Source of the DNA: Sulfurovum sp. UBA12169
Lineage (GTDB): Bacteria; Campylobacterota; Campylobacteria; Campylobacterales; Sulfurovaceae
Reading direction: 5' to 3'
Length of the DNA stretch: 64,000 nt
Assembly (NCBI GenBank): GCA_002742845.1
Contig: DLUH01000001.1
Location: 623,291 to 687,290 of the forward strand
In this document: in pieces, positions 1 to 64,000 of the stretch
Layout of the letters: each line of letters begins with the position of its first letter
Position numbering within the stretch: the first letter of the stretch is position 1
The notes under the pieces: generated by a model
The model's database searches: none
Told to the model about the DNA's origin: nothing
Seen by the model: only the letters and a program-made list of their open reading frames with translations
Translations under genes and position numbers: made by a program

Positions 1-1892
1 CAAACTTTAATGAATTTCTCATACGCCTCGATTGGCTTAGGCTCACCCAGATAATATCCTTGTGCATATTCGATTTCCAACTCTTTGATTTGCTCATAAA
101 TCATTTCATCGCAGACAAATTCAGCAACCAGTTTGTATTCAAAATCTTTAGCCAATTTTTGGATCGACTGAAGCACGATTTTAGTGCGCCGGAAAGAAGT
201 ATGAAGCTGAGATATAAGATTTCCGTCTATTTTGATAATATCGATATCCAAATGTATCAAATAATAATAGTTTGCATAGCCGCTTCCAAAATCATCGATG
301 GCAATTTTGGAACCGTAAGTTTTTAATTGCTGGAAAATCAATGCGACTTTGTCATAATCTTGTATTTCATGATATTCTAAAATCTCAAACGTCAATCGAT
401 TTGCCACTTCCCTGTTTTTATGGAGATGTTTTGTGATCAGCTTCATCATATCGCTGCTGTACAGATCGTCAAGATCAAGATTGATGCTTACTTGGATATC
501 TGAAAAAGTATGCAGAGTGCTAAAAACTTCCTCCAACACCAATTTGCTCATTTTGATGTATTGTGTGGTGCCTTTGATCACTTTTAAGAAATGATGAGGC
601 GTGATCAGTTTTTTGTCATCTTCTTTGTCGATCAATCGCACCAAAGCCTCGTATTTGATGATTTGTTTTGTTTGGGTGCAAACGATGGGCTGATAAAGAC
701 AGCATACTCTTTTTTCTTCCAGTGCTTCTTTGATATAGTTGATATCGCGGTATCTTAGATCATCGATGCTTTGCAGATCTAAAACGATAAAATTATTTTT
801 CCCGCCGCTTTTCACCTCAAGAAGCTTTTCATCCAGTATCCTTTGTATAGACAGCAAAGAAGATGCGCCCTTCGGAATAACCATGGCGCTCATGGAGATA
901 CTCAAAGAAACGATATTATTGCCCGTAAGGTATTTTTTTTCTTTCAGGATTTCAAACAGCTTTTGTGTCACTATCCCGATCTCGATCTCATTTTTTGGCA
1001 CAACGATAAAAAATTCTGTACCCCCTGTTCTTATGAGCTTTGCTTTTAAAGAAAGTTCGGCCAATACGGCCCGGACAAACTCTTTGATGATAGCATCTCC
1101 GGCATCATAACCGTATTTTTCATTGATCTCTTTAAATTCGTCTATATCGATTAGTATCGCATTGTATTCATCCAGTCTATTGCGGTTAAAAAATTCTTCC
1201 AGATAAAGTTTGGTATGTGCGCCCGTTAACATATCGTTTAAAATGCTTTGACGAAATTTATAGTAACGATACGCCATCAATCCCAGCAGCATCATACTCA
1301 CTATCAAAAAAACTTCCATTAAGCCGACAAGCATTTTCAAAGGAGAGTTGAAACTATTTAAATAATCGGCATATTCTTCTGAAAGATCGACAACCAAAAG
1401 TGCTTGCGTTTGCTCGTCTTCAACGATAGGATAAAGCAATGAAAGCCAAATTTTTTGGGTACCTTCCTGCTGTTTGGCTATGCCTGTTTTTTGCGTCTCA
1501 TACACCCGGTCAAATACACTGCTTTGCGGAAAAAAAATAGTTTTATATTCAACCGCATCTTCTTTTGATCCATCCAGCAAGAACCGGTAGTGCCCCTTGC
1601 TATCTTTTTTAAGCACAAAGATATACTGATACTTTTCATTTAAAAAAGCCTGCAGCACATCATTAAGCTGGCCTCTAAGCTTAGGACTGCTTGTGAGAGC
1701 CGACTCGATATGGTTGTTTGTTTTTGCTTGGAGGTACTGAGCTATTTTTTGGACATAATTTTCTGATTTTTGGATCTCGTCTTTTTTAAGTTTTTCTGTA
1801 TTTTCAACAATAGCATACTGCAAATACAAGGCAAAAAGGATAAGCAATCCTATGATGCCAAAAATAATTCGATTAAAGTATGGCTGCTTCAT
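1..1892 (-). CDS. Membrane GGDEF/EAL c-di-GMP signalling protein (3' end beyond window)
   Basis: At least 630 residues are visible and the frame runs off the left edge with no stop. TM helices lie at about 7-26 and 187-209 and bracket a roughly 160-residue periplasmic sensor region. A GGDEF-type domain follows (about 225-380), but its signature reads RTGGTEF (G290-F294), so the first acidic residue is lost and cyclase activity is doubtful. The EAL domain (from about 395) looks intact: EALVR with E415, a SINL Asn, FEILE, IDDFGSG with D533/D534, a KIDG lysine and the QGYYLGEP segment at Q611. I infer a c-di-GMP phosphodiesterase, perhaps with a GTP-sensing GGDEF. Its ATG overlaps the stop of the upstream gene as ATGA, which indicates translational coupling with the periplasmic and outer-membrane genes before it. 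Confidence 0.9.
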   Translation of the reverse strand, partial: MKQPYFNRIIFGIIGLLILFALYLQYAIVENTEKLKKDEIQKSENYVQKIAQYLQAKTNNHIESALTSSPKLRGQLNDVLQAFLNEKYQYIFVLKKDSKGHYRFLLDGSKEDAVEYKTIFFPQSSVFDRVYETQKTGIAKQQEGTQKIWLSLLYPIVEDEQTQALLVVDLSEEYADYLNSFNSPLKMLVGLMEVFLIVSMMLLGLMAYRYYKFRQSILNDMLTGAHTKLYLEEFFNRNRLDEYNAILIDIDEFKEINEKYGYDAGDAIIKEFVRAVLAELSLKAKLIRTGGTEFFIVVPKNEIEIGIVTQKLFEILKEKKYLTGNNIVSLSISMSAMVIPKGASSLLSIQRILDEKLLEVKSGGKNNFIVLDLQSIDDLRYRDINYIKEALEEKRVCCLYQPIVCTQTKQIIKYEALVRLIDKEDDKKLITPHHFLKVIKGTTQYIKMSKLVLEEVFSTLHTFSDIQVSINLDLDDLYSSDMMKLITKHLHKNREVANRLTFEILEYHEIQDYDKVALIFQQLKTYGSKIAIDDFGSGYANYYYLIHLDIDIIKIDGNLISQLHTSFRRTKIVLQSIQKLAKDFEYKLVAEFVCDEMIYEQIKELEIEYAQGYYLGEPKPIEAYEKFIKV

Positions 1893-2338
1893 AGCTCATC
1901 TATGACAAACTGATCATAACGTTTGGGCACGACAATATGGTGTTTATCTAATCTCTTTTTCAAAAATAACAATTGAGACCGTCCTTTTCTCCAGTAAAAC
2001 GCGCCCACTGCTTTTTCGCATGATTTCAGAAAATGATAATCCGTAGCAAACAAAAGCGGTTTACCTTCAGGGATTTGACCTTTTTTTCTTCTTGCCAGAT
2101 CCAGCATCTCTTCGGTTGTGATCAAAACGATATCGGATTTTTCAAAAGTATTCACCATCTCAATATCGGACGAATGCCTAAATACGCTTCTGTACTCTTT
2201 GTCGTCGACATAAAGATAGATAGGAGCCTTTAGACCAAGGGCCTCAAAGATGGTAGCATACATTTTGAGCGTACTTTCTCTCTCTAAAGCGTATAATTGC
2301 CCGCACAACAGTAAAAAGAAAAAGAAAAATCTTTTCAA
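1889..2338 (-). CDS. Small periplasmic protein, possibly YfiR-like (DUF4154)
   Basis: 149 residues with an N-terminal signal peptide (Phe/Leu-rich core at 4-13, likely cleavage near residue 17 after LYA). The C-terminal half has the layout I associate with YfiR/DUF4154 proteins: a strand ending SDIVLIT, then GKPLLFATDY, an AVGAFYWRKGR turn, a LLFLKKRLDKH strand and a final helix. That match is by eye and weak. YfiR proteins are periplasmic inhibitors of a membrane c-di-GMP enzyme. Here the gene overlaps both neighbours by four bases, with a TonB-type receptor before it and a membrane GGDEF/EAL protein after it, which fits a periplasmic adaptor. A solute-binding fragment is the alternative. 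Confidence 0.7.
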   Translation of the reverse strand: MKRFFFFFLLLCGQLYALERESTLKMYATIFEALGLKAPIYLYVDDKEYRSVFRHSSDIEMVNTFEKSDIVLITTEEMLDLARRKKGQIPEGKPLLFATDYHFLKSCEKAVGAFYWRKGRSQLLFLKKRLDKHHIVVPKRYDQFVIDEL

Positions 2339-4209
2339 AATATATACTCCAGCTCCAGCATGATTCTGCGATCTATCGGTGAGATAGACAAAGGGCTTAA
2401 AAACGAACCGCTAGAGAGGTCATATCTATAAAGATCGGTCTCTTTGGCTTTGTCCAAAAGATTTTCCCCTTTGAGCGTCAGCGTCAAATCTTCGTTGACA
2501 TTCCAGGTCACCGAACTGGTCAAATCCCAATAATTTTCCCAGTCAAGGCTGTTGCGGTGCCACACCAAACCGTTATAAAAATCCAAGTCTTCATACCGTT
2601 TAAAAAAGGTAAAAAACCCGCTCACATCCTCCAGTAAATCAAGTCCAAAAATATTTTTATATTCTGCGTAGTAGACCTGCGTAGTCAGTTTATTATTCGC
2701 ATCAAAACGATAGTCATAATTGAATACCGAAAAGAAATACTTGGTATCGCCTGACGCTCCGGGGTTTTGAACCAGTCCGTCCTCGTCTTTCATCAGAAGC
2801 AGCATCAACCGGATATATTGTTTTTCATCAGTATAAGCAAGCTCCTGCGTAAACCCCAGCGTCTTTTGCGCAGGCACACTCTCAGAAGTTGCATACCCCA
2901 AATATCTGCTTAAAGGATCCAGGGCAAACATCACCCGATACAGATAGGTCTTGTATGTCCAGTGTTCGTTGCCGTAGATATATCCTAAACGAAACTGCAT
3001 TAGGTTGTCATCTTCTACGCCGCCGTTTCTGCCAAAATGAATCCCTTCGATCCCCAACGTCAGCAGCTGATTTTCTGCAAGGGTATACTGGTCTTGCAAG
3101 AAAAGCGAAGCGATCGCTTCGCTGTCAAAATCCAAAGATATCTCCCCCCTACCCTGGGCACTCAAACGGTCAAGCTGTTTGAGCCTGCCTTTGACGCCTG
3201 CAGCGATCCTGTGTTTCCCAATCGTCTCTTGATAGGTCAGCTCCCCCGTATAAGCACTTGTCGTTGCCTCGGCATCCAACTCTGTTAGGCCGGGCGAAAA
3301 AAGACCCAGATAAAGCAAAGGAGTATCATCTTTGGCATAGATCCCTTTCTCAAGCCAGTCATAAGAAAACTGTGCGCGCCAATTCGCATCAAGATCGATC
3401 CCGTAGTCCATATGCACATTCAAATAATCCATTTTGCTGGCCTCAGGCGTCGCATCGTAACTAAGACCGGCCAAAGAATCGGCATTTTTCTTCATCACTT
3501 GAAGATGAAAGGTTTGATCATCTGTTTTGACATATGAAAAAAGCTGTGTGGTCTCATAGTCCCTTGACAAAGGAAGAGAGGTGCCGTTGTCTATCTTTTC
3601 GCGCTTCTCTTTGGTATGCGAAAAGTTAATCATATGAGCAAAATCTTTCTCTTGCTTGGCATAGCTGAGCGTTTGGGCATTATACCCCCTGCTTCCTCCG
3701 CTTAGGCCCAGTTGCCCTCCGCCGTCACGCTTGGGATCTTTGGAATAAAGAAAGATCGTCAGATAGGCAGGCTCCACAGAACTTTCGAAAGAAGGAATCA
3801 TATAGTAAAACTCGATATGATCGACAAAATCGATATTGATATCCCCATACAGTACCAGTCCGCTTCCTGCCCACCCCTGGGTGATCTCCACCCCGTCGAT
3901 GTAGAGCCGTATAAAATTGCTCCGGTAAGGCTCAAACGCACCGCTGGTAAGCGGATCGGGCAAGCCGAATCTGTTCTCATGATAATAGATCACCGGCGTA
4001 GTTTTGAAAACATCTCTAAGTGTTTTGGCACGCATCTCTTCAAGCTGTTCTCTGCCAAAAAGCACCAAATGCCCTTTGTTCTCATCGATAGTCTTTTGAC
4101 TTAAAGCATTTTTTTTGTCAAACTCCTGCATCATACCCTCAACACTTTGCGCATTGGCGGCAATGCACAAAAATACGCATAAAAGCGATACGCGCCTTAG
4201 TACGTTCAT
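2335..4209 (-). CDS. TonB-dependent receptor-type outer-membrane protein
   Basis: About 624 residues from the chosen ATG, which gives a normal signal peptide (NVLRRVSLLCVFLCIAANA). In-frame ATGs upstream extend to 4248 but put 13 residues before it, and none of these starts has a convincing ribosome site. After the signal comes a plug domain (about 35-160) with LRDVFKTTPVIYYHE and the typical RLYIDGVEITQG segment. A beta-barrel of alternating aromatic strands follows and ends in Phe (LELEYIF), as outer-membrane barrels do. Transport substrate is not evident, and no siderophore or metal genes are nearby. The gene overlaps the next one by four bases, so the receptor may signal to the downstream c-di-GMP enzyme rather than feed a transporter. 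The start is uncertain. Confidence 0.88.
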   Translation of the reverse strand: MNVLRRVSLLCVFLCIAANAQSVEGMMQEFDKKNALSQKTIDENKGHLVLFGREQLEEMRAKTLRDVFKTTPVIYYHENRFGLPDPLTSGAFEPYRSNFIRLYIDGVEITQGWAGSGLVLYGDINIDFVDHIEFYYMIPSFESSVEPAYLTIFLYSKDPKRDGGGQLGLSGGSRGYNAQTLSYAKQEKDFAHMINFSHTKEKREKIDNGTSLPLSRDYETTQLFSYVKTDDQTFHLQVMKKNADSLAGLSYDATPEASKMDYLNVHMDYGIDLDANWRAQFSYDWLEKGIYAKDDTPLLYLGLFSPGLTELDAEATTSAYTGELTYQETIGKHRIAAGVKGRLKQLDRLSAQGRGEISLDFDSEAIASLFLQDQYTLAENQLLTLGIEGIHFGRNGGVEDDNLMQFRLGYIYGNEHWTYKTYLYRVMFALDPLSRYLGYATSESVPAQKTLGFTQELAYTDEKQYIRLMLLLMKDEDGLVQNPGASGDTKYFFSVFNYDYRFDANNKLTTQVYYAEYKNIFGLDLLEDVSGFFTFFKRYEDLDFYNGLVWHRNSLDWENYWDLTSSVTWNVNEDLTLTLKGENLLDKAKETDLYRYDLSSGSFLSPLSISPIDRRIMLELEYIF

Positions 4210-4362
4210 TCCTTTTAAAAAACTTCCCATCCCTTGTCCATTTCTCATAAAATTTGAACCTAAGTATATCTCAACTCAAATAAAATACATATTTTTTAGT
4301 ATATTCTTATCAAGTACGTTTTATACTACTGCATCAAATTCAACAGAAAGACAGATATCCCT

Positions 4363-5190
4363 ATGACAAACAACGAAGCTTTTAAGATCCTGACAGAAGA
4401 GTACACCCTTAAACTTGCAACCACGCAAGAAGACTTTCAAGCAGTCAAAGCCGTAAGAGCTGAAGTATTTGCTCCCAAATACAATATGTCACGCGAACTT
4501 CTTGAAAGCAAAGGGTATCTTTTTAGTGAAGACGACAAGCAATCATTTTTATTTCTTTTGCAGCATACCCGCACAGGAAGATATGTAGGAACAGCGAGAA
4601 ATTTTTTTATAAACTCTGATTCAAAAATACTTTCAATGCCCATGCAAAAAGATGGGCACGTAGAGGGAATTGATCATCTTGTCAACAATATACCAATTTG
4701 TGAAATTTCTAGAATGGCGCTTTCAAATCAACTAGATTCCTATAAAGATTTTTCTGAACTTAAATTAAGAAATTATCTTTCTTTAGGATTAATGATTACC
4801 ACAAGAATAAATTTTTTTCTTTATCGATATGCTATTATTTTTGCAATCATGGAACCTTCTTTGCATCGCATACTTAAAAGACAAGGTGTCAATTTCGAAC
4901 AAATAGGGGAGCCTGTAGATTACTATGGCATGAGAACCCCTTTTGCAATCGACAGAAAAAAACTGTTAAAAGAAACCGAAGAATCAATGGGCGACATCAC
5001 AAGGCACTACCTCAAAGCGCTCTGCAAAGATCCTGAGCCTTTTTGGCAGTTTATCGATGCCAACCCTTACCTGGACCGGTCGGATATCCGGCTTGAAAAG
5101 ATCTGCGAACTTTTTAAAACCCATGGCGAGGACGTAGAGCTGTCATACCTGCTTGAAGAAAATGAAGAGATGGCTGCGGCAAACGCATAA
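4363..5190 (+). CDS. N-acyl amino acid synthase / PEP-CTERM-associated acyltransferase-like GNAT protein
   Basis: 275 residues with the fold signature of LuxI/FeeM-type acyltransferases, which move an acyl chain from acyl-ACP to an amino acid or homoserine lactone. VRAEVF (31-36) precedes GTAR (76-79), and the LuxI-like EISRMALS block starts at 114. The C-terminal block MEPSLHRILKRQG (163-175) with IGEPVDYYGMRTPF (181-194) is characteristic of the family annotated as PEP-CTERM/exosortase-associated acyltransferases. No exosortase, PEP-CTERM protein or LuxR-type receptor is visible here, so the acyl product and role are unknown. It is a single gene with an acidic tail, transcribed divergently from the TonB receptor operon. 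A plain GNAT acetyltransferase is less likely given the C-terminal block. Confidence 0.75.
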   Translation: MTNNEAFKILTEEYTLKLATTQEDFQAVKAVRAEVFAPKYNMSRELLESKGYLFSEDDKQSFLFLLQHTRTGRYVGTARNFFINSDSKILSMPMQKDGHVEGIDHLVNNIPICEISRMALSNQLDSYKDFSELKLRNYLSLGLMITTRINFFLYRYAIIFAIMEPSLHRILKRQGVNFEQIGEPVDYYGMRTPFAIDRKKLLKETEESMGDITRHYLKALCKDPEPFWQFIDANPYLDRSDIRLEKICELFKTHGEDVELSYLLEENEEMAAANA

Positions 5191-5203
5191 AACTTTTTAT
5201 CTT

Positions 5204-5482
5204 TTATTTGCCGTCTTCATCTTCATCAATAACGAAGATAGTATCTGTCACCCTGTTTTTGAATTTAAGGGCTTCTACATTTTGCTGCAAAAGAACTTTT
5301 TCCGCCTTCAGCGCATCCACCTCTCCTTGAATACTGTTAACTTTTTTACTCTCATAGTAAATTTGGTTACTTAAATAAATCTTTATCATCGTCAATATAA
5401 GAACAATGGCTACAGATATAAAAATGATACTGATCATTCCAAGCGTAATACCGTTAGGTTGCGATCGTTTTATTTTTTTCAT
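5204..5482 (-). CDS. ftsL: FtsL-like divisome membrane protein
   Basis: 92 residues. A basic cytoplasmic N-terminus (KKIKRSQPN) is followed by one TM helix at about 12-35 and a short periplasmic coiled coil at about 45-77 (VNSIQGEVDALKAEKVLLQQ), ending in an acidic tail. This is the size and topology of FtsL, which recruits FtsQ/FtsB-type partners to the septum. The position supports it: its ATG abuts the stop of rsmH with no gap, and rsmH-ftsL is the usual division-cluster order. Sequence similarity in FtsL is low across bacteria, so the name rests on topology and context. Confidence 0.75.
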   Translation of the reverse strand: MKKIKRSQPNGITLGMISIIFISVAIVLILTMIKIYLSNQIYYESKKVNSIQGEVDALKAEKVLLQQNVEALKFKNRVTDTIFVIDEDEDGK

Positions 5483-6397
5483 CTAGTTAAACCTAAAACT
5501 TCGTAATTTTGCCGATCTGCTTCTGGGATTGGATTTAAGCTCCTTGTTGCTTGCAGTGATGGGCTTTCGTGTCAACACTTTTCCCAAGGCATGGTTTTTG
5601 CCGCAGGTACATCGTATCGCATGAGGATCACAAATGCACGCCGTGCTCCATTTTTTAAAACGCTCTTTCACTAAACGGTCTTCAAGAGAATGGAATGTAA
5701 TAAGTGAAACCACTTCTTGCGGATAGTGTTTCGCCTCTATGGCATCAAGAAGCCCTTCTATCTCTCCCAATTCATTGTTGACCTCTATGCGTATCGCTTG
5801 AAACATTAACGTTGCAGGGTGGATTTTTCCTCCGGGAGGTATCACTTGCTTGGCGATTTCGCTCAATGCTTTTGCGCTGCTTATAGGTGTTTTTGAGCGT
5901 GCCTCTATGACAGCTGCTGCCAATTTTTTAAAAGAGCGAATTTCGCCATAGATATCAAAAATATACTCCAATTTCTCCTGAGAATACGTATTGACCACCT
6001 CATAAGCCGACAAAGAGGCTGCGGAATCCATGCGCATATCCAAAGTACTGCTTTCAAAACTGAATCCTCTCTCTTTTTTATCCAGCTGCAAAGAAGAAAC
6101 GCCAAAATCTGCAAGCAAAGCAACAATGGGTTCTTCTTTAAGCGTAGGGAGCACAGCAGCAAATGTTCCCTTATAAAGCGTGCTTCTGTTTGCATAAGAC
6201 TCAAGACGTTTCTTTGAAAATGCCAATGCTTCATCATCACGGTCTATCCCTATATGTTTAAGATGGGGGTAGCGAGACAGCATATGGAAACTATGGCCTG
6301 CATACCCCAGGGTACAGTCAACAAAATATCCGTCCCTCACATCGGAAAAACTCTCCAATACCTCTTCAAGCAATACAGGAATGTGAGGTGCTTGCAC
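5483..6397 (-). CDS. rsmH: 16S rRNA (cytosine1402-N4)-methyltransferase
   Basis: 304 residues, normal for RsmH/MraW, which methylates N4 of C1402 in the decoding region of 16S rRNA using S-adenosylmethionine. Seen in the sequence: the opening HIPVLLEEVL, the SAM-binding VDCTLGYAGHS, a second motif ALLADFGVSSLQLD, RGFSFESSTLDMRMD, and the C-terminal LITFHSLEDRLVKERFK block followed by a cysteine-rich CICDPHAIRCTCG segment. It is the first gene of a two-gene unit with the ftsL-like gene, on the strand opposite to the aldolase-like gene, from which it is separated by a short promoter region. Confidence 0.96.
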   Translation of the reverse strand: MQAPHIPVLLEEVLESFSDVRDGYFVDCTLGYAGHSFHMLSRYPHLKHIGIDRDDEALAFSKKRLESYANRSTLYKGTFAAVLPTLKEEPIVALLADFGVSSLQLDKKERGFSFESSTLDMRMDSAASLSAYEVVNTYSQEKLEYIFDIYGEIRSFKKLAAAVIEARSKTPISSAKALSEIAKQVIPPGGKIHPATLMFQAIRIEVNNELGEIEGLLDAIEAKHYPQEVVSLITFHSLEDRLVKERFKKWSTACICDPHAIRCTCGKNHALGKVLTRKPITASNKELKSNPRSRSAKLRSFRFN

Positions 6398-6451
6398 AAA
6401 AAATCCTTTTAGAAAGCATTCGCTTTATAATTCTTTATTTTTTAAAGATGT

Positions 6452-6457
6452 TATAAT
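6452..6457 (+). promoter_or_regulatory. -10 element of the aldolase-like gene
   Basis: A consensus TATAAT lies 27 bases before the preferred ATG at 6484. The surroundings are AT-rich and no clear -35 box is seen, which is usual for sigma-70 promoters in this phylum. Confidence 0.5.
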
Positions 6458-6483
6458 ACCTAAATTAGATGAAAAAGGTTTTT

Positions 6484-7062
6484 ATGGGTATGAATGAATA
6501 TCTGGTTGAACAGATTAAACATGTTTCACTATCGATGTTTAACAAAAATTTCTTCAGTGTTTACCATGGTTCTATTTCCGCAAGACTTTCGTCTTCAGGT
6601 TTTCTTATCAATAAAAAAGATGCTATGCTTGACAGCATTAGTGAAATCTCGCTGATTACACTTGATTGTCAAAAAAAAGATTACCGATGGAGCGAAGCCA
6701 ATCATGATGTTGCCATCCATGAACATATTTATGAAGCTATCCCTAGTGCCAAATATGTTTGTTATACGATGCCTCCCTATGCAACAGCTTACTCTTTAAA
6801 GCACGGAAAGGTTTCGCCTGCTGACTATTTTGGTCAAAAAGTTTTAGGGGAAGTGGTTGTCTACGATCCCAAACAGAGTGATGATTGGCTTGAGCGTGCA
6901 CCTTATGAGATACCCCGATTTTTTCAAAAGCATGACACCCATCTTCTTCTTGTCAAAGGGTTCGGACTCATCTCTTATGATAGGGACATTATAGAGATGG
7001 CGAAAAAAGTCTCTATATTGGAAAATTCCTGCAGACTGTTGGCATTGAGTGCAAATCTGTAA
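6484..7062 (+). CDS. Class II aldolase/adducin-fold protein without zinc ligands
   Basis: 192 residues from the ATG at 6484, chosen because AAAAAGG sits five bases upstream; an ATG at 6469 would add five residues. The fold follows the family: GSISARL corresponds to the GNISAR loop, then YTMPPYATAYSL, then LLLVKGFGLISY. In active enzymes the second block reads HTHPP and the third has a His in the HG pair. Here those three histidines are Tyr, Met and Phe, so the catalytic zinc site is gone. It is therefore probably not an aldolase or dehydratase, and may have a binding or structural role as adducin does. The reading frame is intact with normal codon use, so it is not an obvious pseudogene. Confidence 0.8.
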   Translation: MGMNEYLVEQIKHVSLSMFNKNFFSVYHGSISARLSSSGFLINKKDAMLDSISEISLITLDCQKKDYRWSEANHDVAIHEHIYEAIPSAKYVCYTMPPYATAYSLKHGKVSPADYFGQKVLGEVVVYDPKQSDDWLERAPYEIPRFFQKHDTHLLLVKGFGLISYDRDIIEMAKKVSILENSCRLLALSANL

Positions 7063-7087
7063 AGAGTTTTGTAAAGCTTAGTTTTGT

Positions 7088-7093
7088 TATACT
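7088..7093 (+). promoter_or_regulatory. -10 element of the Sel1-repeat gene
   Basis: TATACT lies 34 bases before the ATG at 7128, within the 65-base gap after the aldolase-like gene. No clear -35 box is seen. The downstream gene may also be read through from upstream. Confidence 0.35.
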
Positions 7094-7127
7094 TTTTGTT
7101 ACCGCCATTCATGAAAGCAGGTAGGGG

Positions 7128-8327
7128 ATGAACCAAACAAAAAAAAGACTAAAAATTATTAAGCTTGCTATTTCTATTACAGATATTGAAACCATCCAGC
7201 TTCAAGTGCTCAAACTGGGTCTTCTTAGAACAGATGAGAAAATAAAAGAAATTCTCACAGCGCTTCAATCGGAAAATTATGCACAAGCCCAAGCGCTCAT
7301 TACCACCTATATTGAAACATACACAGATGAGATCATCCAAAGAACTTTTCAAGAAGAAGAGCAAATACCGGGAGAAAAAGAATATGCTCTTATTGAAGAG
7401 TTTGATCTCTTTATCACCGAAGAAAAGCATAAAGAATCAAATAAAGAGATAGATTTTGATTCTTTTTTATATCCAGATACTAAATCTTCAAAGAAAAACA
7501 ATACCTATACAGATTTTAACGATTTGCTTCAAATTGATCCAAATGATGTTTTAGCTGACAATATCAATCCGGTCTCTTTTGGCATCAATGATAATTTTTT
7601 TGATATACAAACCGATCAAACAATCGATACCCCCGAGACACCAAAAGATGATTTTTTTGATACATATAAATCCACAACCGCAAAAAACAGCATTTCTCAA
7701 GAAGAGGCACAAACATTAGCTGATGAAGAGTATTTTCAAAAACAGTCAATTTTAAAATCTACGAGAAAAACAATACATTCCGGATATAAACCTATCCCCC
7801 ACATAGAACAAAAGCTGCACAATATGTATACTCAATTTCCTCCAACCGAAGAAAATTTTGAAGATTTTTCTTCGGTTTCAGATTGGCTATTGCATATTAG
7901 CACCGAAGGCTATAGTGATGAAGACATAGAAGCACTATTTACAAAAGTGAAAGAACTGCGCAGCACCGACAAAACCCAGGCAGTACAATTACTGTTGCTA
8001 GCAGGAGCAACGGAATCAAAATTTGCGCAATTTATGCTAGCCAGAGAGCTCTACAAGGGGGGATTGCTGAAAAAAAATATTTCCGAATCTATCACCCATA
8101 TCTACCGGTTAGCAATGGATGATTACCCTGAAGCACTGTGTGATTTGGCACAATTCTACGAACACGGTATAGGCAAAGAGAAAGACAAAGAACAAGCATT
8201 GTCTTTATATAAAGAAGCTATGGATTTAGGTGTTCAAAGAGCCGCATCACATTATGAAAGAATGAAAAAGAAAAAGAAAAAAATTTTTGGAATTTTTAAA
8301 AAGAGAGATGATGCATTCGTTATATAA
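7128..8327 (+). CDS. Sel1/TPR-repeat protein with long acidic linker
   Basis: 399 residues. The N-terminal ~85 residues are a helical region (KRLKIIKLAISITDIETIQL). Then comes a roughly 150-residue acidic, Asp/Asn-rich low-complexity linker with repeated DFF/DPND-type segments. The last ~130 residues are helical repeats, with two Sel1-type units: AQFMLARELYKGGLLKKNIS and DLAQFYEHGIGKEKDKEQAL. A basic tail (KKKKKIFGIFKKRDD) ends the protein. Sel1 repeats mediate protein contacts, and the linker suggests a tethered adaptor. There is no signal peptide. The partner is unknown, and the position between the aldolase-like gene and the bioA/division genes does not settle it. The start has GGGG directly before ATG. 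Confidence 0.85.
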   Translation: MNQTKKRLKIIKLAISITDIETIQLQVLKLGLLRTDEKIKEILTALQSENYAQAQALITTYIETYTDEIIQRTFQEEEQIPGEKEYALIEEFDLFITEEKHKESNKEIDFDSFLYPDTKSSKKNNTYTDFNDLLQIDPNDVLADNINPVSFGINDNFFDIQTDQTIDTPETPKDDFFDTYKSTTAKNSISQEEAQTLADEEYFQKQSILKSTRKTIHSGYKPIPHIEQKLHNMYTQFPPTEENFEDFSSVSDWLLHISTEGYSDEDIEALFTKVKELRSTDKTQAVQLLLLAGATESKFAQFMLARELYKGGLLKKNISESITHIYRLAMDDYPEALCDLAQFYEHGIGKEKDKEQALSLYKEAMDLGVQRAASHYERMKKKKKKIFGIFKKRDDAFVI

Positions 8328-8446
8328 TTAAACTCTTTGTGCAATTAAACCGGTAGATCCCAACCCTCTTGTCCTCAACTCGATTCGGGATCAGAATTCA
8401 CATAACGTTAGTCATTGAAGGCTTGGGCTGCAATCTGGTTTATAAT

Positions 8447-9787
8447 TTAAGAGAGGCTTTCAATCATTAATTGTTTAATCGCTTCATATGCTACTTCCAT
8501 CATCCTGTCAATCTCGTCTATGGAAATAACAAAAGGCGGCATAAAATAGATTACATGCCCCAAAGGCCGCAGAAGCACCCCGTGCTTCAAGCCGTATTCA
8601 TAAATACGCAATCCTATCCTTTCTTGCGGGGCATAGCCCTGAAGCTCTACTGCTGCGATCATACCTTGCTGTCTTACTTTTTTGACATTTGTCAGTTCTG
8701 TAAACTTTTCCAGTTTCATTTTGATATGATCAGATTTCTTTTCATTTTCACCCAAAACATCCATGGATTCAAAAATCTCCAATGTAGCCAAGGCAGCAGT
8801 GCAGGCTAAAGGATTTCCTGTATAGCTGTGGGAATGCAAAAACGCTTTGTATTCATTGTACTCACAATAAAAAGCCTGATAAACGTCATTGGTTGTCATC
8901 ACAACAGACAAAGGAAGATAACCGCCGGTAAGCCCTTTGGAGAGTGTCATAAAATCAGGAGAGATCCCTGCATGCTCGCAAGCAAACATCTTCCCGGTAC
9001 GCCCAAAGCCGGTCATGATTTCATCTGCAATAAGATGCACACCAAACTTTTCTGTGAGTTCTCTTGCGCCTCTGAGGTAGTCAGGATGATACATATGCAT
9101 CCCTCCCGCCCCCTGAACAAGAGGTTCAAGAATAAATGCTGAAATCTCCTCTCCTCTTGTGCTCAATACCTCTTCGAGTACTTCCAGTGCCTCATGGGCT
9201 GAATCTTGACGCTGGTCTTTAGGCACGGGCACCTGCAGGCATGCCAAAAGCAAGGGCCGATACGTCTCCTTGTAAAGCGCTACATCTCCCACGCTTAAGG
9301 CCCCTATGGTTTCGCCATGATAACTGTTGGCTAAAGACAAAAACATAGATTTGCTGATGCCTTTATTGAGATGATAGTGGTAGCTCATCTTGAGTGCCGC
9401 TTCCACTGAGCTTGAACCATTGTCTACATAAAAAACCTTTTGCAGCTTATTGGGTGTTATGGCGACGAGCTTATGTGCCAACTCGATTGCAGGCTCATGC
9501 GTAAAACCGGCCAGCAAGACATGCTCAAGCGTATCAAGCTGTGTTTTGATCTTTTCATTAATGATTTTATTGGCATGCCCAAACAAATTGACCCACCAAC
9601 TGCTTATGGCATCTATGTATGCATTCCCGTCAAAATCATAGAGATAAATTCCTTTGCCTGATTTGATTGGAATAAGAGGCAAAGTCTCATGATCTTTCAT
9701 TTGCGTACAAGGATGCCATATCACTTCAAGATCTCGTCGCATCATTTGATTGTTTTTGCTTACTGTCTCATCCAATTTGAACCCCAT
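8447..9787 (-). CDS. bioA: Adenosylmethionine-8-amino-7-oxononanoate aminotransferase (biotin synthesis)
   Basis: A class III PLP aminotransferase that converts 7-keto-8-aminopelargonic acid to 7,8-diaminopelargonic acid with SAM as amino donor. Seen: IWHPCTQMKDHE near the start (diagnostic for BioA), DAISSWWVNLFGH, the DNGSSSVEAALKM block, ADEIMTGFGRTG, and the PLP lysine in TLSKGLTGGYLPLS. I prefer the ATG at 9787 over one at 9829, because the earlier one would run into the promoter shared with the divergent ppiD gene; neither has a clear ribosome site. No other bio gene is in the window, but bioA next to ppiD-ftsA-ftsZ is the known Helicobacter arrangement. Confidence 0.95.
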   Translation of the reverse strand: MGFKLDETVSKNNQMMRRDLEVIWHPCTQMKDHETLPLIPIKSGKGIYLYDFDGNAYIDAISSWWVNLFGHANKIINEKIKTQLDTLEHVLLAGFTHEPAIELAHKLVAITPNKLQKVFYVDNGSSSVEAALKMSYHYHLNKGISKSMFLSLANSYHGETIGALSVGDVALYKETYRPLLLACLQVPVPKDQRQDSAHEALEVLEEVLSTRGEEISAFILEPLVQGAGGMHMYHPDYLRGARELTEKFGVHLIADEIMTGFGRTGKMFACEHAGISPDFMTLSKGLTGGYLPLSVVMTTNDVYQAFYCEYNEYKAFLHSHSYTGNPLACTAALATLEIFESMDVLGENEKKSDHIKMKLEKFTELTNVKKVRQQGMIAAVELQGYAPQERIGLRIYEYGLKHGVLLRPLGHVIYFMPPFVISIDEIDRMMEVAYEAIKQLMIESLS

Positions 9788-9855
9788 TTCAATTACTATT
9801 AACCACAACTTGATTAGAATATTGTACAAATTTTTAGATTGAAGGCAGATAAAGC

Positions 9856-11331
9856 ATGATAAGTTGGATGCAAAAACATAACAGGTATCTCGTGTGGACT
9901 ATTTGGATAGCCACAATTGCATTTATAGGCGCTGGTTTTGTAGGCTGGGGAAGCTATACTTACGGCACCAAAGCAAGCGCTGTAGCAAAGGTAGGAGAGA
10001 TAGAAATCCCAAGGTCAAAACTTGATGTAGCATACGGAAATATTTACAATCAATACAATGAAATGATGCAAGGCAAACTCGATGAGCAAAAAGCCAAAGA
10101 ACTAGGACTTATTCAACGTGCTTTTGATACGCTTGTAACACAAGCAAAAGTACTTAATTTTGCCAAAGATCTTGGTGTTATTGTTTCAGATAAAGAGATA
10201 GCTGATAAACTTCAATCCATTCAAGGATTTCAAAAAGATGGTGTGTTTGACAAAACCATCTATGAAGGCTACCTTAAAAGCCAAAGACTCAAAGCTAAAG
10301 TCTTTGAAGCTATGCTGAAAGATGAAATAACCATCAACAAAACGCTTAACCTGCTTAGAACACCTAACTTTTCTTTGGAAATAGAAACAGTAGGCGGAGC
10401 ATTGAACGTCGCTGATAAGCTTTCTTATAAAGTACTCACATCCAATGATGTAAATATTACATTAGATGAAACAAAAATTAAAAACTTTTGGGAAACACAA
10501 AAAGAAAGTTACATGACGCCAAAAACCTATAGTTTTTCAATCGTATGGACACCAAGCGCAACAGCCGATGTCACAGAAGAGGAAATAAAAACCTATTATC
10601 ATGCCAACAGCTTCAACTATACTGACGCTGAAGGCAAACCTATTTTATTTGAAAAAGCAAAAGATTTCGCAACTAAAGACCTTAAGCTAAGCAAAACCAA
10701 AAAGGCTGCTCAAAAAAATTATATTGAATTTAAGAAAGGAGATATTCAAAGCAGTGAAAAAATGACACTTTCTCTGAACGATCCTCGATTGTCAACAGAA
10801 CTTTGGAGTGAAATACAAACCAAAAATATCGGTGATATTCTAAAGCCAAAAGTTGTAGGAGACAGATATGCAACAGTCAAAATAGATAACATAGCAGAAT
10901 CCAAAGTGATGACCTATGAGGAAGCCAAAGAAAAAGTTGTCGCGGCCTATACGGTTCAGGCACAAAAAGAAGCATTGTCATCACTCGCACAAACCGTGCT
11001 GGAAAATTTCCAAGATGCCAATGCTACCGTTTCAAATTTTGTGACACTGGAAACACATGACAATTTAAAACCGCTAAATACACAAGAAAGTTTACAATTT
11101 TTAGAAAAACTCTTTACATCTTCAAAAGAAAAAGGTATTATAAACGTATTAGACAAAATAGTGGTATATAGCATTTTAGAACAAAAGATTTTGCCGTTAG
11201 ACACTAACAAAACAGAAGTTGTCAAAAACAGTGTCAATCAAATAAAGCAGAGTATTTTTGAAACAAATCTTATCAAAATGTTAGATAAAAAATATCCAAC
11301 AGAAGTTTACATGGGAGGACTCACAAATTGA
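9856..11331 (+). CDS. ppiD: PpiD/SurA-type periplasmic chaperone-isomerase
   Basis: 491 residues. One TM helix at about 12-32 (VWTIWIATIAFIGAGFVGWG) anchors it in the inner membrane with the rest periplasmic. The SurA_N-like helical region follows (VGEIEIPRSKLDVAYGNIYN, then an ELGLIQRAFDTLV helix). The middle part, from about 200, corresponds to the parvulin region, but I see no clear catalytic signature, so isomerase activity is uncertain. It should help outer-membrane and secreted proteins fold after translocation. Its TGA overlaps the ftsA TTG start (TTGA), so it is the first gene of a ppiD-ftsA-ftsZ operon. Confidence 0.88.
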   Translation: MISWMQKHNRYLVWTIWIATIAFIGAGFVGWGSYTYGTKASAVAKVGEIEIPRSKLDVAYGNIYNQYNEMMQGKLDEQKAKELGLIQRAFDTLVTQAKVLNFAKDLGVIVSDKEIADKLQSIQGFQKDGVFDKTIYEGYLKSQRLKAKVFEAMLKDEITINKTLNLLRTPNFSLEIETVGGALNVADKLSYKVLTSNDVNITLDETKIKNFWETQKESYMTPKTYSFSIVWTPSATADVTEEEIKTYYHANSFNYTDAEGKPILFEKAKDFATKDLKLSKTKKAAQKNYIEFKKGDIQSSEKMTLSLNDPRLSTELWSEIQTKNIGDILKPKVVGDRYATVKIDNIAESKVMTYEEAKEKVVAAYTVQAQKEALSSLAQTVLENFQDANATVSNFVTLETHDNLKPLNTQESLQFLEKLFTSSKEKGIINVLDKIVVYSILEQKILPLDTNKTEVVKNSVNQIKQSIFETNLIKMLDKKYPTEVYMGGLTN

Positions 11332-12731
11332 GTGAAACAATTTTAGCTATTGATATTGGTTCTACTAAAATTTGTGCGATTATAGCTGAAATTGAAGAGG
11401 GCAAAGTGCAAGTGCTTGGCCACGGAATTTCCAAGTCCCAAGGTATAAAAAAAGGCGTTATTACCAATATTGAGCTTGCGTCCAAATCTATCAAAAAAGC
11501 TTTGGGCGATGCCAAGCGTATTGCCGGATGCAATATGGCCTCAGCGATTGTTTCCATCTCAAATGCGTATGCAAAAAGTTTAAACTCTACGGGTGTTGTA
11601 AATATTCCGCATAAAGATATTTCTATTAAAGAAATTAACCGTGTAATACAAACAGCACTCTACAATGCCAGCGTACCCAATGAATATGAAGTCATTCATG
11701 TCCTTCCTTATAATTTTAGAGTAGATGACCAAGATTTTATAGAAGATCCTTTTGGGATGAATGCCAGTCGTATGGAAGTTGATGTCAACATCATTATGAC
11801 CCAAAAATCAAATCTATCAAATCTTAAAAAAGCCGTACGATCTGCCGGAGTAGATATAGACGGAATCGTACTCAGCGGTTATGCTTCGGCGATAGCCACC
11901 ATGGATATAGATGAGAGAGAACTTGGTATAGCCGTAATAGACCTGGGCGGTCAAACAAGTAATCTTGTAATCCATACAGGCAACTCTATCCGCTATAACA
12001 ACTTTTTGGGTGTAGGATCAAATCATATCACCAATGATCTCTCTATGGCATTGCATACGCCATTGCAGGTAGCAGAAAATGTCAAAATTCAATACGGCAA
12101 TCTCATTGAAAGCAGCAATGAAATCATAGAGCTTCCCATCATAGGTGATGAAGAAAACCGCAACGGTGTTTCTCTTGAAATTGTACACAGCGTTATCTTC
12201 TCCCGTGTAGAAGAAACATTGATGATATTGGCTAAAATGCTTGAAAAAAGCGCGCTTAAAGAACAGATAAGTGCCGGCATTATACTCACAGGCGGCATGA
12301 CTAAACTTAAAGGCATCAGAGAATTGGCACAAGCTATTTTTACGGGCATGGCAGTCAGGGTTGCCTATCCTAAAAATGTAGATGGGCTTTTTGAAGAACT
12401 TAAGGATCCGGCCTATTCAACCGTGGTAGGCCTTTTGCTTTACAGGGCAGGAAAACATACACCGTATGAAATCAATTTTCAACAAGAAATGCTGCACTCA
12501 AAAACTGATCATGAAGACAACTTAGGTGATATTAAAATTACCAATACCGTCAATCAGGCAGTCGAGAGCAAGGCATATAAAAATAAACCGATCTTGAAAC
12601 GTCCAAACCAAAAAGATACAGAAACTATTCAAAACACAGACACAATCATATTTGAAGATTTGCCTGACGTCAACAAAGAGAAAGGTCATCCGTTTAGAAA
12701 GTTGACCAACTGGGCAAAGCAGCTTTTTTAA
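11328..12731 (+). CDS. ftsA: Cell division protein FtsA
   Basis: 467 residues, actin-like ATPase that tethers FtsZ to the membrane. Seen: phosphate-1 loop ILAIDIGSTKICAIIAE at the start, VIDLGGQTSNLVI (phosphate-2), GIILTGGMTKLKGI (adenosine loop), and a C-terminal amphipathic helix (FRKLTNWAKQLF) for membrane binding. A linker of about 70 residues before the helix is poorly conserved. The start is TTG, supported by GGGAGGAC seven bases upstream and by the TTGA overlap with the ppiD stop. Translation is probably coupled to ppiD. ftsZ follows after 33 bases. Confidence 0.96.
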   Translation: MSETILAIDIGSTKICAIIAEIEEGKVQVLGHGISKSQGIKKGVITNIELASKSIKKALGDAKRIAGCNMASAIVSISNAYAKSLNSTGVVNIPHKDISIKEINRVIQTALYNASVPNEYEVIHVLPYNFRVDDQDFIEDPFGMNASRMEVDVNIIMTQKSNLSNLKKAVRSAGVDIDGIVLSGYASAIATMDIDERELGIAVIDLGGQTSNLVIHTGNSIRYNNFLGVGSNHITNDLSMALHTPLQVAENVKIQYGNLIESSNEIIELPIIGDEENRNGVSLEIVHSVIFSRVEETLMILAKMLEKSALKEQISAGIILTGGMTKLKGIRELAQAIFTGMAVRVAYPKNVDGLFEELKDPAYSTVVGLLLYRAGKHTPYEINFQQEMLHSKTDHEDNLGDIKITNTVNQAVESKAYKNKPILKRPNQKDTETIQNTDTIIFEDLPDVNKEKGHPFRKLTNWAKQLF

Positions 12732-12764
12732 ATATATCACATCAAAAAAAGGAGGGAGAGAAAC

Positions 12765-13925
12765 ATGGAAGAGTTTGACATCAATGTTATCGAAACAAAA
12801 TGTCGCACAAACGGTGCAAAGATAAAAGCGATCGGTGTTGGCGGCGGTGGCGGCAATATGATTAACCATATGATCAATGAGGGGATTAGTGATATTGACC
12901 TAATCGTAGCCAATACGGATGCGCAGGCTTTGGAAACATCGGTTGCACCTTTTAAGTTACAGCTTGGTATGAATGCTACAAGAGGATTGGGCGCAGGAAT
13001 GATCCCGGACAAAGGAAGAGAGGCAGCGCTTGAAAGCTTTGAAGATATCAAATCAATGCTTCAGGGTTCGGATATAGTCTTTATTTCCGCAGGCCTTGGA
13101 GGCGGTACGGGAACAGGTGCAGCTCCCATTATTGCACAAGCAGCCAAAGAAGTAGGAGCCTTGACCGTTTCTATCGTTACAAGCCCTTTTAAATTTGAAG
13201 GTCGCAAAAGAACCAAACTTGCAAAAGAAGGCTTAGAAGAACTAAAAAGAGAAAGCGACTCCATCATTGTAGTTCCCAATGAAAAACTTCTCTCGATTGT
13301 AGAGAAAAATCTGGGCATTAAAGAGAGTTTTAGAATGGTTGATGATATTCTCTCTCAAGCAGTAGGCGGTATCTCAAAAGTCATTTTATCCCATGGTGAA
13401 AACGATATCAATCTTGATTTTGCCGATGTAAAAACAGTAATGAGCCATAAAGGACTTGCGCTGATGGGAGCCGGATACAGCACAGGAGCCAATGCAGCCT
13501 ATGATGCAGCAAAAGCGGCCATAGAATCCCCATTGCTTGATAATATTTCTATCGATGGGGCAATGGGTGTGCTCGTACACTTTGACATTCATCCTGATTA
13601 TCCGATTATGGAGATCAGCGAAGCGATGAATATTATCGAAGAGAGTGCCGATGAAGATGCAAGCGTTATCTTTGGAACGACCACCAATCTGGATATGGAT
13701 ATAGATGAAGTAAGAATCACTATTATTGCAACAGGATTTGAGGATAAAAATGCTATTGCAGAGCCCACAGTGAGACACCAAGAGACACTTCTTGGCAGCA
13801 GCACCTCTTCTTCAGCCACCATTCATACACTAAGAGCTGCAAACAAAATGGTTGTTGGCGGCTACAATGGTGAAAATGAAGATATTTTGGATGTCCCGAC
13901 TTTTCTCAGAAAACAGATGGACTGA
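12765..13925 (+). CDS. ftsZ: Cell division protein FtsZ
   Basis: 386 residues, the tubulin-like GTPase that forms the division ring. Seen: KAIGVGGGGGNMINHM near residue 21, the tubulin signature GGGTGTGAAPI, the T7 region with NLDFADVKTVM, and the conserved C-terminal peptide LDVPTFLRKQMD that binds FtsA. A strong ribosome site (AGGAGGGAG) precedes the ATG by seven bases. It is the last gene of the ppiD-ftsA-ftsZ unit, and a hairpin terminator follows directly. Confidence 0.97.
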   Translation: MEEFDINVIETKCRTNGAKIKAIGVGGGGGNMINHMINEGISDIDLIVANTDAQALETSVAPFKLQLGMNATRGLGAGMIPDKGREAALESFEDIKSMLQGSDIVFISAGLGGGTGTGAAPIIAQAAKEVGALTVSIVTSPFKFEGRKRTKLAKEGLEELKRESDSIIVVPNEKLLSIVEKNLGIKESFRMVDDILSQAVGGISKVILSHGENDINLDFADVKTVMSHKGLALMGAGYSTGANAAYDAAKAAIESPLLDNISIDGAMGVLVHFDIHPDYPIMEISEAMNIIEESADEDASVIFGTTTNLDMDIDEVRITIIATGFEDKNAIAEPTVRHQETLLGSSTSSSATIHTLRAANKMVVGGYNGENEDILDVPTFLRKQMD

Positions 13926-13942
13926 CAGCCCAATAAATTTAT

Positions 13943-13975
13943 AAAAAAGAGAGTTTTCTCCTCTCTCTTTTTTTT
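13943..13975 (+). terminator. Rho-independent terminator after ftsZ
   Basis: An A-run and GAGAG arm pair with CTCTC and a T-run around a short loop, ending in eight T residues. It lies 18 bases after the ftsZ stop, and the A/T runs on both sides could let it act in both directions. Confidence 0.8.
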
Positions 13976-14066
13976 CAATACATTACAAAACCTATCTGCC
14001 TTGAAAGTCTGCTTTATTAATCTTTTTTTGCTATGATTACCCAAAAATATTGCCTAGGAATACGCT

Positions 14067-14660
14067 ATGAAATATATCAAAAAACTTTCACACATTACCG
14101 CGCTTAGCGGGCTTGGGGTTTTGCTTGCCGCGGGCGTTACAGGTTGTGGAAACGAATCGCAATCCCAGGAAGAACAACCGCAAGCCAAGGGAGCTTTTGT
14201 CATCATAGAAGAAACAGCTCCGGGCAAATACAAAATCAAAGATGAATTTCCTGCCGAGGAAACACGTATTGTTCTTAAAAAACTGGACGGAAACGAACAA
14301 GTACTAACCCAAGAAGAGATGGATGCTCTCATTAAAGAGGAAGCAGCCAAAATAGATAACGGCACCTCGGCACTAACTCAGCCCGATGCACAAATGTCTC
14401 AACAAGGCGGAATGGGATTGGGCGAAGCAATTCTTGCAAGTGCGGCAGGCGCTATTATCGGCAGCTGGATAGGCAGTAAACTTTTTGGAAACCAAAACTA
14501 TCAAAATAACAGAAAAGCCGGGTATAAGTCTCCTTCAACCTACTCTCGAAGCGCAAACAGTTTTAGCAAATCGGCATCAGGCGCCAAAAGTACTCGAAGC
14601 GGTTTTTTTGGAAGTCAAAGCGGCTCCACAAGAAGCGGAACCTCCTCGTTTGGCGGGTAA
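14067..14660 (+). CDS. UPF0323 family lipoprotein
   Basis: 197 residues. The signal peptide ends in a lipobox (AAGVTGC, Cys at about 27), so the mature protein is lipid-anchored. The middle has GKYKIKDEFPAEETRIVLKK, followed by a glycine-rich helix-like segment (LGEAILASAAGAIIGSWIGS) that could insert in a membrane. The tail is a Ser/Gly/Arg low-complexity region ending SFGG. This is the UPF0323 family, known mainly from Campylobacterota, where it neighbours a glutathionylspermidine-synthase-like gene as it does here (three-base gap). Function is unknown. The start has AGGAA seven bases upstream. Confidence 0.88.
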   Translation: MKYIKKLSHITALSGLGVLLAAGVTGCGNESQSQEEQPQAKGAFVIIEETAPGKYKIKDEFPAEETRIVLKKLDGNEQVLTQEEMDALIKEEAAKIDNGTSALTQPDAQMSQQGGMGLGEAILASAAGAIIGSWIGSKLFGNQNYQNNRKAGYKSPSTYSRSANSFSKSASGAKSTRSGFFGSQSGSTRSGTSSFGG

Positions 14661-14663
14661 AAG

Positions 14664-15842
14664 ATGGTAAATTTGCAAAAAGTAAAACCGCTGCAAAAAG
14701 ACTATCTTGAGTCGCTTGGCTTTGTGTGGCATACAGACGGTGATGAAACAAGCTATCTTGCGGACACGCTCGTTGTGCTCTCTGAAGCTGAAGCTGAGGC
14801 TTATTATGAAGCAGGCAATACGCTTTATGAGATGTTTATACAGGCATCCCAATATGTTATAGATCACAACCTTTTCCATGAGATAGGAATTCCTTTTAAT
14901 TTGGTAGAACTTATTAAAACTTCTTGGGAAAACGAAATACACTGGCACCTGTATGGCCGTTTTGATCTTGCAGGGGGCATAGACGGAAAACCGATCAAAC
15001 TTTTGGAATTCAATGCAGATACCCCTACAGCACTTTTTGAAACAGCCATTATCCAATGGGCGATACTTAAGCAAAACAACCTGGAAGAAAAAAGCCAGTT
15101 CAACGGACTTTATGAAGCTCTTTTGGACAACTTTAAAAGACTTGTTACGCTTGAAGAGAGCGTAGATGCATTCAAAGAGCGCTATGAGGGCTGGAAATTT
15201 CTTTTTACTTCCATCAGAGGCAATGCCGAAGAAGAAAACACCGTAAGACTTTTACAGCATATTGCAACAGATGCCGGCTATCGTACTGAATTTGCCTATA
15301 TTGATGAGATAGAATTTTCTTCTGAAGAGGGTATTTTTTATAATGGTGAAACCTACGAACTGTGGTTTAAGCTTATTCCCTGGGAAGATATTGCCTTAGA
15401 AGAGTCTGATTTGGCAATGCTGCTTACTGATATCATAAAAAATCAAAAAGCTATCATATTTAATCCTGCCTATACCCTGTTATTTCAAAGCAAAGGGCTG
15501 CTCAAAGTCCTTTGGGATCTCTATCCGGAGCATCCGCTTTTGCTTGAAACTTCTTTCTCCCCGCTAAAAGATCAAAAACAGGTAAAAAAACCTGTCTTTG
15601 GCAGAGAAGGCGGCAGTATAACGATTCTAGACGAAAATGGAAAAAATATAGCTGCCAACCAAGGAGAATACGGCAACCATAAAATGGTCTATCAGTCTTA
15701 CGTGCAACTTCCAAAAGATACAATGGATCAAAACTATCAAGCCGGCCTTTTTTATGCCTATGAAGCCTGTGGACTTGGATTTAGAAAGGGAGAAAAAATC
15801 CTAAACAATATGTCTAAATTCGTAGGGCATATCATTCAATAA
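14664..15842 (+). CDS. Glutathionylspermidine synthase-family ATP-grasp ligase
   Basis: 392 residues, matching the C-terminal synthetase half of glutathionylspermidine synthase (YgiC/YjfC type) without an amidase domain. Seen: HWHLYGRFDLAGGIDGKPIK, LLEFNADTPTALFETA, the EHPLLLETSF region, and VKKPVFGREGGSI, which is the ATP-grasp lysine/glycine loop. The family ligates a carboxylate to an amine with ATP; for stand-alone members the substrate is not established, so glutathionylspermidine itself should not be assumed. It starts three bases after the UPF0323 lipoprotein gene and is surely co-transcribed with it. Confidence 0.88.
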   Translation: MVNLQKVKPLQKDYLESLGFVWHTDGDETSYLADTLVVLSEAEAEAYYEAGNTLYEMFIQASQYVIDHNLFHEIGIPFNLVELIKTSWENEIHWHLYGRFDLAGGIDGKPIKLLEFNADTPTALFETAIIQWAILKQNNLEEKSQFNGLYEALLDNFKRLVTLEESVDAFKERYEGWKFLFTSIRGNAEEENTVRLLQHIATDAGYRTEFAYIDEIEFSSEEGIFYNGETYELWFKLIPWEDIALEESDLAMLLTDIIKNQKAIIFNPAYTLLFQSKGLLKVLWDLYPEHPLLLETSFSPLKDQKQVKKPVFGREGGSITILDENGKNIAANQGEYGNHKMVYQSYVQLPKDTMDQNYQAGLFYAYEACGLGFRKGEKILNNMSKFVGHIIQ

Positions 15843-15892
15843 TTCTTGCATAAATTTTAAAAAAAATTATAGAAAAAAGATTATTTTTACAC

Positions 15893-15898
15893 TATAAT
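15893..15898 (+). promoter_or_regulatory. -10 element of the 75-residue hypothetical gene
   Basis: TATAAT lies 31 bases before the ATG at 15929 in a strongly AT-rich intergenic stretch. An AAGGA ribosome site is between the two. Confidence 0.5.
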
Positions 15899-15928
15899 TA
15901 TTCGAAAATTTTTACAATAAGGATTAGA

Positions 15929-16156
15929 ATGAAAATTTCAGACATTGTGTTTGAGATGCAGACAAATTATGTGAAAGATGAAGATATTGAAAGTATCGTG
16001 GCCTTTATCGAGAAAAATGGGTTCAATGCACAAAAAGTAGATGACCGCCTTTTAGCATTGGGTTATGATGCTATCTTTAGTGACGCAGAGATAGATGGAG
16101 GTTATGATACAAGAGAGAAAATCTTCAACCATCGGAAACATTTAGCTGATGAGTAA
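15929..16156 (+). CDS. Small conserved-looking hypothetical protein
   Basis: 75 residues, acidic and soluble, without signal peptide or TM helix. It opens MKISDIVFEMQTNYVKDEDI and contains IVAFIEKNGFNAQKVDDRLLALGYDAIF, which reads as two short helices around a turn. A good AAGGA ribosome site, its own -10 element and ordinary codon use support a real gene. I do not recognise the family. It stands alone between the ATP-grasp ligase gene and the convergent ppk2 gene. Confidence 0.75.
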   Translation: MKISDIVFEMQTNYVKDEDIESIVAFIEKNGFNAQKVDDRLLALGYDAIFSDAEIDGGYDTREKIFNHRKHLADE

Positions 16157-16223
16157 AACTTACTCATCATACTCCAACAGCGTACAAAACTTATTAAAAT
16201 TATTCAAGTGATAAAAAATTAGA

Positions 16224-17093
16224 TTATGGTGCACTGTACAACTCAGGTTTCGCATGCTGCATCATTTCTAACTCTTTTTCGGCAGAAATCACTATCTTTT
16301 CGTTATAAACAAAAGAAAGACTTTCATTTCTTTGCTCATAATCAAAATGATTTAAAATAAGTTTCATAGCTTCTATTCTGGCTTGATGTTTGTCGTTAGA
16401 TCTAATGACATGCCATGGCGCGTAAAGATGGTTTGTTTTTTTAAGCATTTGGTATTTCATTTTACTAAATTCATCCCATAATCCCTGAGACTGAAGATCA
16501 ACTTCGCTAAGCTTCCATTTTCTCAGGGGGTCTGTTCTTCTTTGCTCAAATCGTGTTGCCTGAACAGATTTTTTTACACTAAGGTAGAGTTTGATTAAAA
16601 CAATTCCTTGTCTGGATAACGACCGCTCAAAACCCGTAACATCATTCATAAAAATATCATACTCTTTGCGTGTACAAAAACCAAATACGGGTTCAACCAT
16701 CGCACGATTGTACCAACTCCTGTCAAAAAGAATGATCTGGGCGGCCGAAGGAAAATGTTCAATATATTTTTGAAAGTACCATTGTGTTTTTTGCTCTTGT
16801 GTGGGTTTTCCTAAAGCGACAATACGATAGTGTTTTGGATTCATGTAGCGCGAGACTGTACCGATCAAGCTTCCTTTTCCTGCCGCATCCCTTCCCTCAA
16901 AAATAACAATCAGCTTTTTGCCTTGCTTTTCGATGTACTTTTGCAATTTAACCATCTCGGCTTGATAGATTTCAAGCTCTTTGAGCTCTTTGTACATTTT
17001 TAAGGCTTCATGATTTTTTGAATGAAATGCAGCAAGCTCACTGCGTAAACTATCAATTTCATTTTGCAAACTCTCTAAAGTAACGCTGTCCAT
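16224..17093 (-). CDS. ppk2: Polyphosphate kinase 2
   Basis: 289 residues, the usual size of a one-domain PPK2, which uses polyphosphate to phosphorylate nucleoside diphosphates (or the reverse). Seen: Walker A IVIFEGRDAAGKGS, the MNPKHYRIVALGKPT segment, Walker B and lid ILFDRSWYNRAMVEPVFGF, and FEQRRTDPLRKWKLSEVD. The N-terminal ~50 residues are a coiled coil (LQNEIDSLRSELAAF). The class cannot be fixed by eye. It is a single gene convergent with the 75-residue gene and co-oriented with apaH, also a nucleotide-phosphate enzyme, 116 bases upstream. Confidence 0.95.
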   Translation of the reverse strand: MDSVTLESLQNEIDSLRSELAAFHSKNHEALKMYKELKELEIYQAEMVKLQKYIEKQGKKLIVIFEGRDAAGKGSLIGTVSRYMNPKHYRIVALGKPTQEQKTQWYFQKYIEHFPSAAQIILFDRSWYNRAMVEPVFGFCTRKEYDIFMNDVTGFERSLSRQGIVLIKLYLSVKKSVQATRFEQRRTDPLRKWKLSEVDLQSQGLWDEFSKMKYQMLKKTNHLYAPWHVIRSNDKHQARIEAMKLILNHFDYEQRNESLSFVYNEKIVISAEKELEMMQHAKPELYSAP

Positions 17094-17209
17094 TAAAAAA
17101 CCTTTATGAAACTAAAATCGGGCGCAATCACGCAATCCCGATAAAATATTTGTAGAAAAGATAAAATTCTATACTTTTTTTTTTAAATGCCTGCTGAGGG
17201 GAGCCTTGG

Positions 17210-18034
17210 CTACTTCAAAAGATTCTTGCATTCTACTTGCACAATGTCAGGCTGAGGCATATCCAATCTTGCTGCTGTAAGTTTTCCTTTCCATATGCAT
17301 CCCGTATCCAAGGCCAATACATTGTCGTCTTGATAATAACCCAAAGCCGACCAATGTCCAAAAACGATTTTTAAGTCTATTTTTTTACGGTAAGAAGAGA
17401 GAAACCAGGGAGTCATCCCTTTGTTTGTGAGCATTTCGCTCGGCGGTCCTTTTTGGTCAAAATCCAAACGGTGGTCATTGAAACAAAAACGCATTCGTGT
17501 AAACGAACTCATCAAATAACGGTCTATATCAGCAATATCTGCTTTTCTATCAAATCTGCCGGTGTTCTTTTTCAATAGTTTTTCCAACCAAATATGAGCA
17601 TTAGCGCTCTGCAGTTCTGTTTCAAGGTGTGCCGCATAGCGAATAGCCATGCCCAGATCAAATTCAGGAGAGATCCCCGCATGCGCCATACAATATCCCA
17701 ACTCATAATCAACATGTAAAAACTTTTGATCCTTGATCCAGTCTATCAGTTTTTTAGCCTCAGGGGATTCCAATATAGGATCTAGTGTTGCATTGGATTT
17801 TTTGATACCGTAATAGGCTCCGATGAGTGCAATGTCGTGATTTCCTAAAACAATTTCCACACTATGGCGAATATCATAAAGATATTCAAGTGTTTCCAGG
17901 GATTCCTTTCCCCTGTTAACAAGATCGCCAACCAGCCATAATTTGTCATTTTGCGGATTAAACTCTATCTTTTGCAACAGTGTTCTTAAGGAAGCATAGC
18001 ACCCTTGTATATCTCCAATTGCCCAAACTGCCAT
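17210..18034 (-). CDS. apaH: Symmetrical bis(5'-nucleosyl)-tetraphosphatase
   Basis: 274 residues, metal-dependent hydrolase that splits Ap4A into two ADP. The calcineurin-like motifs are all present: WAIGDIQGCY at the N-terminus, LVGDLVNRGKESLE, VLGNHDIALIG, the MAHAGISPEF block and VFGHWSALG. It clears stress-linked dinucleotides. It lies 61 bases downstream of the deoxyinosine glycosylase gene on the same strand. Confidence 0.96.
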   Translation of the reverse strand: MAVWAIGDIQGCYASLRTLLQKIEFNPQNDKLWLVGDLVNRGKESLETLEYLYDIRHSVEIVLGNHDIALIGAYYGIKKSNATLDPILESPEAKKLIDWIKDQKFLHVDYELGYCMAHAGISPEFDLGMAIRYAAHLETELQSANAHIWLEKLLKKNTGRFDRKADIADIDRYLMSSFTRMRFCFNDHRLDFDQKGPPSEMLTNKGMTPWFLSSYRKKIDLKIVFGHWSALGYYQDDNVLALDTGCIWKGKLTAARLDMPQPDIVQVECKNLLK

Positions 18035-18095
18035 TATCTAACCTTTTTTTGAATAGAAAATAAAACATCAAAACGTAATGTCATCTTTATATTTT

Positions 18096-18599
18096 TCATT
18101 TTTTATCCGCCTTGTTTAATAATTTTTCACGATATGCCTGTATTTTTTCTTCAAATGTCATCATGGCATAAGCAGATGAAGGTGAAGGCAAATATATTTT
18201 CTCTATTTTCAAATTAGAAAAATGTTTTTCAAAAAGTTTTTCTGCTTTTTTGCCTGTAAAAGCTAATTTTTTGATGCTTGGGTGGGTTTGTAAAAATGAA
18301 GCAATATCATTTACCTCTTCTTGTTCAAGATTGCTGTCAAGCGAGTTATTTCTTTGACATGTTTGCACCATATCCCACAATCCGAATTTCATCTCTTTAA
18401 GTAGCCAAATTTTTTGATCTTTGTTAAGAACGGGATATTTTGTAATTGCTTCAAGTATTTTCCAAAATTGATTACGGGGATGTGCATAATAAAAATTTTT
18501 TTCAAATGACTGAACACTGGGGAACGAACCCAATATCAAAATCTCCGTATTTTTAAACACAATCGGCGCAAAAGGATGCTCTACTATTTTATTTTTCAC
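18096..18599 (-). CDS. DNA-deoxyinosine (hypoxanthine) glycosylase, UDG superfamily
   Basis: 167 residues, the size of the stand-alone hypoxanthine-DNA glycosylase family within the uracil-DNA glycosylase fold. Seen: ILGSFPSVQSFEKNFYYAHP followed by RNQFW, the GLWDMVQTCQRNNSLDSN segment, and the C-terminal LPSPSSAYA loop typical of the family. It should remove deaminated adenine (and perhaps uracil) from DNA. It is the second gene of a run that begins with the DUF4149 gene, whose stop is 21 bases upstream. Confidence 0.85.
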   Translation of the reverse strand: MKNKIVEHPFAPIVFKNTEILILGSFPSVQSFEKNFYYAHPRNQFWKILEAITKYPVLNKDQKIWLLKEMKFGLWDMVQTCQRNNSLDSNLEQEEVNDIASFLQTHPSIKKLAFTGKKAEKLFEKHFSNLKIEKIYLPSPSSAYAMMTFEEKIQAYREKLLNKADKK

Positions 18600-18619
18600 T
18601 GCTTAGCGACCCTCTTTAT

Positions 18620-19099
18620 TTATTTACATGCCTTTTGCATATTTCTTATCATCAATACCAAAAGTGCCAAAGAGAAGATTTTAAAGTTAATTTCACTTCC
18701 TTTATGAGTATTGACAAACACCGAAGTTTGCGTCATCTCTTCTCCTGCCAGCTGCATCGCTACAATATCAGGAAGATAATAATGCCCAAAAAGCAATCCG
18801 GTAGCTATCACAAAAAATACAGCGATTTGTGTAAGCCTATCTCTTTCAAATTTTTTATACTTGTATCCTTCGTACAAAAAAATACTTGCCAGTAAAATAT
18901 CTATCAAATAAGAAAGTCTCACAAAGTTTTCCGTCATAACAATACCCTCTTGATACTGACTCAGTACTTCACTTTGCAGCCATACTTCTGTATGAAACGT
19001 TACGGGCGCCACCACAACACCTGCAAAAAGTCCTGCGCCAAGCACAATACCCATAAGCGTCAAATACAATATGGTCGCGATTTTAAAATATTTGTTCAT
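18620..19099 (-). CDS. DUF4149-like four-helix membrane protein
   Basis: 159 residues with four TM helices at about 7-29 (ATILYLTLMGIVLGAGLFAG), 60-80, 88-107 and 134-152. GLFAGVVVAPVTFH after the first helix is the family mark of DUF4149 proteins, small inner-membrane proteins of unknown function. Its ATG overlaps the end of prmC by 17 bases, so it is co-transcribed and possibly translationally coupled. There are no catalytic motifs. Confidence 0.8.
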   Translation of the reverse strand: MNKYFKIATILYLTLMGIVLGAGLFAGVVVAPVTFHTEVWLQSEVLSQYQEGIVMTENFVRLSYLIDILLASIFLYEGYKYKKFERDRLTQIAVFFVIATGLLFGHYYLPDIVAMQLAGEEMTQTSVFVNTHKGSEINFKIFSLALLVLMIRNMQKACK

Positions 19100-19928
19100 T
19101 GTTTTCCTTGTTAAAATGGATTATAAATCCCCTATCCCACCCGGACAGGTCCTGATAAAAATCAATATATTTTACTCCGATTTCATTGGCAAAAACCTGG
19201 AGAGATGATTTTTGATCATATCCCATCTCACACGCAAGATAATTAACGCCCCTATTGCTTGCATCAACCACAATCTGCTTTAAAAGTTCATCTCCTGCCT
19301 TGCCGCCAAAAAGTGCCTCTTTGGGCTCATAATTTGCAACATTGGGCTCAAGTGCGAAATTATCTGCAATATAGGGAGGATTGGAGATGACAAACTCTAT
19401 GTCTTCTTTTATCTCGTCCATCAAATTACTTTTGAGCAGCGTAATCTGTTTTTGCAGGCCAAAATGTTTAATATTGCGCGCTGCTACCTTCAGAGGGGTA
19501 TCGCATATGTCCGTAGCAATAATTTGAAGCTCAGGAAATTTACGTGCCAATACAATAGAGATAGCCCCGGAACCAACTCCTATTTCTACTAAACGAGTTA
19601 TTTGTTTTTTTTTAATGATCTTGGAAGCATGATCGATAAGAAGTTCGGTTTCAGGACGAGGAATAAGCACGCCCTGCTCCACAAAAAGCTCAATATCATA
19701 AAAGCTTGCCTTTCCTGCGATATATTCATAGGGCTCATGCATCGCTCGCCTTGCAACAAGCAACCCGAAGGCTTTGACGTTTTCTATCTTATCATGTTCA
19801 TGCATGTGCAAATAAACCCGCTCTTTTTGAAGATGATAAGACAAAAGTAATTCGGCCTCAAGCAAGGGACGCTCACAGCTGCTCATCAACTCTTCTCGCG
19901 CCCAAAATATACCCTGTTTGATGGTCAT
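19083..19928 (-). CDS. prmC: Peptide chain release factor N5-glutamine methyltransferase
   Basis: About 281 residues. PrmC/HemK methylates the glutamine of the GGQ motif in RF1 and RF2. Seen: YIAGKASFYDIELFVEQGVL, LIPRPETELLID, the SAM loop VEIGVGSGAISIVLA, and the catalytic FVISNPPYI. I prefer the ATG at 19928, two bases before the stop of the M48 gene, over an in-frame TTG at 19934 that would overlap it; an AGGA lies nine bases upstream. It sits in an M48 protease-prmC-DUF4149 unit. Confidence 0.95.
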   Translation of the reverse strand: MTIKQGIFWAREELMSSCERPLLEAELLLSYHLQKERVYLHMHEHDKIENVKAFGLLVARRAMHEPYEYIAGKASFYDIELFVEQGVLIPRPETELLIDHASKIIKKKQITRLVEIGVGSGAISIVLARKFPELQIIATDICDTPLKVAARNIKHFGLQKQITLLKSNLMDEIKEDIEFVISNPPYIADNFALEPNVANYEPKEALFGGKAGDELLKQIVVDASNRGVNYLACEMGYDQKSSLQVFANEIGVKYIDFYQDLSGWDRGFIIHFNKENNEQIF

Positions 19929-19930
19929 AA

Positions 19931-21229
19931 TCAATTATCCTGCTTGTCTATAAAGGCAAAAATATTCCCGCCCTTCTTGCCTGTATCATCTTTTGCTTCA
20001 ATGGATTGTTCTTCTTTCATAATTGTATTGCTTGCATCATATCCTAACTCTTTAAGCCTTTGGAGTACAGGAGGATGAGTGTAGTAAAAAAAGATCACCA
20101 GAGGATGCGATTTTGGAAAAGATTTGTTTTCTGTAATCAATTTTAACAATGCCGAAACAAGATTTTCTCTGCCCCCCATTTCTGAACCAAATACATCAGC
20201 GGCATATTCATTGCGGCGGCTCACATAGCTCATAAAAGGAGTTAAAACAAAACTTATCAAAGGCAAAAGCAGTATCAATGCGGCGATCTGTGCCCCAGGC
20301 AGCGGAGTAACTCCCATCTGCGTAAAAAGAATATCAGGCAAGTGCCCAAAAAGGTAAAAAGAGATAAATAAAAGCATGCCCATTAAGCCGATATTTTTCC
20401 AAATATCACCGTGGGAAAAATGCCCAAGCTCATGACCCAATACAGCCAAAAGCTCTTTGGTATTGAGTTTTTCTAAAAGTGTGTCAAAAAGCACGACACG
20501 CTTGCTTTTGCCAAGTCCTCCAAAATAAGCATTCAGACGACTGTCTCTTTTGCTCGCATCCATAACAAAAATACCATCGCTTTTAAGTCCTGCCCGCTCC
20601 ATTAGCTTAATAATCTCCTTCTTGAGTTCACCTTCTTCGAGCGGATTAAATTTGTTAAACAGCGGTGCAATGATAGTAGGATAAAGTACATTGACTAAAA
20701 TCGCAACAGAAAAAATCAGCACAAATCCCCAAAGCCACCATAATGTGCTCAATGTGATAATCCATGCCAGCAAGGCAAACAGTGCTCCTCCAAAAATAAA
20801 AAATATCAACGAAGACTTAAAGGTATCCGCCATAAACATCTTGGGTGTCATTTGGTTAAATCCAAAAGTTTCATCTATCTTAAATTTTTGATACAGTTCA
20901 AAAGGAAGTCCTGCCAGATAATTAATTATTACAAAACCAAACAAAAAAAGTACCGACTGGAGGATATTTCCTTCAACCTGAACGAATGATGCCAGCCATG
21001 AAAATCCCATAAGCACCCACCACACAAATATCAAGTAATCTACGAACATTTCCGCTAAAGAAAGCTTCTCTTTGGCCACTGCATAATCAGCTGCGATCTT
21101 GTATTTGGATGCAGACATAAGTACAGGAGCTTTTCGTTTTTCATCATTGATATATCCAATTTGCATTATAGAAATATAAATTCGCATAAATGTATAAATG
21201 GAATAAATAATAAGAATTGTTTCTAGCAT
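19931..21229 (-). CDS. M48 family (Ste24-like CAAX-type) membrane metalloprotease
   Basis: 432 residues with several TM helices, mainly in the N-terminal 200 residues and around 300-345. The zinc motif HELGHFSHGD follows LAVLGH, and the third ligand region EYAADVFGSEMGG comes later, as in Ste24/CAAX prenyl protease 1. FPFELYQKFKIDETFGFNQ-like text (GLPFELYQKFKIDETFGFNQ) is the Ste24 signature. Bacteria of this group lack prenylated CAAX proteins, so a role in membrane-protein quality control is the likely one; that is inference. The tail is Lys/Asp-rich and cytoplasmic-looking. Confidence 0.9.
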   Translation of the reverse strand: MLETILIIYSIYTFMRIYISIMQIGYINDEKRKAPVLMSASKYKIAADYAVAKEKLSLAEMFVDYLIFVWWVLMGFSWLASFVQVEGNILQSVLFLFGFVIINYLAGLPFELYQKFKIDETFGFNQMTPKMFMADTFKSSLIFFIFGGALFALLAWIITLSTLWWLWGFVLIFSVAILVNVLYPTIIAPLFNKFNPLEEGELKKEIIKLMERAGLKSDGIFVMDASKRDSRLNAYFGGLGKSKRVVLFDTLLEKLNTKELLAVLGHELGHFSHGDIWKNIGLMGMLLFISFYLFGHLPDILFTQMGVTPLPGAQIAALILLLPLISFVLTPFMSYVSRRNEYAADVFGSEMGGRENLVSALLKLITENKSFPKSHPLVIFFYYTHPPVLQRLKELGYDASNTIMKEEQSIEAKDDTGKKGGNIFAFIDKQDN

Positions 21230-21307
21230 ATATAAAATACCTTTTTTATTTTAGTTGAAATATATCAAGATGAGCTTTAGCAGGCCTTAAAAACCTTCTA
21301 TGTTTGC

Positions 21308-21313
21308 TATAAT
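21308..21313 (+). promoter_or_regulatory. -10 element of the ABC-F gene
   Basis: TATAAT lies 26 bases before the GTG start at 21340, in the divergent gap with the M48 protease gene. Confidence 0.5.
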
Positions 21314-21339
21314 TTCACCATTAAATCCAAGGAACCAAT

Positions 21340-23280
21340 GTGGCACTCATCGATCTTTTTAACATCAAAAAACAGTATGACATCAAATTGCTTCTTGATG
21401 ATGTGGATTTTCATCTTAATGCCGGCGAACGCGTCGCCATCGTCGGCCAAAACGGATGCGGAAAATCCACCCTGATGAAGATCATTATGAAACAAGAAGA
21501 ACCAAGTGAAGGCAAATGTATCATCAACAGCACCATACAGATCGAAATGCTTTCGCAGCAGCCTCATTTTGAAGCCCATTTAAGCGTAAGAAAAGCCATA
21601 GAAAATGAACTTTCACAACTGCAAGAGGCAAAAAAACGCTTTAACGATCTAACGGAAATCCTTTCTTTGGATTTTGAAAATACCGCACTGCACAAAGAGT
21701 ATGAACGCATCTCTGCTTTTTTGGATCATCACAATGCCTGGAACCTTGATGACAAAATTGAGCGTGTATTGCAGGAATTCAAACTCAAAGAGTATGAAGA
21801 CAGGGCTGTTGTATCACTTTCCGGAGGAGAACAGCGCCGTGTAGCACTGGCTTCTTTGATACTTAAAAAACCGGATGTGCTTTTGCTTGATGAGCCCACA
21901 AACCATCTTGACGTTTATATGGTTGAATTTCTTGAAGAAATGCTTCTGAAGGAGAAATTCACTCTGCTTTTTATCTCTCATGACAGACATTTCATTGATA
22001 CCATTGCAACACGAATCCTAGAAGTAGACAACAGAAAGCTCATCTCTTATAATGGAGGCTACATCAGTTATCTTGAACAAAAAGAAGACCGGATGCATGC
22101 CCTGCAAAAAGGTCATGAGAATCTGCTTAGACTGCTTAAGCAAGAAGAAGCCTGGCTTGCCAAAGGCGTAAGAGCAAGAGAAAAACGGAACCAGGGGCGC
22201 AAAAAGCGAGTCTTTGAACTTCGTGATGCAGCCAAAGAAAATCCTACCTTGATACGCAAAATGATGATCGAGCTTGAACGGGAAAAAAAACATTTCAATC
22301 AAGAAGAAGGTGTGTCGCGCAAAAAAATGCTCTTTGAACTTGAAAATATCAGCTATGCTGTGCCTGGAAAAATTCTGATAGAACACTTCTCTGCACGTAT
22401 TTTACAAAAAGATAAAATCGCTATCGTCGGCATCAACGGTGCCGGAAAATCTACACTGCTTAAACTTATGCTTGGTAAACTAAAACCGGATAGCGGGGTG
22501 ATAAAACAGGGTGATTTTTCTATAGGCTATTTCGACCAGCACAGAGAAATGCTTGATGACAGCAAAACGCTTATTGAAACTTTTTGTCCTGACGGCGGAG
22601 ACAGAGTAGAGGTACAAGGAAGCAATCTGCATGTGTATGGGTACATGAAAAGTTTTCTTTTTCCCAAAGAATTTTTAGACAAAAAGATCGGCACATTAAG
22701 CGGCGGAGAGAAAAACCGTGTCGCCTTGGCTTTGCTGCTAACCAAGAAAGTAGATTGTTTGATTCTAGATGAACCGACGAACGACTTAGACATTCAAACT
22801 ATCAATGTCTTAGAAGAAAAACTGATTAATTTTCCCGGAGCCATTCTCTTTGTCTCACATGACCGTTATTTTATAGACAAAATTGCTTCTAAACTTTTTA
22901 TTTTTAAAGGCAACGGTGTCATAGAGGAATCTTATCAATCTTACACTGAGTACTTAGACATAGAAAAAGAACTCAAAGAACTTCAAAGTCTTGAAAAAGA
23001 GATGAAGCCTATCTCTTTCTTGTCTCAAGACAATGCCCAAAAAGAAAAACAAAAAACCAAACTCAGCTATAAAGAACAAAGGGATTTTGACATGCTGCCC
23101 GATATTATCGAAGCCCTGGAACACAAGATAGAGCTGCTCAATAAATGCCTCCAAGATCCTGCATGCTACCAAGAAAAAGGAGTAACTATTATCGGCAAAG
23201 AACTGGCTGCTCTAGAAAAAGAATACGAAGAAAAAAGCGAAAGATATTTTGAAATCTTGGAAATTTTAGAATCCCTGTAA
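21340..23280 (+). CDS. ABC-F family ATPase (Uup-like)
   Basis: 646 residues with two ABC domains and no membrane part. Domain 1: Walker A GQNGCGKSTL, signature LSGGEQRRVALA, Walker B VLLLDEPTNHLD. Domain 2: GINGAGKSTLLKLM, LSGGEKNRVALALLL, CLILDEPTNDLD. A basic linker with REKRNQGRKKRVFELRD joins them, and a C-terminal coiled coil (about 545-646) resembles that of Uup, a DNA- or ribosome-binding ABC-F protein. Such proteins act on the ribosome or on stalled DNA/translation complexes. The start is GTG with AAGGA seven bases upstream; the frame ATG one base earlier is out of phase. Confidence 0.93.
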   Translation: MALIDLFNIKKQYDIKLLLDDVDFHLNAGERVAIVGQNGCGKSTLMKIIMKQEEPSEGKCIINSTIQIEMLSQQPHFEAHLSVRKAIENELSQLQEAKKRFNDLTEILSLDFENTALHKEYERISAFLDHHNAWNLDDKIERVLQEFKLKEYEDRAVVSLSGGEQRRVALASLILKKPDVLLLDEPTNHLDVYMVEFLEEMLLKEKFTLLFISHDRHFIDTIATRILEVDNRKLISYNGGYISYLEQKEDRMHALQKGHENLLRLLKQEEAWLAKGVRAREKRNQGRKKRVFELRDAAKENPTLIRKMMIELEREKKHFNQEEGVSRKKMLFELENISYAVPGKILIEHFSARILQKDKIAIVGINGAGKSTLLKLMLGKLKPDSGVIKQGDFSIGYFDQHREMLDDSKTLIETFCPDGGDRVEVQGSNLHVYGYMKSFLFPKEFLDKKIGTLSGGEKNRVALALLLTKKVDCLILDEPTNDLDIQTINVLEEKLINFPGAILFVSHDRYFIDKIASKLFIFKGNGVIEESYQSYTEYLDIEKELKELQSLEKEMKPISFLSQDNAQKEKQKTKLSYKEQRDFDMLPDIIEALEHKIELLNKCLQDPACYQEKGVTIIGKELAALEKEYEEKSERYFEILEILESL

Positions 23281-23301
23281 AACATTTTTGTTTCACGAGG
23301 A

Positions 23302-24438
23302 TTACCAGTGAAGCACAACACTCCTTCTTCCCCATTGCAAAGCGCGCCTTTTATCTACCCCCATATAAATGTCAATACGCTTTCGAAACCGCTTGTTCAT
23401 CTTGTCCCCTACAGTATAAAAACCGGCCAATCCCCCTACTTTTACTTTTGAGCCATAGCTCAATCCGTATCTAGACAGTAGATCTCTTGATACTGCAATG
23501 ATTTTCATACCGGGGCCGATACGGTTTCCCCATGCAGCAACAAAAGGCGTTTTGTCTGTCTGTGAAGCATGCGAGGTATAGGCTGTTGCTGTCACCCGAA
23601 GTCTGTTTTTTCCAAACTCACGGAGAGTCTTTTCTCTTTTTTCTTTTGCTTTTATTGCTGCTTCTTTTTTTTGTTTTGCTTCTAATTGCGCAACAATATA
23701 AGGAAAAGGAAGCTGTAAGATTTTGCCTGTTCTGAGGGCGGCAGTTGTTTTAATATCGTTAAATCGGCTCAATTCCTTAGGTGAAAAATTGAATTTATTT
23801 GCTATCGAAATTAGCGTATCTCCGGCTTGAATCCGGTATTCTCCCGATACTATTGTATCTATCATGTTTTGCGAAAGCGGAATTTGAAGTTTTTGCCCTA
23901 CTTTGATTGCATCTTTATCTCCCAATCCGTTTAGGCCAGAAAGCTCTTGAAGTGTAAATTCGAATTTTTTTGCAATATCGCCAAGCGTATCGCCTTGAAT
24001 GACAGTATATTCTCCATACTTTAAACTGCTTTCTTCTTTTTTTGCCGTGCTTTGTGTTCTCTCTTGCTTATTTTCTTGAGAAATATTTTGCTCGGCTTTG
24101 CACTCTTCTTCTGGCTGAAAAAGATCTGACAAATGGACTCTTCTTGTCCCTTTAAAACGCAGCGAATCTTCAATTTTTACATATTTTTCAGCCATCTCAT
24201 CAATAGTAATTACTCTGGTATGAGATTTTTGTTCCGGAGAAGGAAGTGTTTTGGTGACAATCAGTTTATTGCGATTTAAATCATATTTTATTTCTTTTAT
24301 GCGAATCATTCTCTGAGTGTAAGGATTACACTCCTTCGTACCTTTTGTTGCGATTGTGCAATCTACAATACGGGCTGCTGATGCATTTTCCCATCCTATC
24401 CAAAACAGCACAAAAAGAAAAAAATATTTTTTAATCAT
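23302..24438 (-). CDS. LysM-repeat protein with C-terminal 3D (beta-barrel) domain
   Basis: 378 residues, exported (signal peptide FFLFVLFWIGWENASAA). Two LysM units bind peptidoglycan, at about 145-190 (YTVIQGDTLGDIAKKFEF) and 200-245 (YRIQAGDTLISIANKFNF). A basic helix leads to a C-terminal double-psi barrel: RVTATAYTSHASQTDKTPFV, GPGMKIIAVSRDLL, and VGDKMNKRFRKRIDIYMG, where the two Asp of the 3D motif are visible. In other bacteria such domains belong to lytic transglycosylases (MltA) and cell-wall-remodelling proteins. It is the likely wall-acting enzyme of this region; the substrate is unproven. Downstream of thrC on the same strand. Confidence 0.88.
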   Translation of the reverse strand: MIKKYFFLFVLFWIGWENASAARIVDCTIATKGTKECNPYTQRMIRIKEIKYDLNRNKLIVTKTLPSPEQKSHTRVITIDEMAEKYVKIEDSLRFKGTRRVHLSDLFQPEEECKAEQNISQENKQERTQSTAKKEESSLKYGEYTVIQGDTLGDIAKKFEFTLQELSGLNGLGDKDAIKVGQKLQIPLSQNMIDTIVSGEYRIQAGDTLISIANKFNFSPKELSRFNDIKTTAALRTGKILQLPFPYIVAQLEAKQKKEAAIKAKEKREKTLREFGKNRLRVTATAYTSHASQTDKTPFVAAWGNRIGPGMKIIAVSRDLLSRYGLSYGSKVKVGGLAGFYTVGDKMNKRFRKRIDIYMGVDKRRALQWGRRSVVLHW

Positions 24439-24461
24439 CTAAAATATAGTATCATATTAGA

Positions 24462-25928
24462 CTACAAAAAGTCCAACATCTCTCTTTTAATAGATTCTTT
24501 TTCTACCACGACCGTATGAATGATCGGTTTTTTAAATAACGCATTAATGGCAGAAGGAACAGTCGCATTGGCATGTCCGCTTACCCATTTGAGCGCCTCA
24601 ATATCGCTCTTAAGCTCATTTCCGAGTGCCTTTGAAACAGTCGGACTAAACTTTGTCCATTCAGCAGTAGAATAGACCACTGTTTTAAGTTTTTTATCAC
24701 GAAGCTTTTCGTATGCGCCTATACACGTTGCTGTATGCGGATCCATAATATAACCTTTTTGGGCATAGTTTCCTATGACTGCTTCGCATGTCGCATCATC
24801 AGAAAAAGAAGCATCAAAATCTTCTCTTAATTTCTCAAGTTCATTTTGAGTCAATTGGTATTTGCCCTCTTTTTCCAAGCTCTCCATAAGCTCTTTAGTC
24901 CGTTTGGCGCCAAATTTATCAAACATTATACGCTCCACATTTGAACTTTTTAAAATATCCATTGCCGGCGATTCTGTACGAACAAGTGTTCTGACGGTCA
25001 GATCATAAACTCCTTTGGTAATCCAATCTGTAAGAATATTGTTGATATTGGAAGAAATAAGTATCTTTTCGATAGGTAAACCTGCTTTTTTTGCATAATA
25101 AGCTCCCAATGCATTTCCAAAATTCCCGCTTGGAACCACAAGATAGATTTTTTCTCCCATATGAATCTTTTCCTGGCGAACCAGTTCCAAATAAGAATGA
25201 ATATGATAAATAATTTGAAAAATAATACGTCCGAAGTTAACTGAATTCGCCGCAGAAAGTTTAATATTATGATGTTTTAATTCATTTTTAAAATCTTCAG
25301 AAGCAAGAAGCGACTTAAGTGTATTTTGCGTATCATCAAAATCACCTTTGACGCCTATCACTTTTAGATTTTTGCCGTCTTCGGTCACCATCTGAAGTCT
25401 TTGCACATCCGAAGTCCCCCCTTCAGGATAGAGACATGCCACTTTAATATTGGCTTGGTTTTTAAACGTTTCAAGTGTAGCGGGACCTGTATCACCGCTG
25501 GTTGCAGCCATGATCAAATAATTTTCATTTTTTTGTTGCGCCAATTTGCTTAAAATATATCCAAAAGGTTGCAGCGCCATATCTTTAAATGCTCTTGTGG
25601 GTCCATGATAGAGTTCTGCAACAAAACAGTCTTCTTCTATCTGGGATAAAGGCACAGGATTGAAAGCATTATCAAACGCATCATATCTCTTGAGCGCTTC
25701 TTGCATTACTTCTTTTTCTATATCGATGCCAAACTTTTGTAAAAAATCCAATGCCAACACCTTATAATGGCTCAAAAGATGGCTTTCTAAAAAATCTTTA
25801 TCCAAATTTGGAAGCGCACTTGGAACATACAGTCCGCCAAAACTTGCACTTGGACTCAGTATCGCTTCTGAAAAAGATACACTTTGAGGTTTTTGTCCGT
25901 CATTGCCTCGTGTCTCAATAAATTGCAT
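24462..25928 (-). CDS. thrC: Threonine synthase
   Basis: 488 residues, PLP enzyme converting O-phosphohomoserine to threonine. Seen: the opening TRGNDGQKPQSVSFSEAIL, the PLP lysine in LYHGPTRAFKDMALQ, ATSGDTGPATLETF for phosphate binding, and SANSVNFGRIIFQ. Its length and the long C-terminal part (HTATCIGAYEKL) match the enterobacterial/fungal-type enzyme. No hom or thrB lies nearby. It follows argB on the same strand after 90 bases. Confidence 0.96.
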   Translation of the reverse strand: MQFIETRGNDGQKPQSVSFSEAILSPSASFGGLYVPSALPNLDKDFLESHLLSHYKVLALDFLQKFGIDIEKEVMQEALKRYDAFDNAFNPVPLSQIEEDCFVAELYHGPTRAFKDMALQPFGYILSKLAQQKNENYLIMAATSGDTGPATLETFKNQANIKVACLYPEGGTSDVQRLQMVTEDGKNLKVIGVKGDFDDTQNTLKSLLASEDFKNELKHHNIKLSAANSVNFGRIIFQIIYHIHSYLELVRQEKIHMGEKIYLVVPSGNFGNALGAYYAKKAGLPIEKILISSNINNILTDWITKGVYDLTVRTLVRTESPAMDILKSSNVERIMFDKFGAKRTKELMESLEKEGKYQLTQNELEKLREDFDASFSDDATCEAVIGNYAQKGYIMDPHTATCIGAYEKLRDKKLKTVVYSTAEWTKFSPTVSKALGNELKSDIEALKWVSGHANATVPSAINALFKKPIIHTVVVEKESIKREMLDFL

Positions 25929-26018
25929 GATTCATCCTACTTTATTTATTATTCATTTTTGTTATTATATCCAAAAAACCAAGGCTTTTATAGCCGCCCG
26001 ATGTTACGTCTCTTGGCT

Positions 26019-26870
26019 TTATAGCTCAATACATGTACCCACCCCGCTGCTGGTCAATATTTCCAGCAACAAAGAATGCTCAACCCTTCCATCAATAATA
26101 TGTGCCTTTTTAACCCCGCCCCGAAGCGCTTCTATGCATGCATCTACTTTGGGAATCATCCCTCCGCTAATTGTGCCGTCTTCTTTGAGTTTTTGTGTTT
26201 TTTCAATATCCAGATTGGTAATAAGATTCATTTCTTTATCCAGAACTCCCGGAGTATCTGTTAAAAAAAGAATCTTGCGGGCTTGCAAAGCTATAGCAAT
26301 CTGACTTGCTGCCAGATCCGCATTGATATTAAAACCGGGGTGCCCGATTGTACTGCATGTAGCGATAGGAGCGATCACCGGCACGAATCCGTCCTCAATA
26401 ATGTTTTCTACAATTTCAGGATTGACATGTTCAATAATACCTGTATAGCCAAATTGTTCAAAATCTTTTGGCCGCGCCTGCAAAAAATTGGCATCCTTTC
26501 CGGATATTCCGATAGCTTTTGTGCCGTGATTATTAAGGAGGGCTACAATCTCCTTGTTAATTTCTCCGCTAAGCACCATCTCGACAATGCGCATCACTTC
26601 TTTGGTAGTTACCCTTTGTCCTTCTACAAATTTAGTTTCAACACCTAAATCTGTCAATAAGCTTGTAATGCTTTTTCCGCCGCCGTGCACAATAATAGGC
26701 TTCATACCCACCAAATGTAACAACACGATGTCCTGAGCGAACTGCTCTTTAAGGGTATCACTGGTTTGTGCCGAACCTCCATATTTGATAACAATTTTTT
26801 CATTTGCAAATTTTTTGATAAAAGGCAAAGCATCCAATAGCGTTTTTACAACTTCAATATTTTTTTTCAT
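26019..26870 (-). CDS. argB: Acetylglutamate kinase
   Basis: About 283 residues. ArgB phosphorylates N-acetylglutamate in arginine synthesis. Seen: KIVIKYGGSAQTSDTLKEQF, the substrate loop KPIIVHGGGKSI, INADLAASQIAIALQ and LTDTPGVLDKE, then GGMIPKVDACIEAL. I chose the ATG at 26870 because AAGGAG lies eight bases upstream; a GTG at 26903 would add 11 residues that the family lacks. argD is about 16 kb away, so the arginine genes are scattered. It follows lpxK by 70 bases on the same strand. Confidence 0.95.
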   Translation of the reverse strand: MKKNIEVVKTLLDALPFIKKFANEKIVIKYGGSAQTSDTLKEQFAQDIVLLHLVGMKPIIVHGGGKSITSLLTDLGVETKFVEGQRVTTKEVMRIVEMVLSGEINKEIVALLNNHGTKAIGISGKDANFLQARPKDFEQFGYTGIIEHVNPEIVENIIEDGFVPVIAPIATCSTIGHPGFNINADLAASQIAIALQARKILFLTDTPGVLDKEMNLITNLDIEKTQKLKEDGTISGGMIPKVDACIEALRGGVKKAHIIDGRVEHSLLLEILTSSGVGTCIEL

Positions 26871-26940
26871 TACATAATCTCCTTTTTTAGCAAATCTTTT
26901 CACTTTTTCTTGACCGACTGCTTTTGCTTCCTGTTTTGAT

Positions 26941-27867
26941 TTAATCTTTTTTTATACTCTTTTTGATATAGATATCAACACTCTCAAAAATATGATTTTT
27001 AATTTCTAATTTTAACTTCATTTCAGAGATAGGCAACTTAAACCCTTTCATCTTTACTTTGTCTTTAGAAGTGCACAAAAGGCTGGTGGCTTCATACTGT
27101 TTTAATATTTTTTTCAATGCAGATTCTTCAAAATAAGCATGATCCTGAAAATAGATTTTTGCCACGATTTCAACTTTTGGAAGATAAGGCTCCAATCTTT
27201 GCGGATTTGAAATAGCCGTAACCAATACCATCTTGGATGTAGGGTTCTGTATGGAAACATGACGGATAAAATCGTTTTGTTCTTTGGCTATCACATCGGC
27301 ATATTTTCGGTTAAAATAAAATTCTCGCATCGGTCCGGCCGGAAAAGGTAAAATATTTTGTATACTTGAAGGCTCTAAGAGAATCTCAAACTTTTCTATC
27401 TCCATTCTATTAAATCCGTCATCCAAAATAATCAGCTTTGCACCTTGATTTATCGCAAAACGTATAGCCTTATACCTATCTTCGCTTACAATGACCGAAC
27501 ACTCAGGCAAGCTTTGAGCCATAAGCATAGGCTCATCTCCGCTTTGATGTACATCTGCCAGTATGCGTCCCTCTTTGCTTATTTCGATCAGTCCCTTGCT
27601 CTGTCTTCCATATCCCCTGGAAATAATGGTCGCATGTTTGTATCTTGAAGCAAGCGCAATAACAAAAGGGGTTTTGCCCGATCCTCCAACCACCAGATTG
27701 CCTACACTCACAATAGGTATATCAAATTTCTTTTTCTTTGTAAAACTTCTGCGTATCGACATTACAATACCATACCCTATGGCAAAAGGGGAAAGAAGCG
27801 CAATAAATAGATAATGATACCATCGAGGGGCAAAAAAAAGTGTTTCAAAAAAATGCATTAGAGACAT
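26941..27867 (-). CDS. lpxK: Tetraacyldisaccharide 4'-kinase
   Basis: 308 residues. LpxK phosphorylates the lipid A precursor at the inner membrane. Seen: an N-terminal TM anchor (WYHYLFIALLSPFAIGYGIV), a P-loop VGNLVVGGSGKTPFV, SRGYGRQSKG, and LIILDDGFNRMEI. The start overlaps the end of the DUF455 gene. An ATG at 27858 would give the common TAATG overlap, and the upstream ATG at 27867 adds three residues; I cannot decide. It lies in a DUF455-lpxK-argB-thrC run. Confidence 0.93.
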   Translation of the reverse strand: MSLMHFFETLFFAPRWYHYLFIALLSPFAIGYGIVMSIRRSFTKKKKFDIPIVSVGNLVVGGSGKTPFVIALASRYKHATIISRGYGRQSKGLIEISKEGRILADVHQSGDEPMLMAQSLPECSVIVSEDRYKAIRFAINQGAKLIILDDGFNRMEIEKFEILLEPSSIQNILPFPAGPMREFYFNRKYADVIAKEQNDFIRHVSIQNPTSKMVLVTAISNPQRLEPYLPKVEIVAKIYFQDHAYFEESALKKILKQYEATSLLCTSKDKVKMKGFKLPISEMKLKLEIKNHIFESVDIYIKKSIKKD

Positions 27868-28673
27868 TCTTTTGCGCCCAGTTTTTTAATCTCTTCACAA
27901 GTAAACCCTGCTTCTTTTCTTGCAGCAACATTGATATGCGGTCTATGCTTTGCAAACAATTTGTAACGATCAAGTATGTCAAAATAGACACTCTCTTTCA
28001 CGCCTTCTTTTTTGCAAAGATATTTGAACCATTTATCCCCTTTGTGCACATGGACTATCTCTTCTTGATAGATCACCCTCAAAGCATTTATCAATACCGC
28101 GACCTTAGGATCTTTATGTTTATTTTCAAGTTTTTTAATAATTTGAGGATTAACATCAAGCCCGGAGGCTTCATAATAACGGGGCACAACAGCCATGCGA
28201 TCCAAGATACTTTGTGCGGTATGGTGTGCCGCATCAAAAAGCCCGCAATGCACAGGAAAATCCCCATAAACATAACCCAGTGACCCAAGCAGCGCTTCAA
28301 GCATTTTATAATGACGTATTTCATCCTGGGCAACTTCAAGCCAATCCATCTTGTAAGCCATCGGCATTTTCGGATAACGATACACGGCATCCAGCGCCAA
28401 GTCGATAGCAGAATATTCGATATGTGCAATAGCGTGCACTAAGACTGCCAATCCTTCCGGTGTGTCAAAATCTTTTCTTTCGGGGAGTGCCCTGGGATCA
28501 ACAATTTGACATTTTGAAGCATACGAAGGCTTCTCAAATACCACAGGAACAAAATCGACGCTTTGGCTTATTTCATTTTTGGTACAATACTCCAAACATT
28601 GAACAGTCAATACCTCTTTCATGACAATATCATCACTTAAAATGGCTGTTTTTAAAACATCGTATATATTCAT
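27858..28673 (-). CDS. DUF455 ferritin-like protein
   Basis: 271 residues. The helical core has paired metal-ligand motifs of the ferritin-like fold: IAHIEYSAIDLALDAVYR, VAQDEIRHYKMLEALLG, and later VIYQEEIVHVHKG, giving the E..H and E...H patterns for a di-iron site. This family (DUF455, related to MiaE-type proteins) has no settled role. It is co-transcribed with lpxK, which it overlaps, and is divergent from the MBL-fold gene with only 14 bases between the two starts. Confidence 0.85.
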   Translation of the reverse strand: MNIYDVLKTAILSDDIVMKEVLTVQCLEYCTKNEISQSVDFVPVVFEKPSYASKCQIVDPRALPERKDFDTPEGLAVLVHAIAHIEYSAIDLALDAVYRYPKMPMAYKMDWLEVAQDEIRHYKMLEALLGSLGYVYGDFPVHCGLFDAAHHTAQSILDRMAVVPRYYEASGLDVNPQIIKKLENKHKDPKVAVLINALRVIYQEEIVHVHKGDKWFKYLCKKEGVKESVYFDILDRYKLFAKHRPHINVAARKEAGFTCEEIKKLGAKECL

Positions 28674-28687
28674 AGGAGAATTATAAC

Positions 28688-29299
28688 ATGCAAATCAAAA
28701 TCCAACCTATGGGACCCTATCAAACCAACTGCTATATTGTCACTGTTGACGGCAAAGATTTTATTATTGATCCCGGTGTCGGTGCGGCCAAATGGGTCAT
28801 GGAACATACAGTCAATCCTGTAGCCATTCTAAACACACATGGACATTTTGATCACGTGTGGAGCAATGCCGAACTTAAAGAGAAACTCAACATCCCTCTT
28901 TATGCCCCAAAAGAGGATCTGTTCATGTTAATGAATGATCCGCTTGGGCAAGGAACCCCTCCAAGTAAACCGGATTATCTTGTCAGCAATGACGAAACTA
29001 TTGAAATCAAAAACGTAAAAATCACATTTCTCCATTTTCCGGGGCATACGCCGGGTTGCAGTGTAATCCAAATCGGCGATGTCTGGTTTAGCGGCGATTT
29101 TCTCTTTGAACGGTCTATCGGCAGATGGGACTTTCCTGCATCAGACGGTAAAGAAATGGTAAAGAGTTTGGAAAAAGCAATGAAAACCAAAGAAGATTAC
29201 ACAATCTACCCTGGCCACGGAATGAATACTACGCTCAAGGCAGAACAAAAAACAATGCCTTATTGGATTGAACAAGTCAAGCACACCATCAACTCATAA
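28688..29299 (+). CDS. MBL-fold metallo-hydrolase (glyoxalase II-like)
   Basis: 203 residues of the metallo-beta-lactamase fold. Metal ligands are all visible: NTHGHFDHVW (HxHxDH), FPGHTPGCSV, WFSGDFLFERSIGRWD and IYPGHGMNT. The GDFLF....GR motif places it with small glyoxalase II/persulfide-hydrolase relatives. Candidate activities are hydrolysis of S-D-lactoylglutathione or another thioester; the substrate is not settled by sequence. It has a good AGGAGA ribosome site. It is a single gene convergent with hsrA. Confidence 0.9.
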   Translation: MQIKIQPMGPYQTNCYIVTVDGKDFIIDPGVGAAKWVMEHTVNPVAILNTHGHFDHVWSNAELKEKLNIPLYAPKEDLFMLMNDPLGQGTPPSKPDYLVSNDETIEIKNVKITFLHFPGHTPGCSVIQIGDVWFSGDFLFERSIGRWDFPASDGKEMVKSLEKAMKTKEDYTIYPGHGMNTTLKAEQKTMPYWIEQVKHTINS

Positions 29300-29318
29300 G
29301 GCGCCTGACTTTTTCACA

Positions 29319-29978
29319 TTAATATGAAAATTTATATCCGCGACGTCTTACGGTGTGTATCACCTGAAAGCCCAAAATGCTTTTTAAGCGTTTGCGTATT
29401 TGGTTGATTGCTACCTCAACTGTGTTGTCGCTCACGTATTCAGGTTCTTCCCATAGCGCGTTGATAATTTCGTCTTTTGAAAATACACGCTGTTTACGTA
29501 ATGCCAGATAGGCCAAAATATCAAATGTCTTTCCGTTAAGTGAAACAATTTTCTCATCATATTCTATTTTTTTATTGGCGATATCAATCACCAACTTGCC
29601 TATATCAACTTTGGTACCAAAAAGATGTCTCATGTTTGCCAGCACTCTCGCTGCAACAAGATCCGGATACTCACAATGCTGATAGATGACATCATCCACG
29701 CCCAAAGAGAAAAAACCGGCTTGCTGACGATAATTGCTCGTCAATATCATAATCTTTGTTTCGCTCTTTTTCTTTTTCACCTCATTAACATAGCGCTCCA
29801 GCGAAAACCTGACACCCTCATCCACAATAATCACCAATTCATAATGTCTAAAATCCGTAAAGTTGGTTGCATCATACATGTCTCTTGCATTGTCAACGAT
29901 ACAGATAAAATATTTATCTAATTCTGCTTCAAGGTGTTTGACGTACTCTTCTTCAAAACCTACTGTTAATATTCTCAT
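29319..29978 (-). CDS. hsrA: HsrA/HP1043-like orphan response regulator
   Basis: 219 residues, OmpR-type. The receiver domain (1-115) is atypical: the region of the normal phospho-acceptor reads ELVIIVDEGVRF, and the N-terminal acidic pocket is MRILTVGFEEEY, so phosphorylation is doubtful. The C-terminal winged helix has NGKTFDILAYLALRKQRVFS, ALWEEPEYVSDNTVEVAINQ and HTVRRRGYKF. The WEEPE..NTVEVAINQIR text is that of HsrA, the essential homeostatic stress regulator of Helicobacter and Campylobacter. No histidine kinase is next to it, which fits an orphan. It is convergent with the MBL-fold gene. Confidence 0.92.
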   Translation of the reverse strand: MRILTVGFEEEYVKHLEAELDKYFICIVDNARDMYDATNFTDFRHYELVIIVDEGVRFSLERYVNEVKKKKSETKIMILTSNYRQQAGFFSLGVDDVIYQHCEYPDLVAARVLANMRHLFGTKVDIGKLVIDIANKKIEYDEKIVSLNGKTFDILAYLALRKQRVFSKDEIINALWEEPEYVSDNTVEVAINQIRKRLKSILGFQVIHTVRRRGYKFSY

Positions 29979-30146
29979 TTATGCGCTTTCCTACCTAACC
30001 AAAGAAAACATCCTAAAACTTAATGAAAAGCGGTTTCCTTTTTTAATTGGCTATTTATAGCGAAAAGTAGCTTATTTAAAAATAAAAGTAACTTTTAGGT
30101 TATCTTGGATATTTTATTACTTTTTATGCAATGACCTTCTATTTGC

Positions 30147-31055
30147 CTATAATTTTACAAGCTTTTTTGCCTTAATGTAAACTCTTTTGGGCGCAGGATA
30201 GCCCTCTATCGTCTTTGTAGAATCATTAGGGTCTAGAAAATCCCCCAGACTTTGGGTATCTATCCACTCAGTTTTTCGCTGCTCATTGAGATCTGTTTTC
30301 ATCACAGCAAGTATCTCCACCTCATCAAACCCGGCTCTAAAGCACCAGTTTTTAAGCGCATTGACTGTAGGAATGAAATAGATATTGGGAATCTTTGAAT
30401 ATCGGTCTTTTGGCGTGAGACAGAGCTCCCCTTCCCCGTCTATCATAAATGTATCCAAAATCAGTTCACCGCCTTGATTGAGCCCTTTATAGAGAGATTT
30501 AAGCATTAAAACAGGATCGGAGCGATGATAGAGAACCCCCAGACAAAAAAGCACATCAAACCGATGCTCGTAATATTCTACGTGCTCAACGCCTAAAAGC
30601 TCATAAGTGATATCACTCTGAATAAAATGATCGATAAACGCAAACTGCGTATAATAGAGTGCCGAGGGGTCAAATCCTACAAGTTTTTTGGGATTGTGCT
30701 TTAGCATACGAAACAAATAGTAGCCATTATTGCAACCGATATCGCCTACAATTTTGTCTTTGAGGTCAAAAAATGGCTCAAGCAGATTATACTTGATAAA
30801 ACTCTGCCACTCGGTATCAATCAATAAAGAATCCACCCTAAAGGGTCCCTTGCGCCAAGGTTTCATCATGCGAGCCGTCTCCTCAATGAGAGCCTGCTGT
30901 TCTGGCGTGACGGCATCAAAAGCGATAGTGACGCAGTCACCTAGCGTAATATGGCTATCCAAGCAAGGTAAGCTTTGCACGGCTTCCTGAAGCGGTGCAA
31001 TATTTTTCCATCCCAACCATTTTTGGCGCTCATGGCGTAATGCGGCTAAATCCAT
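30147..31055 (-). CDS. cmoB: tRNA uridine-34 5-oxyacetic acid/carboxymethyl transferase CmoB
   Basis: 302 residues. CmoB transfers the carboxymethyl group of carboxy-SAM to 5-hydroxyuridine in tRNA wobble position 34. Seen: WRKGPFRVDSLLIDTEWQS, the SAM-fold KIVGDIGCNNGYYLFRML, LVGFDPSALYYTQF, FDVLFCLGVLYHRSDPV and the C-terminal YPAPKRVYIKAKK. The carboxy-SAM synthase cmoA is not in the window. It follows the cyclophilin gene on the same strand with a four-base gap. Confidence 0.95.
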   Translation of the reverse strand: MDLAALRHERQKWLGWKNIAPLQEAVQSLPCLDSHITLGDCVTIAFDAVTPEQQALIEETARMMKPWRKGPFRVDSLLIDTEWQSFIKYNLLEPFFDLKDKIVGDIGCNNGYYLFRMLKHNPKKLVGFDPSALYYTQFAFIDHFIQSDITYELLGVEHVEYYEHRFDVLFCLGVLYHRSDPVLMLKSLYKGLNQGGELILDTFMIDGEGELCLTPKDRYSKIPNIYFIPTVNALKNWCFRAGFDEVEILAVMKTDLNEQRKTEWIDTQSLGDFLDPNDSTKTIEGYPAPKRVYIKAKKLVKL

Positions 31056-31059
31056 AAAA

Positions 31060-31626
31060 CTATCTAAGGTAGGCTTTTTTTATGACTTGATCAAACAACG
31101 GTCTGTCGTTGCCGGGGGAAACTGTGACATTTTCAATCTTTTGGACCACTTCTTGTCCTTTGATCACCTCTCCAAAGATCGTATATCCTCCATTTAGCCA
31201 TGCAGTGGGCGCCACAGTGATAAAAAATTGGCTCCCGTTGGTGTTAGGCCCCCTGTTTGCCATAGCAAGCAAAAAAGGTTTGTCAAAAACCAAATTGGGG
31301 GCATACTCATTTTTAAACTCTTTTTTCCAAATTGACTCTCCTCCCATGCCTGTGCCTGTGGGGTCACCCCCCTGGATCATAAAACCTTTGATGACACGGT
31401 GAAAGATAATGCCGTCATAATAGCCGTTTTTAACATGTGTGACAAAATTCTCTACAGCCAAAGGCGCAGCTTCAGGATAAAGTTTAAGCTCAATATTCCC
31501 AACATTTGTCTCAAGTACTACCACGGGCGATACTGTTTGATTTTCTTGGGGTTTGGACACCTCTGCAGCATATGTATTTGCCGACAAAAATCCTATACAC
31601 AACAGTGTTTGTAACCATTTTTTCAT
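31060..31626 (-). CDS. Periplasmic cyclophilin-type peptidyl-prolyl isomerase
   Basis: 188 residues with a signal peptide (WLQTLLCIGFLSANTYA). The cyclophilin core has YYDGIIFHRVIKGFMIQGGD, then TGTGMGG, the active-site region AMANRGPNTNGSQFFIT and LNGGYTIFGEVIKGQEVV. It is the secreted A-type enzyme that helps fold periplasmic proteins. Its ATG overlaps the stop of the 97-residue gene as TAATG, and cmoB follows closely, so the three form one transcript. Confidence 0.94.
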   Translation of the reverse strand: MKKWLQTLLCIGFLSANTYAAEVSKPQENQTVSPVVVLETNVGNIELKLYPEAAPLAVENFVTHVKNGYYDGIIFHRVIKGFMIQGGDPTGTGMGGESIWKKEFKNEYAPNLVFDKPFLLAMANRGPNTNGSQFFITVAPTAWLNGGYTIFGEVIKGQEVVQKIENVTVSPGNDRPLFDQVIKKAYLR

Positions 31627-31919
31627 TATACACCCTTATCACATTTATCTATTTTTAATTTTTTAAGCACTTTAGTAAAAAAATCGCCGCCCTCCCTGTG
31701 CATATCATCGTGAAACTCTAAACAAATCGCTTGAATTTCTGGGTGTTCGGTTGAAATTTTGTCAAAAATCAAAGGGGCTTGTCCTGTCTCTTTCTTTACG
31801 TCATCAATTACTTGCAAAATCTCTTTTTTCAAGCTTTGGTTGTCGCCAAAAACAAGACTCAACCCCCCATAACGTTCTTCCATTCTTAAGCGTGCTTTGA
31901 TTTCTTTACATCGATCCAT
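31626..31919 (-). CDS. Small hypothetical protein
   Basis: 97 residues, charged and soluble, no TM helix or signal. It opens MDRCKEIKARLRMEERYGGL and has EILQVIDDVKKETGQAPLIF and EIQAICLEFHDDMHREGGDF. Two helices around a short acidic loop are likely. I do not recognise the family. Its one-base TAATG overlap with the cyclophilin gene argues for a real, translationally coupled gene. The duplicated palindromic repeat lies directly upstream, between it and rny. Confidence 0.72.
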   Translation of the reverse strand: MDRCKEIKARLRMEERYGGLSLVFGDNQSLKKEILQVIDDVKKETGQAPLIFDKISTEHPEIQAICLEFHDDMHREGGDFFTKVLKKLKIDKCDKGV

Positions 31920-31935
31920 TTTTTTACCTTTTTTA

Positions 31936-31983
31936 TTTAATATAACGCCTACGAAACAAAGTCCCGCAGGCTACGCTGACGCT
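31936..31983. repeat. GC-rich palindromic repeat, copy 1 (48 bp)
   Basis: This 48-base segment recurs exactly at 32026-32073, offset by 90 bases. It begins with an AT-rich end and is otherwise far more GC-rich than the flanks. The arms CCCGC (31963-31967) and GCGGG (31999-32003) pair across the inner arms GCTGA and TCAGC, giving a cruciform or hairpin like a REP element. The copy lies in the non-coding gap between rny and the 97-residue gene. Confidence 0.8.
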
Positions 31984-32025
31984 ATGTCCGCTTCAGCAGC
32001 GGGCTCGTGCGGCCAAGCCACACTT

Positions 32026-32073
32026 TTTAATATAACGCCTACGAAACAAAGTCCCGCAGGCTACGCTGACGCT
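32026..32073. repeat. GC-rich palindromic repeat, copy 2 (48 bp)
   Basis: Exact second copy of the 48-base segment at 31936-31983. It ends ten bases before the rny stop codon. It lacks the right-hand GCGGG partner that copy 1 has, so only copy 1 with the spacer can make the full nested hairpin. The 90-base period suggests a unit of repeat plus spacer, with the last spacer lost. Confidence 0.8.
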
Positions 32074-32082
32074 GCTATTCTT

Positions 32083-33609
32083 CTATCTTGCATAGTATGT
32101 CGCCCGCGTTTCTCTAATAACATTGACTTTTATTTCGCCCGGATATTGTACCCTATCTTCTATCTCTTTTGCAATCTCCTTGCTTAGCAGCACTGCTTCA
32201 TTGTCACTCATTTTGCTAGCATTGACAAAGACACGTATCTCTCTTCCTGCATTGATAGCATAGGCATTTTCTACATATTCTTTAGAAATGGCGATCTGTT
32301 CTATCTCTTTGACCCGCTTTGTAAAACTCTCCAAAACCTCCCGTCTTGCTCCCGGCCGTGCAGCCGAAAGCGCATCAGCAGCACAAACGGCCGCACTCTC
32401 AATGCTGTTTGGTTTTTCATGCCCATGATGGGCGTAGATCGCATTGATTACCACAGGGTGTTCATTGTGCTTTCTGCAAAGTTCTGCGCCTATATCTACA
32501 TGGGAGCCGCCCATATCCTGCGTCAATGCTTTGCCAATGTCATGCAGTAATCCTGCACGCATTGCAAGCTTTTCGTCTCCCCCCATCTCTGCTGCCATCA
32601 CTCTGGCAAGTTTAGCAACCTCAAGTGTATGCGCCAGAGCATTCTGTCCATAACTGGCACGGTATTTCATACGACCTAAAAGCTTGACAAGCTCCTCATG
32701 CATAGGAAAAAGCCCTAAATCTATTAGAATATTTTCTCCCTCTTCGTATGTTTTTTGCTCAAATTCTTTCTCTACTTTTTCATGCACTTCTTCAATCCGG
32801 CCCGGATGGATACGCCCATCCTCTACTAAAATCTCTATGACTCTGGTTGCGATGGCTCTTCGGTAAAGATTGAAGCTGCTTACCAGTATCACTCCGGGCG
32901 TTTCGTCTATGACTATATCAACACCCAGCAGCATCTCTAAAGTTTTAATATTGCGTCCTTCTTTGCCAATGATACGCCCCTTGTGTTCATCGCTAGGCAA
33001 AGTAACAATATTGATTAGTCTTTCCCCTGCAAACTCACCTGCATAACGCGTAGTAGCCTGCGCTAAAATATAATTGGCTTTTCGCTCACCCTCTTCTTTG
33101 GCTAACTGTTCATATTTGCGTACAATGCCTGCCACTTCGGCACGACTCAACTCTTCTACTTTTTCAAGAATATAAGTCTTTGCCTCCTCTTTTGTGAGAG
33201 AAGCTATATGCTGCATTTTATCAATGGTCTGCATGATTGCCTCTTGCTTTTTGGCTTCAAGTTTTTCCAAACTTGTTTCTTTATTTCTAACTTTACTTAT
33301 AAGAGAGTCAAGTTTTTTTTCTTTGGAGGCAATCTCTTTTGTTTGCAGAATTAACGTTCTCTGCCGCTCCTCTATCTGTGCCAAATTTTTTTGAAATTCA
33401 CGTTCTTGCTCTATCTCATTTTCTTTAATTTTTACCCTGGATTCTTGCAGCAAAAGTTCAGCCTCGTTTTCTATAGCTTTTGCCTTTGCCTTCATTTCGA
33501 GTTCTATATGCGAAAATCTGTTATATGTACTATTTTTAAGCCATAGATAAAAACCTCCAGCCCCTATGGCTGCACCGGCGATACCTGATGCTCCTATAAT
33601 TCCCAACAT
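32083..33609 (-). CDS. rny: Ribonuclease Y
   Basis: 508 residues, membrane-anchored endoribonuclease of mRNA decay. An N-terminal TM helix (IIGASGIAGAAIGAGGFYLW) is followed by a long coiled coil (about 30-190), a KH RNA-binding domain (HKGRIIGKEGRNIKTLEMLL), an HD domain (LLHDIGKALTQDM and AHHGHEKPNSIE) and a C-terminal block ending VNVIRETRATYYAR. It replaces RNase E in this phylum. It precedes the 97-residue/cyclophilin/cmoB unit, separated by the palindromic repeats. GGAAA serves as ribosome site. Confidence 0.97.
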   Translation of the reverse strand: MLGIIGASGIAGAAIGAGGFYLWLKNSTYNRFSHIELEMKAKAKAIENEAELLLQESRVKIKENEIEQEREFQKNLAQIEERQRTLILQTKEIASKEKKLDSLISKVRNKETSLEKLEAKKQEAIMQTIDKMQHIASLTKEEAKTYILEKVEELSRAEVAGIVRKYEQLAKEEGERKANYILAQATTRYAGEFAGERLINIVTLPSDEHKGRIIGKEGRNIKTLEMLLGVDIVIDETPGVILVSSFNLYRRAIATRVIEILVEDGRIHPGRIEEVHEKVEKEFEQKTYEEGENILIDLGLFPMHEELVKLLGRMKYRASYGQNALAHTLEVAKLARVMAAEMGGDEKLAMRAGLLHDIGKALTQDMGGSHVDIGAELCRKHNEHPVVINAIYAHHGHEKPNSIESAAVCAADALSAARPGARREVLESFTKRVKEIEQIAISKEYVENAYAINAGREIRVFVNASKMSDNEAVLLSKEIAKEIEDRVQYPGEIKVNVIRETRATYYAR

Positions 33610-33639
33610 TGTTTTTCCTTTAATTGTGAAAGAAAAAGC

Positions 33640-34191
33640 CTAAAAATGTATATACTGCGGCGTGATAATGCTATCAGCCTTCACATCATAATGATCTGTG
33701 ACTTCTTTCTTGCTGTAGCACCATTGACGTGCTACAAATACAGTTTTTTTGATATTTTTAATCTCTTTTTCATAAAATCTATCATACATGCCTTTGCCAA
33801 AGCCGACACGCCTTAATGTACTGTCGGATCCCACTATAGGTACGATAGCTAAATCTATTTGTTTCTTTTTAAATTGTCTTGAGTCTTTAGGCTCTTTAAT
33901 CCCAAAGCGTTTTTTTTCTAGCGGTAATCTATATTTTACCAATCTAAAACTTTTACCTTCCATAAAAGGCACATAGAGATCTTTTTTTTCTCTACGCAAA
34001 CGGTTGATGAGAGGATTGATATTCACTTCGGTGCCCAACGGAAGGTAAAGCATAATTCTTTTTGCTTTGCATTGGTTTATAAGTTGATAAAGCGAATCCA
34101 AAACGATCTTATCCTTTTTAAATGCGCCGGTTTTGCTTGCTTTTTCCAAACGTTTTAAGCATAAAGCTCTAAAACTATTTTTATTCATCAT
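33640..34191 (-). CDS. 5-formyltetrahydrofolate cyclo-ligase
   Basis: 183 residues. The enzyme (MTHFS, YgfA) turns 5-formyl-THF into 5,10-methenyl-THF with ATP. Seen: MLYLPLGTEVNINPLINRL, KDLYVPFMEGKSF, and the binding segments FGIKEPKDSRQF, VPIVGSDSTLRRVGFGKGMY, DRFYEKE. The first two codons are both ATG and either can start. It lies 30 bases upstream of rny on the same strand and is divergent from the TlpA-like lipoprotein gene. Confidence 0.92.
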   Translation of the reverse strand: MMNKNSFRALCLKRLEKASKTGAFKKDKIVLDSLYQLINQCKAKRIMLYLPLGTEVNINPLINRLRREKKDLYVPFMEGKSFRLVKYRLPLEKKRFGIKEPKDSRQFKKKQIDLAIVPIVGSDSTLRRVGFGKGMYDRFYEKEIKNIKKTVFVARQWCYSKKEVTDHYDVKADSIITPQYIHF

Positions 34192-34211
34192 ATCCCTAAG
34201 TGCTCTTTCGT

Positions 34212-34217
34212 TATAAT
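34212..34217 (+). promoter_or_regulatory. -10 element of the TlpA-like lipoprotein gene
   Basis: TATAAT lies 28 bases before the TTG start at 34245, in the divergent gap with the folate cyclo-ligase gene, so it supports the downstream start over any in-frame ATG at 34200. Confidence 0.55.
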
Positions 34218-34244
34218 TTAGATTATTATACCCAAAGGAAGAGT

Positions 34245-34895
34245 TTGAAAAAAGTGTATTCTCTTTTGTTTATCATCATTCTCTTTGTATTGGGGGGGTG
34301 TGACGATAAAAAAAATAAAAATTCTACCATTGTCACAGAAAATACAACCCAAATAGTACAAACAGACAAAAATGAATCATTTCCGGAAAAAAATATTTCA
34401 CTCAACGGCAATGTCACTCAAATTGCGACTTATGCATTTACACTAAGTGATTTGCAGCAAAAGAGCCATAAAGGAACACTGAAGGATAGAGCTATCTTCC
34501 TGGAAGGGATCAATACTCCTGTGGTAATATTCCATTTTTTTGCTACCTGGTGTCCTCCTTGTGCAGGAGAAGCTCCTTATCTGTCAGATCTTCAACAAAA
34601 ATATCCTCAAGAACTTTTTATTGCAGGGATTACGGTTAATGATACTCCAACGCGAGAAGTACTGGAAAAATTCATCCAAGAAAATCATGCCGATTATTAT
34701 ATTTCTACTACCCTGGAGAACGATGCTTTGGCAACAAAAATAGCAGAAGGATTGGATCTTGACAGTAATTTTTCTCTTCCTCTTACCATAATTTATCATA
34801 ACGGAAAATATTTTTCGCATTATGAAGGTGCGGTTCCCATAGAAATACTAGAGCATGATATACGAGAAGCGATCAAAGACTTAAAACAAGAATAA
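34245..34895 (+). CDS. TlpA/ResA-like thioredoxin-fold lipoprotein
   Basis: About 216 residues. The start is TTG at 34245: AAGGAAGAG lies just upstream, and this start gives a clean lipoprotein signal ([18 protein letters not shown], Cys at about 19). An ATG 45 bases upstream would be inside the promoter. The thioredoxin domain has [19 protein letters not shown] with a CPPC redox pair, and a cis-Pro region ([15 protein letters not shown]). Such proteins reduce disulfides in the periplasm, often for cytochrome c maturation. It is upstream of ftsY, which follows after 14 bases. Confidence 0.9.
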
Positions 34896-34909
34896 AGGAT
34901 TTTAAATAT

Positions 34910-35776
34910 ATGTTCAACCTGTTTAAAAAAGTATTAGGCAAAACAAACGAAGCGATCAAAGAAATAGTGCCTACCAAACGCAAGGAAATATCCAAAGAAG
35001 AGTTTGAAGATATCTTGTTGGAAGCGGATGTAAGTTACGATCTCCTAGAAAGATTGCTGGAGCCTCTGGGTGCCAAAATAAATCGTATTCAAGCATTTAA
35101 CTCACTTATCTCTGTATTCCAATACAAAGCTGACTTCAAAGAAAGCGGAGCAAAACCTTATGTAGAGATGATTATTGGTGTAAACGGTGCAGGCAAAACA
35201 ACAACCATCTCCAAGCTGGCTTACCGCTACAAAGAAGCCGGACATAGCGTGATCCTTGGTGCGGGTGACACCTTTCGTGCCGCAGCCATAGAGCAGCTGA
35301 GCAGATGGGCAGACAAACTGAATATACCGATTGTTGCCACACGGCAAGGACATGATCCGTCGGCAGTAGTTTACGACACTATCGAATCTGCAAAAGCCAA
35401 AAAGATAGATCATGTCATTATCGACACCGCAGGAAGGCTTCACACTCAAACCAATCTCGCCGAAGAACTAAAAAAAATGATACGTGTTGCAAACAAATCA
35501 CTAGAGGGAGCTCCTCATCGCAAAATGCTTATTTTAGACGGCACCCAAGGAACTTCTGCCATCAATCAAGCAAAAACCTTTAATGAAATGATCGGCATTG
35601 ACGGAATCATCATTACCAAACTTGACGGGACGGCAAAAGGCGGCTCTGTGCTTAGCATAGCAGATGAGCTTCGGCTGCCTATTTTTTATATCGGTACCGG
35701 AGAGCAGCCGAAAGACCTTATTCGATTTAAAGCCAACGAATATGTCAATACGATTTTAGATGAAATATTTGTATAA
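34910..35776 (+). CDS. ftsY: Signal recognition particle receptor FtsY
   Basis: 288 residues: only the NG GTPase core with a short N-terminal region, so no large acidic domain as in E. coli. Seen: helical N domain ([20 protein letters not shown]), G1 [27 protein letters not shown]3 [12 protein letters not shown]4 [12 protein letters not shown]. It receives SRP-ribosome complexes at the membrane. It is downstream of the TlpA-like gene in one transcript. Confidence 0.96.
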
Positions 35777-35839
35777 AATAGACTCAAATTTTTAAATGTT
35801 TTCGATACTTACAAAATAGTATTTTGTTTTAACGAAACA

Positions 35840-35875
35840 ATGCCCATGCTCTTTCTCTTGGGCATAATTCCCAAG
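35840..35875 (+). terminator. Two alternative hairpins after ftsY
   Basis: ATGCCCA (35840-35846) pairs with TGGGCAT (35859-35865), while the overlapping CTTGGG (35857-35862) can instead pair with CCCAAG (35870-35875). Only one can form at a time. There is no clear T-run, so a terminator role is weak. The segment lies in the gap between convergent ftsY and plsC. Confidence 0.3.
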
Positions 35876-35949
35876 CGATACTCTTGAGATACATGCTTTG
35901 TCATTGTATCAATCTAAAAATATTCTTTTTTCACAACGCAAAACTCATT

Positions 35950-36636
35950 TTATGCAATACCGAATCTCTCTTTATACGTCAATGCTAAATTTGCCTTATC
36001 TTTATAATCTATGATGTCGCCTATCACTAGAGTGATTTTGCGTTTTTGTGAATTATCATACAGTGCCTCTTTGAGAATTTCTCTTGCATTGTCTTTGATA
36101 TATACAGGCAAAATAGGCAATTTATTTTTTAAAGCGATCAACCTAGATCCCTCTTTAAATGCAGTGACAGACTTATCGGTAGTATTCCGAGTGCCTTCAG
36201 GAAAAATAAAAACAGAATCTCCTTTTTGTACTTCCGCTTTTACGTCCGCAAAAAATCCGCTCATCTGACTCTTTTCTCTGTCAATCAGTATCGATCCTGC
36301 ATTGCGCACAAAAAGCCCGAAGAAAGGAGAGCTATATAGTTCTTTTTTTGCAATCCAAAGCCCAAAAAGTTTAGTATATTCTAATGCTACTTCGATAATG
36401 AGCGGATCGATAACCGTTCTATGATTGCTCAAAAGCAAATACTGTCCCTCGAAAGGAAGTTTGTCTTTATTTTCTATATTTATTTCAATATTAAGAGCAG
36501 CAAGTTGCGCTTTGGAATAAGCCAATCTTAGTTTTTTCTTTTCTTGCACATCCTGTATCCTTTTGAGCATAAACCCATACTTGTTTGTCAAATAAAGCGA
36601 ATAGAGCAATTGTTGAATCTTTTTTAAAAATCGCAA
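35950..36636 (-). CDS. plsC: 1-acyl-glycerol-3-phosphate acyltransferase family protein
   Basis: 228 residues, PlsC-fold acyltransferase. The catalytic motif reads LSNHRTVIDPLI (HxxxxD), followed by KKELYSSPFFGLFVRNAGSI, the phosphate-binding FIFPEGTRNT and LPILPVYI. It should transfer an acyl chain to lysophosphatidic acid at the inner membrane, though related enzymes use other acceptors. It is the only gene of its strand here, convergent with ftsY and divergent from radA. AGPAT is the default assignment. Confidence 0.88.
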   Translation of the reverse strand: MRFLKKIQQLLYSLYLTNKYGFMLKRIQDVQEKKKLRLAYSKAQLAALNIEINIENKDKLPFEGQYLLLSNHRTVIDPLIIEVALEYTKLFGLWIAKKELYSSPFFGLFVRNAGSILIDREKSQMSGFFADVKAEVQKGDSVFIFPEGTRNTTDKSVTAFKEGSRLIALKNKLPILPVYIKDNAREILKEALYDNSQKRKITLVIGDIIDYKDKANLALTYKERFGIA

Positions 36637-36751
36637 TCTTTATCCTTAAAAAAATAGTGGCGAAATTATAACCAAATAGACCCAAAAGAGCTTCCACGTT
36701 TAAAAAAATTACAATTTGACATATTTTAAAATTTCTTTTTCTTTACTTGAC

Positions 36752-36757
36752 TATAAT
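36752..36757 (+). promoter_or_regulatory. -10 element of radA
   Basis: TATAAT lies 28 bases before the radA ATG, with TTGAC overlapping its left side rather than at -35 distance. Confidence 0.5.
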
Positions 36758-36785
36758 ATTTTTATTAAACACTTAAGGCAACAGT

Positions 36786-38138
36786 ATGGCAAAGAAAAAA
36801 ACGCTCTTCGAGTGTCAAGCGTGCGGTTTTCAATCTCCCAGATGGATGGGAAAATGCACCTCCTGCGATCAGTGGGACACCATGATGGAGCTCAGTACTG
36901 ACCAGATCAAATTTTTAGAAGAGGTATCCAAAAACAATACAGGCCTAAATCCTGCCGGCAAAGCCAGACCTATTACGCAGATAGAAGAAGACAATATCGT
37001 GCGATTCTCATCAGGAAGCAAAGAGCTTGATTTGGTATTGGGGGGAGGTATTGTTCCTGGATCGCTAACCTTGATTGGAGGAAGCCCTGGCATAGGGAAA
37101 TCCACATTGCTTCTCAAAATAGCCGGCAATCTTGCAAAAGAAGATAAAAAAGTACTTTATGTCTCGGGAGAGGAGTCTTCAGGACAAATTAAACTGCGCG
37201 CTAACCGATTAGAAGCCAATCATGAAAATCTTTTTTTGCTCCCGGAAATCAGCCTTGCTGCAGTACTTTCAGAAATATCCGTTGAAAAGTATGCGTTTAT
37301 CGTGATTGACTCTATACAAACACTCTATAGCGATGATACTCCTTCCGCTCCGGGATCTGTTACGCAGGTTCGTACGATCACCTTTGAATTGATGCGTATT
37401 GCCAAAAGTTTGCATATCCCCATTTTTATCATAGGCCATATCACTAAAGACGGATCCATTGCCGGGCCTAGAGTGCTTGAGCATATGGTCGATACCGTGC
37501 TTTATTTTGAGGGGGACAGCAACTCGGAACTTAGACTGCTTAGAGGATTTAAAAATCGCTTTGGTTCAACCAATGAAGTAGGTATTTTCGAGATGAACAA
37601 AGAGGGTCTTAGTGATGCTAAAAGTATGGGAGGAATGTTTTTCAATAAAAAGAAACTACAATCAGGATCAGCCCTTACGGTCATTATGGAAGGAAGCCGC
37701 CCCATCATCATAGAAGTGCAGGCGCTTGTCAGCGAAGCCTATGGTCATCCCAAACGAAGTTCTACAGGCTTTGACAACAACCGACTCACGATGCTTTTAG
37801 CCCTTTTGGAAAAAAAACTTGATCTGCCCCTGGGAACTTATGATGTTTTTATCAATATAAGCGGCGGCATTAAAGTCAATGAGCCCTCTGCAGATCTGGC
37901 TATCATTGCAGCTATTTTGAGCAGCTACCGAAACAGAGAATTAAGCCCGGAAACACTTTTTTTAGGCGAGGTAAGCCTTACAGGTGAAATACGGGAAGTG
38001 TCCGGACTTACACAAAGACTCAAAGAGATACAAACGCAAGGTTTTAAAAAAGCAGTTATTCCAAACAAGCCCTTGGAAGAAACGCCTATCAAATGTTTTA
38101 TAGCAGATGAAGTATCCAAAATAGTAGACTGGATGTAA
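36786..38138 (+). CDS. radA: DNA repair protein RadA
   Basis: 450 residues, RecA-related helicase that aids branch migration of recombination intermediates. Seen: a C4 zinc finger at the N-terminus (FECQACGFQSPRWMGKCTSC), Walker A IGGSPGIGKSTLLLK, Walker B FIVIDSIQTLYS, the family-specific KNRFG motif (LRGFKNRFGSTNEVG), and a C-terminal Lon-like domain (SGGIKVNEPSADLAI). acpS follows after 24 bases, so the two are likely co-transcribed. Confidence 0.97.
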   Translation: MAKKKTLFECQACGFQSPRWMGKCTSCDQWDTMMELSTDQIKFLEEVSKNNTGLNPAGKARPITQIEEDNIVRFSSGSKELDLVLGGGIVPGSLTLIGGSPGIGKSTLLLKIAGNLAKEDKKVLYVSGEESSGQIKLRANRLEANHENLFLLPEISLAAVLSEISVEKYAFIVIDSIQTLYSDDTPSAPGSVTQVRTITFELMRIAKSLHIPIFIIGHITKDGSIAGPRVLEHMVDTVLYFEGDSNSELRLLRGFKNRFGSTNEVGIFEMNKEGLSDAKSMGGMFFNKKKLQSGSALTVIMEGSRPIIIEVQALVSEAYGHPKRSSTGFDNNRLTMLLALLEKKLDLPLGTYDVFINISGGIKVNEPSADLAIIAAILSSYRNRELSPETLFLGEVSLTGEIREVSGLTQRLKEIQTQGFKKAVIPNKPLEETPIKCFIADEVSKIVDWM

Positions 38139-38162
38139 TCTTCTTTTTGCTACACTTCTTTC

Positions 38163-38516
38163 ATGAAAATAGGTACAGATATTATTTGCATTGATCGTGT
38201 AGAGAAAAATATAGCCAAATACGGCACTAAATTTAAAGAAAGATTTCTTTCCCCTCAAGAGATGGCTATGGCACAAAAAGCTGAAACTGTCGCAGGCTTA
38301 TGGGCTGCAAAAGAAGCAATTTCCAAAGCATTGGGATGCGGTATAGGAGGGCGGCTCTCTTTTCATGATATTGTCATTGTAAAAAATCAACAAGGCGCAC
38401 CTGCTTTTACTTTGTCACAAGAAGCTCAAAATATACATCGCATCAAAGAGAGTTCTCTTTCGATTAGCCATGATGGAGGATTTGCCATTGCAGTGGTTGT
38501 TGTTACGCAGCACTAA
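38163..38516 (+). CDS. acpS: Holo-[acyl-carrier-protein] synthase
   Basis: 117 residues. AcpS transfers the 4'-phosphopantetheine arm of CoA to acyl carrier protein. Seen: KIGTDIICIDRVEK with the metal-binding Asp, RFLSPQEM, and AGLWAAKEAISKALGCGIGG with the catalytic Glu/Lys, followed by LSISHDGGFAIAVVV. It is downstream of radA and convergent with thiS with six bases between stops. Confidence 0.96.
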   Translation: MKIGTDIICIDRVEKNIAKYGTKFKERFLSPQEMAMAQKAETVAGLWAAKEAISKALGCGIGGRLSFHDIVIVKNQQGAPAFTLSQEAQNIHRIKESSLSISHDGGFAIAVVVVTQH

Positions 38517-38522
38517 CAATTC

Positions 38523-38723
38523 TCATCCTCCGCCTACAAAATGCAATAATTCAATTCTGTCATCTTGTTGAAGTACATGAATGTTCCATTCTTCTTTTTT
38601 TACAATCTCCATATTGACAGCCGCAGCCATTACTTTTACTTTAATTCCCAATATGTCTATCAAGTCTGAAATTGTAATATTTTGCTTAACATTTTTCTTT
38701 TCACCGTTAACATTAATTTGCAT
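38523..38723 (-). CDS. thiS: Sulfur carrier protein ThiS
   Basis: 66 residues of the ubiquitin-like fold: MQINVNGEKKNVKQNITISD at the start, AAAVNMEIVKKEEW, and the C-terminal ELLHFVGGG whose Gly-Gly is adenylated and thiocarboxylated to deliver sulfur for thiazole synthesis. No thiG, thiF or other thiamine gene is next to it. A MoaD-type protein would share the tail, but the VNMEIV and 66-residue length fit ThiS better. Confidence 0.88.
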   Translation of the reverse strand: MQINVNGEKKNVKQNITISDLIDILGIKVKVMAAAVNMEIVKKEEWNIHVLQQDDRIELLHFVGGG

Positions 38724-38819
38724 AAACTCTCCTTCTTGCTGATTTTATTTTATCTAACAATATTGTAATTTCTCTTAGATTGCACTACAATATCGTATAA
38801 ATTTAAAAAAGGATTCAAA

Positions 38820-39245
38820 ATGAACTATCTAATTATTTTTATCTCTATGTTACTTTTTTTCACAGGATGTACCACTCAAAATACTCGTGTAGCACCCAAA
38901 ATAAACCAAGCAGCGAATATTTCCGACAACGAAAAAAATACAACAAAAGAGACCATAAGTAAAAAAATACCGCAAAAACCAAAAAAAATAATCGCATTGA
39001 AAAAAGTGGAAGACAACAATTTCAGCCCTGAATATATGTATCCTGAAGATAATGCCAAAGAAATGAAGGTTGCTGCAGATGCGCAGGAAACATCAACACC
39101 CCCTGAAGCACCGGGTCCAATCATCACAAAAGAAGAGTGCATCAGTATGATTGGTCAAGAAAAGTTTGATAAATACACCGCTCTCCTAGGCAGTGAAGAG
39201 GCTTCAATAAAGCGTTGCCAGATGATTAAAAAAGTACAACAATAG
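38820..39245 (+). CDS. Small lipoprotein of unknown function
   Basis: 141 residues. The signal peptide ends in a lipobox (LLFFTGC, Cys at 17), so it is lipid-anchored. The rest is hydrophilic, Lys/Glu/Pro-rich and largely disordered to about residue 95, then a short helical region EECISMIGQEKFDKYTALLG that contains a Cys, and a second Cys near the end (RCQMIKK). The two cysteines could form a disulfide. I do not recognise the family. The start has AAAGGA six bases upstream. It is convergent with the COG1565 methyltransferase gene. Confidence 0.8.
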   Translation: MNYLIIFISMLLFFTGCTTQNTRVAPKINQAANISDNEKNTTKETISKKIPQKPKKIIALKKVEDNNFSPEYMYPEDNAKEMKVAADAQETSTPPEAPGPIITKEECISMIGQEKFDKYTALLGSEEASIKRCQMIKKVQQ

Positions 39246-40232
39246 CTATTTTCTAAAATGTATCATCTTAAATCTATCCCCCATCATGGTGGGAGATACT
39301 AGTGTTTTAGTCTTATCTGCTTCTCTTGTATAGAGGGATTGAGTTGCTGTTTTTGCAAACCGTTCCAGTATTTCAATCAAACCAAAACGCACCAGTGCTC
39401 TTGCCTGTGTTTCATAAGCCTCTTCTTTAAAACCCGCTGCCTCAAAAGCTTCAACGACATGTTTAAAATTCACATCATAGGTAATATCATCTTTTTTATA
39501 GCTTTCTGCAAGCCTCAAAGCTTCATCAAACAGAGGAAAGGTTTCATGCTTTCTGTAGATACGTATAGAAAAATCATTTCGCACATATTTTTCTCCATAA
39601 TCAAAAGAGATAAAATCACAATGCGTTATGTTTTTCGACATTGCTTTCGCAAAATCTTCATAACCCACCGAGATTTCACCTTGCCTCAGATAATGAGACC
39701 TAGACCATTTCAAAATTTCACCCGGGGCTTCTTCCCAGACCACTTGATGATTTTCTACAAAAGCTATTTTTTCATCCTTGAGCAATTCACAAGGAAAAGC
39801 ATCAAAAATCTCATTGGCAACCACAAATGCATAGGATGCCTTAACCTCATCCATGTCACTGAAGTGTGTCACGGCAACATCATTGCCAAAACGCTCTTTA
39901 ATATAGGCGCGCTGCGCTTCTTGCACATGGGGCTGCCTCTCAACGATACCAAACCGAAGGGTATGCATTAAGGCCGGATCACACGTATAAAGCCACTGTA
40001 TCATATCGCAAAGCAAATAACCCCGATGTGCTCCGATCTCTATAAGCCAGCCGCTTCTGTCTGCTTTGCCCTCTTTTAAAAGCTTCAAAAAATAGTTTGC
40101 AATACTTGCACCAAAAAAGCGGCTAGTGCTTACTGCGGTATAAAAATCCCCTGATTTTCCTATGGCTTTAAAATTTTTATAATACCCCTCTTCGCCATAA
40201 AGCCACTCATTCATGTAGCTACTAAAGCGCAT
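39246..40232 (-). CDS. SAM-dependent methyltransferase of the MidA/NDUFAF7 family (COG1565)
   Basis: 328 residues. The pattern follows the NDUFAF7 family, arginine methyltransferases needed for complex I assembly in mitochondria: SKSGDFYTAV-like text (IGKSGDFYTAVSTSRFFGAS), the SAM site WLIEIGAHRGYLLCDMIQ, VVANEIFDAFPCELL, and FISFDYGE. In bacteria the target is not settled, though complex I is plausible. It overlaps the TolC-family gene by 11 bases, and that gene's product is its upstream neighbour in the operon. Confidence 0.87.
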   Translation of the reverse strand: MRFSSYMNEWLYGEEGYYKNFKAIGKSGDFYTAVSTSRFFGASIANYFLKLLKEGKADRSGWLIEIGAHRGYLLCDMIQWLYTCDPALMHTLRFGIVERQPHVQEAQRAYIKERFGNDVAVTHFSDMDEVKASYAFVVANEIFDAFPCELLKDEKIAFVENHQVVWEEAPGEILKWSRSHYLRQGEISVGYEDFAKAMSKNITHCDFISFDYGEKYVRNDFSIRIYRKHETFPLFDEALRLAESYKKDDITYDVNFKHVVEAFEAAGFKEEAYETQARALVRFGLIEILERFAKTATQSLYTREADKTKTLVSPTMMGDRFKMIHFRK

Positions 40233-41505
40233 TTGCCACCTTTATATAAAGCTTCAAAAGTTCTATCTGCTTATCCACTTCATAAATTTTTTGGTCAAGT
40301 TTTTTGATTTGTAGAGAATTTTGCATCATTGCTGTATCGTAGGAAGTTTTTTCGCCTGCTTTTTCCAGATTTCGGGTCAATTGATAAAGATTTTGATAGA
40401 GTTTTTCATCTTTTTTGGCCAATTGGATCTTCTTGTCTATGATGTGTAAATTTTGATTAACCAGATTATACTCTTCATCGATCATATTTTGCCGATCGAT
40501 CACCTCGGTAGCCGCTTTCATCCGTGCAACCTTTGCGGCCTCTACCTCGCTTAACGAATTGATATCAATTGGCATAGAAATCGTAAATCCATAGCTGTAA
40601 TATCTCTCTTTGATTGCTGAAACAGCATAAAGAGGATTAACGTCGCCATCCGTATATCTTCCCTGAACAGAAATGGCAGGAAGATACTTGGCCCATGTCA
40701 TTTTTGCATTGTATGCCTTCTCTTTTTCTCGCAGTCTTTCCCTTGCCAGCTCCAGGTTTGATCCCTTGAAGTCTGACGCGGAGATAAGCTTTAGTCTGGG
40801 CAGCGGCAGCTGCTTTGGATCTTTATCACTGAGCAGTGCAAATTCCTGCCTAGATTGCATTAAAGAAATTTCTGTTTCTAAAAGCGAGGTCTCATCGACA
40901 TTTTTTTGCAAAAGAGCTTGATCCAAATAGCTGCTGTCCAAAAGCCCTGCTTCATAATTTTCACGTTTCTGTTTGATATCAATCGCATCATTCTTGATGA
41001 GATATGTCAATTTCTTTTGCTGAAGTTCAAGTTTTTTCATTGCATAAAGCTGCGTCACGGCACTGCCGATCATTTGACGTTTTTGGAGCATAATATCAGC
41101 GGCATTGGCATCGTGCAGTGCTTCAGAATACTTTATGGAATAATAGATTCCTCCTGATTTGAAGATCGGCTGATCGATACCGATACTAAAACTTCCTGTC
41201 TGTACTGTTTTATCGCTATATTGTTCTGAATAGGTTTTGCTATACTGAAGCGCAACAGGATTGATCCAGCTTTTGCTTAATATATCATACTCAAGATCAT
41301 TGCTTTGAAACTGATAATCAAATAAGGCTGTTTTATTTTTTGAAAGAATATCGCCCAATTCATCCGCATGAAGACATCCTGCCGAAAACATACCCAAAAA
41401 AGATACTCCTGCACTTAAAAGCACGGCTTTTGAGAATAGATGCTTTCGCGATTCTTTCCGAAAGGACAAATCAACACCAGTGCGGTATATAAAATTTTGT
41501 CTCAT
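40222..41505 (-). CDS. TolC-family outer-membrane efflux protein
   Basis: About 427 residues. The start at 41505 lies eight bases after the argD stop; an earlier in-frame start would overlap argD by 56 bases. The N-terminus is long (about 30 residues) before a hydrophobic segment AVLLSAGVSFLGMFSAGC, a possible lipobox. The mature part is long helical coiled coil: QKRQMIGSAVTQLYAMKKLE and later ALLQKNVDETSLLETEISLM, with barrel-like stretches (YSYGFTISMPIDI), as in TolC trimers. No inner-membrane pump or adaptor gene lies beside it, so its partner is elsewhere. The start is uncertain. Confidence 0.85.
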   Translation of the reverse strand: MRQNFIYRTGVDLSFRKESRKHLFSKAVLLSAGVSFLGMFSAGCLHADELGDILSKNKTALFDYQFQSNDLEYDILSKSWINPVALQYSKTYSEQYSDKTVQTGSFSIGIDQPIFKSGGIYYSIKYSEALHDANAADIMLQKRQMIGSAVTQLYAMKKLELQQKKLTYLIKNDAIDIKQKRENYEAGLLDSSYLDQALLQKNVDETSLLETEISLMQSRQEFALLSDKDPKQLPLPRLKLISASDFKGSNLELARERLREKEKAYNAKMTWAKYLPAISVQGRYTDGDVNPLYAVSAIKERYYSYGFTISMPIDINSLSEVEAAKVARMKAATEVIDRQNMIDEEYNLVNQNLHIIDKKIQLAKKDEKLYQNLYQLTRNLEKAGEKTSYDTAMMQNSLQIKKLDQKIYEVDKQIELLKLYIKVANAL

Positions 41506-41512
41506 ACTAGTT

Positions 41513-42700
41513 TTAAACAATAGAACTGACAGCTTTTTCAAAACGCTTAAACCCCTCATCGATTTCATCCTTTGTGATCGTAAGACTTGGCAATAATCGC
41601 ACCGTATTTCGTCCTGCCTTCAATACAATGAGACCCTCCTTCATACTATGCTTGATAGTCTTTATTTGAATTTCTGAGCTTTTGGCACGAAGTCCGCGCA
41701 TTAAACCCAAACCCACTTCTTTTTCAAAGAGATGTGAATATTTTTGAACCATATTCTGTAATTTTTTTTCAAAATAAAGAAGTGCTTCAGCAATATCGCC
41801 TCGCTCGTACATCTCCTCAAGTATCTCAAGCACAGTCAATCCCGCTGCCGTACTCAGATAATTGCCGCCGAAAGTACTGCCATGATCTCCTGAAGTTAAA
41901 ACATCCTTAAGCTTGGTCATCACTGCCCCGATAGGCACACCTCCGGCAAGTCCTTTTGCCAGAGTAATGATGTCGGGTTCTATTTCATAAAGATTGGAAG
42001 CCAAAAATTCTCCTGTACGGAAAACGCCCGTTTGAACCTCATCCACAATAAGCAAAATACCTTCTTTTTTCAAATAAGCGGCAAGCTTTTGTATCTCTTC
42101 TTTGTCAAACGGCTGAACACCTCCTTCTCCTTGCACCAGCTCTATAAGTACGGCTACTGTTTCATCATCAATGGCAGCATAAACATCAGCAATAGAATTT
42201 TCATAAGAAAAACCGTGAGGATAGGGTGAAAAATAAGAAGAATGGAAATGCTCCTGACCTGTGGCTTTGACTGTAGTAATCGTTCTCCCATGAAAAGAAC
42301 CTTCAAGCGTAATCACTTTGTAACGTTTTTTATCAAATTTTATTTCACCGTATTTACGTGCAATCTTTATGGCCCCCTCATTAGCCTCGGCCCCTGAATT
42401 TGCAAAAAATACACTCATATCATATCCGCTTAATTTGACTATTTTTTCTGCAAGTTTTGCCTGGGGCTCTATAACTTGCAAATTGGAAATATGAATTATC
42501 TTTTTGGCTTGTTCACAAATAGCATTAGCCAATCTTTCATTGCCGTGTCCTACAGAGTTTACCGCTATGCCCGAAGCAAAATCGATATAATCCTTTCCTT
42601 GATCATCATACAGTACCGAACCCACTCCTTTGACAAAGTTGGTATAATCACGCGCATAAGTTTGCAATACATATTTTTTATCTAATTCTTCTAAATTCAT
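41513..42700 (-). CDS. argD: Acetylornithine aminotransferase
   Basis: 395 residues, class III PLP aminotransferase. Seen: YIDFASGIAVNSVGHGNERL, SNSGAEANEGAIKIARKYG-type text (FFANSGAEANEGAIKIARKY), SFHGRTITTVKATGQE, IVDEVQTGVFRTGEF and the PLP lysine in ITLAKGLAGGVPIGA. It acts in arginine synthesis and often also on succinyldiaminopimelate. It starts one base after the end of the molybdopterin oxidoreductase gene on the same strand, an odd pairing. The TolC-family gene follows it. Confidence 0.94.
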   Translation of the reverse strand: MNLEELDKKYVLQTYARDYTNFVKGVGSVLYDDQGKDYIDFASGIAVNSVGHGNERLANAICEQAKKIIHISNLQVIEPQAKLAEKIVKLSGYDMSVFFANSGAEANEGAIKIARKYGEIKFDKKRYKVITLEGSFHGRTITTVKATGQEHFHSSYFSPYPHGFSYENSIADVYAAIDDETVAVLIELVQGEGGVQPFDKEEIQKLAAYLKKEGILLIVDEVQTGVFRTGEFLASNLYEIEPDIITLAKGLAGGVPIGAVMTKLKDVLTSGDHGSTFGGNYLSTAAGLTVLEILEEMYERGDIAEALLYFEKKLQNMVQKYSHLFEKEVGLGLMRGLRAKSSEIQIKTIKHSMKEGLIVLKAGRNTVRLLPSLTITKDEIDEGFKRFEKAVSSIV

Positions 42701-42701
42701 T

Positions 42702-44495
42702 TTATATCCTTTTGATTTGTACTTTTACTTCCTGATAACATGCGCTCTCACCCTCTTCACTCACGATTGACGGTGTAAGCTTATTGATACCCTTTGTATT
42801 GTTGGTTATCAATACGCAATCGCTACGCACATCTTCATTTAACTTTACAATAAACTCATACGAACCATACTCTGAAGAGATATGTACCGTTTCCCCCTCC
42901 TCATATCCTAAGGCAGGATGAAGTTGTACCTTATTGTCTCTTAGAAATTGTGTATTGAGTGACTTGCCCGCCTTGGAGCTTATGAGCCAAAAGATTTGGT
43001 CTTTTTGTTTCTCCTGATGTCCTTTTCGATGCTTTTTAAAATGTTTCGTATTGATAAAATCATCATTGTAGTCATCTATAAACTCAAATTCCTCTCTTCC
43101 GCTCTCCCCAAATCCATCCGTATAAGGCAATATCTCATATCCAGGAGAAAGAAAATTCCCCCATTGGTCCCGCCTGCACTGGTCAAGCCAAAACCGAAGA
43201 TAATACTCTTCGCTTTGTAGTCCGTCAAAACCAAAGGCATCAAAAAGTTTTTTGGTCAAATCGTATTCACTGATTCCAAAAGAAGCATCGCTAATCTTTT
43301 GCATAGGCTCCACATAATGATGCCCGTAACTAAGCCTTATGTCCTCTTTTTCAAAAAAGTTTTTTGCCGGCAAAACAATCTTTGCTCTTTTGGATGTCTC
43401 GTTTTCGTAAAGTCCAAAATAAATAAGATTTTCAACATTCTCCAGCTCCTCTTCAACACGCAGGCTGTCAGGCATTGATTCTGCAGGATTTCCTCCCTGC
43501 ACCAACACAGTTTCAAACCGAGAAAACGGTGTGGTCACTTTAGACACGCGAGAACAGTTCACATCAAATGGATTTTCAAATCCCCATTTCGAATTGCCAA
43601 GATAACTTACTCCGCACCCCTCTTTTCCAAAAAGTCCGAGCGTTGCGGCAAGTGAATCAATCGCATGAAGCACATAGGAACCGGTTGTATATTTTTGTAC
43701 CCCCACGCCCACTAAAAAAACCACTTTTTGGTTTCTTAAGTACTCCAGCATATGCCCCATATCTCCCAAATCCATACCGATATATTCTAAAATCGCTTTA
43801 ATGCGGTGTTCCCGCGTATAATCATAAAAATCTTCATATGAAGAAGCAAATTCATTCATCCAGCTTTTATCTTCGCTGTTTTCCATAAAAATAAACCTTG
43901 CAAGCAAAATGGCTACATAGTAATCTGTTCTGGGCTTGATCTGCAAATGAAAATCTGCTTTTTTTGCAATGGGAGTCTTTACAGGATCAATCACAACAAT
44001 CTTTTTACCTTCCAAAAAAGGTATAAGATGTGCATTGGTTACTGTCAGGTTGCGGCCCCACACAACAACCGTATCGGCTTTTTGTATCTGCTCAAGAGGC
44101 AACATTTTATTTACCCCTCTTCCTGCCAAGATACCTGCATCCCCTGCACCATCACACAAACTGCCTTTTGTTAAGCTTCCCTCTATTTTTTCCATAAAAA
44201 GATTGGTCACTTCCTGCATTACTCCCACATTGCCCGACCCCCTCCAGAGTAATGCTTTTTTATTCTTGAAAGCCCTTGCAGCTGCCTGCAGTGCCTCCTC
44301 CATACTTACCTCTACTCCATTGATGCGGGGTTTTTCTATGCGAGGTGCGTCAAGAATCATTTTATTGAGCTTAACACATAAGGCTCCATTGCCTGCAGGA
44401 TGTTTTTGATCTCCCTCTATTTTTAAAGGAATATCATTTTTTACCAAGATGCGGCACGCATCATAACAGTCAAGGCCACAAGCAGTCTGCATCAT
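42702..44495 (-). CDS. Molybdopterin-dependent oxidoreductase
   Basis: 597 residues, short for a DMSO-reductase-family enzyme. The N-terminal [4Fe-4S] site is CGLDCYDACRI with a fourth Cys in GALCVK. Cofactor-binding segments follow: KKALLWRGSGNVGVMQE, GSLCDGAGDAGILAGRG whose Cys could ligate Mo, VVWGRNLTVTNAHL, VLVQGGNPAESMPD, and a C-terminal dinucleotide-binding domain (FWLISSKAGKSLNTQFLR). There is no Tat signal, so it is cytoplasmic. The substrate is unknown: it lacks obvious electron-transfer or membrane subunits next door, and is followed by argD. A formate-dehydrogenase-like or orphan role is possible. Confidence 0.9.
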   Translation of the reverse strand: MMQTACGLDCYDACRILVKNDIPLKIEGDQKHPAGNGALCVKLNKMILDAPRIEKPRINGVEVSMEEALQAAARAFKNKKALLWRGSGNVGVMQEVTNLFMEKIEGSLTKGSLCDGAGDAGILAGRGVNKMLPLEQIQKADTVVVWGRNLTVTNAHLIPFLEGKKIVVIDPVKTPIAKKADFHLQIKPRTDYYVAILLARFIFMENSEDKSWMNEFASSYEDFYDYTREHRIKAILEYIGMDLGDMGHMLEYLRNQKVVFLVGVGVQKYTTGSYVLHAIDSLAATLGLFGKEGCGVSYLGNSKWGFENPFDVNCSRVSKVTTPFSRFETVLVQGGNPAESMPDSLRVEEELENVENLIYFGLYENETSKRAKIVLPAKNFFEKEDIRLSYGHHYVEPMQKISDASFGISEYDLTKKLFDAFGFDGLQSEEYYLRFWLDQCRRDQWGNFLSPGYEILPYTDGFGESGREEFEFIDDYNDDFINTKHFKKHRKGHQEKQKDQIFWLISSKAGKSLNTQFLRDNKVQLHPALGYEEGETVHISSEYGSYEFIVKLNEDVRSDCVLITNNTKGINKLTPSIVSEEGESACYQEVKVQIKRI

Positions 44496-44784
44496 TTTAT
44501 CTCCACATTCATCAACGTTATAACAACTTTTTGTTTACATTCTCTACTATCCATGCACAATCTCTCCCAAAAAGCACAACTATTTTTTTGGCTGCAAAAT
44601 TGTAGAGATATTTTTTGAGCTAATAGATTTTTTTACACTATTTTGTCCAAAATGGCATCTTGCCCAATATTAATATTTTTTACTGAGCATATCTTTTTTA
44701 AGAGATTATAGCAAAATAGCATTAAGCAAAAAGGGGAAATAGAAAAATTCTAACTGCAAGACAAATAATATTAGAATTTATACA

Positions 44785-44799
44785 AGGTGCAACGATAAG
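44785..44799. repeat. 15-bp copy of the rnpB 3' end (distal att-like site)
   Basis: Exactly matches 46252-46266, the terminal bases of rnpB, in the same orientation. The two copies bound a 1.47-kb stretch with small accessory-type genes, in the arrangement left by an element integrated at the 3' end of an RNA gene. No integrase is present. Confidence 0.5.
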
Positions 44800-44841
44800 T
44801 TATGCCCTATTCCCGTATATACGATATCTATTCATGTGTTG

Positions 44842-44866
44842 GTGACACTTTTTGTGTCACTTTTTT
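44842..44866 (+). terminator. Strong plus-strand terminator without upstream gene
   Basis: GTGACAC and GTGTCAC form a perfect seven-base-pair stem with a TTTTT loop, followed by six T on the plus strand. On the minus strand no T-run follows. All genes nearby are on the minus strand, so it may end a short plus-strand RNA starting within about 200 bases upstream. Confidence 0.7.
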
Positions 44867-44926
44867 ACTAAAAGTTTCTCTGTTTTTTGTTTAGTTCAGA
44901 TTTCATAGAATTGCAATTTACACTAA

Positions 44927-45133
44927 TTAATCTGTTTTGTTCTCTATTTTGTCACCGGCATCTTCTACCGTGTCATCAGCTTTGTCTAAAGCATCTTTAG
45001 TATTATCCTTAATGTCACTTGCTACATTGTCAATTTTTTCTCCAGCCTTTTCTGCTGGTCCTTTTTCTTCACATCCTGTTACCGCAAGTACAAATGCAAC
45101 TAGCAATGTCCCTATTAATATTTTATTTTTCAT
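44927..45133 (-). CDS. Small helical lipoprotein
   Basis: 68 residues. Signal peptide with lipobox LAVTGC (Cys at 21), then a fully hydrophilic amphipathic helix with repeating acidic/basic heptad-like units: AEKAGEKIDNVASDIKDNTK and DALDKADDTVEDAGDKIENK. This resembles small LEA/YtxH-type stress proteins, but I do not claim a family. It has a good ribosome site (AAAGGAGAAATTT). It lies downstream of the sll1863-like gene and its decayed neighbour on the same strand, inside the stretch bounded by the rnpB-end repeats. Confidence 0.75.
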   Translation of the reverse strand: MKNKILIGTLLVAFVLAVTGCEEKGPAEKAGEKIDNVASDIKDNTKDALDKADDTVEDAGDKIENKTD

Positions 45134-45196
45134 AAATTTCTCCTTTAAAATTGTTTTTAATATCCGATGCAGAATAATCTACTTCGTCTATACACT

Positions 45197-45322
45197 TCAA
45201 CGTCCTGTAATCCAAAAGATTACTGCCATTATTAATCCTGCTACAAGTTTCTTTGAAGATTCTTCTTTTTTAGACTTAAGTTCTTCTATGTATCTTCAAT
45301 TTTATTTTCCAGGTGCTTATTT
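45197..45322 (-). pseudogene. Decayed small membrane protein gene
   Basis: Two frames join to read HLENKIEDT, then IEELKSKKEESSKKLVAGLI followed by MAVIFWITGR and a stop. A single missing base around 45285-45290 breaks the frame, and the expected start position before NKHLENK reads TTA rather than ATG. The restored protein, about 40 residues, would be a charged helix followed by one TM helix. It sits directly after the sll1863-like gene on the same strand. The reconstruction is mine and could be a coincidence. Confidence 0.35.
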
Positions 45323-45604
45323 AAATTTTGAAGCGAGGGACTTCATCATATTACCTAGTGAATCCCACGCATTTTCGATGCCTGCTTTCATATCTTCCCA
45401 TGCATCATCACCAGCATCTTTGAGATCAATAAGCTTACTGCTGGCCTCTTCTTGCATGGATCGTAGTGCTTCGATTTCCTGATATAATTCAAGTTGTAAA
45501 TCCGCTTCTGCTTCATCCGCTTCTGCCTTCAGTTTGTCAATATCTGCACTCCACTGATCTAGTTTCGCCTGTAACTTATCCTCATAACTATCTTTCATAC
45601 TCAT
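45317..45604 (-). CDS. sll1863-family stress-type coiled-coil protein
   Basis: About 95 residues from the ATG at 45604, chosen for its AAGGA nine bases upstream; an ATG at 45622 has none. The whole protein is helical and charged: SYEDKLQAKLDQWSADIDKL, a long EADEAEADLQLELYQEIEAL segment, then the C-terminal DAGDDAWEDMKAGIENAWDS with LGNMMKSL. The DDAWEDMKAG..AWDSL tail and DQWSADIDKL start are features I associate with the sll1863 stress-response family. The role is unknown in detail. It is the first gene of the small minus-strand group between the rnpB-end repeats. Confidence 0.75.
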   Translation of the reverse strand: MSMKDSYEDKLQAKLDQWSADIDKLKAEADEAEADLQLELYQEIEALRSMQEEASSKLIDLKDAGDDAWEDMKAGIENAWDSLGNMMKSLASKFK

Positions 45605-45622
45605 GATTAATTTCCTTTTCAA

Positions 45623-46251
45623 GATTTACTTTATACTCAGATTCTAATAATTCTTTAAAAGTACTAAAATCACCTTTTTTTAATTATAGGTCTAACAATA
45701 ATAATGTATAACTATTAATCTAAAACTCCCCTGAAAGCCAAAAACATGAAATAATGTTTCTTAATTATTAGTAGATTTTTTGTGGAATTATCTCAACCAA
45801 AAAACTATCACTCCTACGATTAGAAGCCCATAATCTTGAGGAACCACAACAAGATTTCTGCCAAAAATGAAAGAATTGTTAAGAATAATTTTAAAAAATT
45901 AGATTAGGTTGATCCAGACTGCCAGAATAGTAGTTTTTAGAGATGCCAATATATAATTTTTATACTATTTTGATTTGTAATGATCTGGATATTCAAGAGA
46001 AAAAATACTAAGATTTTTTTTGACTGATACTGTATTATAATAAAATATAAATTTTTATTATTGTAAGTGGATGTTTAAAATAGCCGGAGTTGGTGATGTG
46101 CTGCATTAACTGTCCATAAACTGACAGTGGTGCAAAATTTCACTTGAGATTAGAATTTGCGTAATATTATAATGTTTCAGTTACGTTAAAAATAGTGAAG
46201 ACTATATAAATAAAAGTATGTAATTTAGGAGAACAATCCCTATGAAATTAC
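45623..46251. other. AT-rich intergenic stretch upstream of the sll1863-like gene
   Basis: About 630 bases with no supportable gene. The part nearest 45623 should hold the promoter of the sll1863-like gene. An inverted repeat ACTGTC/GACAGT with an eight-base spacer lies at 46109-46128, and GTAATTT/AAATTAC at 46220-46226 and 46245-46251 abuts the rnpB 3' end and may act as its terminator. No coding remnant could be read. Confidence 0.55.
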
Positions 46252-46266
46252 AGGTGCAACGATAAG
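46252..46266. repeat. 15-bp rnpB-end repeat (proximal att-like site)
   Basis: The last 15 bases of rnpB, repeated exactly at 44785-44799. See the finding for the geometry. Confidence 0.5.
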
Positions 46267-46603
46267 CCGGGTTCTGTCTTGGGTAGTTATTTATCTAGGC
46301 ACAGTGTTACCACTACGCTCAAGCAAAGTATAAATGCCAAGTTAATGGCTTGTGAGACTCATACCATATACTTCTTGCTACGGACAGGGTTTACCTGGCT
46401 GCTCTTGTTGCCAAAAGCACCGGTGGGCTCTTACCCCACCCTTTCACTATCACCTGCCGATAGAACACCGACAGGCTACCTACTCTCTGTTGCACTTGCC
46501 CTCAGATTACTCTGGCCATCCGTTAGATGGAGCCCTGTCTCACTTGTAGCCCGGACTTTCCTCTCGCAGCGATTATGCTGCCAGCAACTACCTGTTGCAC
46601 CTT
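46252..46603 (-). ncRNA. rnpB: RNase P RNA
   Basis: About 350 bases on the minus strand. The 5' part reads GAGGAAAGTCCGGGC, and the 3' part AGACAGAACCCGGCTTA, both universal RNase P core segments. GGGTAAGAGCCCACCG is also present. The ends pair as the P1 helix, AGGTGCAAC with GTTGCACCT. This is a bacterial A-type RNA that cleaves 5' leaders from tRNA precursors. An open frame on the other strand here is an antisense shadow. Confidence 0.95.
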
Positions 46604-46609
46604 ATTGGA

Positions 46610-46615
46610 ATTATA
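46610..46615 (-). promoter_or_regulatory. -10 element of rnpB
   Basis: On the minus strand TATAAT lies about seven bases before the first paired base of the P1 helix, which is the expected transcription start. No clear -35 box is seen. Confidence 0.65.
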
Positions 46616-46668
46616 GCACAAATGCGGTATAGATTAAAAGATTTATGGAGGAAGTTTTATAGAGAAGA

Positions 46669-46702
46669 GGCTGGCCAAAAGAAAAGATTCACTCAGCCAG
46701 CC
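46669..46702 (-). terminator. Hairpin ending the oor operon
   Basis: GGCTGGC (46669-46675) pairs with GCCAGCC (46696-46702) around a 20-base loop, starting 18 bases after the oorC stop. The trailing minus-strand bases are pyrimidine-rich (TCTTCTCT) rather than a pure T-run, so termination may be partial. Confidence 0.6.
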
Positions 46703-46719
46703 CATAAAGATTCAATATG

Positions 46720-47289
46720 CTATTGAGCAGGCCCTTGGGCGATCGCCTCTAGTGCGTATTTTTCACCAAGTTCATATGCCTTAAGGTTTACAGCATGCAC
46801 TTTTTCCGGAACTTTGCTCAACATAGTATCCACAAGGACTTTTTTGTCAAGTGCCTTTGTGAATGTATTTGCAATAGCAAGCGCAACTACAGATTGCGTA
46901 ATTACATTTCCTACTTCTTCTTTCGCGATTGTAATGATAGGAATTTCATAGATATTCCATTTCTTTTTATCTTCCTCTGTCGGATGTACCAAGTTTGGCT
47001 CAATCACGATTGTACCGCCCGGCTGTACACCGTTTTTAAAAAGCCTATAACTTACATCTGCAACTGAAAGCATAAAATTCACCTCACCATCATTTGCATA
47101 AGGATAAAAAATCTCTTCATCATCAAGAGTGATATCAACAACCGTTGGTCCCCCGCGTACCTGTGAGGTATAGGTTGCCGTCTTGAGTCCATACCCGCCC
47201 GTTTTAATTTTAGCTGCGGCAAAAATCTCTCCAGCAAGAAGAACACCCTGCCCACCAACGCCTGTAAATCTCATTAATGTTCGTGCCAT
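46720..47289 (-). CDS. oorC: 2-oxoglutarate:ferredoxin oxidoreductase, gamma subunit
   Basis: 189 residues of the POR/OOR gamma domain. Seen: LMRFTGVGGQGVLLAGEIFA at the start, TYTSQVRGGPTVVDI, and LSVADVSYRLFKNGVQPGG. It forms the four-subunit enzyme with OorA, B and D that interconverts 2-oxoglutarate plus CoA with succinyl-CoA, CO2 and reduced ferredoxin. In rTCA organisms it fixes CO2. Last gene of oorDABC, nine bases after oorB. Confidence 0.95.
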   Translation of the reverse strand: MARTLMRFTGVGGQGVLLAGEIFAAAKIKTGGYGLKTATYTSQVRGGPTVVDITLDDEEIFYPYANDGEVNFMLSVADVSYRLFKNGVQPGGTIVIEPNLVHPTEEDKKKWNIYEIPIITIAKEEVGNVITQSVVALAIANTFTKALDKKVLVDTMLSKVPEKVHAVNLKAYELGEKYALEAIAQGPAQ

Positions 47290-47298
47290 TGCATCTCC

Positions 47299-48156
47299 TT
47301 ATATTTTTTTGACAAAGTCGTCTTGAGTAATTTTCCCACGCTTGCCTTGGTGCACATCTCTAACCTCTTGGTACATTTCACAATACTCTTTTGCGGTTGT
47401 ATCTTGCTTTAAGATACCCGTTGGCAATAAGTTAAGCTGCTCTTCCGGACTCAATTTATCATATTTTGCTTTTGAAACAGTAATGCTGTCAATCCAATCG
47501 AGGTTTTCCATAGCATTTGCCATTTTATTCTTTCTGCCAAGGTTGATATGACAATTTGACAGTGCCTCAACATAAGAAAAACCTTTATGCTCCATAGCAT
47601 CTACTAAAAGCTTTTCAAGTTTTTTAGGAGCTGTGACAGTTTCTCTGCCTACAAAAGAAGCTCCAGCAGCAATTGCTAGCTTGCATCCATCAAATGTAGG
47701 GTCAATATTTCCTGCCTTTTGAGAAACAGTCCACATACCCTGAGGTGTTGTTGGGGACGTCTGTGAATTGGTCAATCCATAAATAAAATTTTGAATAACA
47801 ATGAATGTTATGTCAATATTTCTTCTGCATCCATGAATGGTATGATTGCCGCCGATCGCCAAAGCATCTCCGTCTCCTGCAACACAAACAACATGCTTGT
47901 CAGGATTTGCCAATTTGATACCCGTTGCAAAAGCAATCGTTCTGCCATGCGTCGTATGTACGGTATTAAAATCAACATACGATGAAAATCTTCCCGAACA
48001 TCCGATTCCTGAGACAACACACACATCATCCTTGCTCCATCCAAGTTTATCAACAGCACGAATAAAAGATTTAAGAATTACTCCATCACCGCAACCCCAA
48101 CACCATAGCGTTGGCATCTTTTCTAATCTTAAATAACTATCATAATTAAATGCCAT
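47299..48156 (-). CDS. oorB: 2-oxoglutarate:ferredoxin oxidoreductase, beta subunit
   Basis: 285 residues, thiamine-diphosphate-binding subunit. Seen: LWCWGCGDGVILKSFIRAVD, VSGIGCSGRFSSYVDFNTVH, GRTIAFATGIKLANP and the TPP/Mg motif VAGDGDALAIGGNHTIHGCR with NIDITFIVIQNFIYGLTNSQ following. Cysteines in the WCWGCGD region match the family. It is placed between oorA (one-base gap) and oorC. Confidence 0.96.
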   Translation of the reverse strand: MAFNYDSYLRLEKMPTLWCWGCGDGVILKSFIRAVDKLGWSKDDVCVVSGIGCSGRFSSYVDFNTVHTTHGRTIAFATGIKLANPDKHVVCVAGDGDALAIGGNHTIHGCRRNIDITFIVIQNFIYGLTNSQTSPTTPQGMWTVSQKAGNIDPTFDGCKLAIAAGASFVGRETVTAPKKLEKLLVDAMEHKGFSYVEALSNCHINLGRKNKMANAMENLDWIDSITVSKAKYDKLSPEEQLNLLPTGILKQDTTAKEYCEMYQEVRDVHQGKRGKITQDDFVKKI

Positions 48157-48157
48157 C

Positions 48158-49291
48158 TTATAGCTCCTTTACTTTATTTACAATCTCAAATGGAGAAATC
48201 GGCCGTCCATTTACTTTAAATAGACCTTCAATATCAAGTCTGCCTGAAGCTCTCTGTACTTCATCTCTATATTGACCGATATTAAGCTCAACACATAATA
48301 CTTTTCCGATTTTATCTGTATGCTTTTTGATCGCCTCTGCCGGACTTGGCCATAAAGTAATAGGTCTAAATAAGCCAGCCTTGATACCTTCTGCCCTTAA
48401 ATGTCTGATTGCCTCTTTTGCTGAGAGGGAAACTGAACCGTAAGCCACAATCATCACTTCAGCATCATCCATCATAAACTCCTCATAGGAATCTATCTCT
48501 TCTTGATGTGCTTCTACTTTGTTAAATAGTCTTTCAATTAAGAGCCTGCATGTTTCAATCTCTTCTGTCGGAAAACCATTTTTATCATGATGAAGTCCCG
48601 TAAAGTGATATCTGTATCCTTTAAACATCGGATTAAGAACTGCCGGTTCATCCTGTGCTACACCATAGGGATGATACTCTTCTGCCGGACCATCAAATGT
48701 TTTTCTTGGCTTGATACCTGATTTTACGACTTCAGCGGTTGGTATATCCGCTTTCCCATGCATATGACCCAAAGTTTCATCCAAAAGCACAAATACAGGC
48801 TGCATAAATCTATCTGCGAGATTAAATGCTCTTACTGTTTCAGTATAGCACTCGGCCAAATTTCCCGCACAAAGAGTAATGGATTTGTAATCACCGTGTG
48901 ATGGGTTTTTTGCTTGTGCGACGTCACCTTGAGATACACGTGTCGGAAGACCTGTAGAAGGGCCGCCTCTCATAACATTTATAACCACCAAAGGCACTTC
49001 TGTCATCTGCGCCAAACCAAGGTTCTCAGCCTTAAGTGAAATACCTGGTCCGGAAGTAGCTGTCAATGATCTTACGCCTGACATCGAAGCACCGATTGCA
49101 GCAGCAACACCGGCTATCTCATCTTCCATCTGAATCGCAGTTCCGCCTATTCGTGGCAGTAAATCAGAAATGGTATGCATTACTTCACTTGATGGGGTAA
49201 TAGGATATCCTGAAAAAAACTTGCATCCTGCATCAACGGCTGCTCTTGCAGCTAAGTCATTTCCTGTTGATATTATTTCTCTTGTTGACAT
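48158..49291 (-). CDS. oorA: 2-oxoglutarate:ferredoxin oxidoreductase, alpha subunit
   Basis: 377 residues. Seen: GNDLAARAAVDAGCKFFSGY, PITPSSEVMHTISDLLP, the TATSGPGISLKAENLGLAQM segment, VINVMRGGPSTGLPTRVSQG, and VIVAYGSVSLSAKEAIRHLR with a C-terminal ELNIGQYRDEVQRA. Its length lacks the fused gamma domain, consistent with a separate oorC. Its start overlaps the oorD stop by one base. Confidence 0.96.
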   Translation of the reverse strand: MSTREIISTGNDLAARAAVDAGCKFFSGYPITPSSEVMHTISDLLPRIGGTAIQMEDEIAGVAAAIGASMSGVRSLTATSGPGISLKAENLGLAQMTEVPLVVINVMRGGPSTGLPTRVSQGDVAQAKNPSHGDYKSITLCAGNLAECYTETVRAFNLADRFMQPVFVLLDETLGHMHGKADIPTAEVVKSGIKPRKTFDGPAEEYHPYGVAQDEPAVLNPMFKGYRYHFTGLHHDKNGFPTEEIETCRLLIERLFNKVEAHQEEIDSYEEFMMDDAEVMIVAYGSVSLSAKEAIRHLRAEGIKAGLFRPITLWPSPAEAIKKHTDKIGKVLCVELNIGQYRDEVQRASGRLDIEGLFKVNGRPISPFEIVNKVKEL

Positions 49292-49623
49292 TAGTTGGCC
49301 TCCTTGTAGTCTGCAGGCAATCTAAAACCATTGTTTACGATTGCCTCTCGTCTTGCTTTTGCACTATCTGTTAATTTTGCAAATTTAAATTCCTTCTTGT
49401 CTGCAACATAGATTGCAAAATCCGGACATGAAAGTTCACATTCATTGCATCCTATACAAGAATCCGGCGCCACAACATCTATTATCGCACCCAATGTTGA
49501 GCCTGCATCCGCTTTCATAGAAAGTACACCAGCCGGACATACATCTACACAGATATCACACGCTTTGCATCTGGCTGTATTTACCCAAACTGGAGTATTT
49601 TCCGGAGCTTTCATCACTGCCAT
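49291..49623 (-). CDS. oorD: 2-oxoglutarate:ferredoxin oxidoreductase, delta (ferredoxin) subunit
   Basis: About 110 residues with two [4Fe-4S] motifs: CKACDICVDVCPAGVL and CIGCNECELSCPDFAIY. It passes electrons between the TPP subunits and soluble ferredoxin. I start it at the ATG at 49623, preceded by AAAAGGGG; an upstream in-frame ATG at 49671 would add 16 residues with no ribosome site. First gene of oorDABC. An imperfect inverted repeat at about 49650-49675 upstream could be an operator. Confidence 0.95.
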   Translation of the reverse strand: MAVMKAPENTPVWVNTARCKACDICVDVCPAGVLSMKADAGSTLGAIIDVVAPDSCIGCNECELSCPDFAIYVADKKEFKFAKLTDSAKARREAIVNNGFRLPADYKEAN

Positions 49624-49827
49624 GGTTTCCCCTTTTAATTTTATAATTATTAAGTGAGATTTACTATTCACTAAGATTAGAATAGCTTAGTTTTATTAAG
49701 GGTGTTATAAATAGGATTGAATTATTGTTGCCACAAGAAATGTTGTTACCATTTGAAGCAAAAAACTAAAAGTATTTTTCTATAAAACAAAAGGTATGTA
49801 TTAAAATGAAACGAACAGAGGAAAGAT

Positions 49828-49855
49828 GGGCTTAAGGACAGGATATTCCTGAGCC
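49828..49855 (-). terminator. Hairpin after sucD
   Basis: GGCTTAAGGA and TCCTGAGCC pair imperfectly around a short loop, starting about 12 bases after the sucD stop. It separates sucCD from oorDABC. The trailing bases are only moderately T-rich, so read-through is possible. Confidence 0.45.
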
Positions 49856-49866
49856 TTAAGGATAAT

Positions 49867-50739
49867 CTATTTGGATAAAACTTCTTTAACAGCTTTACCA
49901 ATTTCCGCAGGAGAAACCACTACTCTTACGCCTGCTGCTTCAAGCGCATCCATCTTTTCTTTCGCTGTTCCCGCACTTCCGCTCACAATAGCCCCGGCAT
50001 GCCCCATTCTTTTGCCTTTTGGGGCTGTTTGTCCTGCGATAAAAGCAACAACCGGTTTTGTAATATGGTCCTTAATATACTTCGCCGCTTGAATTTCAAG
50101 ATCCCCGCCGATTTCACCTATCATGACAATAGCTTCTGTTTGAGGATCAGCTTCAAACATTGGAAGAAGCTGCTTGTAAGAAAGCCCGATAATTGGATCT
50201 CCTCCGATTCCTACTGCCGTAGAGATACCAAATCCTTCTTTGCAAACCTGATTTGCTCCCTCATACGTCAATGTGCCTGATTTGGAAATCAATCCTACAT
50301 TTCCTTTTTTGAAAATCATACCGGGCATAATCCCTATTTTGCACTCTTCGGCAGTAATGATTCCCGGACAATTTGGTCCAATCGTTTTCATGCCGTGTTT
50401 TACAGCGTATGCTTTGGCAGCTTGCATATCCCTTACCGGTGCGCCTTCAGTGATAATTACTGCAAGTTCCACCCCGGCATCCGCAGCTTCCATCACCGCA
50501 TCAGCGACAAACGCAGGCGGTACAAATACCATAGAAACCGTTGCTCCTGTAGTTGCCACTGCTTCTTTGACTGTATTGAATACAGGCTTGCCTAAATGGA
50601 CCTCTCCGCCTTTACCCGGAGTAACCCCTCCGACAATTTTTGTTCCATAGGCCATACATTGTTCTGCGTGAAATGTGCCTTCTGAACCCGTAAATCCCTG
50701 CACGATGACTTTTGTATCTTTGTTTACCAATATTGACAT
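49867..50739 (-). CDS. sucD: Succinate-CoA ligase, alpha subunit
   Basis: 290 residues. Seen: [40 protein letters not shown], the family [20 protein letters not shown], and the active-site His in [20 protein letters not shown]. With SucC it forms succinyl-CoA from succinate, CoA and ATP, the step that feeds Oor in the reductive direction. sucC ends three bases before its start. Confidence 0.97.
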
Positions 50740-50742
50740 CTA

Positions 50743-51915
50743 CTACTCTCCTTTTGCTGCTGCTACGGCTTTAGCCGCACCGTCTGCCAAATCTGTTGCT
50801 GCAATTACATTGGCTATGTTTGCATTTTTTAAAATTTCAGCTGCTTCGGCCGCATTTGTCCCATCAAGTCTTACGATAACCGGAACATGCACATCTACCA
50901 TTTTAGTTGCTTCCAAAATACCGTTTGCAATCCTGTCACATCTTACGATCCCGCCAAAAATATTGACAAAAATTGCTTTTACATTGGGGTTTTTCAATAT
51001 AATTTCAAAACCTTTTGCAACCGTTTCGGCGTTCGCCTTCCCCCCTACATCTAGGAAGTTTGCCGGTGTGCCGCCCATATAATTGATCGTATCCATAGTT
51101 CCCATAGCAAGACCGGCACCATTTACCATACAACCTATCTCACCGTCAAGTGCGATATAAGAAAGTCCGTATCGACCCGCTTCTCTTTCGTCCGGATCTT
51201 CTTCTGAAACATCTCTCATCTCTTCGATATCCGGATGTCTCCCGAGGGCAGAATCATCAAATCCCATTTTTCCGTCAAGCGCAAGGAAGTCCCCGGAACC
51301 GGTTTTAATAAGCGGGTTGATTTCAATCATTTCAGCGTCATTTTCCATATACACATTATAAAGTGCTTTCGCAAATTTAATGAACTTATTTTGCTCATTT
51401 TTGTCAATAATTCCAAGACCGAACACTAACTCTCTACCGTGAAAACCTTGAAACCCGATAGAAGGATCAATGGCAACTTTGATGATTTTTTCCGGTGATT
51501 TTTCGGCCACCTTTTCAATCTCCATGCCTCCTTCGGTTGAAGCCATAATAACAGGCATTTCTTTGGCACGATCAAGCACTATCCCCAAATAGAGCTCATC
51601 TTTAATATCGGCTCCCTCTTCAATATACACCTTTTGAACCAATTTTCCTTCCGGTCCGGTCTGGTGTGTTACCAACGTCATTCCCAGAATTTCGTCGGCA
51701 AGCTGTCTAACTTCTTCTTTTGATTTGGCAAGCTTCACACCTCCGCCCAACCCACGGCCGCCGGCATGAATCTGTGCTTTTACTACCCAGATATTTCCAC
51801 CCAATTCAGACGCGTTTGCCGCAGCCTCATCGGGTGTGTTTGCCACAATACCTCTTGGTGTAGGTACGCCATATTTTTGAAATATTTGTTTCGCCTGATA
51901 CTCATGAATATTCAC
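50743..51915 (-). CDS. sucC: Succinate-CoA ligase, beta subunit
   Basis: About 390 residues from the GTG at 51915, chosen because AAAGGAG lies six bases upstream; an in-frame ATG at 51957 would add 14 residues. Seen: [19 protein letters not shown], the ATP-grasp [40 protein letters not shown] and the C-terminal [19 protein letters not shown]. It binds nucleotide and forms the phosphorylated intermediate with SucD. It precedes sucD in the same transcript. Confidence 0.97.
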
Positions 51916-52052
51916 GTGTACTCCTTTAAAATTACAATAAGTTAAAATATTATACATTTAACTGAAATAATATTGTATTAATTCAATTATCATCAAGAAT
52001 GATTTTAGAAAAGTGTTAAATATTTACACAGTTTGATAAAAGTCTAAAGTAG

Positions 52053-52078
52053 AAGCAGAGGGTTTACCCCTCCTGCTT
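52053..52078 (-). terminator. Hairpin after fumC
   Basis: AAGCAGAGGG and CCCCTCCTGCTT fold into a stem with one bulge and a TTTA loop, about 44 bases after the fumC stop. The bases after it on the minus strand (CTACTTTA) are only weakly T-rich. Confidence 0.5.
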
Positions 52079-52121
52079 GTGTAGAATTTTTACATTGTGA
52101 ATCAATCAAATTCTAAACATT

Positions 52122-53519
52122 CTACGCTTTAGGAGCAATCATATCCTCTGGACGCACATACTTATCAAACTCTTCCGCACTCAAAAACCCAAGGCTAATC
52201 GCTTCTTCTTTGAGAGTGGTTCCGTTTGCATGTGCGGTTTTGGCTATCTTTGCTGCTTTTTCATATCCGATATGCGGGTTCAATGCTGTTACCAACATTA
52301 ACGAATCATTTAGAAATTTATCGATATTGGATCTTATGGGCTCAATGCCTACAGCACAATTTGTATCAAAACTTCTCATTGCATCTGATAAAAGTTTTAT
52401 TGACTGCAAAATATTGTAGGCAATAACCGGCTTAAATACATTCAATTCAAAATTGCCCTGGGATGCAGCAATACCAACCGCAACATCATTTCCCATCACC
52501 TGAACAGCCACCATTGTCATAGCCTCAGACTGTGTTGGATTTACTTTACCCGGCATAATGGATGAGCCCGGTTCGTTTTCAGGAATAGAAATTTCTCCAA
52601 TTCCGCATCTAGGTCCGGACGCCAACCATCTAACATCATTGGCTATTTTCATTAAGTTTCCTGCAAGCGCTTTGAGCGCTCCGCTAAGAACTACTTCTGC
52701 ATCATGCCCTGTAAGCGCATGAAACTTATTTGGCTGAGATACAAATCCATAATCTTTTGCCATAAAACTATTCAGCATTGCTGACACTTTTTGTGAAAAC
52801 TCAGGGTGCGAATTCAATCCCGTGCCAACTGCTGTACCGCCAATCGCCAATTGACGACAATATATCAACGTATCATTGATTTGCTGCAGATTTGTTTCGA
52901 GCATGGCCACATACCCGCTAAGCTCTTGACCCAAGGTAAGCGGTGTTGCATCCTGAAGGTGCGTTCTGCCTATTTTTACGATATCTGTAAATGCATTTGA
53001 TTTACTTTCAAGCGTTGCCTTGAGCTGATTTAATGCAGGGATAAGATTATCTGTTACTGCGACTACTTCCGCGATACGCATGCCTGTTGGATAAGTATCG
53101 TTTGAGCTTTGACCCTTGTTTACATCGTCATTGGGATGTACCAGTTTTTCTTTCGTAAAGTCTCCGCCTAAAATTTCAATCGCTTTGTTTGCAACTACTT
53201 CATTAACATTCATATTTGATTGGGTTCCCGAACCTGTTTGCCATACCACCAAAGGAAAATTGTCATCAAGTTCGCCTGCTAAAATAGCGTCACATGCTTT
53301 AGTTATCGCTTCAGTTTTTTTATCATCCAGGCGACCAAGTTCATGATTGACCAAAGCGCATGCTTTTTTAAGATTGGCAAAACCGTATATAACTTCAATA
53401 GGCATTTTTTCATTGCCTATCTCAAAATTCTGAACCGATCTTTGAGTCTGTGCCGCCCAATACTTGTCCGCAGGAACCCGGACTTCTCCCATGGTATCTT
53501 TTTCTATTCTAAAACTCAT
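52122..53519 (-). CDS. fumC: Fumarate hydratase, class II
   Basis: About 465 residues. FumC interconverts fumarate and malate without an iron-sulfur cluster. Seen: [73 protein letters not shown] and the signature [19 protein letters not shown] choose the ATG at 53519 since AAGGAG lies six bases before it; an ATG at 53525 sits directly on that site. A class II enzyme is notable since many anaerobes of this group use class I. Confidence 0.96.
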
Positions 53520-53621
53520 TTTCATCTCCTTTTGTTCTGCTCTTTTCTTTTAAAAGAGTCTCCCTGCCCTTTGTGCCGCCAATTTAAACCTCCAGTAAAC
53601 AAAAAGTGATTTCATTTTTTG

Positions 53622-54581
53622 CTATGCCTCTTCGTTAAAAAACTTTTTATCCTTAAGAACTTGAATCATGGTTTTTACAGACTTTACGCTTTTGGCAAAT
53701 CGTTTTTTTTGATCCTGATTGAGTGTCATTTCAAACAACTTTTCAACCCCGCTTGCACCCAATGCCACGGGTACCCCGGAAACCACATCAGAATATCCAT
53801 AATGGCCATCAAGATAGACCGCACAAGGATAAATCTGTTTTGTATCTTTCAAGATGGCTTCAACCATAATGGCTGTTGATTTTGCGGGAGCATAATATGC
53901 CGAGCCCGTTTTCAGATAACCAACAATTTCGGCGCCGCCATGTTTTGTACGCTCCACTACCTCTACAATCTCCTCTTCTGTTAAAATATCCGAAAGAGGA
54001 ACCCCCGCGACCGTAGAAAATTTTGGAAGAGGCACCATATCGTCACCGTGTCCGCCCATTACGGAAGCACGAATCTGTCCGGCACCATAACCAATCTTTT
54101 CAAAAATAAAATGGGCCATACGCGCACTGTCTAAAACCCCGGCCATCCCAACTACACGCTCTTTTGGAAAACCGGACTCTTTAAGGGCTACATAGGTCAT
54201 AACATCCAGCGGATTAGAAACCATCACTATGATCGCCTCTGGAGCATATGTTTTAACCTCTTGCACCACCTCTTTGGTGATTTCAGCATTAACCATCAGC
54301 AAATCGTCTCTGCTCATTCCAGGCAGTCTCGGGCTTCCTGCCGTAATAACCACAATATCGGAATCAGCTATCCCTTCAGGTGTTTCTGCTACAGAAACAA
54401 TAGTGTGTGTTCTGGCCGCATTGGCTGCTTGTGACATATCCAGAGCCTTTCCTTTGGCAATCTCGGAGTTTCTGTCTCGAAGCACAACACTATGACATAC
54501 GCCGTTCATGGCAAGAATATAGGCTACCGTTGCCCCCACATTTCCAGCACCGATAATCGTTACTTTTTTACCTTTTTTCAT
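53622..54581 (-). CDS. mdh: Malate dehydrogenase
   Basis: 319 residues of the LDH/MDH family. Seen: TIIGAGNVGATVAYILAMNG, AGSPRLPGMSRDDLLMVNAE with the Arg that favours malate over lactate, VVMVSNPLDVMTYVALKESG-type text (IVMVSNPLDVMTYVALKESG), and the catalytic His in VMGGHGDDMVPL. It interconverts malate and oxaloacetate with NAD(H). It lies between icd and fumC on the same strand. Confidence 0.95.
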   Translation of the reverse strand: MKKGKKVTIIGAGNVGATVAYILAMNGVCHSVVLRDRNSEIAKGKALDMSQAANAARTHTIVSVAETPEGIADSDIVVITAGSPRLPGMSRDDLLMVNAEITKEVVQEVKTYAPEAIIVMVSNPLDVMTYVALKESGFPKERVVGMAGVLDSARMAHFIFEKIGYGAGQIRASVMGGHGDDMVPLPKFSTVAGVPLSDILTEEEIVEVVERTKHGGAEIVGYLKTGSAYYAPAKSTAIMVEAILKDTKQIYPCAVYLDGHYGYSDVVSGVPVALGASGVEKLFEMTLNQDQKKRFAKSVKSVKTMIQVLKDKKFFNEEA

Positions 54582-54730
54582 TACAATCCTTTAATTTAGA
54601 ATTATAGGGCGATCTTTTAGCAAAACATAAGTCATAAGGATTTTTCATTATCAATCATATTCTGCAATGCCACAAGAAGCATAAAGCCCTATATTTGGGT
54701 GTTGAATCGTTTTACACTCGAAACAAAGTG

Positions 54731-54757
54731 TTATACAGAGCTCAATGCTCTGTATAA
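54731..54757 (-). terminator. Perfect 11-bp hairpin between icd and mdh
   Basis: TTATACAGAGC (54731-54741) and GCTCTGTATAA (54747-54757) form an 11-base-pair stem with the loop TCAAT, 18 bases after the icd stop. There is no strong T-run on the minus strand. It may be a terminator, a processing site or an mRNA stabiliser for icd. Confidence 0.6.
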
Positions 54758-54775
54758 TTATATAGCGTCATAACT

Positions 54776-56980
54776 TTAGATAGCATCAATAATGCTGTTC
54801 AATGTTTGAGATGGTCTCATTGCTGCTGCAGCTTTAGCATTGTTTGGATGATAATACCCTCCAATATCCTGTGCTTTTCCTTCTACCGCCAAAAGTTCTT
54901 TCATAATTTTTTCTTCATTTTCAATCAACGCTTTTGCCACCGGAATGAACTTCGCGCTCAATTCTGCATTATTGCACTCAGCAAGCGCTTTTGCCCAATA
55001 TTGGGCAAGATAGAAATGGGAAGCCTTGTTGTCAGGCTCGCCTGCTTTTCTGCCTGGTGCTTTATTGTTATCCAGGTAAGCTTGATTCGCGATGTCCAAT
55101 GCAGCCGTAAGCGCAGCCAGCTTGTCATCATTTGCCTTTTGATTGATATATCTTAAAGATTCAGCAAGTGCTAAAAATTCACCAAGCGAATCCCATCTTA
55201 AGTGGCCCTCTTCCAAAAATTGGTCCACATGCTTAGGTGCACTGCCGCCTGCGCCTGTCTCAAATAAACCGCCGCCGGCCAATAATGGCACAATCGATAA
55301 CATTTTTGCAGATGTTCCAAGCTCCAAAATCGGGAAAAGATCCGTCAAATAGTCTCTTAAAACATTTCCTGTTGCAGAAATCGTATCTTGGCCTGCCCGT
55401 ACCCTTTTTAAACTATAAGCCATTGCTTTTTCAGGAGCCAAAATTTCTATCGTCAATCCTGAAGTGTCATGATCCTTTAAGTACTCATTGACTTTTTTAA
55501 TCATATTTGCATCGTGAGCTCTTTTTTCATCCAGCCAAAATACTACCGGAGTGTTTGTTAGTTTTGCTCTTTCGACTGCCAGCCTTACCCAGTCTTTGAC
55601 AGGAATATCTTTTGTTCTAGACATTCTCCAGATATCGCCTTTTGCCACGTTAAAGCTCATTAGTTCGCTGCCGTCGCTATCTAAAACTTTCACTACACCA
55701 TCTTCTGCAATTTCAAATGTAGTGGGGTGAGAACCATACTCTTCTGCTTTTTGTGCCATCAAGCCGACGTTTGAAACACTTCCCATGGTAGTAACATCAA
55801 ATTGACCGTTCTCTACACAGTCATCAACGATTTCTTTATACATGGTTGCATAGCATCTATCGGGAATAACAGATACACACTCTTGTACTTCACCCTTTGC
55901 GTTCCACATTTTACCGCCGTCTCTCACTACGACCGGCATAGAAGCATCGATAATAACGTCATTGGAAGCATGCAAGTTTGTAATACCCTTGTCAGAATCA
56001 ACCATCGCCATAGCCGGCTGTGTTTCATATGTTGCCATAATTGCAGCTTCGATCTCGCTTTTTTTATCGGCCGGAAGTTTTTCAAGTTTTTTGTACAAAT
56101 CGCCAAGACCCAAATTTGGATTCACTCCAATCTCTTTAAACTCTGTAGCGTATTTTTCAAACACATCTTTAAAGAATACTGCCACTGCATGCCCAAACAT
56201 AATCGGATCTGAAACTTTCATCATGGTAGCTTTTAAATGAAGTGACCAGAGAACACCTTTTGCGTTTGCCTCCTCAAGTGTTTTGGCATAAAACGCTCTT
56301 AATGCGTCTTTTGACATAAAAGTTCCATCCAAAATCTCTTTGTCAAGAGCATCTATTTCTTTTAAAAGTTTGCCGTTAAGTTCAATTTTTACTTTACCGT
56401 CGCCGTTTTTAATAACAGACTTTTCATTCCCATAAAAATCTCCGTCATTCATGTGCGCTACATAAGTTTTGGAGTTTTCCGAAAACGCTCTTAGTTTATG
56501 GGGGTTTGCTTTTGCAAAATTTTTAACAGCCGCTGCCGCACGTCTATCTGAATTTCCCTCACGCAGAACAGGGTTAACCGCTGAACCCAAACACGTAGAA
56601 TATTTTGCAAGAATCTCTTTTTCTTCATCTGTTTTTGGATCTTCAGGGAAATCCGGAAGATTATACCCCTGCCCCTGAAGCTCTGCAATACATTCTTTAA
56701 GCTGAGGAATTGATGCGGAAATATTTGGCAATTTGATAATATTGGCATCTGGCTGCTGCACCACTGTTCCCAAATAAGCCAATTCATCGGCAATTTTTTG
56801 ATTGTCTGTTAAAAATTCCGGGAACGTTGCAATCACTCTGCCCGCAAGAGAGATATCTCTTTCTTCTGCTTCTACGCCGATAGATTTAGTGAATGCGTTT
56901 ACAATTGGTAACAAAGAATAAGTTGCCAATGCTGGCGCTTCATCAATTTTTGTCCAGATTATGTTTGGTAATTTTGACAT
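54776..56980 (-). CDS. icd: Isocitrate dehydrogenase (NADP), monomeric type
   Basis: 734 residues, the length of the monomeric enzyme, distinct from the dimeric ~410-residue form. Seen: [40 protein letters not shown], the [20 protein letters not shown] stretch and [20 protein letters not shown]. It interconverts isocitrate and 2-oxoglutarate with NADP(H), which is the partner of Oor in reductive carbon fixation. It is the first gene of the carbon cluster, with its own leader region upstream. Confidence 0.97.
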
Positions 56981-56999
56981 TTTAATTCCTTAGGTTTTT

Positions 57000-57485
57000 A
57001 ATGGGCATAGTGTAACATGCTTTATGCATTTTGAGATTGAAACCGGGCATTATCAAAAAATTATATTTTTTATTTGTTTCCATACTACACATATATCCAT
57101 AGAGACTATAGTGCAGCGCTATAAAAAGTGTATCAAAAAAACATTTTTACTATTTTTGTAATTGCATCTGATACCGGAATATTTTTTATAAAATAATCAC
57201 CTGTGACTCTAAAAATAGGCGCTTGAAATATTTTGCACTTACCAAATAGGTTTTTATTTTTATTTGCTTTGTCCGGGAAATAAGATGCTTTTATCGCCGT
57301 CTTGATGCTTATCAAATTTATTTGTTCTTCTGTCTTTAACTTTATAAAATTGCACCGTTTGGTAACTCTGGCGATACATTCGCACACATCAGCTTGCATT
57401 ATTGCACTCTATTGGGTCAATCAAAACATTTTTTCTGCGCAGAAATATAAAATTTTACGATTTTACCCTGCCAAAAAGAGAAAAA
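57000..57485. other. AT-rich gap between icd and dnaE
   Basis: About 485 bases: the icd promoter region near 57000, a weak short inverted repeat near 57107-57123 and one doubtful frame at 57133-57399. Nothing else is supported. The bases just after dnaE do not form a clear terminator. Confidence 0.5.
57133..57399 (-). CDS. Doubtful small hypothetical protein
   Basis: 88 residues, basic, Lys/Asn/Ile-rich, opening MQADVCECIARVTKRCNFIK. It has no signal peptide, repeat or motif I recognise. It starts 87 bases after the dnaE stop on the same strand, with no clear ribosome site. The composition is that of AT-rich non-coding DNA, so it may be spurious. Confidence 0.25.
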   Translation of the reverse strand: MQADVCECIARVTKRCNFIKLKTEEQINLISIKTAIKASYFPDKANKNKNLFGKCKIFQAPIFRVTGDYFIKNIPVSDAITKIVKMFF

Positions 57486-60400
57486 TCAGTCTTCCAATAT
57501 CAGTCTTTCTTCTATATATGCGCCAAGTTCTTTAGCCTCTTCGATGATCTTTTCGTTAACTTTCATTTTTGATTCGATAATTACATTGGCAAGCTTTGAT
57601 TTAATATGAAGCTCAAGCGGCCGCTTGCCGGGATATTTTTGAACCAAACACATCAGATCTTGGGCTATTTTTGGATCAGGCATCAAATTAATGGCCAAGA
57701 TAAGCGGAGGATGGTCGGGTTCTTGGATATGCTTTTCCTCTTTTGTAACTTTAATTTTTTCTTTTTTTGCTTCCTTGAGGGATTCTATCTTGAGAATACT
57801 AAGTCGCGTAAATTCACCATCTTTGGTTACTTTTACCTTAAAAGCAATGGGCTTGGTAATATCAAAATCTTCTTCAAGTTCTTTGAGCCTATTTTCAAAA
57901 AGCATCAATTCAATATTCCCATGCAAATCCATAATATTGGCGATGCCGAATTTATTGCCTTTTTTACTTATTTTTTCAGTAATTCCTTCAATCTTTCCGA
58001 TAAGCAGTGCTTGCGAACCGTCTGCAAGATCATCTATCTCCGAACTTAGCGTATAGCTTATCTCCTCTAACGTTTGACGATACTTATCCAAAGGATGCCC
58101 TGAAACATAAAAACCCAAAGATTCTTTTTCAAACTCCAGAATCTGCATAGATTCAAACTCATCTAAATGTGAAATTTCAAATGAAACAGATATCATCTCT
58201 TCTTCTTCACCAAAGAGTGAGCCTACTGCCATTTTTTTTGCCTGTGCTGCTTGTTGTGATGCCTGAATAATCTCTTCGATTTGTACAAGCAATGCATGGC
58301 GCGAATATCCAAAATTATCAAAAGCACCGGCTTTTATAAGGGACTCTATTACTTTTTTATTTACCTTGGAAGAGTCAATGCGGGAAACAAAATCACTTAA
58401 ATCTTTAAATTCTCCTGCTTCCCTGGCTTTTAATATAGAATTAATAGCGATATCTCCTGCGCCTTTTATAGCACCCATTCCGAATACAACAACCTCTTCG
58501 CCTTCAATATTATCTGCAACAAAAACCAAATCAGAGCGATTGATATCAGGAGGAAGCAGTTTAATATGCATATGCTTGAGTTCATCAACATATTTGACCA
58601 CCTTGTCGGTATTGTTTTTCTCAAGTGTTAAAATGGCTGCCATAAATTCCGTCGGATAGTAGCGTTTCAAAAAAGAAGTATAAAAAGTAACCATCGCATA
58701 CGCAGCCGAGTGCGATTTATTAAATCCGTATCCTGCAAATTTTACAATAAGATCAAAAAGTTCTGCAGCTTTTGTTTTGTCAAATCCTTTTTGGGCTGCG
58801 CCATTGGCAAACTCTTCTTTGAGTTTATCCATCTCCTCTTTGATCTTTTTCCCCATGGCTCTACGAACGAGATCTGCGCCTCCTAGACTAAATCCGCCTA
58901 TGGTTTGAACAATTTGCATTACCTGCTCTTGGTAGACAATGACTCCATAAGTCGGCTTAAGTATGGGTTCTAGCTCCGGGAACATATAGGTAATTTGGGC
59001 ACGTCCGTGCTTACGCTCAACAAAATCATCAAGCATTCCTGATTCCATTGGTCCGGGACGATAGAGTGCAAGCATCGCAATGACGTCTTCAAAACCGCTT
59101 GGTTTAAGTTTTTTAGCCAAATCCTGCATTCCTGCCGATTCGATTTGAAAAAGTCCCAATGTATCGCCTGTACTGATATACTCATAAACCCCTTTGTCGT
59201 TAATATCCTCTTCTATAAAATTTATGCGTTTTCCATGACGTTTTTCAACCAACTGGTTTGCTTCCTCAATAACCGTCAGCGTTTTAAGTCCCAGAAAGTC
59301 AAACTTAATCAAGTCTACATCTTCCACATATTTGCCATTATATTGAGTCGCAAGGGCTTCTTGTCCCGTTGGCTTAAAAAGCGGGGTTTTTTGCCATAAA
59401 GGTTCATTTGAGATTACCACGCCTGCCGCATGCGTTCCGGCATTACGATTCAGCCCTTCAAGCGCCAATGCATAATCCCAAGTCCGTTTTGCAAGCGGAT
59501 CGCTTTCCAAAAGCGCTTTGATTTTGGGCTCTTTTTCATAAGAGGATTTAAGATCTATCCCCAATTCATCTGGAATCAATTTTGCCATTGCATCTGCTTT
59601 AGCATAAGGCATATCAAGCACCCTTGCAACATCGCGGATTACTCCCTTGGCAAGCAATTTACCAAAAGTAATGATCTGAGCTACGTTAACACGTCCGTAT
59701 TTTTCAATAACATAGTCGAGTATCTCTTGCCGTCTGGCTTGACAAAAGTCCATATCAATATCGGGCATACTGACACGTTCGGGGTTTAAAAAACGCTCGA
59801 AAAGCAATCCATACGGCATCGGATCAATATCTGTAATTTTCAATGCATATGCTACCAAAGAACCCGCAGCAGATCCGCGTCCCGGCCCAACGGGAATGCC
59901 CATCTGCTTTGCCGCATCGACAAAATCCCAAACAATCAGCATATAGCCGGGAAATTTCATAGAGTTGATGATCTCTATTTCTGTTTCCAATCTATCCCGA
60001 TATTCTTGGTGTTTTTGTGCAGGCACAATTTTCAACCGTTCTTCGAGTCCTTTTCGAGAAGCGTGAATAAAAAGTACTTTATCGTTTTCAAGCGAATACT
60101 CCTTGCCGGGTTCGGGCAAAGATAATCCCTCTTCGCTTGCTTTTTGACAAGTAAATTTGAAGTTCGGAGGTGTCGGATTTCCCAATTTAATCTCCAAATT
60201 ACATTTATCGGCAATCTCTTGTGTATTTTCCAGCGCCTCAGGGATATCTGCAAAAAGTTGCGCCATCTGCTCCGGAGACTTCACATAAAACTCATGCACA
60301 GAGTGGCGCAAACGGTTAGGGTCATCATAAAGTTTGTTCATGGCAATGCACATAAATGCCTCATGCGCATCAGCATCTTTTTGTTCTGTGTAGTGTGTGT

Positions 60401-61040
60401 CATTTGTTGCAATGATCTTAATACCGGTCTCCTGGGAAAGCTGAACGATCTGTTTGTCTATTTTGTACTGGTCTCCAATGCCGTGACGCATAAGCTCCAA
60501 GTAAAAATCATCACCAAATATCTCTCGGTACTCCAGGGCTATCTGCTTCGCCTCTTCATACCCCTTGGCGCCAAATTTCACATTCCTGTCCGAAAGATTA
60601 AGATGCCAATTTATCTCTCCCTGCAAACACGCAGAAGAACAGATAAGCCCCTCACTATGTTCTTTGAGAATTTTTTTATTGATACGGGGATAATAGTAAA
60701 ACCCGTTAAGGTATGCCTGAGAGCTCAAATACATCAGGTTTTTATACCCTATTTCATTTTTTGCATACAAGCAAAGATGAAAACGCTGGCGTATATTTTT
60801 ATCACCGATATCCTCTTGATTGTGAAGATAAGCTTCCATTCCTATGATGGGCTTGATGCCTTCGCTGCGCATTGCATTGTAAAACTCTATAACCCCAAAC
60901 ATATTTCCATGATCTGTCATCGCTACCGAGTTCATGCCAAGTGCTTTGACTTTTTTTGCGAGCGTCTTTATTTTGTTTGCGCCATCAAGCAATGAATACT
61001 CGGTATGAAGATGAAGGTGGGTAAATTTAGGTTGGGACAT
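57486..61040 (-). CDS. dnaE: DNA polymerase III, alpha subunit
   Basis: 1184 residues, the replicative polymerase. Seen: N-terminal PHP domain (FTHLHLHTEYSLLDGANKI) with AMTDHGNMFGVIEF, the active-site region MPDIDMDFCQARRQE with GPGRGSAAGSLVAYAL before it, FLGLKTLTVIEEA, and YRPGPMESGMLDDFVERKHG. The thumb/fingers and an OB-fold (ALLIGKIEGITEKISKKGNK) follow. It is a single gene, upstream of nothing strongly linked, on the same strand as the carbon cluster. Confidence 0.97.
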   Translation of the reverse strand: MSQPKFTHLHLHTEYSLLDGANKIKTLAKKVKALGMNSVAMTDHGNMFGVIEFYNAMRSEGIKPIIGMEAYLHNQEDIGDKNIRQRFHLCLYAKNEIGYKNLMYLSSQAYLNGFYYYPRINKKILKEHSEGLICSSACLQGEINWHLNLSDRNVKFGAKGYEEAKQIALEYREIFGDDFYLELMRHGIGDQYKIDKQIVQLSQETGIKIIATNDTHYTEQKDADAHEAFMCIAMNKLYDDPNRLRHSVHEFYVKSPEQMAQLFADIPEALENTQEIADKCNLEIKLGNPTPPNFKFTCQKASEEGLSLPEPGKEYSLENDKVLFIHASRKGLEERLKIVPAQKHQEYRDRLETEIEIINSMKFPGYMLIVWDFVDAAKQMGIPVGPGRGSAAGSLVAYALKITDIDPMPYGLLFERFLNPERVSMPDIDMDFCQARRQEILDYVIEKYGRVNVAQIITFGKLLAKGVIRDVARVLDMPYAKADAMAKLIPDELGIDLKSSYEKEPKIKALLESDPLAKRTWDYALALEGLNRNAGTHAAGVVISNEPLWQKTPLFKPTGQEALATQYNGKYVEDVDLIKFDFLGLKTLTVIEEANQLVEKRHGKRINFIEEDINDKGVYEYISTGDTLGLFQIESAGMQDLAKKLKPSGFEDVIAMLALYRPGPMESGMLDDFVERKHGRAQITYMFPELEPILKPTYGVIVYQEQVMQIVQTIGGFSLGGADLVRRAMGKKIKEEMDKLKEEFANGAAQKGFDKTKAAELFDLIVKFAGYGFNKSHSAAYAMVTFYTSFLKRYYPTEFMAAILTLEKNNTDKVVKYVDELKHMHIKLLPPDINRSDLVFVADNIEGEEVVVFGMGAIKGAGDIAINSILKAREAGEFKDLSDFVSRIDSSKVNKKVIESLIKAGAFDNFGYSRHALLVQIEEIIQASQQAAQAKKMAVGSLFGEEEEMISVSFEISHLDEFESMQILEFEKESLGFYVSGHPLDKYRQTLEEISYTLSSEIDDLADGSQALLIGKIEGITEKISKKGNKFGIANIMDLHGNIELMLFENRLKELEEDFDITKPIAFKVKVTKDGEFTRLSILKIESLKEAKKEKIKVTKEEKHIQEPDHPPLILAINLMPDPKIAQDLMCLVQKYPGKRPLELHIKSKLANVIIESKMKVNEKIIEEAKELGAYIEERLILED

Positions 61041-61147
61041 CTATTGCCTTTTATTGGGTGTGAAATTATGTATATTTTAAATCTTTGCTTTTTGGAAGAC
61101 TACACAAAGGATAACGTATTATAGAGTTTATAATATAACAAATTTTC

Positions 61148-61179
61148 GATTAAGAAAAGCTCAAAAGCCTTTCTTAATC
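61148..61179 (-). terminator. Long hairpin after the DJ-1 gene
   Basis: A 13-base-pair stem with one mismatch: GATTAAGAAAAGC (61148-61160) and GCCTTTCTTAATC (61167-61179), with a six-base loop. It lies between the stop of the DJ-1 gene and the dnaE start. The trailing minus-strand bases (GAAAATTTGTT) make a modest T-run. Confidence 0.55.
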
Positions 61180-61193
61180 AAAGGACAAAACCA

Positions 61194-61209
61194 TGTGTCT
61201 GCAGACACA
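61194..61209. repeat. 16-bp perfect palindrome
   Basis: TGTGTCTGCAGACACA is a perfect inverted repeat with no spacer, between the DJ-1 stop and the long hairpin. It could be a dimeric regulator operator for dnaE transcription or part of the terminator. Confidence 0.5.
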
Positions 61210-61230
61210 AATTGCCCTACACGCCCTTTC

Positions 61231-61800
61231 TTAGCTGCAAAAATCAAGCAGCATTCCCTCTTTGATCGCCTGATAACTCTCAATACCTACCAGACGTTTT
61301 ACAATTTCAAGACCAAAACAAAGCGCAGTTCCTGGACCCCGCGAAGTAAGTACCCTGCCGTCTTCAACTACTTTTAAATCCTCTCTGTAGCCGGGATGAT
61401 TGATCTCATCTTTTGAACCGGGATAGCACGTATAGCTTTTCCCGAGCACCCCTGCTTGTTTCAGCGCATACGGTGCTGCACAGATAGCGCCGATATGTTT
61501 GTCTTTGGCTTTAAATTCTTTGAGAAGCGCTTGCACTTTTGCATTTTCTGCAAGTCTATGCGTTCCGCCCCATCCGCCCGGAAGCACTATCATATCAAAA
61601 TCATCCGCAATCACATTATAAATGGAAGTGTCTGCCTTGATCGTAATTCCGTTTGTTCCGGTAACCATATCGGTTGCCAACTCATCCTCCAGATAAGCCA
61701 AACAAACCTCTATGCCGCCTCTTCGCATCACATCTATCAGCGATACCGCCTCAACCTCTTCAAATCCTTCTGCCAAAGGAAGCAATACGCTAGCCATCAT
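61231..61800 (-). CDS. DJ-1/PfpI family protein (YajL-like)
   Basis: 189 residues. Seen: LLPLAEGFEEVEAVSLIDVM with the conserved Glu, VLPGGWGGTHRLAENAKV, the nucleophile Cys in GAICAAPYALKQAG, and TSRGPGTALCFGLEIVKRL. This matches DJ-1/YajL (chaperone, deglycase or glyoxalase III) rather than PfpI protease. Two start codons stand together, with AAGGAG upstream. It lies 35 bases downstream of fqrB on the same strand, so they are likely one operon. Confidence 0.92.
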   Translation of the reverse strand: MMASVLLPLAEGFEEVEAVSLIDVMRRGGIEVCLAYLEDELATDMVTGTNGITIKADTSIYNVIADDFDMIVLPGGWGGTHRLAENAKVQALLKEFKAKDKHIGAICAAPYALKQAGVLGKSYTCYPGSKDEINHPGYREDLKVVEDGRVLTSRGPGTALCFGLEIVKRLVGIESYQAIKEGMLLDFCS

Positions 61801-61835
61801 TCTCTCCTTCTTTTTTTATCTTATTTTGCCATAAT

Positions 61836-62789
61836 TTAAATTTTATTTCTAAGGATATGGTTTACAATTTTATACCCATGGTTTAATGCAATCGCGATGC
61901 TGCCTCCGTTTCTAAACGCTATATCTCCTGCAATATAAAGCCCTTTTGCTTGAGTTTCATAATTTTCATCAAAAATAGGCTCTCCGCTTTCATCAAGCGC
62001 AATTCCACAACTTTTTAAAAAATCTTTGGGTGTCGTCCCGCCAATCGCATATATAATCCTGTCATATTTTTCATATCCGTTGGTAAAAGACACCTTAACT
62101 TGCCCATGTTCAGCCTCAAGACCTTCTATGTCTTCCCCCAGCCTAAGTGTAACGGTTTGATTTTGAACATATTGGGCAATCATTTTTTGATTGACAGGGT
62201 TGGGCCTTGTCAATGTTTCTTTACGGTAGTTAAGTGTCACGTCATTGCAGCAACTCAACTCACATGCATACTCAACGGCACTGTCACCGCCGCCTACAAC
62301 CAATATTTTTTCCTGATTGCCGCATTTATCTAAATTGAAATTGATTTGTGTCTTTAACGAAGCAGGAATTTTATAAGAAGGTTTATTGGGCTTTCCCATG
62401 CGGCCGATACTTACAATCACATTTTTAGCCTTATCCAGACCGCAAGGCGTGGTTACGTAAAATATACCCTCTTTTTTTTCTACCTTTTCAACCATGCAGT
62501 TAAAGCGTGTATCGATCATTCCGTCATCCAAAAGCTTATCAAAATAATCCAGCGTACTCTCTTTGGTTCCATCCGCAAAATCAATATTTCCTTCCAATAC
62601 TACGGTTTGACCTTGCCAGTCTTTGTCCACCCTTTTGTTGTCTTTGTAAAATTTTCTGATAGTATGTGAATGGTTCTCAGTTTTTTCTATCATTAATATG
62701 CGCTCAAGCCCAAGGACCTTTGCCTCTACGGCCGAACCGATTCCTCCCGGTCCGCCTCCGATAATAATCACATCATAAAGTGCTTCCAT
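61836..62789 (-). CDS. fqrB: FqrB-type NADPH:ferredoxin/flavodoxin reductase
   Basis: 317 residues with two Rossmann folds: DVIIIGGGPGGIGSAVEAKV for FAD and ILVVGGGDSAVEYACELSCC for NADP(H), plus YAIGGTTPKDFLKSCGI and GLYIAGDIAFRNGGSIAIAL. The CxxC of thioredoxin reductase is absent between them. In Helicobacter and Campylobacter this family (TrxR2, HP1164/Cj0559) is FqrB, which exchanges electrons between NADPH and flavodoxin reduced by pyruvate or 2-oxoglutarate oxidoreductase. That would tie it to oorDABC 12 kb away. Function here is by homology. Confidence 0.8.
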   Translation of the reverse strand: MEALYDVIIIGGGPGGIGSAVEAKVLGLERILMIEKTENHSHTIRKFYKDNKRVDKDWQGQTVVLEGNIDFADGTKESTLDYFDKLLDDGMIDTRFNCMVEKVEKKEGIFYVTTPCGLDKAKNVIVSIGRMGKPNKPSYKIPASLKTQINFNLDKCGNQEKILVVGGGDSAVEYACELSCCNDVTLNYRKETLTRPNPVNQKMIAQYVQNQTVTLRLGEDIEGLEAEHGQVKVSFTNGYEKYDRIIYAIGGTTPKDFLKSCGIALDESGEPIFDENYETQAKGLYIAGDIAFRNGGSIAIALNHGYKIVNHILRNKI

Positions 62790-63390
62790 GCCGATCTCCT
62801 TTGGGACCTAAGTTTGGTATTCTACTTTTTACTTACAGCAAATCCTATCTCAAAATAGCTAGCATATTGGTTTTGCTTCCAATTTCAGTTTATTTTAAGA
62901 GGATTGACTGTTTGTAACTTTACTATTTTATTTATTAAATATCATAATAATAATTTATTTATAAATAAAATTTTACCCATTTGTTACTTCGCCGGACTCT
63001 CATATTGTCATAGGCACAAAGTTCGGTGAGGAAATTGCGGGGAAAATTGATGATATATCATATCCGAAAAATCAACAGTCATTTAAGAGTTTGTTATTCA
63101 TAAATGACGCCGATTCAGCGCAGAGTTCAAGGCGAAAGCGGTTTTGGAATTGTTGGCCGGGCTGAAGAACATACTCTCAATCAGGTTGCAAGAAAACATA
63201 CCATCTATATTTCCGAAGAACCTGCAAGAGCAGAAGAAACAATTTTAGAAAATGTGGAGTCAACATTCAAATGAGCAAAGGTTAACAAAATGCATAAAGA
63301 TGAGATTAAAGCCAAAAACCCAAAGAGAAAAACTGCTTATGTCAGTTAAGCTATTTTGAGTGTTTCTATTTGCTTGCTTAGATAAAAATA
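62790..63390. other. Gap with IS3 remnant and possible gene debris
   Basis: About 600 bases without an intact gene. At 63004-63068 a frame reads IVIGTKFGEEIAGKIDDISY, which resembles the TKFG segment of aldo/keto reductases, so it may be a second broken gene. The IS3 orfA remnant follows at 63108-63274. The rest is AT-rich and unassigned. Confidence 0.5.
63108..63274 (+). pseudogene. IS3-family orfA transposase remnant
   Basis: The translation starts RRFSAEFKAKAVLELLAG, the standard opening of an IS3 OrfA helix-turn-helix. It then needs a shift to TLNQVARKHTI, another to FPKNLQEQKKQF and another to LENVESTFK. Together these restore the OrfA order, so it is a decayed copy with at least three frameshifts. 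No OrfB catalytic part or terminal inverted repeats were found. An uninterrupted 56-residue frame (63104-63274) runs through it but mixes frames. Confidence 0.7.
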
Positions 63391-63957
63391 TTATTTTGCT
63401 TTTTCCAGATATTTACCTTCAACTGTATCCACCTTAACCATCTCGCCCTCAAGAATATGAAATGGTACTTGTATAACCGCACCGCTCTCAAGTGTAGCCG
63501 GCTTTTTGCCTCCCTGGGAATCCCCTTTGAAGTTGGGCGGGGTCTCAACCACTTTAAGCACAACCGTTTGAGGAATTTCAACTGAAATGGCATGACCGTT
63601 ATGGAAAAGTACATCTGCCTCCATACCGTCTATCATAAAATCAAATGTTTCTTTGCCTACTTGCTCATGGGTCAAAGCGAACTGTTCATAAGTTGTAGTA
63701 TCCATAAATTGCAGCATCTCGCCATCATCATAAAGATATTGCATCGTTTTTTGCTCAAGCGCAGGGACTTCAAACTTATCCCCTGCATGGACAGTTTTTT
63801 CTATCACTTTTCCTGTACCGAGATTTTTGATCTTCATTCGGACGAATGCTGCACCTTTGCCGGGCTTAACATGTTGAAACTCTATCACCTTATAGGGGTT
63901 TCCGTCCATTTCCAGTCTGGCGCCTTTTTTGATATCACCCATACCTATTGTAGCCAT
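63391..63957 (-). CDS. efp: Elongation factor P
   Basis: 188 residues, normal for EF-P, which relieves ribosome stalling at polyproline. Seen: [20 protein letters not shown], the tip loop [17 protein letters not shown] with the lysine that is modified in many bacteria, [20 protein letters not shown], and the C-terminal [20 protein letters not shown] precedes the ATG. Enzymes of lysine modification (EpmA/B) are not in the window. Confidence 0.97.
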
Positions 63958-63985
63958 TTTGACTCCTCGTTAAAAAATTATGTGC

Positions 63986-63991
63986 ATTATA
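63986..63991 (-). promoter_or_regulatory. -10 element of efp
   Basis: On the minus strand TATAAT lies 28 bases before the efp ATG. No clear -35 box is visible within the window. Confidence 0.55.
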
Positions 63992-64000
63992 GCAGATGCT

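Follow-up and report, generated by a model that had tools for sequence, protein, structure and literature searches.

A TonB-type receptor, a YfiR-like periplasmic protein and an exchangeable output: an operon of Campylobacterales that looks like a signalling relay across the cell envelope

The stretch of DNA analysed here, 64,000 nucleotides of Sulfurovum sp. UBA12169 (hereafter the window), carries in its first 4248 positions (1-4248) three minus-strand open reading frames (ORFs), which encode, in this order, the TonB-type receptor of the operon (TBDR), a 149-aa secreted middle protein (MID) and a membrane GGDEF-EAL protein (Table 1). The initial annotation had described three genes overlapping by four bases at both junctions and had assigned their products to a TonB-type receptor, a 149-residue secreted protein and a membrane GGDEF/EAL protein with a periplasmic region; we confirmed both the overlaps, which read TTGA and ATGA, and the kinds of protein. 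Chance as an explanation of the four-base overlaps was rejected, since the order of the trio recurs in all 63 loci fetched. The window edge cuts off a single base of the GGDEF-EAL gene, in its stop codon, and the operon is followed downstream by a DUF2018 gene and then by housekeeping genes. The nearest public relatives found were two MAGs, one assigned to Sulfurovum sp. and the other to Campylobacterota (85% identity in MID).

Table 1. Features of the receptor-MID-enzyme operon in the window
Feature	Position	Strand	Basis
TonB-dependent-receptor-like outer-membrane protein, 637 aa, first gene	2335..4248	-	Plug family, C-terminal Phe, no STN
Overlap TTGA, 4 nt, receptor stop with MID TTG start	2335..2338	-	sequence; exactly 4 nt in 32/59 scored loci
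MID, 149 aa, TTG start, secreted periplasmic protein with predicted YfiR-like fold	1889..2338	-	AF2, Foldseek
Signature beta-hairpin of MID, residues 110-126, GAFYWRKGRSQL in the window; family G-A-F-F-W-Q-K-G-R-P-N-I	1961..2011	-	conservation
Overlap ATGA, 4 nt, MID stop with enzyme start	1889..1892	-	sequence; 4 nt in 38/61 loci
Membrane GGDEF-EAL protein, 630 aa	1..1892 (ORF 3-1892)	-	ORF, GGDEF and EAL matches
Sensor part, residues 1-218: TM helix, single PDC/Cache-like periplasmic domain, TM helix	1239..1892	-	AF2, synteny
GGDEF domain, predicted catalytically dead	792..1235	-	motif
Degenerate active-site motif GGTEF, D/E replaced by T	1011..1025	-	alignment
EAL domain with all expected catalytic residues	39..734	-	alignment

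The receptor in the window matched the Pfam Plug family below threshold (E = 0.0034), and among 50 of its relatives Plug was matched in 46 (best E value 3.4e-11) and the TonB barrel in 8. Its C-terminus reads ...LEYIF, the terminal Phe being invariant in the family. With a plug and a barrel that ends in an aromatic residue, the family fits the TonB-dependent receptors as judged by sequence. No STN domain was matched among the 50 relatives, and the stretch of approximately 30 mature residues that precedes the plug is too short for one. Four TonB proteins are encoded in the genome that carries the window. At one locus (L056), two tandem receptors of 628 and 620 aa are found upstream of one MID (5878-6288), which suggests receptor duplication within the module.

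To place the operon among its relatives, 249 Campylobacterales genomes drawn across the order were surveyed and 63 MID loci were read with their flanks. MID was found in 91 of the 249 genomes and the sensor domain of the third protein in 90, the two occurring together in 88 (Fisher P = 5e-61). All of the 63 loci have a receptor as the gene immediately before MID, 59 of them directly and four after correction of over-long MID start calls that had hidden it. On the other side of MID, a genome-wide sensor search placed 100 of 105 sensor matches directly downstream and on the same strand; 14 of 114 MID matches are not followed by a sensor, several of these being weak or located at contig ends. The survey of co-occurrence, by which the initial annotation had proposed to check its reading, thus returned a near-obligate gene order. 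Flanking genes vary between loci, and the trio stays together across many families.

Of the 63 loci, 45 have a gene for a GGDEF-EAL protein downstream of MID, 4 have one for a protein with GGDEF alone and 7 have one for a histidine kinase, several of the kinase loci continuing with a response-regulator EAL protein; in the remaining loci an output gene is absent, the next gene is HAD-like and unrelated, or the contig ends. The sensor is homologous across the GGDEF-EAL forms, the GGDEF forms and all but one of the seven kinase forms (E values from 1e-66 to 1e-36). Because the same sensor fronts GGDEF-only and histidine-kinase proteins, MID follows the sensor and not the output. Parsimony on a tree of MID and sensor gave approximately five output changes, two of which are forced by strong branches. 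The constant unit is receptor-MID-sensor, and the output is exchangeable.

Some loci show other arrangements. Extra receptor-MID pairs followed by a HAD-like protein of 153-160 aa were observed at L051, L052, L053 and L061, in genomes (G040, G140 and G093) that also hold a full trio elsewhere. Orphan MID homologues with neither receptor nor sensor occur at L162:4088-4507 and L163:4462-4881, the former beside mot-like flagellar motor genes. In a genome of the same genus as the window (G242, locus L041), the trio has a histidine kinase, and the genes after it encode a second kinase, whose periplasmic part is SBP-like, and a hybrid kinase; the output thus differs within one genus.

MID has a signal-peptide-like N-terminus. 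The AlphaFold (AF2) model of the protein in the window (pLDDT 90.5) matched solved YfiR (4zhu) over its full length in Foldseek (TMq 0.57, TMt 0.56, E = 7e-3, probability 1.00), and its matches also include 3lkv and 3lft, the closest Dali neighbours of YfiR itself according to the paper on the YfiR structure (PMC4655355). Lobes of substrate-binding proteins match the fold as well, some of them at better E values (8wgl, 3.5e-4); a binding protein of Rhodothermus is among the matches with a somewhat better value. An HMM search of the 149-residue protein against DUF4154/YfiR had been proposed as a check, and at the curated cut-off DUF4154 (PF13689) gave no match in the genome of the window and none among 62 MID members. 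As a positive control, 32 of the 249 genomes pass the same cut-off at loci other than those of MID, and these Campylobacterales DUF4154 proteins match solved YfiR by sequence at 2e-10. Comparison of MID with DUF4154 by hhalign gave 92.8% with the signal peptides included, a value inflated by them, and P = 0.003 with a probability of 10% after trimming, in collinear register, a marginal link by sequence. The two conserved cysteine pairs of YfiR are not conserved in the 62 MID members; one two-cysteine pair is present in 31 of the 62 and absent from the MID of the window, which has a single mature cysteine. The MID profile returned a chance match only when compared with PDB sequences. Altogether, the proposal of a YfiR-like middle protein holds for the modelled fold (TM 0.57 to 4zhu) and fails for membership of DUF4154, and MID is best called a separate family with a predicted YfiR-like fold, outside DUF4154. 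Residues Y101, G112, K118 and R120 are invariant in the 62 MID sequences, W116 is present in 61, and the signature hairpin is a plausible candidate for a contact or binding surface.

In the third protein, GGDEF and EAL were matched at 1.2e-17 and 1.5e-51, respectively. The AF2 model of residues 1-218 (pLDDT 87.4) places a single PDC/Cache-like domain between two helices and is most like the extracellular domain of WalK (TMt up to 0.73, with 9a5d and 4ywz among the structures matched); the Pfam search of this part returned weak dCache/PDC matches only. The YfiR-binding motif AAVVF, described for YfiN (Malone et al. 2012, PMC3375315), occurs in 0 of 50 sensors. In the cytoplasmic part, GG[DE]EF is kept in 39 of 43 aligned sequences, and loss of the D/E residue is confined to the clade of the window, a strongly supported group in the tree comprising six sequences (one truncated) that read GGTEF, AGTEF, GGAEF or GGSEF. 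The D/E residue of the GGDEF motif is required for cyclase activity. The EAL residues expected for catalysis are all present (E415, R419, N471, E503, D533/D534, K554, E591 and Q611), and the DDFGSG loop is intact. Because the GGDEF residue is lost and the EAL domain intact, the predicted output in this clade is phosphodiesterase activity and probably not that of a cyclase. The initial annotation, which had spoken of a c-di-GMP enzyme, is thereby corrected in one respect: with a motif that reads GGTEF, this enzyme is most likely a phosphodiesterase. A c-di-GMP network exists in the genome of the window, since four EAL and five GGDEF matches were found there; the same genome gave no PilZ match.

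The layout of the operon resembles that of YfiBNR (TpbB) of Pseudomonas aeruginosa and its HmsCDE-type homologues, in which a YfiR-fold periplasmic protein likewise stands beside a membrane c-di-GMP protein, and the likeness extends to a PAS-like periplasmic domain on the enzyme, an outer-membrane partner and the relay arrangement as such. In contrast to YfiBNR, the outer-membrane partner of the trio is a TonB-dependent receptor and not an OmpA-like lipoprotein: no gene for such a lipoprotein (YfiB) adjoins the MID loci, and the TonB-type receptor occupies its slot. The trio differs further in that MID lies outside DUF4154 by sequence, the sensor lacks AAVVF and is not recognised as a YfiN-type domain, and the output in the window is EAL with a GGDEF domain predicted to be dead. 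In systems of the FecA/FpvA type, a TonB receptor signals through its STN domain and an anti-sigma factor. These systems share with the trio an outer-membrane receptor as the signal input, whereas the trio has no STN domain and no adjacent sigma or anti-sigma genes, and its output is a second-messenger enzyme or a kinase. In the WalK-YycH/YycI system of Firmicutes, an extracytoplasmic Cache/PAS-like domain is controlled by accessory extracytoplasmic proteins; the trio shares the kind of domain and the use of accessory proteins, but in WalK the accessories are different, there is no outer membrane and the output is a kinase only. Malone et al. 2012 (PMC3375315) reported YfiNR pairs that lack YfiB and whose output is GGDEF-EAL or a kinase; these resemble the trio in the modular exchange of outputs behind a YfiR-regulated sensor; the passages of that survey that concern such operons give no YfiB homologue in them and mention neither a TonB receptor nor the Campylobacterales family.

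On balance, we favour the interpretation that the operon forms a tripartite envelope relay of the YfiNR type with a TonB-dependent receptor in the outer-membrane slot. Its best reading is that of a divergent variant, working like YfiNR, with the TBDR where YfiB would be. A YfiBNR-like relay with a TonB receptor in place of YfiB had already been proposed in the initial annotation, and this proposal is supported in part, by the conserved gene order and the YfiR-like fold, though not with respect to DUF4154. The physical contacts, the ligand, the sign of regulation and the actual enzyme activity of such a relay are what we infer. By analogy with YfiR, MID would bind the Cache-like inner-membrane sensor. 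At the plug of the receptor, either a bound ligand or a movement driven by TonB would alter the availability of MID, which the periplasmic face of the receptor may sequester or release, and this availability would toggle the cytoplasmic output. In the genome of the window, the output would be an EAL phosphodiesterase whose GGDEF domain is dead and may sense GTP, and the relay would lower c-di-GMP; in relatives, the same receptor-MID-sensor front end would drive GGDEF-EAL, GGDEF or histidine-kinase outputs.

Further support for a relay comes from genuine members of YfiR/DUF4154, which stand in the same TBDR-YfiR-output order. DUF4154 proteins of Campylobacterales, encoded at other loci, are often located between a protein of 620-680 aa, receptor-like in several loci, and a GGDEF or GGDEF-EAL protein. 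Plasmids of Pseudoalteromonas, Caballeronia and Paraburkholderia are annotated with a TonB-dependent receptor, a YfiR family protein and an EAL domain protein, and in Sphingobium the annotation reads TonB-dependent receptor, YfiR and ATP-binding protein (example records of such sets in Proteobacteria are NZ_CP013139, NZ_CP084288, NZ_CP110397 and NZ_CP013071). The Proteobacterial sets have the same order and the same kinds of protein as the trio, with EAL or histidine-kinase outputs, and in some loci a receptor weakly related to that of the trio (L149, E = 1.7e-9). They differ in that the middle protein is a recognisable DUF4154 member and in that the profiles of MID and of the sensor both find no match there; MID itself gave no match in the annotated plasmids. 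A literature search, with subscription journals mostly outside it, returned no paper tying YfiR to a TonB receptor, which is not proof of novelty, and within the same scope no functional description of the Proteobacterial sets was found. A second YfiR arrangement within Campylobacterales, in which a true DUF4154 protein is followed by a protein of 750-800 aa (weakly receptor-like in L137), was seen at L126-L131, L134 and L136-L139.

The main rival of a relay by adaptor sequestration is a ligand-carrier chain, in which a compound imported by the receptor is bound by MID, here a small ligand-binding protein of the periplasm, and handed on to the Cache-like sensor, in the way that the binding protein NspS serves MbaA. 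What Cache-like domains sense is usually a small molecule or a binding protein, and the sensor of the trio is of this kind. The best Foldseek matches of MID include the substrate-binding-protein lobes 8wgl, 3lkv and 3lft; MID, however, consists of one lobe of approximately 130 mature residues, without the two-lobe cleft of binding proteins, and its most conserved part is the hairpin turn (KGRP), which is more like a protein contact than a pocket. A possible parallel to such a chain is found in Cycloclasticus, where pahS, pahP and pahK (outer-membrane receptor, periplasmic binding protein and histidine kinase) have consecutive locus tags and were all hit when genes for growth on aromatic hydrocarbons were screened for (PMC8547461), whereas YfiR is related to the same lobes in the same manner and yet acts as a repressor (PMC4655355). 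We regard the carrier chain as unlikely, although it deserves to be kept in view beside the adaptor relay. Mere co-regulation, with a receptor that imports a nutrient while the enzyme and MID work separately from it, would account for four-base overlaps, which suggest translational coupling and not contact; it appears distinctly improbable, as the trio stays intact while its flanking genes differ, and an almost 1:1 linkage of receptor, MID and sensor with swapping outputs is not predicted by plain co-regulation. Least probable of all is that the GGDEF-EAL protein of the window clade is inactive on both sides and serves as a LapD-like c-di-GMP receptor, a reading suggested by the lost GGDEF motif, a similar architecture and a match of the NCBIfam LapD profile to the GGDEF-EAL part (8.6e-36, far below its cut-off) but opposed by the intact EAL residues and DDFGSG loop and by a periplasmic domain in which Pfam recognised no LapD type.

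The way in which events at the outer membrane set c-di-GMP is known for few systems, and what YfiBNR takes as its input is not established. If a receptor that binds a ligand stands where YfiB would be, the input of the YfiR class could be identified, and the question of what YfiR senses would become directly testable. The trio looks like a widespread, undescribed signalling relay across the cell envelope. If this is true, it would explain an otherwise orphan c-di-GMP or kinase protein in more than one third of the sampled Campylobacterales genomes, among them lineages that have no DUF4154 homologue, and would show that opposite outputs can be wired to one and the same receptor front end. More tentatively, TonB-dependent receptors may be general signalling receptors independent of STN domains and sigma factors. 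A YfiR-fold adaptor (DUF4154 in Proteobacteria, an unnamed divergent family in Campylobacterales) would then couple the receptor to a Cache-like sensor with interchangeable outputs (cyclase, phosphodiesterase or kinase), and the availability of an external ligand would be read directly into c-di-GMP or phosphorelay signalling.

A gene for a 275-aa acyltransferase (4363-5190, plus strand) is located 114 bp upstream of the operon and is divergently transcribed. The protein is related to the exosortase-associated acyltransferase TIGR03694 (E = 1e-22, below its cut-off), with a weaker relation to Autoind_synth. Only 4 of the 249 genomes have a clear homologue (E below 1e-80), and in all four the acyltransferase adjoins a trio with a degenerate GGDEF; the kinase-type trio at L041 is without it. 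It could, speculatively, make a signal that is read by the receptor. A short exosortase-like match is also present in the genome of the window (G000:C5:338886-339359), on a contig other than that of the acyltransferase.

Follow-up and report, generated by a model that had tools for sequence, protein, structure and literature searches.

An integrase-less mini-island at the 3' end of rnpB in Sulfurovum sp. UBA12169 and the recurrent use of this integration site

The rnpB gene encodes the RNA of RNase P, an essential ribozyme. In the window, i.e., the whole stretch of 64,000 nucleotides of Sulfurovum sp. UBA12169 that was analysed (contig DLUH01000001.1, positions 623,291 to 687,290), rnpB is recognised by the Rfam model RF00010 (268 bits, E 2.6e-86; Table 1). 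Its 3' end is a 15-base sequence, AGGTGCAACGATAAG, and the original prediction that this RNA end recurs 1.47 kb away in the same orientation is borne out by two exact direct copies with 1467 bp from start to start. The 1.86-Mb genome contains the 15-mer only these two times, with no other place at up to one mismatch and none for the reversed control, and 100 dinucleotide shuffles of the window averaged 0.06 matches at up to two mismatches and never reached two. The base pattern of rnpB is kept in relatives through AGG and is variable directly beyond, so that the boundary of the repeat coincides with the conserved end of the RNA.

Table 1. Features of the rnpB-associated island and its surroundings (positions in the window).
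Feature	Position	Strand	Basis
Native flank, adjoins rnpB in the empty site	44496..44784	.	Alignment to G037 (L046)
Displaced (distal) core copy	44785..44799	+	Exact repeat, followed by TTATGCCC as in other islands
Island interior	44800..46251	.	Absent from G037; G+C 31% vs 39-40% in flanks
Distal element end, class A	44800..44871	+	Similarity to six other element ends
Paired arm-type repeats GGTGACAC/GTGTCAC, presumed integrase arm sites	44841..44860	+	Read in the sequence
Putative small lipoprotein, 68 aa	44927..45133	-	ORF; lipoprotein-family matches sub-threshold only
sll1863-family stress response gene	45317..45622	-	NCBIfam NF052504 above cut-off
rnpB-proximal element end	46162..46251	+	82-85% identical to rnpB-adjacent ends of G054 (L037) and G031 (L071)
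Hairpin directly after the rnpB 3' end, island-derived	46220..46251	-	Predicted fold -8.1 kcal/mol, z -2.2 (base-content shuffles)
rnpB, RNase P RNA class A (target gene)	46247..46603	-	Rfam RF00010
rnpB-side core copy, the intact rnpB 3' end	46252..46266	+	Exact repeat, conserved in relatives

The interval between the copies had been predicted to hold an sll1863-like gene, a lipoprotein gene and a decayed membrane protein gene but no integrase. The first of these holds, with a 101-aa product that matches the sll1863 stress response family NF052504 well over its cut-off (E 4.4e-32; 110.2 bits vs 35). The lipoprotein stands in part: a small ORF looks like one, but no family matches it above cut-off. 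The decayed membrane protein could not be substantiated, with only a run of ca. 30 codons between stops at 45134-45330 of the minus strand. No integrase ORF was found in 44785-46266, as had been claimed, and integrase matches elsewhere in the same genome are at most 30% identical and include no close relative of the integrases described below for rnpB sites. Inovirus genes (Zot/pI ATPase, coat, Rep) are likewise absent from the island.

Over its 72 bp, the distal end of the island resembles element ends in six other genomes (our G numbers, with L numbers for single loci), i.e., G054 (81% identity), G012 (78%), G064 and G010 (75% each) as well as G005 and G057 (72% each), compared with a mean of about 30% and a maximum of 50% for shuffles. 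Two of the six, G012 and G005 (72-78%), have an integrase, which in G005 is on a separate contig. Other element ends have equivalents of the distal pair of arm-type repeats at the matching position, and G012 has a similar pair at -163 from its rnpB core, on the integrase side. A search for a proximal pair in the window gave a best match with p 0.025 on one of two strands only, which we did not accept as a hidden proximal arm. We also set aside an integron-like cassette, since paired arm repeats fit a phage-type integrase.

At the other side, the last 90 bp of the island before rnpB show partial likeness also to G038 and G028 besides G054 and G031, and these four genomes lie apart from one another on a sucD tree. 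No distal end was found in G031, G038 or G028, and their window-type ends are therefore not proven island ends. A dispersed repeat or an IS end was rejected because the 92-bp proximal end is present as a single copy, at rnpB, both in G054 and in the own genome; the three remaining genome matches extend over just 25-33 bp, and the same search missed the local match in G031. This end includes the hairpin, whose fold is stronger in three of the four similar ends, though the same hairpin is not formed in L040. Against shuffles that preserve base content only, the fold z scores of occupied window-type ends are -2.2, -5.7, -3.4, -4.0 and, for L040, -1.8, those of nine empty sites range from -2.8 to 1.2, and a second type of end (G057, G015, G042, G067 and G068) folds weakly except in G057. 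We considered that the window-type end might simply be the native terminator of rnpB, as similar ends do occur in relatives, but their scatter over the sucD tree, on which their neighbours differ, makes this less probable.

Our search for the rnpB end at up to two mismatches in 120 relatives was positive in 49 genomes (own included), and 40 of the 49 rnpB places, all outside the own genome, were compared (left out were G091, G023 with two, G071, G013, G058, G059, G063 and G088). The closest relative compared, G037, has por proteins 97.6-100% identical to those of the window and yields the empty site with one copy of the 15-mer that the original prediction had called for, having counted the lack of any such genome against itself. 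In G037, a molybdopterin-oxidoreductase gene ends 291 bp from rnpB, compared with 1757 bp in the window, and the island is absent: the left flank of the window aligns up to the first core and is joined directly to rnpB from the second core, with a single core connecting both flanks exactly as an insertion model predicts (484 identities in 531 aligned positions, rnpB side included). The insertion is thus precise at the rnpB end, the gene has been rebuilt, and the island is missing from the sister genome.

The same arrangement recurs among relatives. Seven of the 40 loci have a displaced copy of their own rnpB end downstream (at up to two mismatches) that is followed by TTAT and reads GATAAG|TTAT as in the window, bounding islands of 2466 bp (G016), 4337 bp (G024), 3727 bp (G055), 13708 bp (G035), 3105 bp (G057), 13236 bp (G056) and 733 bp (G053). 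A reversed-core control gave matches in three of 40 loci, all with three mismatches. Relatives with such repeats had been anticipated, and these displaced own-core copies with their conserved GATAAG/TTAT end establish the rnpB end as a recurrent attB in Sulfurovum. The distal-end motif was found at up to one mismatch in 19 of 200 genomes (own included) vs three with the reversed pattern, though the matches in G038, where it lies within a gene, and in G079 may be due to chance. In G136, a member of another genus, 63 bp separate the motif from the same native gene, and there are further ORFs in the interior.

Candidate enzymes for this site are visible in some of these genomes. A protein search of 100 genomes found integrase matches of at least 50% identity in nine, and in eight of these the integrase lies beside rnpB on the same contig, either as a gene (G035, G056, G009 and G029) or as pieces and broken genes (G016, G055, G059 and G012, the last interrupted by an IS30-like gene); in the ninth, G005, it lies on a 3-kb contig without rnpB. 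Integrases with rnpB targets, another expectation of the original prediction, are thus encoded beside rnpB in relatives, and the users of the site share one tyrosine-integrase family (51-54% identity, with 54% between G005 and G035) as well as paired repeats of the arm type close to the ends of their elements. The G005 contig (L155, G005:C160) has two different tyrosine recombinase genes at 296-1630 and 1888-3033 that flank a small helix-turn-helix gene.

Several of the integrase-bearing elements look like phages. Alongside its integrase, the G035 element (L052) has a match to a major coat protein (7.8e-4) and encodes proteins of the Zot-like (1.6e-13), pIV-like secretin (1.2e-19) and GPA-type Rep (3.6e-14) kinds, and the G056 element (L054) has the same layout judging from its ORFs, families having been scanned for L052 only. 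Both have the appearance of filamentous-phage-like prophages of 13.2-13.7 kb integrated at rnpB. A 32.7-kb IMG/VR contig (L177/L179/L180) with terminase, portal, capsid and tape-measure genes is a tailed phage, and its attP presents the 15-mer between two arm pairs adjoining an integrase that shares 51% identity with the G005 enzyme. Searching viral contigs with two integrases returned no match, a weak null because one motif-bearing viral contig does encode a relative. In G029, rnpB itself ends in a different sequence (GGTACGCCATAAG). The displaced copy, at a distance of 39.9 kb, agrees with this own variant, and the arm repeat GGTACACTTTTGGTACACC is present on both sides of the element. Core and target of this 39.9-kb element (L188/L160, G029:C2:502214-542127) appear to have changed together. 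No conjugation genes were seen in the islands that were read.

We consider the 1467-bp segment very probably a CIME-like mini-element that was placed by an rnpB-specific integrase, acting either in trans or lost since. Its non-autonomous character follows from the lack of an integrase in the island and of any close relative in the genome. Entry would have occurred by site-specific recombination of the chromosomal rnpB 3' end with the copy borne by the element, with rnpB rebuilt exactly by the incoming copy and, as the empty site shows, the original end displaced to 44785. Recombination was most likely carried out by an enzyme of the tyrosine-integrase family found beside rnpB in other Sulfurovum genomes, to which the similarity of ends and arms points. 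The island would have delivered the sll1863-type stress gene and the putative small lipoprotein gene, and its hairpin would now take the position behind rnpB that the native downstream sequence held before its displacement. Against this mini-element reading, no integrase-bearing element with the exact cargo of the window was present among the genomes compared, and the proximal arm repeats of G012 have no clear counterpart in the window. Several of the relatives' assemblies are also fragmented, and some rnpB sites that look occupied hold ordinary chromosomal genes only.

As to its origin, the island could be a passenger moved by a helper phage integrase in trans or what remained after loss of the integrase side, and we give these two possibilities about equal weight. 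A complete element with its own integrase may have entered rnpB and decayed in situ until an immobile 1.5-kb relic was left, which we hold to be a serious possibility of slightly less than even weight. Integrase pieces at rnpB in G016, G055 and G059 and the IS-interrupted integrase of G012 speak for such decay, and the window has no clear proximal arm. Moreover, the integrase-less island of G057 matches the cargo of the G012 element with 81% DNA identity over 2.9 kb and diverges just after, stopping short of the integrase. The proximal end of the window, however, is unlike that of G012. It is shared with ends next to rnpB in genomes from scattered places on the sucD tree, a distribution that suggests an end travelling separately and not a scar left by deletion.

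PICIs and other phage satellites are small elements that depend on helper phages. The integrase-less mini-islands may analogously form a standing family that borrows the integrase of rnpB-targeting phages, an account that we find just as credible as in-situ decay and likewise a little short of even. The islands of the window, G057, G024 and G053 (0.7-4.3 kb) all lack an integrase and have both ends on one contig, with ends that are not of the filamentous-phage type. The distal end of the window resembles ends of integrase-bearing elements, its type of proximal end recurs in scattered genomes, and the cargo of such islands is compact, with TOTE primase-helicase and toxin-antitoxin genes. Counting against a satellite family, the islands of the window, G057 and G024 each show evident arm repeats in one set only, and G057 is equally readable as a deletion derivative. 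We tentatively propose, with somewhat more doubt than belief, that the rnpB end is a docking site shared in Sulfurovum by unrelated elements, namely filamentous phages, tailed phages and small islands, through one integrase family and that the mini-islands are satellites borne by phage integrases. If so, satellites would keep only the core, the arm repeats and the rnpB-adjacent hairpin, and they would move genes for defence, toxin-antitoxin systems and stress from one species to another by means of an integrase supplied by phages.

By contrast, it is very improbable that the empty sites are losses, i.e., that the island genes have an ancestral place beside rnpB and relatives lost them by deletion between the two cores, even if precise excision by a tyrosine integrase is conceivable. 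The tree already disfavours such an ancestral-then-lost history: 10 of the 40 relatives have an empty site (defined by a native downstream gene less than 500 bp from rnpB), and they fall on several branches and include the outgroup G034 as a second empty site. In addition, sll1863-like homologues have different surroundings in G001, G070 and G073, and the G+C content of the island is eight points below that of its flanks. A chance match of 15 bases can be dismissed given the uniqueness and exactness of the repeat in the genome, the precise empty site and the same event in other genomes.

Among known systems, the island is like the prophages and islands at tRNA and tmRNA 3' ends (e.g., Islander, PMC4383910), where the RNA-gene fragment of the element rebuilds the gene and the displaced fragment marks the far end, but its target is rnpB and it has no integrase. 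It is also like a CIME, which the available part of PMC5704250 presents as an element without its integration and transfer genes that retains attL and attR, in having both exact core copies and no integrase ORF. That part also leads one to expect tandem accretion of CIMEs, and G057 suggests such an island-on-island arrangement. For the island, descent from an ICE or IME is a possibility only; its integrase-bearing relatives are phage-like, and its arms are evident distally only. The flank beyond the far core of L053 (G057) resembles the hairpin end of another island, which suggests two islands in tandem.

With phage satellites of the PICI kind (PMC10111431), the island would share its small size and a possible dependence on a helper, here for the integrase, but it lacks regulatory, capsid-hijacking and packaging genes. 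The G035 element, with its coat, Zot-like, secretin, rolling-circle Rep and integrase genes, resembles the inoviruses with tyrosine integrase in the part of PMC6813254 at hand, whereas not one of them is present in the island of the window. In the literature covered (titles and abstracts, with subscription papers and supplements outside this scope), we recognised no paper that describes integration at rnpB; the term rnpB is absent from the available text of PMC12884075, PMC6813254 and PMC5704250, while that of PMC8776855 has it once in an unrelated use. Several kinds of element use rnpB within a single genus, and their integrase, core and arm sites and, in G029, even a core matched to a target variant can all be seen. 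This offers a ready system for testing how integrases keep up with a target that changes and whether islands without an integrase are carried along by those of phages.

Among the other islands that are integrase-less or have a class A end, TOTE primase-helicase genes were identified in G024 and G057 by Pfam and in G010 and G012 by DNA similarity, making this type of protein a recurring rnpB-island cargo in four genomes (L036, L053, L152 and L156). Toxin-antitoxin-like genes are carried by G057 (Pfam) as well as by G005 and G042 (ORF reading, with 87% mutual DNA identity), and G064 carries an amidohydrolase-like ORF (ORF reading). In the rnpB island of G016 (L033), a PBECR3-like nuclease that scores just below its curated cut-off is encoded at 13243-13650 beside the truncated integrase.
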